Of a DNA stretch of 43,081 nt, positions 1-43,081 are shown piece by piece. Origin of the DNA: Chromatiales bacterium (lineage in GTDB: Bacteria; Pseudomonadota; Gammaproteobacteria; Xanthomonadales; SZUA-36); contig JAHEFS010000010.1 in assembly GCA_024640045.1 (NCBI GenBank), positions 1-43,081 on the forward strand. Direction: 5' to 3'. Numbering within the stretch: the first letter of the stretch is position 1; each line of letters starts with the position of its first letter. The notes below the pieces were generated by a model. The model ran no database searches, was not told the DNA's origin, and was given only the letters and a program-made list of their open reading frames with translations. The position numbers and the translations under genes were made by a program.

Positions 1-381
1 TGCACGATGGCCGGCTGCCCCCAGCGCCTGGCGAACGGTGGCCAGTAACTTGGCCAGTGACAGGGGTTTCTGGATGAAGTCATGGGCCCCCAGCCGGGTC
101 GCCTCGACCGCCGTTTCCAGCGTTCCGTGCCCGGACATCATCACCACGGGGCAGCTTGGTGCACCACCGGCCGACCATTCACGCAACAAGCTGATGCCGT
201 CTATATCCGGCATCCAGATGTCCAGCAGCACCAAATCCGGCTGGCTGTCGGAATAGGCGCTCCTGGCCAGTTCCCCGTTTTCCGCAGTCTTTACTTCGTA
301 ACCCTCGTCTTCGAGAATCTCGCTGACCAGGTAACGAATATCAGGCTCGTCATCGACGACGAGTATGTGCGCTTGAGCCAT
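1..381 (-). CDS. ntrX: NtrX-type response regulator, receiver domain (3' end cut by window)
   Basis: Reading the minus strand from the ATG at 381 gives 127 codons with no stop before the window edge, so only the receiver domain is present. It starts MAQAHILVVDDEPDIRYLVS. The acidic pocket (D10, D11), the phospho-acceptor D54 in LLDIWMPD, the switch residue in VMMSGHGT and the conserved lysine in FIQKPLS are all visible. The gene follows the NtrY kinase on the same strand, so this should be NtrX, a sigma-54-type regulator of nitrogen or redox-linked genes. The AAA+ and HTH domains that would prove this lie outside the window. The 121-base gap from ntrY contains an 18-base palindrome, so ntrX may have its own promoter. 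Confidence 0.85.
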   Translation of the reverse strand, partial: MAQAHILVVDDEPDIRYLVSEILEDEGYEVKTAENGELARSAYSDSQPDLVLLDIWMPDIDGISLLREWSAGGAPSCPVVMMSGHGTLETAVEATRLGAHDFIQKPLSLAKLLATVRQALGAAGHRA

Positions 382-426
382 CTGTTCTCAGCCTCGGCCT
401 GGGGGGCGACAGGCGACCTTCCATAG

Positions 427-444
427 TGTTGTAAATTTGCAACA
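427..444. promoter_or_regulatory. 18-base near-perfect palindrome between ntrY and ntrX
   Basis: TGTTGTAAATTTGCAACA is an inverted repeat with one mismatched pair. It lies in the 121-base gap between the ntrY stop and the ntrX start, about 46 bases upstream of the ntrX ATG. It is AT-rich against a GC-rich background. It looks like a dimeric repressor or activator site, but I do not recognise the regulator and found no convincing -35/-10 pair. Confidence 0.35.
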
Positions 445-502
445 GAATACCGGAAATTGGTCGAACTGCATAGGTGCTGATCCGGAATTCCAGCGGCGTT
501 CG

Positions 503-2758
503 TCAGCTGCCGCCGCGCCGTCTGCGCCCGGTATTCCTTGCGCCTGCCGAACCGCGGATGGGTAACGCGATGCGGGCGAACGCACCGCCCTCCGGCCGGT
601 TGCCAATGACGATCTGGCCGTCGTGTTCCTGGACGATCTTTCGGCAGATGGCCAATCCAAGGCCGCTGCCGTTGGGCTTGCTGGTAACGTAGGGTTCGAA
701 GGGTTTCTGCAGTAGCGCATCGGGAAACCCGGGCCCCTGGTCGCGAACCTGGAGATCGACCCGCTCCCGGCCATTACTGCCCGAGCACTTCGTACTGATC
801 GAGATGATGGTCGCTTGCCCGGGCGGCATCGCCTCACTGGAGTTTCGGATCAGGTTGTGCAGCAGTTGACGGATTCGCCCGGAGTCCGCTTGCAGTCCCT
901 CGGGCCCCGGACACAGGTCGAGCTCGAATCGCAGCCGTGGGTTGCCCTGGCGGTAGAGCGTGACAACGTCCCTTATCAGTTCATCCAGCTGGAGTTCCGC
1001 CAGGTTGAGCTCTGGCTCGTTGGCATACTCGCCAAATGCGTCCACCAGCGTTCGCAGTGCTTCGACCTGAGAGACGATGGTTTCTGTTGATCGTTCCAGC
1101 ATCGCCTGTGCTGCCGGTTCCAGGCCACCGGAAAGTTTCATCTGGAGGCGCTCAGCGGCCAGGCGAATAGGTGTCAGAGGGTTTTTGACCTCGTGTGCCA
1201 GGCGGCGCGCGACCTCGGCCCAGGCGGCGTCTCGCTGGGCCTGGTTGAGAACGGTCACGTCGTCGAAAACGATGACCTGTCCCGCGTCCTCGCCTTCGAT
1301 ACCCGACAGTCGTGATCCCCGCGCAAGCAGCACCAGTGGCGCGCCGGCCCGGTGCAGGCGGACTTCCCGCTGCCAGCCTGAGCGCGCTCTGTTGCGTTGA
1401 TCGAGTATGAGCTGAACGAAGGCCTGCAGGTAGGGTGTCACTGCGGCCAGATCACTCAGGGGCCGCCCGAGGGCATAGCCGCCGGGCAGTCCCATGATCT
1501 GTTCTGCTGCGCGGTTCAGTCGCACCACTTCCCCGTCCGGACTGAGCGTCAGTACTCCCGCGGACAGGCTGCCGAGCACAGTCTCAAGGTATTCACCCTG
1601 AGCCTGAAGGCGTGCACGGCCTGACTCGGCCTCCTGGCTGGCCTGGTGCAGGGCTTCGGTCATCTCGTTGAAAGACTGTGCCAGGAATCCCAGTTCGTCA
1701 CGTGTCTCGATTTCGACGGCCTGGCCGAGATCGCCCCCTGCGACTTGTCGCGTGGCGCGCGCCAGCCGGGAAATCGGCGATACCATGCGCCGCGAAGCGT
1801 TCAGCGCAGCCAGAATGGCCAGGAAAATAGTCATCAGCAGGACCAGGGACAAGATCAGCAAGAAGCTTTGCTTGAGCGAATTCCTGAGATAGCTGACATT
1901 CTGGTAACGGTAATATTCCTGCTCGATGCTGCTCGTCAGCGTGGTGATGTTTTGTGGCAATGGGTAAATCGCCTGCAATAGCAGGTCCGGTTGGGCTGGA
2001 ATAACCGAGGGGATGCGTTGCAGGACGCGGATCCTCAGGCCGCCATCGGGCGCCGGCTCCGCGGCTGCATACTCGCCGCCCTGTTGTGCCTGGAGCAGCG
2101 CGTAGTCGCCGGGCCGGTCGGCCAGGTCGGCCAGGGCATTGAAATTGGCGGTCGCCATGATGCGGCCATTTAGTTCGAGCACCGACAGCTCGGTAGGTCC
2201 TGAGGCGCTGATCCGGCTGAGCAGTGCTCGCCGCAGCAGGTCCGGATCATCGTCGAGACCCTCGATTTCCAGGCCCAGTCTGCGTAACTGGTTACGGACT
2301 TCGAGGGTTCGGGTATCAAGGAACTGGCGCCCCAGTTCCAGTGAGTCGGCCAACGCGGACTCGACCCTGACATCAAACCAGCTGTCGACCGTCCGGGTGA
2401 GAAAATAAGCGGAGAACCCGTAGACGATCAACGCTGGCGGCAGTGACAGCGCCAGAAAGTTTCTCACCCAGCGGGCGGCGAGCCGGGCCCCGGCTTCTTC
2501 GCTGTGTACTTTCCTGACCAGGCTGACGATTCGGAAGGCAATGGTAACCGCCAATACCAACAGCGCCATGCCCGTGGCTACTACGACCCACATGAAGCGC
2601 CAGCCTTCTTCGCCGACACCCTGGTCCAGATCACTCACCAGCAACAACGCGACGAGGAAAGCAGCGATAGCCGCGGCAACGGGCAAGACCCGGAACAGCA
2701 GTTTCCTCAGGCGTTGATGGCGAACGGCCACGTTGACCACTCCGAGTTGTGGTGCCAC
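503..2758 (-). CDS. ntrY: NtrY-type membrane sensor histidine kinase
   Basis: This 751-residue protein has the full NtrY layout. Three membrane segments lie near residues 20-42, 54-78 and 100-121, followed by an extracytoplasmic stretch and a fourth segment near 297-320. Then come a HAMP linker, a PAS domain (about 385-490) and a histidine kinase core. The phospho-acceptor His is near residue 520 in RRLAHEVKNPLTPI. The N box is NLIRNSSEA and the ATP-lid motifs are DQGPGFP and GSGLGLAI. It should phosphorylate NtrX, encoded next. The ATG overlaps the end of the upstream DUF4390 gene by 52 bases. A GTG at codon 10 (2731) with GGAG upstream is an alternative start and shortens the overlap to 25 bases. 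Either way the two genes look translationally coupled. Confidence 0.92.
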   Translation of the reverse strand: MAPQLGVVNVAVRHQRLRKLLFRVLPVAAAIAAFLVALLLVSDLDQGVGEEGWRFMWVVVATGMALLVLAVTIAFRIVSLVRKVHSEEAGARLAARWVRNFLALSLPPALIVYGFSAYFLTRTVDSWFDVRVESALADSLELGRQFLDTRTLEVRNQLRRLGLEIEGLDDDPDLLRRALLSRISASGPTELSVLELNGRIMATANFNALADLADRPGDYALLQAQQGGEYAAAEPAPDGGLRIRVLQRIPSVIPAQPDLLLQAIYPLPQNITTLTSSIEQEYYRYQNVSYLRNSLKQSFLLILSLVLLMTIFLAILAALNASRRMVSPISRLARATRQVAGGDLGQAVEIETRDELGFLAQSFNEMTEALHQASQEAESGRARLQAQGEYLETVLGSLSAGVLTLSPDGEVVRLNRAAEQIMGLPGGYALGRPLSDLAAVTPYLQAFVQLILDQRNRARSGWQREVRLHRAGAPLVLLARGSRLSGIEGEDAGQVIVFDDVTVLNQAQRDAAWAEVARRLAHEVKNPLTPIRLAAERLQMKLSGGLEPAAQAMLERSTETIVSQVEALRTLVDAFGEYANEPELNLAELQLDELIRDVVTLYRQGNPRLRFELDLCPGPEGLQADSGRIRQLLHNLIRNSSEAMPPGQATIISISTKCSGSNGRERVDLQVRDQGPGFPDALLQKPFEPYVTSKPNGSGLGLAICRKIVQEHDGQIVIGNRPEGGAFARIALPIRGSAGARNTGRRRRGGS

Positions 2759-3255
2759 TGGACAGACAGCAGGGCCGGCAGCCGCATGGGCGCCGGCATA
2801 CGGGCGTTATCCAGTCTCAGCCGCGTGCGCACCTCGTAAGGCCCCGGGGCCAGCGCGCCCGTGGACATCTCGACCTTGAGGTCGGCCAGTGCGGCGAGTG
2901 CGTGCCGCAGGCGTGGAAAGGTCTGCACGCGCATGGGTTCGGGCCCGGATAATTGGTAATGCTCACTCAGGGGCAGGTAGCGGATTACGTAGCGCAGTTG
3001 CTGTTCGGTGAGCAGCGCCAGGTTCTGGGCATCACGCAGTTCCAGGTCCAGGGTGACCGTGAGCGGAACGCCATGGTCCAGGGCATCGATGGCTTCCCGG
3101 CTGAGAACGATTTCCTGCTGCAGTTGTGCATGAATGATCTGGTAACCCGGTTGCAGTTTCACTTCCAGGATACGGAATCCGAAGTTACCAGTAGCCACCT
3201 GGTCGCAGCCGGACAGGACCAGCGCCAGGCTAAGCAGGCTTGCGCAGGCACGCAT
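2707..3255 (-). CDS. DUF4390 family lipoprotein
   Basis: This is a 182-residue protein of the DUF4390 family, usually found between rsmB and ntrY in gammaproteobacteria. The start chosen (MRACASLL) gives a signal peptide ending in a lipobox-like LVLSGC, so it is probably a membrane-anchored lipoprotein. An upstream in-frame ATG at 3393 would bury the signal sequence and lie deep inside rsmB. The body is beta-rich and has no catalytic motif I recognise. It overlaps the rsmB stop by 26 bases and the ntrY start by up to 52, so rsmB, this gene and ntrY form one transcript. The function is unknown; the position suggests a link to NtrY signalling at the envelope, which is inference. Confidence 0.8.
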   Translation of the reverse strand: MRACASLLSLALVLSGCDQVATGNFGFRILEVKLQPGYQIIHAQLQQEIVLSREAIDALDHGVPLTVTLDLELRDAQNLALLTEQQLRYVIRYLPLSEHYQLSGPEPMRVQTFPRLRHALAALADLKVEMSTGALAPGPYEVRTRLRLDNARMPAPMRLPALLSVQWHHNSEWSTWPFAINA

Positions 3256-4534
3256 AGAAAAAACCGTCCATATCGTTTTCGCCCGGCAGAATCTGGCGGC
3301 CCGGATCCGGTTGGTCGCTGGCTGCCTGATCGGGGGTGCAGACAGCCTCCTGATGGTTCGACAGGAATTCTGATATCTGCAGGCTGTTTTCACGTTTCAA
3401 TACCGAGCAAGTCGCGTAAACAAGCATACCGCCGGGTTTGAGCAGTGGCCAGAGCGCACCGAGCATGTCGTGCTGCAGGCTGACCGCCTGGTCAACCTGA
3501 CCCGGCTGGCGAAGCCATTTGATTTCAGGGTGACGGCGGATTACACCCGTCGCGCTGCACGGTGCATCCAGCAGGATACGATCGAATGGCTGGCCATCCC
3601 ACCAGGGTTCAGGTTGGGTGGCGTCCCCTTGCAGCACTTTGCAGCTGAGCTTAAGCCGCTGGAGGTTCTCCCGGATAAGGGCGAGCCTGGCACGATCACG
3701 ATCCAGGGCGATCAGCTCGATCCCTGGCTGACGCTCAAGCAAGTGACAGGTTTTGCCGCCCGGCGCGGCGCAGGCATCCAGGATCCTCTGGCCGGGCTGG
3801 AGGTCGAGGTACCCGGCGGCGAGCTGGGCTGCGGCGTCCTGGACGGAAACCATCCCTTCCATGAAGCCCGGCAGCTGACTGACCGGAACAGGCGGCTCCA
3901 CCCGGATGGCTTCTGGTGCCTCGTCCGCAAAGCTTGCTTTCAGTCCGGCCTCGGTGAGCAGATCGGCGTAGGCCTCGCGATCCATCCGCTGGGTGTTCAC
4001 TCTCAGCCACATCGGGGGCTGGGTGTTGTTGGCATCGACGATGTCCGCCCATTGCCCGGTCCAGTCGTCCCGCAGGGATTGGAGCATCCATTGAGGATGC
4101 GCAAACCGCTCGGGCTGGCTGGCCAGTTGACTGAGCAACTCCGCACTTTGCCGTTGAAAGTTCCGGAGTACGGCGTTGAGCAATCCCGCTGCCCAGCTCT
4201 TGCCGAGTTGCCGCGCGGCTTCCACGGTGGTGTGCACGGCGGCGTGTGGCGCTGTGCCGCCCTGCCACAGTTGAAATATGCCCATCAGCACCAGGATTTC
4301 GAGGTCGCGATCGCGGCGCTTGAAGGGCTTTTTCTGTAATTGTGCGGCCAGCCATTCGAGTCCATTGAGCCAGCGCAGAACGCCGTAGACGAGATGCCGG
4401 GCAAATCCCTGGTCCCGCGGGTCCAGACCGGACAGGGCGATGTCCTGTTCACTTGCTGACGGGTCACCCCCGAGTACGTCCATCAGCGCCCGACAGGCGG
4501 CCAGTCGCGCATTGGCGGCGTGTGGATGTTTCAT
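3230..4534 (-). CDS. rsmB: 16S rRNA (cytosine-967 C5)-methyltransferase
   Basis: This 434-residue RsmB has an N-terminal NusB-like RNA-binding domain (about 1-150) and a C-terminal Rossmann methyltransferase. The SAM motif is LDACAAPGGKT. The two mechanism cysteines are in DAPCSATG (near residue 328) and YATCSVL (near 374), which match the release and nucleophile cysteines of the family. It methylates C967 of 16S rRNA. The start overlaps the fmt stop by 4 bases (ATGA), so fmt and rsmB are translationally coupled. Length and gene order (def-fmt-rsmB) match other gammaproteobacteria. Confidence 0.96.
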   Translation of the reverse strand: MKHPHAANARLAACRALMDVLGGDPSASEQDIALSGLDPRDQGFARHLVYGVLRWLNGLEWLAAQLQKKPFKRRDRDLEILVLMGIFQLWQGGTAPHAAVHTTVEAARQLGKSWAAGLLNAVLRNFQRQSAELLSQLASQPERFAHPQWMLQSLRDDWTGQWADIVDANNTQPPMWLRVNTQRMDREAYADLLTEAGLKASFADEAPEAIRVEPPVPVSQLPGFMEGMVSVQDAAAQLAAGYLDLQPGQRILDACAAPGGKTCHLLERQPGIELIALDRDRARLALIRENLQRLKLSCKVLQGDATQPEPWWDGQPFDRILLDAPCSATGVIRRHPEIKWLRQPGQVDQAVSLQHDMLGALWPLLKPGGMLVYATCSVLKRENSLQISEFLSNHQEAVCTPDQAASDQPDPGRQILPGENDMDGFFYACLRKPA

Positions 4535-5481
4535 GATAACTGCGTCACCGGTCGCGCCCGGAGGTAGTCAGCGATCGGCATACGCCGGCCTCCTGGACGT
4601 TGAACTTCGAGCAGGCGCAAGCCGCCCACACCCGCACAGATGTCGAGCCCCGTGTTGTCCGCTGCAACCACGCGTCCGGGCGCCCCGATGACGCGGTCAC
4701 GGCCAATCGCGATGGCGTTCCACACCCGCAATCGTTCGCCATCGAGATCGCACCAGGCCACGGGCCAGGGGTTAAATGCACGGACCAGGCGTTCCAGCTC
4801 GATCGCCGGCCGGGTCCAGTCGATCAGTGCTTCGGCTTTCTCGATCTTATGGGCGTAGGTTGCCTGCGTTTCATCCTGCGGCAGGGGTTCCGGCAGGCGA
4901 CCTGCCAGCAGCAGCCGAACGCAATCGATCAGCGCCTCGGCGCCCAGGCTGGACAGGCGGTCGTGCAGGCTGCCGCCGTTGTCCGCCTGGCCGATGGGTG
5001 TCGTTTTTCGCAAGAAGACCGGGCCGGTATCGAGTCCGGCCTCCATTTGCATGATGCAAATGCCCGTCTCGGTATCGCCAGCTTCGATGGCCCTCTGGAT
5101 GGGTGCAGCTCCACGCCACCGCGGGAGTAGTGACGCGTGAATGTTCCAACAGCCCTCGCCGGGCAGGTCCAGTACAGCTTGCGGCAGGATCAGGCCATAG
5201 GCGGCAACTACCATGAGGTCGGCGTTGAAGGTTTCCAGTTCAGCCAGGACTTCGTTTCCACGCAAGCTGGGGGGTTGCAAGACCGGCAACTCGTGCTCCA
5301 ACGCGCAGCGTTTGACCGGGCTGGCCTGTAGTTTTCGTCCCCGGCCAGCCGGCCGATCGGGTTGCGACAGCACCGCGACCGGCGCCAATCCTTCGTCGAT
5401 TAGCGCTTCCAGCGCGGGCACGGCGAATTCCGGTGTTCCGGCGAACAGGATTCGCAGGGCAGGAGGCGCAGATTGAGGCAT
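4531..5481 (-). CDS. fmt: Methionyl-tRNA formyltransferase
   Basis: This 316-residue Fmt transfers a formyl group from 10-formyl-THF to initiator Met-tRNA. The N-terminal domain opens with RILFAGTPEFAVPAL. The catalytic Asn and His are in NIHASLLPRWRGAAPIQ (near residue 113), and the catalytic Asp is in MEAGLDTGPV. The C-terminal OB-like domain follows (INAIAIG... GLDICAG). It lies 12 bases downstream of def, whose product removes the formyl group this enzyme adds, and it overlaps rsmB by 4 bases. Length and motifs are normal for the family. Confidence 0.97.
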   Translation of the reverse strand: MPQSAPPALRILFAGTPEFAVPALEALIDEGLAPVAVLSQPDRPAGRGRKLQASPVKRCALEHELPVLQPPSLRGNEVLAELETFNADLMVVAAYGLILPQAVLDLPGEGCWNIHASLLPRWRGAAPIQRAIEAGDTETGICIMQMEAGLDTGPVFLRKTTPIGQADNGGSLHDRLSSLGAEALIDCVRLLLAGRLPEPLPQDETQATYAHKIEKAEALIDWTRPAIELERLVRAFNPWPVAWCDLDGERLRVWNAIAIGRDRVIGAPGRVVAADNTGLDICAGVGGLRLLEVQRPGGRRMPIADYLRARPVTQLS

Positions 5482-5493
5482 CAGTGGATGGTG

Positions 5494-6024
5494 CTAGAGA
5501 ATGGACCCGGCCGCAACGGTTTGTTCCGATTGCCGCCGCTGCTTGTCGAGTTTTTTCTTCACCATTTGCCGTTTCAGTGGTGACAGGTAATCGACGAATA
5601 ACTTGCCCTGAAGGTGATCCATTTCGTGCTGCAGACAAACCGCGTGGATACCTTCGGCTTCTTCCTCGAAGACGATCCCGTGCCGGTCCTGGGCGCGAAC
5701 GCGGATATTTTCGGCGCGCTTCACGCTGGCATAGATCCCGGGTACCGACAGGCAGCCTTCCTCGCAGACCTGGCTGCCTTCTTCACTGACGATCTCCGGA
5801 TTCACGTAAACCCGTGGGTCGTTACGTTCTTCACTGACATCCAGAACCAGCAATCGCACATGGCGGTTGATCTGGGTGGCTGCCAAGCCAATTCCATTGG
5901 CTGCATGCATGGTTTCCAACATGTCGTCGACCAGTTCGCCCAGTTCCTGGTCGAAGGATTCGACAGGGGCGGCGCGCGTGCGCAGGCGCGGGTCGGGAAA
6001 CTCGAGAATTTCTAGTGTCGCCAT
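5494..6024 (-). CDS. def: Peptide deformylase
   Basis: This 176-residue peptide deformylase carries all three family motifs: [17 protein letters not shown] (metal-binding Cys) and [12 protein letters not shown] (the HExxH metal site near residue 133). It removes the N-formyl group from nascent proteins. It is the first gene of the def-fmt-rsmB-DUF4390-ntrYX run, so its promoter region (6025-6164, shared with the LysM gene) probably drives the cluster. The C-terminus is rich in Lys and Arg, as in E. coli. Confidence 0.97.
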
Positions 6025-6052
6025 GGAATGTTGTGTCCGTTAAACAATTTAG

Positions 6053-6066
6053 GTGAAGTTTTTCAC
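6053..6066. promoter_or_regulatory. Inverted repeat in the def/LysM divergent region
   Basis: GTGAA and TTCAC flank a 4-base spacer (GTTT) in the 140-base gap between the divergent def and LysM genes. A -10-like TATGAT follows at 6076-6081 on the plus strand, 84 bases before the LysM start. The site may be an operator for either gene. No known regulator consensus is recognised. Confidence 0.25.
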
Positions 6067-6164
6067 TACTTTATTTATGATATCCAATGACGAACTTGGT
6101 TCGCCACTATCAAATGACCACATCGGTCACAACGGCTGGATGCCTGTTGAATTGAGGACAGAGA

Positions 6165-7340
6165 ATGATCAGGAAACTCATTTACCTCATTCTTTCGACG
6201 ATGTTGGTTGGGGCGGCAGCGGCACAGGACGTGTCGATCCGCGCCGATCATCCGGATGAATATGTTGTAGTCAAGGGCGATACGCTCTGGGACATTTCCG
6301 CGCGTTTTCTCGATAAACCGTGGCAATGGCCTGCAATCTGGCACGTGAATCCCCAGGTGGCAAATCCCCACCTCATTTATCCCGGGGATCGCCTGTCGCT
6401 GGTCTACGACGATGGGCAGGCCCGCCTGGTCATGAACCGTGACAAACCCGTGCAACGCCTGTCGCCGGATATTCATGTCACCCAGCGCAAGGCCGTTACG
6501 GCCATTCCGCTCAGCGTGCTCAAGCCTTTCATCAAGGACGCGCGCGTTATCTCAGCGGATCAGCTCGAAGGCCTGCCCTACGTGGTGGCCAACTATGAGG
6601 AACGCTACAACGCCACGGTCAGTGACCGTACCTACGTGCGTGGCCTGTCCGGTGAAGTGGGCCAGGAGTACTCCATCGTGCGCCGGGGCAATATCTACTA
6701 CACGCTCGATGGCGACAAGCGCCGTGGTGTGAAGTCCAAGTACCACAAGGGCCAAGTGCCGGAGCGGATGGAGGTGCCTGGCGGTTTCTGGCGTCCTGTT
6801 AATACCTGGGGCCAGAAGGTCGATATTATCGGTTACGAAGTTTACGAGGTGAGTCGCGCCGTGTTGGCGAAAAACGGCGATCCCGCCATCCTGGAGATCG
6901 TGTCCGGACAGCGCGAAGTGCAGCAGGGTGACCTGATCCTGCCCGTTGACGACTACGCCTGGGACGAGCAATTCATGCCACGAGCCATGGAACCAATGCC
7001 CGAGAATTTACGGGTCCTGGCGGTGGAAGGCGGCAACATCGGAGTCGGCCAGCTGCAGATGGTGTCCATCAGCGGCGGTGCGCGGCAGGGTGTCGAGGCC
7101 GGGCACGTCTTTTCCGCGTTCAGCCCGGGCGAGCAAATCCGGGACAAGGTCAAATATCCTGCAGGAAGCATGGCCGATATGAGTACGTGGGATGGAGACA
7201 AAGTGACCTTGCCGGCGGAATACAATGCGCACATCATGGTGATTCGCGTATTCGACGAGGTCAGCTACGCGATGGTCATGGATGGAGCGCGCCTGGTATC
7301 GGAGTTCGATATTCTCCGGCATCCGGATGAAAAGCTCTGA
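6165..7340 (+). CDS. LysM peptidoglycan-binding protein, secreted
   Basis: This is a 391-residue exported protein. It has an N-terminal signal peptide (MIRKLIYLILSTMLVGAAAAQ) and then one LysM domain (about residues 30-85) with VKGDTLWDISARFL and the closing NPHLIYPGDRLSLVY. The long remainder has no motif I can name. The family sits between def and dprA in many gammaproteobacteria. LysM binds the glycan strands of peptidoglycan, so a cell-wall role in the periplasm is likely, but no enzyme activity is visible. GAGG precedes the ATG. The gene ends at a strong terminator hairpin (7363-7390). Confidence 0.85.
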   Translation: MIRKLIYLILSTMLVGAAAAQDVSIRADHPDEYVVVKGDTLWDISARFLDKPWQWPAIWHVNPQVANPHLIYPGDRLSLVYDDGQARLVMNRDKPVQRLSPDIHVTQRKAVTAIPLSVLKPFIKDARVISADQLEGLPYVVANYEERYNATVSDRTYVRGLSGEVGQEYSIVRRGNIYYTLDGDKRRGVKSKYHKGQVPERMEVPGGFWRPVNTWGQKVDIIGYEVYEVSRAVLAKNGDPAILEIVSGQREVQQGDLILPVDDYAWDEQFMPRAMEPMPENLRVLAVEGGNIGVGQLQMVSISGGARQGVEAGHVFSAFSPGEQIRDKVKYPAGSMADMSTWDGDKVTLPAEYNAHIMVIRVFDEVSYAMVMDGARLVSEFDILRHPDEKL

Positions 7341-7362
7341 ACCCGAAATCGAATGAACCAGG

Positions 7363-7390
7363 ACAGGGGCGCGATTTCGCGCCCCTGTTT
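7363..7390 (+). terminator. Rho-independent terminator after the LysM gene
   Basis: A perfect 12-bp stem (ACAGGGGCGCGA at 7363-7374 pairing with 7377-7388) is followed by TTTCGTT. It lies 22 bases after the LysM stop and ends only about 9 bases before the dprA start codon. Confidence 0.75.
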
Positions 7391-7398
7391 CGTTAGAC

Positions 7399-8535
7399 AT
7401 GGAGAAAACGACCCATCTCAGAGAATGGCTCACACTGATCCGGGCACCACGCCTGGGTGGCCGCAAGCTGGTCGACCTGGTGGAGGCGCACGGTTCCGCG
7501 GGTGTATTGCTCGAGATTGCCCGCAGGCGTCCGGGACGACTGGGACTCGATGCGGAGACCATCGCGGCCCTGGCCGGGCCCGACGAGCAACGCCTGGACT
7601 CGGACCTGGAATGGTTAGCAGGTGAGCACCGCCACCTGCTGACCTGGGATAAGGAAGCCTACCCCGCGCTGCTGCGCCGAATTTCGTCGCCGCCTGCCGC
7701 CTTATTCGTCGAAGGGAATCCGGATGCCCTGTGGTCGCCGCAACTGGCCATGGTGGGCAGTCGGAACCCCACCCCCGGCGGGCTTGAGCACGCGCGTGCC
7801 TTCAGTGCGGAGATGTGCCGGCATGGCCTGGTGATCACCAGTGGGCTTGCCAGCGGGATCGACTGCGCGGCGCATGAGGCCGCACTCGATTGCGGCGGCA
7901 TGACCATCGCGGTGATGGGCACCGGCCCGGATTCTATCTACCCGGCGAGCAGCACGCGAACGGCAAGGCGAATTCCAGCCGGGGGCGCGATCGTGAGCGA
8001 GTTTCCGCCGGGGGAGCCCGCGCGGCGATCTCATTTTCCGGCGCGCAATCGCATCATCGCTGGTCTCAGCCTGGGCGTTCTGGTAGTGGAGGCAGGTCTC
8101 AACAGCGGCTCCCTGATCACCGCACGCCAGGCTGCCGAGCAGGGCAAGGAGGTCTTTGCGCTCCCAGGGTCCCTGCACAACCCCATGGTCAAGGGCTGCC
8201 ATCGCTTGATCAAGGAAGGTGCCCGCCTGGTGGAGAGCAGCGCCGATATCCTGGAGGCGTTGTCGCCGTTGGCCGGGGAATTGGCCGGTGCGCTGCGCTC
8301 GGCCCTGGAGGCTGGCGAAGAGACGGAACTCTCCTCGCCCCGGTTGCAGGACGACATCCTGGAGGATCCTGATTATGCACTGCTGTGGGCGGTGCTTTCG
8401 CATGATCCGAGCCCGATCGATCACCTGGTAGCGAAGAGTGGACTGAGCGTGCGCGTAGTGTCCTCGATGCTGCTAATGCTGGAATTGAAAGGTATGGTCA
8501 CCGCAGGGGCGGGTTCGACCTATTGCAAGGCGTGA
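7399..8535 (+). CDS. dprA: DNA processing protein DprA
   Basis: This 378-residue DprA/Smf loads RecA onto incoming single-stranded DNA during natural transformation. The Rossmann-like core has GSRNPTPGG, the SGLASGID motif, an SEFPPG loop and the FPARNRIIAGLS signature. A C-terminal winged helix follows (about residues 315-375). It lies between the LysM gene and smg, as in many relatives. I see no Shine-Dalgarno sequence before the ATG, because the preceding terminator hairpin ends about 9 bases upstream. Translation could be weak, or the true start could be further downstream. No other competence genes are in the window. Confidence 0.94.
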   Translation: MEKTTHLREWLTLIRAPRLGGRKLVDLVEAHGSAGVLLEIARRRPGRLGLDAETIAALAGPDEQRLDSDLEWLAGEHRHLLTWDKEAYPALLRRISSPPAALFVEGNPDALWSPQLAMVGSRNPTPGGLEHARAFSAEMCRHGLVITSGLASGIDCAAHEAALDCGGMTIAVMGTGPDSIYPASSTRTARRIPAGGAIVSEFPPGEPARRSHFPARNRIIAGLSLGVLVVEAGLNSGSLITARQAAEQGKEVFALPGSLHNPMVKGCHRLIKEGARLVESSADILEALSPLAGELAGALRSALEAGEETELSSPRLQDDILEDPDYALLWAVLSHDPSPIDHLVAKSGLSVRVVSSMLLMLELKGMVTAGAGSTYCKA

Positions 8536-8750
8536 AGAACCGGCCACGGAACATTCTTGTGGCCTGCCATTGAATCAGCGGCTTCGGCCCCGCATCTTTC
8601 GGTTCCCCGGATGATCGATGTCAGTCCGGACCGGACCGGGAATTTGACCCGTTGCCCAACTTGATCCATTCTGGAGCCTGCGGGACGGAGAGGAACGGCC
8701 GAAGACCCGACTGATATCGATACAGGCCGGCAAAAGCAGAGAAAACAGGA
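8536..8750. other. Structured non-coding gap between dprA and smg
   Basis: These 215 bases have no supported ORF. They contain a 6-bp hairpin (GGCCAC at 8542-8547 with GTGGCC at 8559-8564) just after dprA, with no T-run, a GC-rich GCGG/CCGC hairpin near 8579-8593, and tandem CCGGA units near 8622-8635. The region could hold the smg leader or a weak terminator. Confidence 0.35.
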
Positions 8751-9227
8751 ATGAAAGAAAACGTACTCGACGTCTTGATGTTTTTGTTCGAGAACTACTT
8801 CTACGACGAACCTGAAGAAGAACCCGATCGCGCCGATATGGAAGAAAACCTGCATCAGGCGGGTTTCACCAATCTGGAAATCGAGAAAGCATTCAGCTGG
8901 CTCGATGGACTGGCCGATCATCGTCAGCAGCCCGAGTTGCCCCTGCTGGCGGATCACCCCATCCGGATTTATGTCGATGAAGAGTTGGACCGACTGGATA
9001 CCGAATGCCGGGATTTCATGTTGTACCTGGAGAATATCGGTATCCTCGACGCGCAGCGGCGCGAGGTGGTTCTGGATCGCGTGATGGCCCTGGAGTCCGA
9101 CGAAATCACGTTGGATGACGTGAAGTGGGTGGTGTTGATGGTGCTGTTCAGCCAGCCTGGCCAGGAAGCGAATTACGCCTGGATGGAAGATTTGATGTTT
9201 GACAGCGAGCAAGAGTATCGGCACTAA
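8751..9227 (+). CDS. smg: Smg family protein (DUF494)
   Basis: This small acidic protein of 158 residues belongs to the Smg/DUF494 family and opens MKENVLDVLMFLFENYF. It sits between dprA and topA as in E. coli and Pseudomonas. It is mostly helical, with no catalytic motif or signal peptide, so it is cytoplasmic. Its biochemical role is not established. CAGGA lies just before the ATG. Length is normal for the family. Confidence 0.93.
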   Translation: MKENVLDVLMFLFENYFYDEPEEEPDRADMEENLHQAGFTNLEIEKAFSWLDGLADHRQQPELPLLADHPIRIYVDEELDRLDTECRDFMLYLENIGILDAQRREVVLDRVMALESDEITLDDVKWVVLMVLFSQPGQEANYAWMEDLMFDSEQEYRH

Positions 9228-9284
9228 TAAATAAGAACGAACGTTGCCTGGCCCCGTGACGGGCCGTAAATCCAGAGATCAAGA

Positions 9285-9322
9285 ACAAGACCTGCACGGT
9301 CATCGGCACCGGCAGGCCTTGT
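9285..9322 (+). promoter_or_regulatory. Leader hairpin upstream of topA
   Basis: An 11-bp stem with one G-U pair (ACAAGACCTGC at 9285-9295 with GCAGGCCTTGT at 9312-9322) encloses a 16-base loop and ends 24 bases before the topA start. A smaller GGCCC/GGGCC hairpin lies at 9250-9265. Neither has a T-run, so these look like leader structure rather than a terminator for smg. Confidence 0.35.
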
Positions 9323-9346
9323 CATGAGAGAGAATCGAGAAGGCCC

Positions 9347-11791
9347 ATGGCCAAAAATTTACTTATTGTGGAATCGCCGGCGAAGGCGAACACCATCAAC
9401 CGCTACCTCGGTGAAGACTTCGAGGTGCTGGCGTCCTACGGGCATATCCGGGATTTGCCCTCCCGGGACGGGGCCGTGGATACCGAACAAGACTTTCAGA
9501 TGCACTATGAACTCAGTGAGGGCAGCCGCAAGCACGTAGACAAGATCGTCAAGGCCGCCAAAAAGGCTGAAGCCATTTATCTCGCAACGGACCTTGACCG
9601 TGAAGGTGAGGCTATTTCCTGGCACATCTACGAAATCTTGCGTGAAAAGGGCCTGACCAGTGACCGGCACTTCTACCGGGTCGAATTTTCCGAGATTACG
9701 CCCAAGGCGATCCGGGAGGCGGTGGATAACCCGCGCGATCTGTCCATGGACCTGGTCAACGCCCAGCAGGCCCGTCGGGCGCTGGATCACCTGGTGGGCT
9801 TCAACCTGTCACCGCTGTTGTGGAAGAAAATCAAGACCGGCCTTTCCGCGGGACGCGTACAAAGCCCTGCACTGCGGATGATCGTCGAGCGAGAGCGCGA
9901 GATCGAGGCGTTCATTCCACGGGAGTACTGGTCGGTCGAAGCGGACCTGCTGAAAGGCGAAAGTCCGTTCACGGCTAACCTGGTGCGATTGGCAGGACAG
10001 AAGTTCCAGCAGTTCGACATCGATAACGAATCCCGGGCCATGAAGGTTCGCGAGGCATTGCTGAAGGCGGCTTCCGGTCAGTTGCGTGCCGACAAGGTCA
10101 CGCGCAAAGAGCGTAAGCGCAGGCCGGCGCCGCCGTTTATCACCTCGACGTTGCAACAGGATGCATCCCGCAAGTTGCGGTTCTCCGCCCAGAAAACCAT
10201 GCGCGTGGCGCAGCAACTGTATGAGGGTGTGGAAGCGAATGGCGAGAATCAGGGCCTGATCACCTACATGAGAACCGATTCGGTGGCGCTGTCGAATGAT
10301 GCCCTGACCGATATCCGCAGGCAGATTACGGATCAGTTCGGGGATGAGTACTGCCCGGAAAAGCCGAATTCTTACAAGACCAAGTCGAAGAATGCCCAGG
10401 AAGCGCACGAAGCTATCCGCCCCACGTCGGCGGCGCTCACCCCTGACCGTGCACGAAAGTTTCTCAGCGGGGACCAGCACCGCCTGTACGAACTGATCTG
10501 GAAGCGCAGTCTCGCCTGCCAGATGACGCCGGCCCGGTTGGATACGGTGGCAGTTGAGTTTCATTGCGGTGAAGGAGCGAGCTTCCGCGCCAATGGCTCC
10601 GTCATCACGTTCCCCGGTTTCCTGGCGGCCTACGAAGTCAGCGTTCCCGAGGGTGAAGAAGAGCAGGAGAACCGTCTGCCTGACATCCAGGAAGGCGATG
10701 AGGTCGTTCTGCGCGATATCCGCGCCGAGCAGCACTTCACCGCGCCGCCGCCCCGTTACTCGGAGGCCAGCCTGGTCAAGGCCCTGGAAGAATACGGTAT
10801 CGGCCGGCCCTCCACCTATGCGAGCATCATTTCTACCCTGGTGCGCCGCGATTACGTGATTCTGGAAAGTCGCCGTTTCACACCGACCGATACCGGCCGG
10901 GTCGTCGAGCGCTTCCTGGAAAGCCATTTCGATCACTATGTCGATTATGAATTCACCGCTCGCCTGGAGGATTCTCTGGACGAGGTTTCACGTGGTGAGC
11001 GGGACTGGATTCCGTTGTTGAGCGAGTTCTGGAAACCGTTCATCGAGCGGGTACGGGAAAAGGAAGAGTCAGTCAGCCGTGACGAGGCCAAGCAGACCCG
11101 CTTGTTGGGATCTGACCCGAAATCCGGTAAACCCGTGACCGTCCGCCTGGGCCGCTACGGGCCGCACGCCCAGATAGGCAGCCGGGATGACGAGGACAAA
11201 CCGAAGTTCGCCGGACTCCGCGCTGAACAGAGTCTCGAGACCATTACGCTTGAAGAAGCCCTGAAATTGTTCAAGTTACCGCGCGATCTGGGCTTCACCC
11301 CGGAAGGTGAAGAAGTCGCAGCCGGTATCGGCCGTTTCGGGCCCTACATCCGTTTCGGCAGCAAGTTCGTTTCCCTCAAGGATGAAGATCCGCACACGGT
11401 GACATTGTCCCGGGCCCTTGAGTTGGTCGCGGAGAAGAAGGAGTTCGATGCCAACCGCATCATCCGCCAGTTCGACGGCAGCGATATCCAGGTGCTGCGG
11501 GGCCGCTACGGCCCTTACGTCACCAATGGTGCGAAGAACGCCCGCATTCCCAAGGACCGCGAGCCAGAGTCGCTCACACTCGCTGAGTGCGAGGAGTTGA
11601 TCGCCGCGGCACCTGACCGGCGGCGCGGGCGCAAGAAGGCCGCGGCCAAGAAGGTGACCAAGAAAGCCGCAGGCAAGAAGAAGGTCAGCAAGAAGAAGTC
11701 CACAAAAAAGAAAGCGGGCAAGAAGAAGGCTGCCAAGCGGACTGCCAGCAAGAAGAAATCCGCTGCGGTAGCGGACTCCAGCTCCACCTAG
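9347..11791 (+). CDS. topA: DNA topoisomerase I
   Basis: This 814-residue type IA topoisomerase relaxes negative supercoils. The TOPRIM domain (LLIVESPAKANTINRYLG, then ATDLDREGEAISWH) is followed by the core with the active-site Tyr in LITYMRTDSVALS (near residue 309). E. coli TopA ends in Cys4 zinc ribbons. Here I see no Cys tetrads; instead there are at least three TopA C-terminal repeat modules (RLGRYGPHAQIG, GIGRFGPYIRFG, LRGRYGPYVTNG). A Lys/Ala-rich tail of about 60 residues follows and probably binds DNA non-specifically. GAGAAGG precedes the ATG. Confidence 0.97.
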   Translation: MAKNLLIVESPAKANTINRYLGEDFEVLASYGHIRDLPSRDGAVDTEQDFQMHYELSEGSRKHVDKIVKAAKKAEAIYLATDLDREGEAISWHIYEILREKGLTSDRHFYRVEFSEITPKAIREAVDNPRDLSMDLVNAQQARRALDHLVGFNLSPLLWKKIKTGLSAGRVQSPALRMIVEREREIEAFIPREYWSVEADLLKGESPFTANLVRLAGQKFQQFDIDNESRAMKVREALLKAASGQLRADKVTRKERKRRPAPPFITSTLQQDASRKLRFSAQKTMRVAQQLYEGVEANGENQGLITYMRTDSVALSNDALTDIRRQITDQFGDEYCPEKPNSYKTKSKNAQEAHEAIRPTSAALTPDRARKFLSGDQHRLYELIWKRSLACQMTPARLDTVAVEFHCGEGASFRANGSVITFPGFLAAYEVSVPEGEEEQENRLPDIQEGDEVVLRDIRAEQHFTAPPPRYSEASLVKALEEYGIGRPSTYASIISTLVRRDYVILESRRFTPTDTGRVVERFLESHFDHYVDYEFTARLEDSLDEVSRGERDWIPLLSEFWKPFIERVREKEESVSRDEAKQTRLLGSDPKSGKPVTVRLGRYGPHAQIGSRDDEDKPKFAGLRAEQSLETITLEEALKLFKLPRDLGFTPEGEEVAAGIGRFGPYIRFGSKFVSLKDEDPHTVTLSRALELVAEKKEFDANRIIRQFDGSDIQVLRGRYGPYVTNGAKNARIPKDREPESLTLAECEELIAAAPDRRRGRKKAAAKKVTKKAAGKKKVSKKKSTKKKAGKKKAAKRTASKKKSAAVADSSST

Positions 11792-11804
11792 GCGAGCGCC
11801 CAGC

Positions 11805-12368
11805 GTGCGGCACACCCTTTTGCAGGCGGCCGAGGCCGCGGCAAAGATGCGGTCGGGAGGGATCGTTGCTTATCCGACCGAGGCCGTGTTCGGATTGGGG
11901 TGCGACCCTGAAAACCAGGTGGCGGTACAACAACTCCTGTCGTTGAAAAGCCGCCCGGTTTCTGCCGGTCTGATCCTGATTGGCGCAACGTTCAAGCAAT
12001 TTGAGCACTGGGTAGACACCGTGCCAGTTGCGCAACTGGCAGCTGCCATGGACTCCTGGCCGGGCCCGGTGACCTGGCTGTTCCCGAAAGGTCCCCGGGC
12101 GCCTGTCTGGATTACCGGCGCACACGACACCGTCGCGATACGGGTCACGGCCCATCAACCCTGCATCGCGCTGTGCGAGGCATTTGGCGGGCCCTTGGTT
12201 TCGACCAGCGCCAACCCCCATTCGGCACCTCCTGCGCGCAGCGCCGGGCAGGTCGAAGGGTATTTCGGATCGTTTATCGGCGGTATTCTCGAGGGTCCAC
12301 TGGGCAGCGGTGAGCGGCCCAGCGAGATACGCGATGTGCGCACGGGAAAGGTATTCAGGGAGGGCTGA
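11805..12368 (+). CDS. tsaC: Threonylcarbamoyl-AMP synthase (TsaC/YrdC)
   Basis: This 187-residue Sua5/YciO/YrdC protein makes threonylcarbamoyl-AMP from threonine, bicarbonate and ATP, the first step of t6A37 formation in ANN-decoding tRNAs. Signatures are GGIVAYPTEAVFGLGCDP, a KSRP segment (LSLKSRPVSAGLILIG) and the late PLVSTSANPHSAPPA. The start is a GTG 13 bases after the topA stop. The TGA abuts the GTG of hemF with no gap. The length fits TsaC rather than the longer Sua5. The partner enzyme TsaD is encoded at 30251-31300. Confidence 0.94.
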   Translation: MRHTLLQAAEAAAKMRSGGIVAYPTEAVFGLGCDPENQVAVQQLLSLKSRPVSAGLILIGATFKQFEHWVDTVPVAQLAAAMDSWPGPVTWLFPKGPRAPVWITGAHDTVAIRVTAHQPCIALCEAFGGPLVSTSANPHSAPPARSAGQVEGYFGSFIGGILEGPLGSGERPSEIRDVRTGKVFREG

Positions 12369-13277
<909 letters not shown>

Positions 13278-13301
13278 AGCGCAAAGCATGATTTCAGGGG
13301 C

Positions 13302-13334
13302 AAAAAAAACCCCGGCGGTCAGAGACCCCGGGGT
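13302..13334 (-). terminator. Rho-independent terminator downstream of polA
   Basis: On the minus strand an 11-bp stem with one bulge forms: ACCCCGG/CCGGGGT outer arms (13328-13334 and 13309-13315) and an inner GGTC/GACC around a 3-base loop. Eight T follow (13302-13309). On the plus strand no T-run follows, so the terminator serves polA or the candidate small RNA, not hemF. Confidence 0.85.
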
Positions 13335-13440
13335 CAAACTAGGATTCGGCAAAAGGGGGGGACTCACCGAACCCGATGGTCGGCCCGTCCAGGGAGATGT
13401 CCGGGCCTCGGCTGAAAGACTCAGCCTGTTAAGTCAGACC
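13302..13440 (-). ncRNA. Candidate small RNA downstream of polA (Spot 42/ErsA position)
   Basis: The 3' flank of polA folds into successive hairpins on the polA strand. Hairpin 1 is GGCTGA/TCAGCC (13426-13410). Hairpin 2 is GGCCCG/CGGGCC (13407-13382). Hairpin 3 is TTCGG/CCGAA (13371-13345) with a 17-base loop holding seven consecutive C. The strong terminator above follows. A -10-like TACTCT lies at 13449-13444, giving a start near 13438 and an RNA of about 135 bases, but the -35 is poor. In E. coli (Spot 42) and P. aeruginosa (ErsA) a small RNA is encoded next to polA. I see no sequence identity to either. It could instead be just a structured polA 3' UTR. Confidence 0.4.
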
Positions 13441-13497
13441 GGTAGAGTACGGAAAAAGTTTCACACGGAAGATAAAAAAATGATGAAAAAACCGTTC

Positions 13498-16194
13498 TCA
13501 GTGAGCGCTGTCCCAGTCCGGGCCGTACCCCGCATCGACCACCAGCGGAACATCCAGGTTCGCGGCACCTGACATTCGCTCACTCACGCCCGCCTGCACC
13601 TCCTCGAGGCGGGCCTCCGGAACCTCCAGCACCAATTCATCGTGCACTTGCATGACCAACTGCGTTTCGGTCTGTTCTGCCTCCAGCCAAGCATCCACGG
13701 TAATCATGGCCCGCTTGATGATGTCAGCCGCCGTTCCCTGCATTGGCGCGTTGATCGCGGCGCGTTCGGCCGCCTGGCGCCGTTGCATATTACTGGCCTT
13801 GATATCGGGCAGGTAAAGCCGGCGGCCGAAGAGGGTTTCGACAAATCCCTGCCCGCTGGCTGTCTCACGCGTTGAATCCATGAAGCTGCGCACACCGGGG
13901 TACCGGGCAAAATACGTGTCCATGTAGGTTTGCGCCTCCGACCTGTCCACATCCAGCTGGCGCGCCAGGCCGAACGCCGACATGCCATACATCAGGCCGA
14001 AATTGATGGCCTTGGCGGCCCTGCGCTGTTGAGAGCTGACCTCGTCATATGGCGTGTCGAAAACCTCGCCCGCCGTGGCGCGATGCACGTCCACGCCTTC
14101 GCGGAAGGCCTTGAGCAGGCCCTTGTCGCCTGAAATGTGCGCCATGATGCGTAATTCGATCTGTGAATAATCGCACGCCAGGATAACCATGCCGGGCGGG
14201 GCGATGAAGGCCTTGCGAATCCGGCGGCCCAGTTCCGATCGGATCGGGATGTTCTGCAGGTTGGGGCCTGACGAGGACAACCGGCCAGTGGCTGCCACGG
14301 CCTGGTGGTACGAGGTGTGCACGCGGCCGGTTTCCGGGTTGATGTCCCCGGGCAGGCGGTCGGTATAGGTCGACTTTAATTTGGACAGTGAGCGGTGTTC
14401 CAGGATTAGCCGCGGTAGTGCGTAGTTGCCGGACAGTTCCTGCAGCACGTCTTCCGCCGTCGAAGGCTGGCCTTTGGGGGTTTTGCGGATGACCGGCAAT
14501 TCCAGCTTTTCGAACAGGATCTGTTGCAACTGTTTGGGGGAGCCGAGGTTAAATGGCTGTCCGGCCTCCCCGTGCGCCTGTTTTTCCAGCCGTGCCATTT
14601 GTGTGGCCATTTCGCGGCTCTGGGCATGCAGGAGGTCCGCGTCGATCAGGACCCCGCGTTGCTCCATTCTCGCCAGGACGGGGACCAGCGGAATTTCAAT
14701 TTCGGTCAGAACGCGGGCCAGGCTGGGGCTGTCTTCCAGCCGCGGCCACAAGTGCTGGTGCAATTGCAACGTGATGTCGGCGTCTTCCGCCGCGTAGTGG
14801 CCCGCATCTTCCAGGCGCACCTGGCTGAAAGAAATCTGCTTGGCACCCTTGCCGGCCACGTCCTCGTAATGGGTCGTCTTCCGCCCCAGGTATTTCAATG
14901 CCAGTGAATCCATGTCATGGCGGCTACCCGTGCTATTGAAGACATAGGATTCCAGCATGGTGTCGAATGCCACGCCGTCCAAAGTGATGCCATAGCGGGA
15001 CAGGACATTCATGTCGTACTTGATGTGCTGACCGATTTTTCCCAACGACGTATCTTCGAGCAGAGGGCCGATGGCTTTGAGGACCCGGTCCAGGTCCAAC
15101 TGCGTCGGTGCGCCGGGATAGTCATGGCCGACCGGAACGTAGGCCGCTTCTCCGGGTTCGATGGCGAAGCTGAGGCCGACCAGTTGTGCCCGCATCGGGT
15201 CGAGAGCCGTGGTTTCCGTGTCGAAGGCAAAGAGTTCCGCGGCCTGGAGGCGCTTGATCCAGCCGTTGAGCTCCGCTTCATCCGTAATCGTGCTGTAGCG
15301 GGTCTCGGTGTGCTCCGGCGGCGCGTCTTCCTGGCCCAGTTCCTTCAGCCAGCTGTTGAACTCGTAGCGTTGCAGAAATGTCCGCAAAGTTTCCTGGTCC
15401 GCCGGTCGCAAGTGCAGTTCGTCGATGGGCAGGTCGATATCGAGGTCAGTCTTGATGGTGACGAGCTCGCGGGACAGCGGCAGGGTGGGTATGGCGTTGC
15501 GCAGGTATTCGCCAATTTTGCCGCCAATTTCATCCGCGTGGGCAATGACTTCATCAAGACTGCCGTATTGTTCCAGCCACTTGGCCGCGGTCTTTGGCCC
15601 ACATTTATCCACACCGGGAATGTTGTCCGACTTGTCACCGGTCAGCGTCAAAAAATCGATGAATCGTTCTGGCGCCACGCCAAACTTCTCCTCCACCCCA
15701 GCGCAGTCCAGGTGAGAATCGGTCATCGTGTTGACCAGCGTCACCCGGCCCGTGACCAGCTGCGCCAGATCCTTGTCGCCGGTGGAGATTACGCAATCCA
15801 TGCCTGCCTTTTCTGCCCGCACCGCCAGTGTGCCGATAACGTCGTCGGCTTCCACGCCTTCGACCTGGACCAATGGCATTCCCAGGTTCCCAACCAGTTC
15901 GTGAATGGGTTCGATCTGCTTGCGCAGATCTGACGGCATGCTGGGGCGGTTGGCCTTGTAATCCGGGTACCGTTCATGCCTGAACGTTGGGCCAGGCGCG
16001 TCGAAGACCACCACGACCTGGTCAGACTCAGCCTCCTTGAGCAGTCGCCGTAACATGTTGGCTACCCCCAACAATGCTCCGGTTGGCTCACCATTCGAGT
16101 TGGTCAGGTTGGGCAGCGCATGGAAGGCCCGATAGAGGTACGATGAACCATCGACCAGGTAGAGGATGTTCTTGGGGTGCGTGTTTGAGGTCAT
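13498..16194 (-). CDS. polA: DNA polymerase I
   Basis: This 898-residue Pol I starts at MTSNTHPKNILYLVDGSSYLYRAF; the longer in-frame ORF upstream is not conserved. The N-terminal 5'-3' exonuclease (about 1-290) is followed by a 3'-5' exonuclease with its acidic motifs intact (FDTETTALD, KYDMNVL, YAAEDADIT). The polymerase motifs are A (ACDYSQIELRIMAH), B (RRAAKAINFGLMYGMSAFG) and C (MQVHDELVLEVPE). It fills gaps and removes RNA primers. It is divergent from the DUF2782 gene, a pairing also seen in Pseudomonas. Confidence 0.98.
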   Translation of the reverse strand: MTSNTHPKNILYLVDGSSYLYRAFHALPNLTNSNGEPTGALLGVANMLRRLLKEAESDQVVVVFDAPGPTFRHERYPDYKANRPSMPSDLRKQIEPIHELVGNLGMPLVQVEGVEADDVIGTLAVRAEKAGMDCVISTGDKDLAQLVTGRVTLVNTMTDSHLDCAGVEEKFGVAPERFIDFLTLTGDKSDNIPGVDKCGPKTAAKWLEQYGSLDEVIAHADEIGGKIGEYLRNAIPTLPLSRELVTIKTDLDIDLPIDELHLRPADQETLRTFLQRYEFNSWLKELGQEDAPPEHTETRYSTITDEAELNGWIKRLQAAELFAFDTETTALDPMRAQLVGLSFAIEPGEAAYVPVGHDYPGAPTQLDLDRVLKAIGPLLEDTSLGKIGQHIKYDMNVLSRYGITLDGVAFDTMLESYVFNSTGSRHDMDSLALKYLGRKTTHYEDVAGKGAKQISFSQVRLEDAGHYAAEDADITLQLHQHLWPRLEDSPSLARVLTEIEIPLVPVLARMEQRGVLIDADLLHAQSREMATQMARLEKQAHGEAGQPFNLGSPKQLQQILFEKLELPVIRKTPKGQPSTAEDVLQELSGNYALPRLILEHRSLSKLKSTYTDRLPGDINPETGRVHTSYHQAVAATGRLSSSGPNLQNIPIRSELGRRIRKAFIAPPGMVILACDYSQIELRIMAHISGDKGLLKAFREGVDVHRATAGEVFDTPYDEVSSQQRRAAKAINFGLMYGMSAFGLARQLDVDRSEAQTYMDTYFARYPGVRSFMDSTRETASGQGFVETLFGRRLYLPDIKASNMQRRQAAERAAINAPMQGTAADIIKRAMITVDAWLEAEQTETQLVMQVHDELVLEVPEARLEEVQAGVSERMSGAANLDVPLVVDAGYGPDWDSAH

Positions 16195-16215
16195 GGATGA
16201 GTGATCGATTTGCGG

Positions 16216-16244
16216 TTTACAGTGTCTAAACGACTGAGCATACT
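16216..16244 (+). promoter_or_regulatory. Probable sigma-70 promoter for the DUF2782/TRAP/trmH unit
   Basis: TTTACA (16216-16221), a 17-base spacer and CATACT (16239-16244) form a good -35/-10 pair in the polA/DUF2782 divergent region. The predicted start is near 16251. That would leave the GGAGGA at 16245-16250 outside the transcript. Confidence 0.45.
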
Positions 16245-16257
16245 GGAGGAGCGCCTC

Positions 16258-16329
16258 ATGATACAGATCATGCAGAGCGCGCGTGTGCTGCGGAACGCTG
16301 GTGCCCCGTTTTGGGGAGGGGAAAAATGA
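16258..16329 (+). CDS. Possible 23-residue leader peptide overlapping the DUF2782 start
   Basis: An ATG at 16258 sits 7 bases after a perfect GGAGGA (16245-16250) and opens a 23-codon frame, MIQIMQSARVLRNAGAPFWG and three more residues. It ends in a TGA overlapping the next ATG as ATGA (16326-16329). This is the typical arrangement for translational coupling to the DUF2782 gene. Its first codons span a palindrome (CATGAT-N4-ATCATG, 16257-16272). A promoter predicted just upstream would start the RNA at about 16251, after the GGAGGA, which argues against normal initiation here. Coding status is uncertain. Confidence 0.3.
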   Translation: MIQIMQSARVLRNAGAPFWGGEK

Positions 16330-16682
16330 ACAGAATGCTGCCAATTGGTATAGCTTTGCTGCTGGCGGCCGTGGCTGCTCCGGCACAGGAAGATTCGGCC
16401 AAGGAAGATCCGGCGGCGCCGCCGGAAATGGCGGAGCCGGCAATCCCACCCAAGGTGCAGGATGAGCAAATCGAACCGTCGGTTAACATCCGCGAGGAAG
16501 AAAACCGCCGAGTTGAGGAATACAGCCTCAACGGCCGGGTTTACATGGTCAAGATCATCCCTGCCAAGGGCAAGCCCTACTACTACCTGGATGAAGATGG
16601 CGACGGCATGCTGGAGTTACAGCCCGGTGATGAAGCCATGAACCCGGTCAGGCCTGCTTACTGGAAGATCAAGGAATGGTAA
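16326..16682 (+). CDS. DUF2782 domain protein, exported
   Basis: This 118-residue protein has a short signal peptide (MNRMLPIGIALLLAAVAAPAQ) and a Pro/Glu-rich linker. A compact C-terminal domain follows with YSLNGRVYMVKIIPAKGKPY, YYLDEDGDG and PAYWKIKEW, typical of DUF2782. It probably resides in the periplasm. The start at 16326 has GGGGAGGGG just upstream; an earlier in-frame start at 16311 would weaken the signal peptide. It is always near polA in related genomes as far as I recall, but its function is unknown. Confidence 0.85.
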   Translation: MNRMLPIGIALLLAAVAAPAQEDSAKEDPAAPPEMAEPAIPPKVQDEQIEPSVNIREEENRRVEEYSLNGRVYMVKIIPAKGKPYYYLDEDGDGMLELQPGDEAMNPVRPAYWKIKEW

Positions 16683-16694
16683 CGACGGGATCGC

Positions 16695-17207
16695 ATGGCG
16701 ATTGAGGTCGTCCGGCGCGCGATCGCCTCGATTGGCCGGGGTGCAGCCTGGTTGACCCTGGCCATGGTGTTACTGATTTTCACGGTCGTGCTGTTGCGTT
16801 ACGGGTTCAGCCTGGGCTGGATTTGGCTGCAGGAGTCCGTCAGCTACCTGCATGCCATGGTGTTCATGCTGGCCGCCGCCTGGACCCTGCAGGAAGACGC
16901 TCATGTCCGCGTGGACGTTTTCTACCGGGATCGCTCGCCCCGTTACCAGGCGATGATCAACCTGGCGGGAACCCTGCTGTTCCTGGTGCCTCTATGTGTT
17001 TTCATGCTGCTGGCGGCCTGGGGCTACGTCATGCGGTCCTGGGGAGTGCTGGAAGGCTCGCCTGAAGCGGGTGGCCTGCCACTGGTTTACTTACTCAAAA
17101 CCCTGATTCTGCTGTTGCCAACGCTGTTGCTGCTGCAATCGGTCTGCGGCCTGCTCGATGCGTGGCGTGTTTGGCGGGGCAGCACCGTAACCGGGTCTTC
17201 CCATTGA
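16695..17207 (+). CDS. Orphan TRAP transporter small permease (DctQ-like)
   Basis: This 170-residue membrane protein has four hydrophobic helices (about 15-37, 50-68, 88-112 and 132-155). It has the DctQ-type pattern WLQESVSYLHAMVFMLAAAW followed by HVRVDVFYRDRSPR. In TRAP transporters this subunit pairs with a 12-TM DctM and a periplasmic DctP, taking up organic acids with a sodium gradient. Neither partner is present; the next gene is trmH. The partners may be elsewhere, or the protein may act alone. It starts 12 bases after the DUF2782 stop and its TGA overlaps a TTG start for trmH. Confidence 0.82.
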   Translation: MAIEVVRRAIASIGRGAAWLTLAMVLLIFTVVLLRYGFSLGWIWLQESVSYLHAMVFMLAAAWTLQEDAHVRVDVFYRDRSPRYQAMINLAGTLLFLVPLCVFMLLAAWGYVMRSWGVLEGSPEAGGLPLVYLLKTLILLLPTLLLLQSVCGLLDAWRVWRGSTVTGSSH

Positions 17208-17866
17208 CGCCTGAGCGCCGGCAACGGTTGGACGCGGTGTTGTCGCGTCGCCAGCCGGATTTGACGATCCTGGCGGAGAACCTGCACAAACCGCGAAATT
17301 TTTCCGCCCTGATCCGAACCTGTGATGCTGTCGGCATCCAGGATGTTCATGCGGTACCGGGCGAGACGAACCCCCGCCGCCACTGGCATACCTCGCAGGG
17401 CGCGGAGAAATGGGTAGAGTTGCATTGCCATGAAAGCACCGGCCACGCTTGCGACTGGCTCCGCCAGCGGGGTTTCCAGTTGGTGGCGGCGCACTTGTCC
17501 GAGAGCGCGTGCGACTATCGTGAAGTCGATTACACCAAGCCCACGGCTTTGTTGATCGGAACCGAGCGGTTCGGCGTCAGTGAACGGGCGCTACAGCAGG
17601 CTGACCGCCTGATCTCGATCCCAATGGTTGGCATGAGCCAGTCCCTGAACGTTTCGGTTGCCTGCGCCATCGTGCTTTATGAAGCGCAACGTCAGCGCCA
17701 GGCGGCTGGTCAGTACGATCGTTCGAGGATGGATCCACGGACCCGGCAGCGGCTGCGGTTCGAGTGGCTACATCCCAAGCTGGCGCGTTTTTGCCAGGAA
17801 CGGGGTCTGGCTTATCCGGCTTTGGACGAAGCAGGCAACCTGCTCGATACGCTGCCTCGAGGTTGA
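17204..17866 (+). CDS. trmH: tRNA (guanosine-18 2'-O)-methyltransferase
   Basis: This SpoU-family methyltransferase of about 220 residues methylates the ribose of G18 in the tRNA D-loop. The knotted fold motifs are visible: NFSALIRTCDAVGI (motif 1), ALLIGTERFGVSERAL (motif 2) and IPMVGMSQSLNVSVACAIVLYE-type motif 3. The start is uncertain. A TTG at 17204 overlaps the preceding TGA (TTGA), giving LTPERRQRLDAVLSRRQPDLT, which aligns with the E. coli N-terminus (...ARRQPDLT). An ATG at 17162 would add 14 poorly conserved residues inside the TRAP gene. I chose the TTG for its coupling overlap. It converges on aroE with a 15-base gap. Confidence 0.93.
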   Translation: MTPERRQRLDAVLSRRQPDLTILAENLHKPRNFSALIRTCDAVGIQDVHAVPGETNPRRHWHTSQGAEKWVELHCHESTGHACDWLRQRGFQLVAAHLSESACDYREVDYTKPTALLIGTERFGVSERALQQADRLISIPMVGMSQSLNVSVACAIVLYEAQRQRQAAGQYDRSRMDPRTRQRLRFEWLHPKLARFCQERGLAYPALDEAGNLLDTLPRG

Positions 17867-17881
17867 TTCAGCCGATTACGA

Positions 17882-19698
<1,817 letters not shown>

Positions 19699-19748
19699 TC
19701 AGGGTTCCTTCCGTTTTGGGCCCAGTTTAATGAAGCTGCGGCAGGCTG

Positions 19749-20372
19749 TCAGGCATCCGCGGGTTGCTCATGATCCTGATCAAATTCAAACCATCCACGC
19801 AGGTGGTCGATCAGGTGTTCGACACCGTCGCGGGTGCGCGCGGAAAATACTTGCGCCGAGCCGAGTTCGGGCAGTTTCTTGCGCACGCTGAGCAGGGTGG
19901 CCTGGGCCGGTCCACGCTTCAGTTTGTCAGCCTTGGTGAGGATGACATGACACGGCACACCTGCGGCCTGGCACCATGCCAGCATTTGCTGATCGAACGG
20001 TTTCATCGGGTGTCGGATATCCATGACCAGCACCACGCCGCGCAAACAGTGGCGGCTCTGGAAATAGGCTTCCAGGACCTGTTGCCAGTGCTCCTTCAGC
20101 GCCAGGGGAACCTTGGCGAACCCGTAGCCCGGCAAATCGGCGATTCGCCGCTCATCATCGACCCGGAATATCACGATTTGCTGGGTGCGTCCGGGCGTTT
20201 TGCTCGTTCGGGCAAGCGACTTCTGATCCGTCAACGCATTGATGGCGCTGGACTTGCCAGCGTTGGAACGGCCCGCAATGGCGACCTCGATTCCCTCGTC
20301 TGGCGGTAGCTGGCGAAGTTCGTGCGCACTGAGTACGTAACTGGCCTGTCTGAATGGGTTGACCTGTTTCAT
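19749..20372 (-). CDS. engB: Ribosome biogenesis GTPase EngB/YihA
   Basis: This 207-residue EngB GTPase has P-loop GRSNAGKSS, switch II DLPGYGFAKV, G4 TKADKL and G5 SARTRDG. It is needed for late 50S assembly. The start chosen (MKQVNPFRQASYVLSA) gives the family's normal length; the ORF runs further upstream without conservation. It is divergent from the cytochrome c4 gene. In Pseudomonas engB, cytochrome c4 and dsbA also cluster next to polA; here polA is about 3.5 kb away. Confidence 0.95.
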   Translation of the reverse strand: MKQVNPFRQASYVLSAHELRQLPPDEGIEVAIAGRSNAGKSSAINALTDQKSLARTSKTPGRTQQIVIFRVDDERRIADLPGYGFAKVPLALKEHWQQVLEAYFQSRHCLRGVVLVMDIRHPMKPFDQQMLAWCQAAGVPCHVILTKADKLKRGPAQATLLSVRKKLPELGSAQVFSARTRDGVEHLIDHLRGWFEFDQDHEQPADA

Positions 20373-20482
20373 CGGGGTCAGGACCTGTTTTTTCCGGGGG
20401 GTGGGTGGTATGCAAGCCGCTAAATCGCGATAATAGCGACCCATTTTGGTCATTGTACGCACAGATTCCCGGAGAACGCTAA

Positions 20483-21109
20483 ATGAAGGTTTTGTTGCGG
20501 GCGGCAGCCCTGCTGTCACTGGTTCTGACCCTGCCTGTCCTGGCCGCGGGAGATGCCGCAGCCGGTAAGGCGAAAGCCGCTGTTTGCGCGGCCTGCCATG
20601 GCATGGATGGCAATAGTGTTGTTGCCATGTGGCCAAAGATCGCCGGACAGCATGCGCCGTATATCGAGCGCCAGTTGGCCCTGATCAAGAGCGGCGCGCG
20701 CGCTGTGCCCGAGATGATGGGTATTTCGGCCGGGCTCAGCGAACAGGATATGGCCGATCTGGCCGCCTATTTCGGCAGCCAGAAGACCAGCCCGGCAGTG
20801 GCGGATCCGGCGCTGGTCGAGTTGGGGCAGCGAATTTACAAGGCAGGTATTCCGAAGCGCGAGGTGCCGGCGTGCATGAGTTGCCATGGCCCCGCGGGTG
20901 AAGGCAACCCACTGTCGGGATATCCAGCGCTTGCCGGACAGCATGCGACTTACACGGCCAAGATGCTGACCCGCTACGAGGCGGGTGAAACGTGGGGTGA
21001 AGGTGATGAGGCCAGCACGATCATGACCGAAGTGGCTGATACCCTGTTGGCTTCAGAAATCGAGGCCGTGGCGAGCTACATTCAGGGTTTGCACGGCACC
21101 ATTGAATAA
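20483..21109 (+). CDS. Dihaem cytochrome c4
   Basis: This 208-residue periplasmic cytochrome has a signal peptide (MKVLLRAAALLSLVLTLPVLAAG) and two homologous c-type domains. The haem sites are CAACHGMDG (near residue 38) and CMSCHGPAG (near residue 131), and each domain has a later Met ligand candidate. Cytochromes c4 pass electrons from the bc1 complex to terminal oxidases. GGAG lies upstream of the ATG. dsbA follows 72 bases later, the same pairing as in Pseudomonas. Confidence 0.93.
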   Translation: MKVLLRAAALLSLVLTLPVLAAGDAAAGKAKAAVCAACHGMDGNSVVAMWPKIAGQHAPYIERQLALIKSGARAVPEMMGISAGLSEQDMADLAAYFGSQKTSPAVADPALVELGQRIYKAGIPKREVPACMSCHGPAGEGNPLSGYPALAGQHATYTAKMLTRYEAGETWGEGDEASTIMTEVADTLLASEIEAVASYIQGLHGTIE

Positions 21110-21120
21110 TTCAGGCCGGA

Positions 21121-21151
21121 ACCGCCGGAGATTCTGGCGGTCAGAGACCGC
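21121..21151 (+). promoter_or_regulatory. Mutually exclusive hairpins between cytochrome c4 and dsbA
   Basis: ACCGCC (21121-21126) can pair with GGCGGT (21136-21141). Alternatively GCGGTC (21137-21142) pairs with GACCGC (21146-21151) around an AGA loop. The two stems share bases and cannot coexist. No T-run follows, and the dsbA Shine-Dalgarno (GGAGAGAAG) starts about 20 bases later. This could modulate dsbA expression or protect the cytochrome mRNA end. Confidence 0.3.
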
Positions 21152-21181
21152 TGGAACCCAAGCTGTCCGGAGAGAAGAGAT

Positions 21182-21862
21182 ATGACATTCAAACTTTCGA
21201 TTGGAGCCGCTCTGCTGTTGGTTTGCGGGCTGCTTCACGCGCAAACCGGCCCTTTCCAGGAAGGCGTGCATTATTTTGAGATCGACCAGGCGCCGGTCCA
21301 GCGCGACAGCGTGGAGGTGACCGAAGCATTCAGTTACCTGTGCACCCACTGCGCAACCTTTGAGCCCTATATGCAGAGTTGGAAGGGGCGGATGCCGGAA
21401 AACGTGGTACTGAAGCGCATCTCGGTTGGATTTGGCCGTCGCGCCTGGGAGCTTTACGCCCGAGGCTATGTGACCGCCACCCTGATGGGAATCGAGGAGC
21501 CTTCGCACCCGGCCATGATGGATGCCATCTGGAAAGAAAACAGGCAGATGCGCAGCCTGGCGGACCTGGCCGAGTTTTACGCCCAGTTTGGCGTGGACAA
21601 GGACGCTTTCATAGCAACGGCGCAATCATTCAATGTCGACACGCAGATGCGGCGCGAGCAGCGTCAGATTCAGATTTATGGTGTAACGGGCACACCGTCC
21701 ATGATCGTCAACGGGCGTTATCGGGTTTCCAGCAGCCAACAAGTGCGTGGTTTCGAGGAGATGCTGGCCGTGGTGGATTATTTGGTGGACAAAGAACTGG
21801 CCGCGCTTGGCGCCGGGCAGACGGCGGAGGTCGCAACAGCCGACACGCAATCGGCCAACTGA
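21182..21862 (+). CDS. dsbA: DsbA-family thiol:disulfide interchange protein
   Basis: This 226-residue periplasmic oxidoreductase has a signal peptide (MTFKLSIGAALLLVCGLLHA) and a thioredoxin fold interrupted by a helical insert. The active site is CTHC in SYLCTHCATFEPY, where E. coli DsbA has CPHC. The cis-Pro loop is VTGTPSMIVNG. It should introduce disulfides into secreted proteins. The Thr at the second active-site position is expected to shift the redox potential. It ends in a strong terminator. Confidence 0.93.
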   Translation: MTFKLSIGAALLLVCGLLHAQTGPFQEGVHYFEIDQAPVQRDSVEVTEAFSYLCTHCATFEPYMQSWKGRMPENVVLKRISVGFGRRAWELYARGYVTATLMGIEEPSHPAMMDAIWKENRQMRSLADLAEFYAQFGVDKDAFIATAQSFNVDTQMRREQRQIQIYGVTGTPSMIVNGRYRVSSSQQVRGFEEMLAVVDYLVDKELAALGAGQTAEVATADTQSAN

Positions 21863-21878
21863 TCGAAGCAGGAAATCG

Positions 21879-21911
21879 AACCGGCGCAGCTTAGGCCGCG
21901 CCGGTTTTTTT
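21879..21911 (+). terminator. Rho-independent terminator after dsbA
   Basis: A 9-bp stem (AACCGGCGC at 21879-21887 with GCGCCGGTT at 21898-21906) and a T-run to 21911 follow the dsbA stop by 16 bases. It separates dsbA from the convergent TSUP gene. Confidence 0.85.
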
Positions 21912-21920
21912 GTGCCCGGT

Positions 21921-22712
21921 TCAACCCGGCCAACCGCTGAGCATTCGCACTGAAAGCAGCAGCAGAAAACCTCCGAAGACACGCCGCACCAATACCGGGG
22001 ACGAGCGATGTACGGCTGCAGCACCGAGCGGCGCGGCCAGGACACTGAATGCGGCGATTCCGGCGAATGCTGGCAGGTAGATATACCCGAGTGTCGATCC
22101 CGGCAAGTTCGCATCGCGGCCCAGCCAGGCAAAGCTGAGGGTTCCCGCCACCGCAATAGGGTAGCCGCACGCGGCGGCGGTCGCCACGGCTTGTTGGGCG
22201 CGAACTCCATGCCACAGGAACCAGGGCACAGTCATGCTGCCGCCGCCGATGCCGACCAGGCTGGATATCGCGCCGAACACTACGCCAGCACCGGTGTTCG
22301 CGAGTACACCAGCCGGCCGATCGTGCTCGACGGGTGCGCGACCGGCGATCATGTGCCCTCCGACCAGCAAGGCGAAGACCCCGAACACGGCCGCCAGCGC
22401 GTTGCCACTGATCTGGTCCGCGATCAGGGCTCCCAGTACCGCACCCGCGAGCAGCCCGGGCGCCAACTGCCAGGCCAGGGTCCAGCGAACCGCACCTCGC
22501 CGGTGGTGAGACCTGATCGAGCTGAGTGAAGTCAGCAGCATGGTGGAAAGCGAGGTCGCTACCGCCATGTGGATGGCATAGGCTGAAGTGGCCGGATCAC
22601 GGCTCAACAGGAAAGTCAGTGCGGGCACCAGCACCAGGCCACCGCCAATTCCCAGGTAGCCCGCCAGGAATCCCGCGGTGAGCCCGGTCAGAGCCAGTTC
22701 GATCCAGATCAT
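21921..22712 (-). CDS. TSUP family permease (TauE/SafE-like)
   Basis: This 263-residue membrane protein has about eight helices and the TSUP repeat signatures LAGYLGIGGGLVLVPAL (N half) and ISSLVGIGGGSMTVPWFLW (C half). The family exports sulfite, sulfoacetate or related anions, or imports sulfur compounds; the substrate cannot be read here. The start (MIWIELALTG) begins directly at the first helix; the longer ORF upstream overlaps the divergent slt gene and is not conserved. Confidence 0.9.
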   Translation of the reverse strand: MIWIELALTGLTAGFLAGYLGIGGGLVLVPALTFLLSRDPATSAYAIHMAVATSLSTMLLTSLSSIRSHHRRGAVRWTLAWQLAPGLLAGAVLGALIADQISGNALAAVFGVFALLVGGHMIAGRAPVEHDRPAGVLANTGAGVVFGAISSLVGIGGGSMTVPWFLWHGVRAQQAVATAAACGYPIAVAGTLSFAWLGRDANLPGSTLGYIYLPAFAGIAAFSVLAAPLGAAAVHRSSPVLVRRVFGGFLLLLSVRMLSGWPG

Positions 22713-22750
22713 GCCAGGTACTCGCCAGGTGGAATTTGCGAAAGGGGTTC

Positions 22751-22779
22751 TTGCCGGGACGCGGTGGATTGCATAAATT
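22751..22779 (+). promoter_or_regulatory. Possible sigma-70 promoter for slt
   Basis: TTGCCG (22751-22756), a 17-base spacer and TAAATT (22774-22779) lie just upstream of slt. The start would fall only a few bases before the ATG at 22790, giving a very short leader that still covers part of GAGGGG. Confidence 0.3.
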
Positions 22780-22789
22780 AGAGGGGCCC

Positions 22790-24802
22790 ATGAAAAATTC
22801 CGACAGTGCAAGCATAACGCAGGCGGCCGCGCAGCAAAATCGAGCCCTGCCTCTCTTTTTGTTGCTGTTGTGCCTGTGCTGGCTTTTCGGCAGCGTCTCG
22901 GCCAACTCGATTGATGATCGCGCCCGTTTCCAGCAAGCCTGGGAGGCCGCTTCGAAGGGGGACCGGCAAACCTTTGACACCCTGGGACAGGGGCTCGAAG
23001 GCTATCTGCTTTACCCCTACCTTCAATACGAAGATTTCCGGTCACGCCGGGCCCGGGCCGAGCCGGCTGAAATGGCGGCGTTTCTGGAGCAGCATGCTGA
23101 CTGGGCTTTTACCCCGGCCTTGCGAGGCTCATGGTTGCGTACCCTCGGGGCACTGGGCCGCTGGCCGGCTTTGATCGAGTACGCCGACGGCACGCTGGAT
23201 ACCCGCACTGCGTGTTACCTCGCACGGGCTCGTATTGCCGAAGGAGCAACAGACGGCCTGGTGTCCGATGTGCAGGCGCTGTGGGCGGTCGGCAAATCCC
23301 AGCCGGATACCTGCGATCCGGCTTTCACCTGGTTGCGCCAACAGGACGGTATCACCCCGGGTCTGGCGTGGGAGCGGATCCGCCTGGCGATGGAATCGGG
23401 AAATGCGCGGCTGACGCTGTACCTGGAACGGTTCGTTCCCGCGAACGAGCGAATATGGGTAAAGCGGTGGCAGGACCTCAACCGGACCCGTTACCGCGAT
23501 TTGGACAAAACACGCAACTGGCCCGATCAGCCCATCCCGCGCATGATCGTCGCGAGTTCCCTGCAAGCCCTGGCCGGCCGCGAGCCGGATGAAGCCCTGC
23601 GTCAGTTCCGAAGGTTGGTGAGCCACTTCAGTTGGGAACCTGCTCAGCGCGGAGCCATTCAACGGGAAATTGCCCTGCAGGCCGCAGTCGCGTTGAGCGA
23701 CGATGCCCTGGAGGCTCTGGCCGCGGTCCCCATCGCCAGCCAGGATGGACAGTTGCTCGAGTGGTGGGTTCGGGCGGCAATGGCGCGCCAGCAATGGGCG
23801 CTGGTGGCCGAAGTCATCGGACGCATGCCGCCGGAGATTGCCCATGACGGACGGTGGCGCTACTGGCGGGCGGTGGCGTTCAGAGAACTGGGCGAGGCGC
23901 AGGCCGCACGCGCCCAGTTCGAGGAACTCTCCACCCAGGCCAGTTACTATGGATTTCTGGCCGCGGACGAGCTCGGCCTGCCCTATACCATCTGTCCGAT
24001 CGAACCACCCAGTGACGCCGATGCCGTCAATGTGCTGAAGGCTCGTCCCGATTTCGCTCGCAGCCTGGAGCTTCGCGCCGCCGGACTGGGGTCGTGGGCG
24101 CTGAATGAGTGGAACGGTGCGACACGGCGGCTGGACAAGGAGGAGTTGCGCACAGCCGCCGCCCTGGCCTGGGAGGAGGCCTGGTATGACCAGGTGATTT
24201 TCGCCCTGGGCAACAGCGGAGACCTTCGGCTTTACGAATGGCGTTTTCCGGTGCTGTGGAAGCAAGCGGTGGAGCAGGAAGCATCCCGGCAGCAACTGGA
24301 CCAGTCATGGGTTCTCGGGGTCATGCGTTCGGAGAGCGCGCTGGCAGAGAAGGCCCGCTCTTCGGCCGGTGCGTTGGGGCTGATGCAGCTAACACCAGCA
24401 ACAGCCCGCCAACTGTCCCGCCGGCACGGTTTGACCTATAGCGGTCATGGCCAGCTCCAGCAGGCGGAGCCCAATATTCGCTTCGGAACCACCTTCATGC
24501 GGGATCTATTGGACCGATTCGACCAGAACCCCGTGCTGGTGGCCGGGGCCTATAACGCGGGACCGGAAGCGGTCGAGCGCTGGCTTCGGACGCGGCCAAA
24601 AGGAGATATCGCGGCATGGGTGGAAACCATTCCGTATTACGAAACCCGGGACTACATCCCGCGTGTTCTCGCGTTTACGGCGATTTATGACTGGCGGTTG
24701 GGTGAGCCCGTCAAGCGGGTCAGCAGCCGCATGCCGGGCTTCGGTTCCGGTAACATGGGCCCCATGCAGACGGCCCCGGTCGTTTGCCTGGCATCGGGTT
24801 GA
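22790..24802 (+). CDS. slt: Soluble lytic murein transglycosylase
   Basis: This 670-residue Slt70-type lytic transglycosylase cleaves peptidoglycan to 1,6-anhydro-MurNAc products. A hydrophobic signal (about residues 22-40) is followed by a long alpha-superhelical U/L domain. The C-terminal SLT domain holds the catalytic Glu in MRSESALAEKARS, then GALGLMQLTPATA and the AGAYNAGPEAVERWL motif. The periplasm is its expected site. The start at 22790 was preferred over 22736, which puts 18 extra residues before the signal. Confidence 0.95.
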   Translation: MKNSDSASITQAAAQQNRALPLFLLLLCLCWLFGSVSANSIDDRARFQQAWEAASKGDRQTFDTLGQGLEGYLLYPYLQYEDFRSRRARAEPAEMAAFLEQHADWAFTPALRGSWLRTLGALGRWPALIEYADGTLDTRTACYLARARIAEGATDGLVSDVQALWAVGKSQPDTCDPAFTWLRQQDGITPGLAWERIRLAMESGNARLTLYLERFVPANERIWVKRWQDLNRTRYRDLDKTRNWPDQPIPRMIVASSLQALAGREPDEALRQFRRLVSHFSWEPAQRGAIQREIALQAAVALSDDALEALAAVPIASQDGQLLEWWVRAAMARQQWALVAEVIGRMPPEIAHDGRWRYWRAVAFRELGEAQAARAQFEELSTQASYYGFLAADELGLPYTICPIEPPSDADAVNVLKARPDFARSLELRAAGLGSWALNEWNGATRRLDKEELRTAAALAWEEAWYDQVIFALGNSGDLRLYEWRFPVLWKQAVEQEASRQQLDQSWVLGVMRSESALAEKARSSAGALGLMQLTPATARQLSRRHGLTYSGHGQLQQAEPNIRFGTTFMRDLLDRFDQNPVLVAGAYNAGPEAVERWLRTRPKGDIAAWVETIPYYETRDYIPRVLAFTAIYDWRLGEPVKRVSSRMPGFGSGNMGPMQTAPVVCLASG

Positions 24803-24812
24803 GGAGAAATCA

Positions 24813-25751
24813 ATGAAGATCGTTCTGGTGGGTGGCAGCGGATTTCTGGGCCAGTTCGTGGTGCGAGCCCTGGCGGCTGCCGGACACCACAGCGTGGTGT
24901 TGACCCGGGCGCCTGAACGGGTTCGCGAGTTTGCCCTGGAAAGGGGTGCCCGCCTGGTACAGGCGGATGTCTACTCCCCTGCAGCTCTTTCGCGGCAGTT
25001 CGAAGGTGCCGGGGCGGTGGTCAGCATGGCCGGGATTCTCAACGAAACGGGCTTTGGTGGGCAGGGCTTTCGCCGGGTCCACGTGGACCTGGTCCAGGGT
25101 ATCGCCGAAGCGTGCCGGACGGCTGGCGTGAAACGCCTGTTGCATGTCAGCGCGCTGAACGCTGGCAAGGGCGACAGCCACTACCTGCGGACCAAGGGTG
25201 AAGCGGAGTCTTTGCTCAACTCAGCCGCCGGCCTGGAGGTTACGATTTTCCAGCCATCCGTGATTTTTGGACCCGGTGACGGATTTTTCAACCGTTTCGC
25301 CGGGCTCTTGCGGTTGGCCCCGGTGCTGCCCCTGGCTTGCCCCAATTCACGGTTGCAGCCGGTGTACGCAGCTGACGTCGCCCAGGCAATGGCAGTGTCA
25401 CTGGCGGATACTTCGACGGTCAATCAGACTTTTCAACTGGGAGGCCCGCGCGACTATACCTTGATCGAACTCGTGCGCTGGACCGCCCATGTCCTGGGAC
25501 TGCGGAGATTGGTGGTGCCTCTGCCTGATGCGGCCTCCCGCGCGCAGGCGCTGGTCATGGACCTGGTCCCGGGCAAACCTTTTTCGACGGATAACTACCG
25601 CTCCCTGCAACTGGATAACGTTGCGCCGGACAATGACCTGGCCGAATTCGGTTTTGTGCCCAGTTCCGTGGAGCGCATCGTGCCTGCGTACCTGGGCCAG
25701 TCCTTACATCAGCAGCGTCTCGCCACCCTGCGACAGCGAGCCGGGCGCTAA
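24813..25751 (+). CDS. NAD(P)-binding SDR of the NDUFA9 (complex I 39 kDa) type
   Basis: This 312-residue atypical short-chain dehydrogenase opens with the Rossmann loop MKIVLVGGSGFLGQFVVRAL. It continues with TRAPERV and the ADV region seen in NDUFA9-like proteins. The usual YxxxK catalytic pair is replaced by HYLRTKGEAE, which keeps a Tyr and Lys. Substrate unknown; bacterial relatives are annotated as NADH-ubiquinone oxidoreductase-like or sugar epimerases. GAGGAGA lies 6 bases before the ATG. Its stop overlaps cca (TAATG), so it is coupled to that gene. Confidence 0.85.
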   Translation: MKIVLVGGSGFLGQFVVRALAAAGHHSVVLTRAPERVREFALERGARLVQADVYSPAALSRQFEGAGAVVSMAGILNETGFGGQGFRRVHVDLVQGIAEACRTAGVKRLLHVSALNAGKGDSHYLRTKGEAESLLNSAAGLEVTIFQPSVIFGPGDGFFNRFAGLLRLAPVLPLACPNSRLQPVYAADVAQAMAVSLADTSTVNQTFQLGGPRDYTLIELVRWTAHVLGLRRLVVPLPDAASRAQALVMDLVPGKPFSTDNYRSLQLDNVAPDNDLAEFGFVPSSVERIVPAYLGQSLHQQRLATLRQRAGR

Positions 25752-26983
25752 TGCCCGAAAAAATCTATCTCGTCGGCGGCGCCGTCCGCGACGAGCTGCT
25801 GGACCTGTCGCCGAAAGAGCGTGACTGGGTGGTCACCGGCGCGACGCCAGACGCCCTGAAAAAGCGAGGCTTCCGGCAGGTGGGTGCATCGTTTCCGGTG
25901 TTTCTCCACCCTGAGAGTGGCGAGGAATACGCACTGGCCCGCACCGAGCGCAAATCCGGCCATGGCTATCATGGTTTCCGCGTGGACTTCGACCCCGGCG
26001 TGACCATCGAGCAGGACCTGGAGCGTCGCGACCTGACCATCAACGCGATGGCGAGGGATGCTGATGGGCAGTTAATCGATCCCTACGGTGGGCGACAGGA
26101 TCTCGAGGACCGTTGGCTGCGCCACGTCTCGGCGGCTTTTGAAGAAGATCCGCTCAGGGTCCTGAGGGTGGCGCGGTTCGCAGCCCGTTTCGCGGGGCTG
26201 GGATTTCGCGTTCATCCCGACACCCTCGACCTGATGCAAAAAATCGCCCAATCCGGCGAATTGCAGCACCTGGTGCCGGAGCGCGTCTGGGTGGAGATTC
26301 GTGACGCCATGGGCGCGGCGCAACCCAGCCGTTTTCTCGAAGTGTTGCGTGCGTGCGGGGCATTGGAAGTCCTGCTGCCGGAAGTCGACGCCCTGTTCGG
26401 TGTCCCCCAGCCCCCTTCGCACCACCCGGAAATCGACACCGGAGAGCACCTCAAGCTGTGCCTTGATGTCGCCGCGAACATGGGCTGTAGCTCCGGCACG
26501 ATCGTCGCCGTCCTGCTGCACGATTTGGGTAAAGGCGTCACGCCCGCAGAGGTCTTGCCGAAGCATCCCGGGCACGAGACCGCGGGACTCCCGCTGGTGG
26601 ATGCCGTCTGCAAGCGGTTCCGCGTGCCCACGGCTGTTCACCGCCTGGCGCGCCAGGTCTGCCAGTGCCACCTGCGCGTGCACCGCGTATTGGAGATGAA
26701 ACCCGCCAGCGTGATGTCCCTGCTGGAAGACCTCGATGCGCTGCGCAGCGGCAATATCGAGGACCTGCTCCAGGCCTGTGAAGCGGACTATCGTGGCCGT
26801 TCCGGACTGGAGTCGCGTGCCTATCCACAGGCGGAGTATTTACGGCGTGTGCTGGCAGCGGCGCTGGCTGTGCGGGCGCGTGACCTGCAAACCGAGGAAG
26901 TCCAGGGGCCGAGGGTCGGCGAGTTGTTACGGGTGGCGAGAATCCAGGCGATCCGGGAATTGGCGCTCGAGCCAGCCGAGTAA
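25751..26983 (+). CDS. cca: CCA-adding enzyme with HD domain
   Basis: This 410-residue tRNA nucleotidyltransferase adds or repairs the 3' CCA end. The head domain has YLVGGAVRDELL, the catalytic carboxylates in KERDWVV, the RRDLTINAMA motif and a DPLRVLRVARFAARF helix. The C-terminal HD phosphohydrolase domain is seen in HHPEIDTGEHL and LLHDLGKG. E. coli has D-x-D where this protein has E-x-D (E23, D25). The ATG overlaps the previous stop. The 3' end overlaps the convergent VanZ-like gene by 57 bases. Confidence 0.94.
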   Translation: MPEKIYLVGGAVRDELLDLSPKERDWVVTGATPDALKKRGFRQVGASFPVFLHPESGEEYALARTERKSGHGYHGFRVDFDPGVTIEQDLERRDLTINAMARDADGQLIDPYGGRQDLEDRWLRHVSAAFEEDPLRVLRVARFAARFAGLGFRVHPDTLDLMQKIAQSGELQHLVPERVWVEIRDAMGAAQPSRFLEVLRACGALEVLLPEVDALFGVPQPPSHHPEIDTGEHLKLCLDVAANMGCSSGTIVAVLLHDLGKGVTPAEVLPKHPGHETAGLPLVDAVCKRFRVPTAVHRLARQVCQCHLRVHRVLEMKPASVMSLLEDLDALRSGNIEDLLQACEADYRGRSGLESRAYPQAEYLRRVLAAALAVRARDLQTEEVQGPRVGELLRVARIQAIRELALEPAE

Positions 26984-27358
26984 GCTGCCGAGTGGGCTGG
27001 CCACCAGCAGCAGCCCGAGAATCACCCCGGACAGATTGGCCAATGCGTCACGCCAATCCATCAACCGGTCTGGCGTGAACTGCTGTATCCCCTCGAGGCA
27101 CACACCCAACAAGGGCAGGGCGACCGCCCAGGCCACGCGGCGATGCGGATGCACCATCCCCCACCAGAACATCAGCGCGGCGTAGGCTGCGACGTGCTCA
27201 TACTTGTCCACCCCGGGCACGTTGACAGGTTGCTGGACGCTCACCAGCGACAGCGTGACGACAATTGCCAGTAGCAGCCAGCCGATCGACGCCCATATTC
27301 GCGGGTACCGGTACGCTTGCTGTTGCACAGCGGTGCCTTGGTTTGGCTTTTCCGTCAC
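26927..27358 (-). CDS. VanZ-like membrane protein
   Basis: This small membrane protein of about 143 residues has four predicted helices. It carries the VanZ-like features VDKYEHVAAYAALMFWW, a central LGVCLEGIQQFTPDR and a closing DALANLSGVILG. The family has no assigned reaction. The start is uncertain: a GTG at 27358 lies 10 bases after the upstream methyltransferase stop, while the longer ORF to 27427 would overlap that gene. Its 3' end overlaps cca by 57 bases on the opposite strand. Confidence 0.8.
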   Translation of the reverse strand: MTEKPNQGTAVQQQAYRYPRIWASIGWLLLAIVVTLSLVSVQQPVNVPGVDKYEHVAAYAALMFWWGMVHPHRRVAWAVALPLLGVCLEGIQQFTPDRLMDWRDALANLSGVILGLLLVASPLGSLLGWLERQFPDRLDSRHP

Positions 27359-27368
27359 GGGCAGCGGC

Positions 27369-28559
27369 TCAGAGTCGGTGACGCAGGTCCAGCGCGGTGA
27401 ATCCCCGCAGTGGCGTATCGATGCCACGCGTCAGCGCCATGACCTGGAATTTTTCGCCCATTTCCGAGGGTAATATCAACTGGCGCGCTTCGGCGCCAAT
27501 GCGCAGTTGGTCGTCTGGCGTTGCTTCGAGTTGCGCTGCGATCTCGTCATCCAGGCCGCATCCAAGCAAGAACATCGCCTGGCTGCTGTAGCCGCTGCAC
27601 TCGAGGCCACAGGCTGCGCCGGCCTCGGCCACCGCCGTGAAATCGACAAAGGCGGTGATGTCCTGTAGCCCGGGCCAGCGAAAGGGCGCGTCGACGGCAT
27701 GGTGCCGGTAGTGGCAGATCAGCGTGCCCTGGCTCCGTTGGGGCAGGTAATAATCTCGCCGGGGGTAACCGTAATCGATCAACAGGGCGCAGCCGCGTTC
27801 CAGGTGCTCGGTCAACCCCGCCAGCCAGGGTCCGACGGCGAGGTTGATTTCAGAACGATAACCCTCGGGTAACTCGTCGATGGAATCGCCCAGCCTGGAC
27901 TCTATCGCTTCCGCCAGTAAGGTGCGTGCCGGACCGGGTAGCCAATCGAAACCAGGCCCATCGGCCACGACATTCAGTTGCAGAATTTCTTCACCGGCTT
28001 TTTCAAAGCACTCCACCGGTAAGGCATCCAACACCTCATTGGCGATGATCACCCCACGCCAGCCGTGTCGCGGCGGATGATCGAGCCACTGAACCCGGTC
28101 CATGAGGCCAGGCGCCTGCTGCTCCAGGGTCTCTTTCTGGACCTGCCGCAAATGCCCGCTGCGCTCGAGAATCCGGTAGTTAAGGGTTTCCGCCGGGATG
28201 ATCCGGGCCAGGCGCTGCAGCAGCGTGGCCGCGAGGCGGCCGCTACCCGCACCCACTTCCAGGATGGAAAAGCTTCCGAGGGCCTCGCAGACTTCCTCCA
28301 CCTGCCGAGACAGGCAACCGGCGAACAGGTCGCCGAGTTCCGGCGCCGTGACGAAGTCTCCTCCCGCTCCGAATTTCTGCAGCCCGGCGCTGTAGTAGCC
28401 CAGCCCGGGTTCATACAGCGCTGCTTCCATGTACTCCGAAAAGGGCAATGGCCCGCGCGCCCGGATGCGCTCACGCAATTTCGTCGACAAGCGTCCGCTC
28501 AGGCGCTTGAGGTCCTCGGGCGGTTCGGGCAGGATGACGCGAGAGTTGTCAGCGGTCAT
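27369..28559 (-). CDS. MidA/NDUFAF7-family SAM-dependent methyltransferase (DUF185)
   Basis: This 396-residue methyltransferase carries the MidA signatures FSEYMEAALYEPGLGYYSAG, the SAM loop EVGAGSGRLAATLL and NEVLDALPVE. Human NDUFAF7 dimethylates an arginine in complex I; bacterial targets are not established. The chosen start MTADNSRV lies 15 bases from the divergent pteridine reductase. Notably, an NDUFA9-like dehydrogenase lies about 1.6 kb away, so two homologues of complex I factors are close neighbours. Confidence 0.9.
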   Translation of the reverse strand: MTADNSRVILPEPPEDLKRLSGRLSTKLRERIRARGPLPFSEYMEAALYEPGLGYYSAGLQKFGAGGDFVTAPELGDLFAGCLSRQVEEVCEALGSFSILEVGAGSGRLAATLLQRLARIIPAETLNYRILERSGHLRQVQKETLEQQAPGLMDRVQWLDHPPRHGWRGVIIANEVLDALPVECFEKAGEEILQLNVVADGPGFDWLPGPARTLLAEAIESRLGDSIDELPEGYRSEINLAVGPWLAGLTEHLERGCALLIDYGYPRRDYYLPQRSQGTLICHYRHHAVDAPFRWPGLQDITAFVDFTAVAEAGAACGLECSGYSSQAMFLLGCGLDDEIAAQLEATPDDQLRIGAEARQLILPSEMGEKFQVMALTRGIDTPLRGFTALDLRHRL

Positions 28560-28574
28560 GGAAGGGTAGTTTCG

Positions 28575-29327
28575 ATGAGTGATGGGGCAAAGTCCAGAAT
28601 GCAGACCGCGCTGATCACCGGCGCCGCCCGGCGTATCGGCGCGTCGATCTCCCGGACGTTGCATGGCCGCGGCTGCCGCGTCCTGTTGCATTATCACGGT
28701 AGCGCCGGGCAGGCGGCGGAACTCGCGGCCGATCTAAACTCGCAACGGCCAGACAGCGCCATCATCCTGCAGGCCGACCTGGCCGCTGCAGGCGGTCCTG
28801 CGGGCCTGGCTGCGGAAGTTCGCGAACATGCCGACCGGCTCGATATCCTGGTCAACAACGCTTCCCGGTTTTACCCCACGACTCCCGGCGAAGTCACTGC
28901 GGAAATCTGGAGCGACCTGATGGGGAGCAACGTGCGGGGCGCCTACTTCCTGACCCAGGCACTGTTGCCCGAGCTGCGGCTGGCGCAAGGGTGTGTCATC
29001 AACATCATCGACGTTCATGCCGAGCGGCCGATGCCGAATCACTCGGTGTATTGCATGGCCAAGGCCGGGCTCGCCATGATGACCCGTTCGCTGGCGCTCG
29101 ACCTCGGCCCGGAAATTCGGGTGAATGGTGTCTCACCCGGAGCCATACTCTGGCCTGAACAGGAACCCACTCCGGCTGTGCAAGCGGGCATCCTGAAACG
29201 GGTAGCCCTCAAGCGCATGGGTGACCCGGGCGATATCGCCGGCGCCGTCGCTTACCTGGCGCTGGATGCGCCCTACGTGACTGGCCAGATATTGGCTGTG
29301 GATGGCGGCCGCAGCCTGAATATCTGA
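28575..29327 (+). CDS. Pteridine reductase (PTR1/FolM-like SDR)
   Basis: This 250-residue short-chain dehydrogenase has the diagnostic TGAARRIG loop, where the Arg replaces the usual Gly of classical SDRs, and NIIDVHAERP with Asp in place of the catalytic Ser. The active pair is in VYCMAKAGL (Tyr near 158, Lys near 162). These are pteridine reductase traits. It should reduce dihydropterins or dihydrofolate with NADPH. folK and folB lie immediately downstream on the other strand, supporting a folate role. A much longer upstream extension of this frame crosses the methyltransferase gene and is not real. Confidence 0.9.
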   Translation: MSDGAKSRMQTALITGAARRIGASISRTLHGRGCRVLLHYHGSAGQAAELAADLNSQRPDSAIILQADLAAAGGPAGLAAEVREHADRLDILVNNASRFYPTTPGEVTAEIWSDLMGSNVRGAYFLTQALLPELRLAQGCVINIIDVHAERPMPNHSVYCMAKAGLAMMTRSLALDLGPEIRVNGVSPGAILWPEQEPTPAVQAGILKRVALKRMGDPGDIAGAVAYLALDAPYVTGQILAVDGGRSLNI

Positions 29328-29373
29328 GCGGGCTTGCGGAGTTCAATCGCGACCGGTTGCCTGCGGCACCTGG

Positions 29374-29394
29374 TCCCGTCTCCCGTCTCCCGTC
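29374..29394. repeat. Three tandem copies of TCCCGTC abutting folK
   Basis: TCCCGTC is repeated three times exactly (29374-29394), directly next to the folK stop codon. The repeat lies outside any coding sequence. It could vary in copy number by slippage. Confidence 0.8.
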
Positions 29395-29892
29395 TCACCT
29401 CTTACTCAAATCCAGATCGATCTCTTCCAACGAGGAATCATCAATACCGCTGTCGCGCCAGATGTCCGCCAGGGTCCTTTTCTCGGTAGGGTGAACGAGG
29501 CTGGGCGCCAGATCGGCCAGGGGCTTGAGTACGTGAGCGAACTTGAGGATTTCACCCCGGGGTATCTCCAGTTCCGAGGTATGCAGCACCCGGTCGTCAA
29601 TCAGCAGGATGTCGATATCGAGGGTCCGATCGGAGTAGCGCGGGGTTGAGCGATCCCGGCCGAATCGGTCTTCCAGTTCTCGTAGCCAGGCCCTGAGTTC
29701 CATTGGCGCCATCCCGGTTTCGATCACGGCTGCCAGGTTGATAAAATCATCGCCCTCGAAACCCACGGCCCGGCTTCGATAGATCGGTGAAAGCCGGCAC
29801 TCGCTGAATGCGCTCTGCAGGGCTTCAATTCCGGCCCGGATGTGGCTTTCCGCATCGACGTTACTGCCGAGGCTGAGGTAGACCCGGTTCAC
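29395..29892 (-). CDS. folK: HPPK, hydroxymethyldihydropterin pyrophosphokinase
   Basis: This 165-residue FolK transfers pyrophosphate from ATP to 6-hydroxymethyl-dihydropterin. The family signatures are YLSLGSNVDAE at the N-terminus, the EDRFGRDRSTPRYSDRTLDIDILL segment with the metal-binding Asp pair, and IPRGEILKFAHVLKPLADLAP. The ATG overlaps the folB stop by 4 bases. It is the last gene of the tsaD-folB-folK run. Confidence 0.97.
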   Translation of the reverse strand: MNRVYLSLGSNVDAESHIRAGIEALQSAFSECRLSPIYRSRAVGFEGDDFINLAAVIETGMAPMELRAWLRELEDRFGRDRSTPRYSDRTLDIDILLIDDRVLHTSELEIPRGEILKFAHVLKPLADLAPSLVHPTEKRTLADIWRDSGIDDSSLEEIDLDLSKR

Positions 29893-30254
29893 GGGTTGGG
29901 GCGTTCCCTTTCGATGATGACACCCACAGCACTGGATCCGCGCACGGCACCGGGCTTGCTGAGTTTGAGTTTCACCCGGGTGACGGGAAATTCTTCCAAT
30001 ACGATGCGCGCACAGTGCTCGGCCAGTGCCTCCACCAACTGGAACTCGCTGCCTTCTACGAAGGCGATCAAGCGCTTGGCGACCGCCTTGTAATTGAGCG
30101 TGTCCTCGATATGGTCGGTTTCGGCTGCGCGCCTGATGTCGAAGGCCATTTCGAGGTCGAGGCCCACGGTCTGGGTAATCTCACGCTCCCAGTCGAAAAT
30201 CCCGATAACGGTCTGGATACGCAGATCGTCGATAAAAACGATGTCCTGGTTCAT
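29889..30254 (-). CDS. folB: Dihydroneopterin aldolase
   Basis: This 121-residue FolB splits dihydroneopterin to 6-hydroxymethyl-dihydropterin and glycolaldehyde. The sequence [21 protein letters not shown], the [18 protein letters not shown] segment with the catalytic Lys, and the E-rich helix [17 protein letters not shown] fit the family. The ATG overlaps the tsaD stop by 4 bases and the stop overlaps folK, so the three genes are tightly coupled. Confidence 0.96.
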
Positions 30255-31300
30255 GAGGGGGTTTCCATGGCTGGCCCGGGGGGCTGTAAGGTTTCGAGTG
30301 ACCACCGGGCGCGAGCGCTGATCACCAGGTCTTCATGGGCGCCGGCGAGTAGACGCTGGCAGCCGGCGAACGCGATCATGGCGCCGTTGTCGGTGCAGAA
30401 TTCGAGGCGGGGGTAGGATACCTTGAACCCATATTTCTCTCCGGCTTGGCGCAAGGCCCCGCGCAGCCCCCGGTTGGCACCCACGCCACCGGCCACCACG
30501 AGTTGCCCGGAGCCGGATTCCTGCATGGCGCGGCGACACTTGATGACCATGGTATCAATGACCGCCTGCTGGAACCCGGCGGCAATGTCGGCGCGAAGTT
30601 CATCGTCTTCAGATGGGGAGCCGCTGTGCTCCAGCCACAGGTTGCGAGTATGCGTCTTCAGGCCGCTGAAGCTGAATTCAAGCCCTGGCCGGTCGGTCAT
30701 GGGCCGGGGAAAGCGAAACCGGTCGGCGTTTCCCGTATCGGCGAGTCGTGCAACGGCGGGTCCGCCCGGGTAACCCAGACCCAGCAGCTTGGCCGTCTTG
30801 TCGAAAGCCTCGCCGGCGGCATCATCCAGGGTCTCACCGAGCACCCGGTAAGCACCGATGGCCTGGACTTCCACCAGCATCGAGTGCCCACCGGAAACCA
30901 GTAGCGCTACGAAGGGGAACTCGGGCGGTTCTGGCTCCAACATGGGCGCCAGCAGGTGACCTTCCATGTGATGAACCGCCACCGCAGGGCAGCCCAGGGC
31001 CAGCGCGATGGCGCGTCCGACCGAAGCGCCGACCAGCAGTGCGCCGATCAGACCGGGGCCAGCCGTATAGGCAACGCCTTCGACCTGATCCCGGCTTATT
31101 CGTGCTTCGTCCAGGCAGCCATCGATCAATGGCAGGAGTTTTCGCACGTGGTCACGGGACGCAATCTCTGGCACGACGCCGCCATATTCGGCGTGCAATT
31201 CTACCTGGCTGTACAGGCGGTGCGCGAGCAGGCCAGCGACGCTGTCATACAACGCCACGCCTGTCTCGTCACAAGAGGTTTCGATTCCCAGTACCCGCAT
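30251..31300 (-). CDS. tsaD: tRNA N6-threonylcarbamoyltransferase TsaD
   Basis: This 349-residue Kae1/Qri7-family protein transfers the threonylcarbamoyl group to A37 of ANN-decoding tRNAs, together with TsaB and TsaE. It opens [19 protein letters not shown]. The metal site HxxxH is in [11 protein letters not shown], and [10 protein letters not shown] and the late [14 protein letters not shown] are conserved. The longer ORF to 31348 adds 16 non-conserved residues. TsaC is at 11805-12368. In many gammaproteobacteria tsaD lies directly divergent from rpsU; here a gamma-glutamyltransferase intervenes. Confidence 0.97.
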
Positions 31301-31336
31301 GCGGTGCAGCCCTGAAGCCTGTTTCGGAGAATCGGA

Positions 31337-31366
31337 ATTGTAATGCAATGTCCTCCGGTCTGTCGG
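31337..31366 (-). promoter_or_regulatory. Possible sigma-70 promoter for tsaD-folB-folK
   Basis: On the minus strand CCGACA (31366-31361), an 18-base spacer and TACAAT (31342-31337) lie about 37 bases before the tsaD ATG. The -10 matches consensus at five of six positions. Confidence 0.4.
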
Positions 31367-31451
31367 TTTCGCCCAGCCTGTCGCGACATACGGCGCACGC
31401 TTTTCCAGTAAGCCGGGTTAACATATTGCCCAGGCGGACGGAGAATTCGGC

Positions 31452-33014
31452 TTGGCGGAAAATAAAGGCATCGTGGCATCAGGCCACCCGGAGACCTCAC
31501 GCGCGGCAGCGCGGGTGATCGAGGCAGGCGGTAACGCCTTCGACGGGGCGTTGGCTGCCCTGGCGGCCGCCTGCGTGGCCGAGCCGATGCTGGCCAGTCT
31601 TGGTGGTGGCGGTTTTCTCATGGCCAGGCCCGCGGACGAGCGGGCCCGGGTCTACGATTTCTTTGTTCAGACGCCGCGAAACGTGGCGACTGGGCGCGAA
31701 CTGGATTTTTATCCGATCCTGGCGGATTTTGGCACTGCAACCCAGGAGTTTCACATTGGCATGGGGTCAATTGCGGTCCCGGGCGTGGTTGCCGGGATGT
31801 TTGAAATTCACGCCCGCCACTGCCGTTTGCCGCTGAAAGAAATTTTGCGCCCCGCGGTAGAGTTGGCCCGCCAGGGCGTTGCTATGAACGCGTTTCAGCA
31901 CAGTATCAGCCATATTCTGATACCGATCCTGCGGGCCACGCCCGACGCCATGCGGCTGGTAGCGTCGGCAGAACAGCCGGGGCAGGTGGCAGCACCCGGC
32001 GAAATCGTTACCCATCCCGACCTGGCCAACGTTCTGGAAGCGGTAGCGAGTGAGGGTTCAGACCTGTTCTATCGGGGTGAGCTGGCGGAGAGACTGGTTC
32101 GTGACTGCCAAGAGCGCGGGGGACTGCTGGTCCGGGAAGACCTGGAAGAATATCGGGTCAGGGCCCGTGACCCGGTGCGGTTCGCCTGCCACGGGGCTGA
32201 GTTTTATTTCAACAGCCTGCCGTCTCCGAGTGGCTGTCTGATCGCTTTCGCGCTGGGGTTGCTGGATGACCAGGACCTGGCGCACCAGCCCTGGGGCCAC
32301 GAGCGCCACTGTTCCTCCCTGGTGCTGGCCATGCGGGCCGCGGGTCGGCTGCGCAACGAAACGCGGGCGGACACGGAACTGGATGAAGACCGGATCCGGG
32401 CCATCCTGGCACCGGGGCATATCGATCAATGGCGGTCGATGATGCACGAACACCCCCTGGCGACCCGAGGCACGACTCACATTAGCGTGGCTGATGCAGA
32501 AGGCAATCTGGCCAGCCTGACGGTATCAAATGGTGAGGGCTGCGCCTACGTACTGCCGGGCACCGGCATCATGTTGAACAATATGCTGGGCGAAGAGGAT
32601 CTCAATCCTGGCGGCTTTCACCAGTGGCGGCCCAACCGGCGCATGGCCTCGATGATGTGCCCTTCGGTGGCCAGTTTGCCGGATGGCGGCTGGGTGGCGC
32701 TGGGTTCCGGCGGTTCCAACCGCATCCGCAGTGCCGTCCTGCAGGTGCTGATCAACCTGTTCGAGTTTCGCATGCCACTGGCCGACGCGGTGGCCGCGCC
32801 GCGGCTGCACCTGGAGGGGGAGCACCTGAGCATCGAGGCGGGGTTTCCGCAATCCACGGTCACGGCGCTGGGTGAAGCGTGGCCCGACCACCGGGTGTGG
32901 CCGGGCGCAAACCTGTTTTTTGGCGGGGTGCACGCGGTCGAGCGATTGGTCGATGGCAGTTTCCAGGGCGCCGGGGACCCGCGCCGGGGTGGGGCGGTGG
33001 CTTTTGCCCGCTGA
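31452..33014 (+). CDS. Gamma-glutamyltransferase family protein, probably cytoplasmic
   Basis: This 520-residue Ntn-hydrolase of the gamma-glutamyltransferase family should self-cleave before the nucleophile T341 in RGTTHISVADAEGN. Also visible are GGNAFDGALAAL, LGGGGFLMA and NGEGCAYVLPGTGIMLNNMLGE. There is no signal peptide, unlike the periplasmic E. coli enzyme, so it probably acts in the cytoplasm on gamma-glutamyl compounds; the substrate is unknown. The start is a TTG with GGAG 9-10 bases upstream. It lies between tsaD and rpsU. Confidence 0.9.
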   Translation: MAENKGIVASGHPETSRAAARVIEAGGNAFDGALAALAAACVAEPMLASLGGGGFLMARPADERARVYDFFVQTPRNVATGRELDFYPILADFGTATQEFHIGMGSIAVPGVVAGMFEIHARHCRLPLKEILRPAVELARQGVAMNAFQHSISHILIPILRATPDAMRLVASAEQPGQVAAPGEIVTHPDLANVLEAVASEGSDLFYRGELAERLVRDCQERGGLLVREDLEEYRVRARDPVRFACHGAEFYFNSLPSPSGCLIAFALGLLDDQDLAHQPWGHERHCSSLVLAMRAAGRLRNETRADTELDEDRIRAILAPGHIDQWRSMMHEHPLATRGTTHISVADAEGNLASLTVSNGEGCAYVLPGTGIMLNNMLGEEDLNPGGFHQWRPNRRMASMMCPSVASLPDGGWVALGSGGSNRIRSAVLQVLINLFEFRMPLADAVAAPRLHLEGEHLSIEAGFPQSTVTALGEAWPDHRVWPGANLFFGGVHAVERLVDGSFQGAGDPRRGGAVAFAR

Positions 33015-33025
33015 GTCATTTTTCT

Positions 33026-33055
33026 TTGCACTTGATGGTTTTCGCGGGTTAAAAT
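33026..33055 (+). promoter_or_regulatory. Sigma-70 promoter of the rpsU-yqeY-dnaG-rpoD unit
   Basis: TTGCAC (33026-33031), an 18-base spacer and TAAAAT (33050-33055) lie 53 bases before the rpsU ATG. Both hexamers fit consensus well. Confidence 0.55.
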
Positions 33056-33107
33056 AGCGGGCTACGCCCAATGGGGCCCCGATTCAGTTGTTTGGAGTTG
33101 ATTGGTA

Positions 33108-33323
33108 ATGCCCAGCGTCAAAGTTCGCGAAAACGAGCCATTCGAATACGCACTGCGCCGTTTCAAGCGCTCGTGTGAGAAAGCCGGAGTGCTTGCGGAA
33201 ACCCGCCGGCGCGAGTTCTACGAGAAGCCGACCCAGGAGCGTAAGCGCAAGGCCGCAGCGGCCGTCAAGCGCAATCTGCGCCGCCTGTCCAGGGACGTCA
33301 ATCGCCGCACCCGCATGTACTGA
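33108..33323 (+). CDS. rpsU: 30S ribosomal protein S21
   Basis: This 71-residue basic protein opens [20 protein letters not shown] and ends RRTRMY, the full S21 sequence pattern. S21 helps the 30S subunit pair with mRNA at initiation. A TTG two codons earlier is in frame but not conserved. It heads the macromolecular-synthesis unit with dnaG and rpoD, with a yqeY gene inserted as in many relatives. Confidence 0.98.
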
Positions 33324-33372
33324 GTCTTTTTCGGCGTGGCGGCACAAGCCCCCAGGCGCCGGAGTGAGATGC

Positions 33373-33819
33373 ATGTCGCTCAAGTCCCGCATACAGGACG
33401 ATATCAAAGAAGCCATGCGTGCCCGCGAACGGGCGCGCCTGAATGCTTTACGCTTGATTTCTGCCGCCATAAAGCAAAAAGAAGTCGACGAGCGCATAGA
33501 GCTCGACGACGTGGCGGTATTGGCCGTGCTGGACAAGATGGCCAAGCAGCGCCGCGAATCACTGGAACAATATGAGTCCGCCGGCCGTGATGACCTCGCT
33601 GCCCAGGAACGCTACGAACTCGAACTGATCGGCACCTACCTGCCAGAGCCCCTCGGCGAGGAAGAACTCTCCAGGCTGATCCAGGAGGCTGTCGCTACGA
33701 CAGGCGCCAGCAGCATGCGCGACATGGGCGCCGTAATGGCCCAGCTGCGCGACCAGGTGCAGGGCCGGGCTGACATGAAAGCGGTGAGCACCGCCGTCAG
33801 GGATATCCTCGGCAGTTGA
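33373..33819 (+). CDS. YqeY/GatB-domain protein
   Basis: This 148-residue protein is of the YqeY family. It starts MSLKSRIQDDIKEAMRAR, then RLISAAIKQKEVDER, and ends with a domain related to the tail of GatB (GAVMAQLRDQVQGRADMKAVS). The tail domain resembles the tRNA-binding part of the amidotransferase, but no enzyme activity is established. It lies between rpsU and dnaG as in many proteobacteria. The ORF continues upstream without conservation. Confidence 0.93.
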   Translation: MSLKSRIQDDIKEAMRARERARLNALRLISAAIKQKEVDERIELDDVAVLAVLDKMAKQRRESLEQYESAGRDDLAAQERYELELIGTYLPEPLGEEELSRLIQEAVATTGASSMRDMGAVMAQLRDQVQGRADMKAVSTAVRDILGS

Positions 33820-33877
33820 GCGGGCGGCACCGAGCGCATTTTTTGCCCGCCGGCTCGCCACCGACTCCCATTTACTT

Positions 33878-35611
33878 ATGAGCGGCCGCATTCCCGATTC
33901 CTTTATCGAGGAATTGCTGGCGCGCACCGATATTGTCGAGCTCATTGAGCGCCGGGTCGAAATGAAGCGAGCGGGTGCCGAGTTCCAGGCCCGCTGCCCT
34001 TTCCACGAAGAGAAAACCCCGTCTTTCACCGTCAGTCCGCGCAAGCAGTTCTACCACTGTTTCGGCTGCGGTGCGCACGGTTCAGCCATCGGCTTCCTGA
34101 TGCAGTACGAAGGGCTGGAGTTTCTCGATGCCGTCGAGGAACTGGCGCACAACGCCGGTTTGCAGGTTCCGCGTACCGAAACCGGTCGGCCGCAGCCATC
34201 ATTGGGCCTCTACAGCGTGCTCGAGGCAGCAGCAGAGTTCTACAAGGAGCAGTTGCCCCAACATCCTCAGGCCATCGAATATCTGAAGTCCCGGGGACTG
34301 GACGGCGAGATCTGCCGGGACTTCGGCATTGGCTTCGCACCACCGGGGTGGGATTCGTTGCGCACCGCGCTGGGGACGGATTCAGAACAGTTGAAGGTGT
34401 TGGCGGATGCCGGGTTGCTGAGCGAGGGTAAAACCAAAACTTACGACAAGTTCCGCAACCGCATCATGTTTCCGATCCATGACCGCCGTGGGCGGGTCAT
34501 CGGGTTTGGCGGCCGGGCGCTGGGCGAGGATGACGGGCCCAAGTACCTCAATTCCCCGGAAACCGAACTGTTTCACAAGGGCCGTGAACTCTACGGGCTT
34601 TACCTGGCGCGCCAACGGGTCGGCCGCCTGGATACCATCATCGTGGTGGAAGGCTATACCGACGTCGTGGCGCTGGCGCAGGCTGGCCTGCGTAACGCCG
34701 TGGCGACGCTGGGTACGGCCACCACCACAGACCAGGCCGAATTGCTGTTTCGTGCGGCCGAGACGGTCGTATTCTGTTTCGATGGGGACGAGGCGGGACG
34801 CAAGGCGGCCTGGCGGGCACTGCAGGCAACGCTGCCCAAGCTCAAAGAAGGTCTACAGGCCCAGTTCCTGTTTCTGCCCGAAGGTGAGGACCCCGATAGC
34901 CTGGTCCGCGCACAGGGCGTCGAGGCATTCAGCATCTTGCTGGCCGATGCTGCCCCCCTGTCCGATTTCCTGTTCGACCACCTGATGGCGCAGGTCGATA
35001 TGACCAGCATCGACGGTAGAGCGAAGTTGGTGACCTTGGCGAGACCGCTACTGGACACGATACCCGAAGGGGTCTTCAGGGAAATGTTGATTGAGCGGCT
35101 GGAGACTTTGGCCCGACATCGCTTGCCGGGTCCTGCACCGGTCCGGCCCGGTCGTGGGCGGCCTTCCCGGCCCAAGCCGACGCAGGCGCGCACACCTTTG
35201 CGCCTGGCCCTGGCGCATCTGGTCCAGAACCCGGGACTGGTCGAATTGACCGGCGAAGTCGATGAAATTCGTGATTGTGACCTTCCTGGCGTCGATATAT
35301 TCATGAATCTTGTTGACTTCTGCAAAAAACGCCCCAATATGTCAACCGCTCAGTTACTTGAACTTTTGCACGAACATCCTGCCCAATCACACCTGCACAA
35401 ACTTGCTGTTTGGCAGCTGCCGGGTGACCCGGAACGTCAGGCCATGGAGTTTCGTGATGCGGTAACCGGCATCCGTTTGCAATGGACCGAGGCGTTGCTG
35501 GCACGAATGCCAAAAATCGTGGAGCAAAGCAAGGCGGAGCGGGAAAGGTTCCTGGAGTTGCAGCAACAGCATTCGATGCTCAAGCGCAATTTACGGGGTA
35601 CCGAGACTTGA
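33878..35611 (+). CDS. dnaG: DNA primase
   Basis: This 577-residue primase makes RNA primers for replication. The zinc-binding CHC2 domain is at the N-terminus ([11 protein letters not shown] and YHCFGCG). The TOPRIM domain has [15 protein letters not shown] and [18 protein letters not shown] Pro/Arg-rich linker (near residues 415-440) leads to a C-terminal helicase-interaction domain. The position between rpsU and rpoD is the classic one. Confidence 0.97.
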
Positions 35612-35687
35612 GACCGCTCGCGCCCCGCACTATCCGGGTCGCCGAGGCGTAATTCTTGGACTATATTTGAATTGGTCGTGGATCTTT

Positions 35688-37553
<1,866 letters not shown>

Positions 37554-37587
37554 TCCACTGACCAGAAGCGCCTTTTCGTTTAACCTG

Positions 37588-37614
37588 AAAACCCGCCCCT
37601 GTGGCGGGTTTTTT
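37588..37614 (+). terminator. Rho-independent terminator after rpoD
   Basis: AACCCGCC (37590-37597) pairs with GGCGGGTT (37603-37610) around a 5-base loop, followed by a T-run to 37614. It ends the rpsU-dnaG-rpoD unit. Confidence 0.9.
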
Positions 37615-37712
37615 GTATCTGTACTGGCACATCAAAAGACCGGGATTGGCTATTTTGCCTCGGTTTCTACCCATTCAGAATGACTCCGCTGGATTGAAAT
37701 AAATTAAATAAC

Positions 37713-37997
37713 CGGCTATGTATTGAGAGGCTCCGTTTGAAAGATTCAAAAAGAGCGCAGGAACTCGAGGGCTGGTTGGAGTCCATAGCCGCCGGATTTG
37801 GAGCGCGAATTCTGACGGTGAATCATGCCATTGCCGACGTGTGGGGCCGGATGGGCGTGAGACGGACACTTCCCCTCATCGACAGCCTGCTGGCTGCCAC
37901 TGCGATCTGTCATGACATGACGCTCGTCACCCGTAACGTGCGCGACGTCCACGCCGCCGGCGTTCGATATCTGAACCCGTTCGAAGCGCCTGCCTGA
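37713..37997 (+). pseudogene. C-terminal remnant of a FitB/VapC-type PIN toxin
   Basis: The open frame after the rpoD terminator resembles the last two thirds of a FitB-like PIN domain: IERLRLKDSKRAQELEGWLE, then VADVWGRM-like and IDSLLAATAICHDMTLVTRN, ending GVRYLNPFE. The N-terminal part that carries the first catalytic Asp (the DTNVxSE-type motif) is missing, and the frame closes upstream at a TGA near 37695. No ATG is available and no antitoxin gene is adjacent. It is therefore a deletion remnant and cannot be an active nuclease. The sequence just upstream is AT-rich compared with its surroundings. Confidence 0.75.
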
Positions 37998-38034
37998 TTG
38001 GCCGCGCACCATGTGTCGATCCAGCAACTTGAGG

Positions 38035-38040
38035 TAGAAT
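38035..38040 (+). promoter_or_regulatory. -10-like hexamer upstream of the tRNA
   Basis: TAGAAT lies 22 bases before the tRNA 5' end. No good -35 is found at the right spacing. Confidence 0.3.
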
Positions 38041-38062
38041 GCTTTCCGCAATCCTCCCCCGG

Positions 38063-38139
38063 GGGCCCTTAGCTCAGCTGGTTAGAGCAGTCGACTCATA
38101 ATCGATTGGTCGAAGGTTCAAGTCCTTCAGGGCCCACCA
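38063..38139 (+). tRNA. ileX: tRNA-Ile2 with CAU anticodon (lysidine type)
   Basis: A complete 77-base cloverleaf includes the encoded CCA. The acceptor stem GGGCCCU pairs with AGGGCCC, the D-arm is AGCUCAGCUGGUUAGAGC and the T-arm contains GGUUCAAGUCC. The anticodon loop reads CUCAUAA, so the anticodon is CAU. The body is close to E. coli ileX (GACUCAUAAUCG, then UUGGUCG) and unlike elongator tRNA-Met (CACUCAUAAUGAUGGGGUC). This tRNA reads AUA after TilS turns C34 into lysidine. E. coli ileX also lies next to rpoD. Confidence 0.93.
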
Positions 38140-38171
38140 TTTAACCCGCTTGATTATTTATACTCGGCCCC

Positions 38172-38825
38172 ATGAATTTCGGCGCTTTATTCGACTGGGA
38201 TGGGGTCGTGATCGATTCGTCCCGCCAACATGAGCAAAGCTGGGAACTGCTGGCTGCCGAACTGGGTAAGCCGCTTCCGCCCGGCCATTTCGTGCGTGGG
38301 TTTGGCATGAGAAGCCGTGTGATCATCTCTGAGATCCTGCGCTGGGCGTCCGACGCGGACGAAATTGACCGCTACTCGCAGCGCAAGGGCGCCATCTACC
38401 GCGAGATCATCGGGCAGAGCGGCATCGAACCCTTGCCCGGCGTGCGCGAGTTGCTGGCCTCGTTGCAGGAGAAAGGGATCGCGTGCGCGGTGGCCTCGTC
38501 GACCCAGCGCATCAATATCGAAACCGCTTTCGATGCGATCGGAATCCGGGATTACTTTCAGGGGGTCGTTGCCTCCGAAGATGTCGCCGAAGGCAAGCCA
38601 AACCCGGAGGTTTTCCTCAAGGGAGCCGAATTGATCGGCCTGCCGCCGCAACAATGCGTGGTGTTTGAAGACGCGCTGGTTGGTATCGAGGCCGGGCTGG
38701 CTGCCGGCTCGAAGGTGGTTGCGGTGGCCACGACCCGCACCCTGGAGGAACTGGGCGCAGCGGACTTGGCGGTACATTCCCTTAAAGATCTTGCCTGGCG
38801 TGACATTGCAGGCTTGTTCGACTAG
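38172..38825 (+). CDS. HAD-superfamily phosphatase/phosphoglucomutase-like protein
   Basis: This 217-residue HAD hydrolase of the beta-phosphoglucomutase/GS-type subfamily has motif I FDWDGVVIDS (nucleophile D8, acid D10), motif II VASSTQR, the Lys in EGKPNPEVFLK and motif III VFEDALVGIEAG. The cap domain lies between motif I and about residue 80. It acts on a small phosphorylated substrate I cannot name. It starts 33 bases after the tRNA and may share its transcript. Confidence 0.92.
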   Translation: MNFGALFDWDGVVIDSSRQHEQSWELLAAELGKPLPPGHFVRGFGMRSRVIISEILRWASDADEIDRYSQRKGAIYREIIGQSGIEPLPGVRELLASLQEKGIACAVASSTQRINIETAFDAIGIRDYFQGVVASEDVAEGKPNPEVFLKGAELIGLPPQQCVVFEDALVGIEAGLAAGSKVVAVATTRTLEELGAADLAVHSLKDLAWRDIAGLFD

Positions 38826-38894
38826 CGTGCGGAGCCCGTCTTACAGGGGTTTTGATGCCAGGAAACCAGTTTGCCAGCTGTCCGTATGTGGCAT

Positions 38895-38978
38895 TTAATT
38901 GCTCGGTGTCAATTAATTCCGGTTTAGGCATTCAAAGCGTGCCCGGCCCTGCCCATAATTGGTGAATCAATAATTCAC
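38895..38978 (+). promoter_or_regulatory. ppk2 control region with two inverted repeats
   Basis: TTAATTG (38895-38901) and CAATTAA (38910-38916) form a perfect inverted repeat with an 8-base spacer. Its core TTGCTCGGTGTCAA differs from the FNR consensus TTGAYNNNNRTCAA at one position. A promoter TTCAAA-N17-CATAAT (38931-38959) follows, with a start near 38966, which puts the core near -60. A second repeat, GTGAAT-N5-ATTCAC (38962-38978), overlies the start site. These could be activator and repressor sites for ppk2. Confidence 0.4.
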
Positions 38979-39001
38979 TAATTCAGAACAGGTGACGATC
39001 C

Positions 39002-40003
39002 ATGGCAAAAGAAAAGACCCAATCCAAACCCACACCCAAACCCAAAATCGCAAAAAAGGTGGCGGCTTCGAAACAGGCACCACGCCTGGTTCACTCCGGT
39101 GAAGGCAATGCCTTGAGCCAGGACGAGAAGTTGATTGGCAAGACGCTGAAAAAGAGTCTGAACCTGACTGAAGATCAACTGGAAGAGATCAGCTCGAAGA
39201 AAGGCCTCATCAAGCTGCTGTCTTCGCGCAAGATCAACGCCAAGAAAGCGCTGGTCAAGTTGCGTTACGAAGAAGAACTGGAAAAGTTGCAGATCGAGTT
39301 GGTCAAGCTGCAGCGGGATGTGCAACTCAACGGCCGGCGCGTCGCCATCATCTTCGAAGGCCGCGATGCGGCGGGTAAAGGCGGCAGTATTCGCCGTTTC
39401 ATCGAGCACCTGAATCCTCGCAGTGCGCGGGTCGTGGCCCTACCCAAACCTACCGAGCTGCAAAAGGGGCAATGGTATTTCCAGCGCTACACGGAAAAAT
39501 TGCCGAATCCGGGCGAAATTGTCTTTTTCGATCGCAGTTGGTACAACCGGGCAGTGGTCGAACCGGTCATGAATTTCTGCACCAAGAAAGAGTACAAGGT
39601 GTTTCTGCAGCAGGTGCCCGAGTACGAGCATATGCTGTATGAGGATGGTCTGGAACTGGTCAAGTTCTGGTTCTCGATCGCCAAGGACGTCCAGCGCGAA
39701 CGGTTTGATTCCCGCCGCGTCGACCCCCTTAAGCAATGGAAGATCAGCCCGGTGGACGAGAAGGCGCAGGAACACTGGGACACCTACTCCAAGTACAAGG
39801 AGGCGATGTACAGCAAGACGCATACCACCTACAGTCCGTGGATCATCGTCAAGGCCAATGACAAAAAGAAGGCGCGCCTGGAAAGCATGCGTTACGTGCT
39901 GTCGACCCTCGATTACGAGGGCAAGGAAGCGCCACGAACCAGCCTGGTGCCTGACCCCGACGTGGTCATGCGTTACCACCGGTCACACCAGAGCATCGAT
40001 TGA
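39002..40003 (+). CDS. ppk2: Polyphosphate kinase 2
   Basis: This 333-residue PPK2 moves phosphate between polyphosphate and nucleotides. A Lys/Pro-rich N-terminal tail (about 1-40) precedes the P-loop GRDAAGKGGSIRRFIEHLNPR (near residue 119) and the Walker B/lid region FFDRSWYNRAVVEPVM (near 178). The Lys-rich tail may bind polyphosphate or RNA. Whether it prefers ADP, GDP or AMP is not clear from the sequence. AGGTGA precedes the ATG. It converges on ubiT with a 6-base gap. Confidence 0.95.
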   Translation: MAKEKTQSKPTPKPKIAKKVAASKQAPRLVHSGEGNALSQDEKLIGKTLKKSLNLTEDQLEEISSKKGLIKLLSSRKINAKKALVKLRYEEELEKLQIELVKLQRDVQLNGRRVAIIFEGRDAAGKGGSIRRFIEHLNPRSARVVALPKPTELQKGQWYFQRYTEKLPNPGEIVFFDRSWYNRAVVEPVMNFCTKKEYKVFLQQVPEYEHMLYEDGLELVKFWFSIAKDVQRERFDSRRVDPLKQWKISPVDEKAQEHWDTYSKYKEAMYSKTHTTYSPWIIVKANDKKKARLESMRYVLSTLDYEGKEAPRTSLVPDPDVVMRYHRSHQSID

Positions 40004-40009
40004 GGCGGA

Positions 40010-40522
40010 TCAGGCGCTGGTGATCAGTTCCCGGCGCTCCAGTTCCGCAACGACGCGCGCGATGCCCTGCAGCAACAATCGCAGGGCAGGCGGCAGGTCG
40101 TCCCAGTCCATCGCATCGAGCGTGTTCTTGACGCCCAGACCCAGTTCCGTGTCGCCCTCGACACGGATGCGTCGCTGAAAAAAGAGCGTGTCCGGATCGA
40201 CCCGGCGGATCGCGAGCAGCAGGAAATCGTCACCGTCGCCGCTGATACGAACGTCTTCTTCGACGTCCCTGTCCACCGGGGTCAGCCGGTCACCGGCCAG
40301 CTTGATGGTCCAGTCCAGCTTGAGATCGTGCACCACGATCCGGATGATCGCACCCTGCAGGAACTCCAACTCCCCGTGCCGGAGCGGTGTGCCCAAAGCG
40401 TGATTCAGCGCGATTGAAAGCGCCGGCTTTTGTAGCGAGTAGGGTACCCAGCGCCCGGGTAACCCAACCAGGGCCCTCACGGCCGGTCGGATCACTCCAG
40501 GGAGGTGCAAGCGGGGTTGCAT
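40010..40522 (-). CDS. ubiT: SCP2-domain ubiquinone accessory factor UbiT
   Basis: This 170-residue SCP2-domain protein matches E. coli UbiT (YhbT) in GELEFLQGAIIRI, PDTLFFQRRIRVEGDTELGLGVKN and LPPALRLLLQ. UbiT binds ubiquinone intermediates or lipids and is needed for oxygen-independent ubiquinone synthesis. The start MQPRLHLP is the first ATG below the FNR box; the longer ORF to 40600 would start at a TTG inside that box. The Shine-Dalgarno is poor (GGAG is 19 bases away). It is divergent from ubiU, its functional partner. Confidence 0.93.
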   Translation of the reverse strand: MQPRLHLPGVIRPAVRALVGLPGRWVPYSLQKPALSIALNHALGTPLRHGELEFLQGAIIRIVVHDLKLDWTIKLAGDRLTPVDRDVEEDVRISGDGDDFLLLAIRRVDPDTLFFQRRIRVEGDTELGLGVKNTLDAMDWDDLPPALRLLLQGIARVVAELERRELITSA

Positions 40523-40559
40523 GTCGGTATCGGCTCGTTCACTCCAGGAAGAACCCAAG

Positions 40560-40627
40560 AGTCTATCGATGTTTTCTCCAGCTACATTGACCCGAGTCAA
40601 TGTGCAGCCAAAGGCCGTCCCTAGAAT
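40560..40627. promoter_or_regulatory. Bidirectional FNR/Anr-type promoter of ubiT and ubiUVD
   Basis: TTGACCCGAGTCAA (40587-40600) fits the FNR consensus TTGAYNNNNRTCAA exactly. TAGAAT lies 21 bases to its right (40622-40627, plus strand) for ubiU. TAGACT (40565-40560, minus strand) lies 21 bases to its left for ubiT. Start sites near 40634 and 40553 would put the box centre at about -40.5 for both, the class II activator position. Neither side needs a good -35, which fits activator dependence. Confidence 0.8.
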
Positions 40628-40656
40628 GAGACCCCAGCCCAGAACAGGGATTCGGC

Positions 40657-41652
40657 ATGGAACTGGTTTGCCCGGCGGGTAATTTGCCGTCTTTGAAAGC
40701 TGCCGTCGACAATGGCGCGGACGCGGTATACACGGGGTTCCAGGACGATACCAACGCCCGCCACTTCAATGGCCTGAATTTCACCCAGCGGACCATTGAG
40801 AAAGCGGTGGGCTACATCCGGGACCATGGCCGCCGTTTGTTCGTTGCGATCAATACCTTTCCTCAACCCTCGGGTCTTGCCCGCTGGCAGGCTGCGGTTG
40901 ACCGTGCTGCCGAACTGGGCGTCGATGCGGTCATCCTGTCCGACATCGGTGTGCTGGATTACGCGCGAGAGCGCTGGCCGGGGCTGAATCTGCATCTTTC
41001 CGTCCAGGCCTCGGTCACGACCGCGCCGGCCATTCGCTTTTACGTCGAAAATTTCGGTATCAGCCGCGTGGTCCTGCCGCGGGTTCTGTCGCTGCGTCAA
41101 CTTCGGCAGGTGATCGAGGACTCTCCGATCCCGGTGGAAGCCTTTGGGTTCGGCAGCTTGTGCGTGATGGTGGAGGGCCGCTGCCTGTTGTCCAGTTACG
41201 CCACCGGCCGGTCCCCGAACACCTATGGCGCCTGTTCGCCTGCCTCGCACGTGCGTTGGGAGGAAACCGCCGAGGGAACCCAGACCCGGCTAAACGGTGT
41301 ACTGATCGACTGTTACGGCCCTGAAGAAAAGGGCGGCTACCCGACCTTGTGCAAGGGCCGGTTCCAGGTGGGCGAGCACACTTTCTATGCACTGGAAGAG
41401 CCGACCAGCCTGAACACGCTGCCGATCATTCCGCGCCTGCAGAAAATGGGTGTGGCCGCCATCAAGGTGGAAGGCCGTCAGCGCAGCCCCGCTTACGTTG
41501 CGCGCGTCACGGCTGTGATGCGGGCGGCGATTGACCGTTGCCTGGCCGACCCGGAAAACTATCAGCCGGAAAGCGCCTGGATGGACCAGCTGGGCAGCGT
41601 GTCCGAGGGGGTGCAGACCACCCTGGGCGCTTACCACCGGCCGTGGCAGTAG
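40657..41652 (+). CDS. ubiU: Oxygen-independent ubiquinone hydroxylase subunit UbiU
   Basis: This 331-residue U32-family iron-sulfur protein opens MELVCPAGNLPSLKAAVDNG. The four [4Fe-4S] ligands proved for E. coli UbiU are at identical positions here: C169 and C176 (GSLCVMVEGRC), C193 (GACSPAS) and C232 (LCKGRF). UbiU with UbiV hydroxylates the ubiquinone ring without O2. AGGGA precedes the ATG. ubiV follows after 11 bases. Confidence 0.96.
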   Translation: MELVCPAGNLPSLKAAVDNGADAVYTGFQDDTNARHFNGLNFTQRTIEKAVGYIRDHGRRLFVAINTFPQPSGLARWQAAVDRAAELGVDAVILSDIGVLDYARERWPGLNLHLSVQASVTTAPAIRFYVENFGISRVVLPRVLSLRQLRQVIEDSPIPVEAFGFGSLCVMVEGRCLLSSYATGRSPNTYGACSPASHVRWEETAEGTQTRLNGVLIDCYGPEEKGGYPTLCKGRFQVGEHTFYALEEPTSLNTLPIIPRLQKMGVAAIKVEGRQRSPAYVARVTAVMRAAIDRCLADPENYQPESAWMDQLGSVSEGVQTTLGAYHRPWQ

Positions 41653-41663
41653 GGTAGCTGGTC

Positions 41664-42554
41664 ATGCGGCTTTCTGTCGGTCCAATCAGCTACTACTGGG
41701 AGCGCAACCGGGTTCTGGATTTCTACGAGCAACTCGCATCCAGCCCGGTGGACATCGTCTACCTGGGCGAGGTGATCTGTGCCAAGCGAAGGCTGATCAG
41801 GCTGGACGACTGGCTGGAAATTGGCGAGCGACTCGAACAGGCGGGCAAGGAAGTGGTCCTGTCGACGTTGACATTACTGGAGGCGGCTTCCGATGTAGCC
41901 GCATTAAAGAAAGCCTGTCTCAACGGGCGATTCACCGTGGAGGCCAATGACATCAGTGCGGTCCAGTTCCTGGCGGCGGAGGGCCTAGAATTCGTCACCG
42001 GACCCAGTGTCAATATCTACAACCAGAGGACCCTGGGTTTGTTGGCTGGCAAGGGCCTGAGGCGCTGGGTATTGCCGGTGGAACTGGGCCTGGAGGCATT
42101 GCGCGACCTGCAGTCAACGCGGCCTGACGGCGTTGAAACCGAGGTTTTCGCCCTGGGGCGTTTACCCCTGGCCTACTCCGCGCGTTGCTACACAGCGCGC
42201 TCGCTCAACCTGCCCAAGGACGACTGCCAGTTCCGTTGCATCGATTATCCGGACGGCCGCCTGCTGAAGACCCGGGAGGGGGAGGAATTCCTGGTGTTGA
42301 ACGGCGTGCAGACACAGTCCGCCAGGACGCACGAGGCGTTGTCCCGGGTGGCTGACCTGCGGGCCATGGGCGTGGATGTCCTGCGAGTCAGCCCGCAAGC
42401 CGAGAACACCTTCAGTATCATCGGGCTGTTCGACCGGGTCTTGCACGGATCCGACCCCGAGCCGCTCATGCCTGGATTGGCACAACTGCTGCCCACCGGG
42501 GTCTGTAACGGCTACCTGGCGGGTGAGGCGGGAATGCAGCATGAAGTTCGATAA
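41664..42554 (+). CDS. ubiV: Oxygen-independent ubiquinone hydroxylase subunit UbiV
   Basis: This 296-residue U32-family partner of UbiU opens MRLSVGPISYYWER. The four cluster cysteines are C39 (VICAKRR), C175, C188 and C192 (SARCYTARS, then DDCQFRCIDY), with the same spacing as C39/C180/C193/C197 of E. coli UbiV. The stop overlaps the start of ubiD by 14 bases, which suggests coupling. Confidence 0.96.
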   Translation: MRLSVGPISYYWERNRVLDFYEQLASSPVDIVYLGEVICAKRRLIRLDDWLEIGERLEQAGKEVVLSTLTLLEAASDVAALKKACLNGRFTVEANDISAVQFLAAEGLEFVTGPSVNIYNQRTLGLLAGKGLRRWVLPVELGLEALRDLQSTRPDGVETEVFALGRLPLAYSARCYTARSLNLPKDDCQFRCIDYPDGRLLKTREGEEFLVLNGVQTQSARTHEALSRVADLRAMGVDVLRVSPQAENTFSIIGLFDRVLHGSDPEPLMPGLAQLLPTGVCNGYLAGEAGMQHEVR

Positions 42555-43081
42555 GCTCATCGAACACCATCGCCGGCAAGTCGCGCGACGGGCCTGGACT
42601 AATCTGCGCGAGTTCACCGATACCCTGCACGGGCAAGGTGATCTGAAAAATGTGCCACACGAGGTATCGCCCGCCTTCGAGGTCACCTGCCTGTGCCATC
42701 AGGCGCTGATCAACGACGGGCCGGCACTCTTGTTCGAAAACCCTGCCGGACATTCCATGCCGGTGGTGGGCAATCTATTCGGCAGCCAGCGCCGCATACT
42801 CGCCGCGCTTGAACTGGATGACGCCGACGGGTTGCGAGACATGGGCCAGAGGCTGGCGTTCCTTAGCCATCCTCAACTTCCCGGGCAGGGCGATTCCCTG
42901 CTGGAGGCAATGCCGGATTTCGCGCCGCTGATGTACGTCAATCCGGTGGAAAAAGCTACGGCACCCTGGCAGGAATGCGTCACCGAAGGTAAGGATATCG
43001 ACCTGTCGGCCTTGCCGGTCAGTACCTGCTGGCCCGGCGATGCGGGCCCCCTGATTACCTGGGGCATGGTGATCACGCGGA
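42541..43081 (+). CDS. ubiD: UbiD-family decarboxylase, partial (3' end cut by window)
   Basis: The 180 visible residues align with E. coli UbiD: WTNLREFTDTLHGQGDLKNV, then GPALLFENPAGHSMPVVGNLFG, VTEGKDIDLSALPV and TCWPGDAGPLITWG. UbiD decarboxylates the prenylated 4-hydroxybenzoate intermediate with prenylated FMN. About 18 extra residues (MKFDKLIEHHRRQVARRA) precede the conserved start; a later start is possible. The C-terminal cofactor-binding part is outside the window. It overlaps ubiV by 14 bases. Confidence 0.92.
   Translation, partial: MKFDKLIEHHRRQVARRAWTNLREFTDTLHGQGDLKNVPHEVSPAFEVTCLCHQALINDGPALLFENPAGHSMPVVGNLFGSQRRILAALELDDADGLRDMGQRLAFLSHPQLPGQGDSLLEAMPDFAPLMYVNPVEKATAPWQECVTEGKDIDLSALPVSTCWPGDAGPLITWGMVITR

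Follow-up and report, generated by a model that had tools for sequence, protein, structure and literature searches.

A probable sigma-E-type small RNA gene with C-rich loops beside polA belongs to an old and widespread family

The hairpins that follow polA, the gene for DNA polymerase I, in this genome raise the question of whether they are the structured end of the polA message or a small RNA gene in its own right, and whether such an RNA has kin in other lineages. The window, by which we mean the whole stretch of 43,081 nucleotides that was analysed, carries polA on the minus strand at 13498–16449 (ORF list; Pfam DNA_pol_A, with 5′–3′ and 3′–5′ exonuclease domains; the true start codon probably lies inside the listed ORF). 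The closest named match of PolA, 85% identical, is from a Lysobacterales MAG, which suggests that the window comes from a metagenome-assembled genome of the Lysobacterales/Xanthomonadales. At gathering thresholds, Rfam matches the window only at a tRNA gene (38063–38136). The polA stop codon lies at 13500–13498, and the RNA begins about 70 bases further on along the same strand; hemF (12369–13277, plus strand; ORF list, Pfam Coprogen_oxidas) is convergent with the small RNA gene, and 25 bases separate its stop from the RNA terminator. Our reading, to which we give a probability of about 0.8, is that this interval holds a stand-alone gene for a trans-acting RNA of about 125 nucleotides, with an RpoE promoter and its own terminator, and that C-rich loops of the RNA lower translation through G-rich ribosome-binding regions.

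The RNA (13302–13430, minus strand; about 125–129 nucleotides) was delineated by folding, covariation, a covariance-model family and synteny. It consists of hairpin H1 (13410–13426), with a GGCUGA..UCAGCC stem and a variable loop; hairpin H2 (13382–13407), with CUCCC at 13396–13392 in its C-rich apical loop, ACAUCUCCCUGG; hairpin H3 (13342–13374), in whose loop C7 (13361–13355) is followed by U4; and an intrinsic terminator (13302–13333), identified by folding and covariation, with a stem at 13333–13310, a loop, GGUCUCUGACCG, that lacks a C-run, and U8 at 13309–13302. An earlier, sequence-only reading had described three hairpins and a strong terminator after the polA stop, with C7 in the third loop, and minus-strand folding confirms both; the 17 bases that it gave for this loop hold if only eight strong pairs are counted, whereas the loop of the minimum free energy structure has 9 nucleotides. 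The C-rich H2 loop, which had been overlooked, shows some of the strongest conservation in the family. The minimum free energy of 13430–13302 is −62.6 kcal/mol, compared with −47.5 ± 3.5 in dinucleotide shuffles (z = −4.3). For the RNA minus its terminator the values are −41.5 and −30.2 (z = −3.2), and none of 200 shuffles was equally stable. More than a terminator is therefore present.

The search for relatives drew on eighty named polA loci plus genome searches. Five relatives served to build a first covariance model (R1), whose training set contained no sX13, anti-hemB or ErsA sequence. It gave 83 matches at E ≤ 0.01 across 99 loci, most of them directly downstream of polA, and these 83 were used to build a second model (R2). 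At E ≤ 0.01, R2 matches 155 of the 369 sampled genomes of the class, a list whose weak end is unsafe, as Pseudomonadaceae have matches of 20–33 bits at sites other than polA as well. Both models include the window RNA among their training sequences, and its own scores (143.8 and 104.3 bits) are therefore a product of construction and no test by themselves, in contrast to its anatomy and the independent promoter and synteny; the other R2 matches in its genome reach at most 23.3 bits and were treated as background, so second copies there were rejected. Of 60 copies picked from across the class on score and nothing else, 53 have polA or engB within the 1.5-kb flank, and 42 have polA there. Within the family of the window's own genome, the RNA is found at E ≤ 1e-6 in 22 of 39 genomes; the other 17 have no match at that threshold, and the RNA can thus be lost or diverge past the model. 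Three to five copies stand in tandem 3′ of polA at L079:3463-4017, L096:3494-4360, L156:1501-2258 and L173:1165-1909 (the first two are from Salinisphaera), and nearly every arrayed copy has its own sigma-E-type element.

Changes on both sides were seen in 27 of the 28 pairs of the 83-sequence alignment, across all four helices, a count that carries the caveat that the alignment was fitted to the structure. Double changes affect 5 of 5 modelled pairs in H1, 7 of 7 in H2 and 9 of 9 in H3, and 95.2% of cells are paired, against 65.8% when shuffled and at most 48.6% with partners slid. Because of this fitting, two checks were run without the alignment. In the first, 20 diverse sequences were aligned with MAFFT alone, and RNAalifold then recovered H2 as eight pairs, all with double changes; this approach misaligned H1 and H3 and drew a false pairing between the H3 C-run and the terminator, and it was replaced by the iterated covariance models. 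In the second, 144 homologues were folded singly; 137 gave exactly four hairpins, and the mean z was −6.3 (−4.2 without the last 42 bases). The loops are also conserved: of 145 H2 loops, 133 contain UCCC and 92 contain CCUCC, and CCCC is present in 139 of 145 H3 loops. A similar C-rich bias was looked for in the H1 loops of the homologues and none was seen. The comparison of relatives that the sequence-only reading had proposed thus finds conserved, covarying stems beyond the terminator as well as C-rich loops, and these, together with the same placement in relatives, support its suggestion that the polA locus encodes a small RNA with a C-rich loop. The window RNA itself has the four helices, UCCC in the H2 loop, CCCC in the H3 loop, polA adjoining it and, upstream, an in-register promoter of the sigma-E type.

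That promoter bears on whether the hairpins belong to a structured 3′ UTR, which would serve to stabilise or terminate the polA message, or from which the RNA would be cut without a promoter of its own. Such an origin agrees with the position of the RNA, some 70 bases past polA on the same strand, and with its terminator, which would end polA transcripts too. The sigma-E/AlgU-type motif lies at 13434–13462 on the minus strand, with a −35 of GAAACTT at 13462–13456, a spacer of 17 and a −10 of TCTGA at 13438–13434, and predicts an RNA start at about 13430–13426. GAACTT with TCTGA or TCAGA are classic RpoE/AlgU elements; the −35 of the window RNA (AAACTT) is one base off GAACTT, which counts against a sigma-E reading. 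A weak promoter box noted earlier (TACTCT, 13449–13444) falls between the two boxes of the sigma-E-type motif, and it was rejected as a sigma-70 promoter. For each copy of the RNA, the search for a [G/A/C]AAC..-type −35 and a TC..-type −10, with a spacer of 15 to 17, covered the 70 bases before the RNA and its own first 12 bases. The element reaches the threshold in 133 of 152 distinct copies, which share kinship and so are not 152 independent events, compared with 9.9 in dinucleotide shuffles; 3.4% of random windows pass. The spacing is 16 in 108 of the passing copies and 17 in 25, and the distance to the RNA start is identical in most of them. Because the covariance models start downstream of the −10 element, the promoter constitutes an independent test.

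An element in near-fixed register before so many copies speaks against a 3′ UTR, as do several loci in which another gene or hundreds of bases lie between polA and the RNA, tandem copies with an element apiece, copies by engB that have no polA within 1.5 kb, and C-rich loops conserved far beyond the needs of a stabilising hairpin. We consider that explanation quite improbable. Given that a sigma-E-type promoter is likely, there is no call to invoke processing from the polA mRNA, a possibility that the sequence-only reading had raised.

The same small RNA could also depend on another ECF sigma factor, or on a different holoenzyme, instead of RpoE. The genome encodes RpoE (above the curated cut-off), with RseA adjoining it, and the RpoE family model has seven further matches in the genome, which leaves room for this alternative; so does the merely degenerate element that Xanthomonadaceae sX13 genes retain. 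Nevertheless, the motif is of the classic RpoE/AlgU kind, and a similar element (GAACTC-N16-TCAGA) is located 5′ of rpoE itself. Furthermore, ErsA, which has the same element and locus, is sigma22-dependent by experiment (PMC7565897). We regard a sigma factor other than RpoE as unlikely.

A precedent for the proposed function is sX13 (RF02232) of Xanthomonas and other Xanthomonadaceae, a polA-adjacent RNA whose three C-rich loops target mRNAs that carry G-rich motifs where translation starts and which is active without Hfq (PMC3771888). It was reported as exclusive to Xanthomonadaceae, in a paper that leaves RpoE unmentioned and that raised the question of small RNAs at the polA loci of other bacteria (PMC3771888); for many families, the present survey answers that question with yes. 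The window RNA resembles sX13 in its location 3′ of polA, its stems with C-rich apical loops, its terminator and its similar length, and R1, although free of sX13 in training, matches sX13 loci at E values of 1e-6 to 5e-3. The two differ in that sX13 has three C-rich apical loops on three stems, whereas the window RNA has two (H2 and H3) and, unlike sX13, no C-run in its terminator loop, which counts against our reading. The window RNA also carries an additional 5′ hairpin, H1; the corresponding part of sX13 is described as lacking structure. Scored against RF02232, the window RNA reaches 18.5 bits (E = 0.17), compared with a gathering score of 50, and membership at the Rfam threshold was rejected. 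The sX13 genes of Xanthomonadaceae (for example, L136–L140) have a degenerate promoter, ACGAACC-N16-TCATA, in the same register, and the window promoter is a much better sigma-E-type site. Because the sX13 promoter is degenerate but in register, these sequences suggest that sigma-factor use may have changed in the lineage that carries sX13.

Among Rfam families, the window RNA matches anti-hemB (RF02837, Burkholderia) best, at 25.0 bits (E = 5.6e-4) and collinearly over the whole model; here, too, membership at the Rfam threshold was rejected (gathering score, 49.5). The name denotes an antisense position at hemB and is inapplicable to the window RNA, from which hemB is 5.3 kb distant. Anti-hemB is made as ncS04 in Burkholderia cenocepacia biofilms (PMC5688073). 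Two R2-matched members of the family, L152:177-292, which adjoins polA, and L190:1501-1629, which adjoins engB, pass the RF02837 gathering score, which makes RF02837 and RF02232 look like branches of a single family. The window RNA is below all named Rfam thresholds and yet inside one clearly defined larger family.

ErsA is located between polA and engB, contains an unstructured domain that is rich in U, and employs Hfq in its action on anr (PMC8575079). It shares with the window RNA the polA locus and C-rich stem-loops, and motif comparison shows a promoter of the same type, GAACTTT-N16/17-TCAGA, at the same place. R2 matches the ErsA site in 10 of 15 polA loci of the Pseudomonas family, at 20–29 bits, which is no better than scattered matches elsewhere in the same genomes, and RF01719 (ErsA / Pseudomon-1) has no match in the window up to E = 5; the RNA body of ErsA appears to be weakly linked to the family. 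We found no paper that names both ErsA and sX13, in a search that lay mostly outside subscription journals and hence is no proof that the link is new. Spot 42 (spf) is encoded beside polA in Escherichia and Vibrio. Its model (RF00021) has no match in the window, and homology to Spot 42 was rejected for this reason; nor does R2 match at the polA locus of Salinivibrio (L063), where a Spot 42-like sequence is found. Of the two RNAs with which the locus had been compared, ErsA therefore stands, by locus and promoter type, and Spot 42 does not.

The family is thus old and widespread, and what has been named so far are isolated branches only (sX13, anti-hemB and perhaps ErsA). It joins RF02232 and RF02837, possibly also RF01719, and adds to them a conserved promoter of the envelope-stress type. 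A broader proposal is that sX13, anti-hemB, ErsA and the unnamed copies, until now filed as separate lineage-restricted families, descend from one RpoE-driven envelope-stress RNA with anti-Shine–Dalgarno-like loops, whose gene already stood between polA and engB in an early gammaproteobacterial ancestor (the class being taken broadly, with Burkholderiales included); for this, belief and doubt are evenly balanced in our view.

We propose that envelope stress would free RpoE from RseA, that the RpoE holoenzyme would transcribe the RNA of about 125 nucleotides from the promoter just 3′ of polA, and that the transcript would be ended by its own terminator; these steps are based on the promoter motif, its conservation and the case of ErsA. 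The CUCCC of H2 and the C7U4 of H3 may then pair with G-rich ribosome-binding regions of mRNAs, as loop conservation and sX13 indicate, and pairing would reduce translation, as experiments showed for the sX13 loops. The family H2 loop, about ACCUCCCU, resembles the anti-Shine–Dalgarno tail of 16S rRNA, ACCUCCUUA, a likeness that would also suit a decoy whose CCUCC-like loops mimic this tail and affect initiation in general, or an RNA that titrates a protein. Set against such a decoy or sponge is the action of the sX13 loops on individual targets, in which G-rich motifs are required (PMC3771888), and we hold it to be very unlikely. For a regulator that pairs with individual mRNAs, the prediction in dozens of lineages is an RNA next to polA that is made when RpoE is activated and that represses mRNAs whose ribosome-binding sites are G-rich. 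The genome encodes Hfq (above the cut-off), and hfq was considered as a target by analogy with sX13; it was set aside, as its upstream region, AAAAAAGGAG, is without GGGG, and a duplex of about −10 kcal/mol, calculated with no controls, is uninformative.

Some copies depart from the usual arrangement. Two (L006:1463-1597 and L007:1464-1595), with a very similar H3 and terminator, lie 3′ of a Mg-chelatase-like (ComM/YifB-type) gene, with neither polA nor engB within the 1.5 kb examined; a promoter-like GAAACTT is present, with a TCATAT-like −10. At L035:3726-3848 (minus strand), the RNA is on the strand opposite polA, past an inserted EF-hand-like gene, and the orientation can therefore change.
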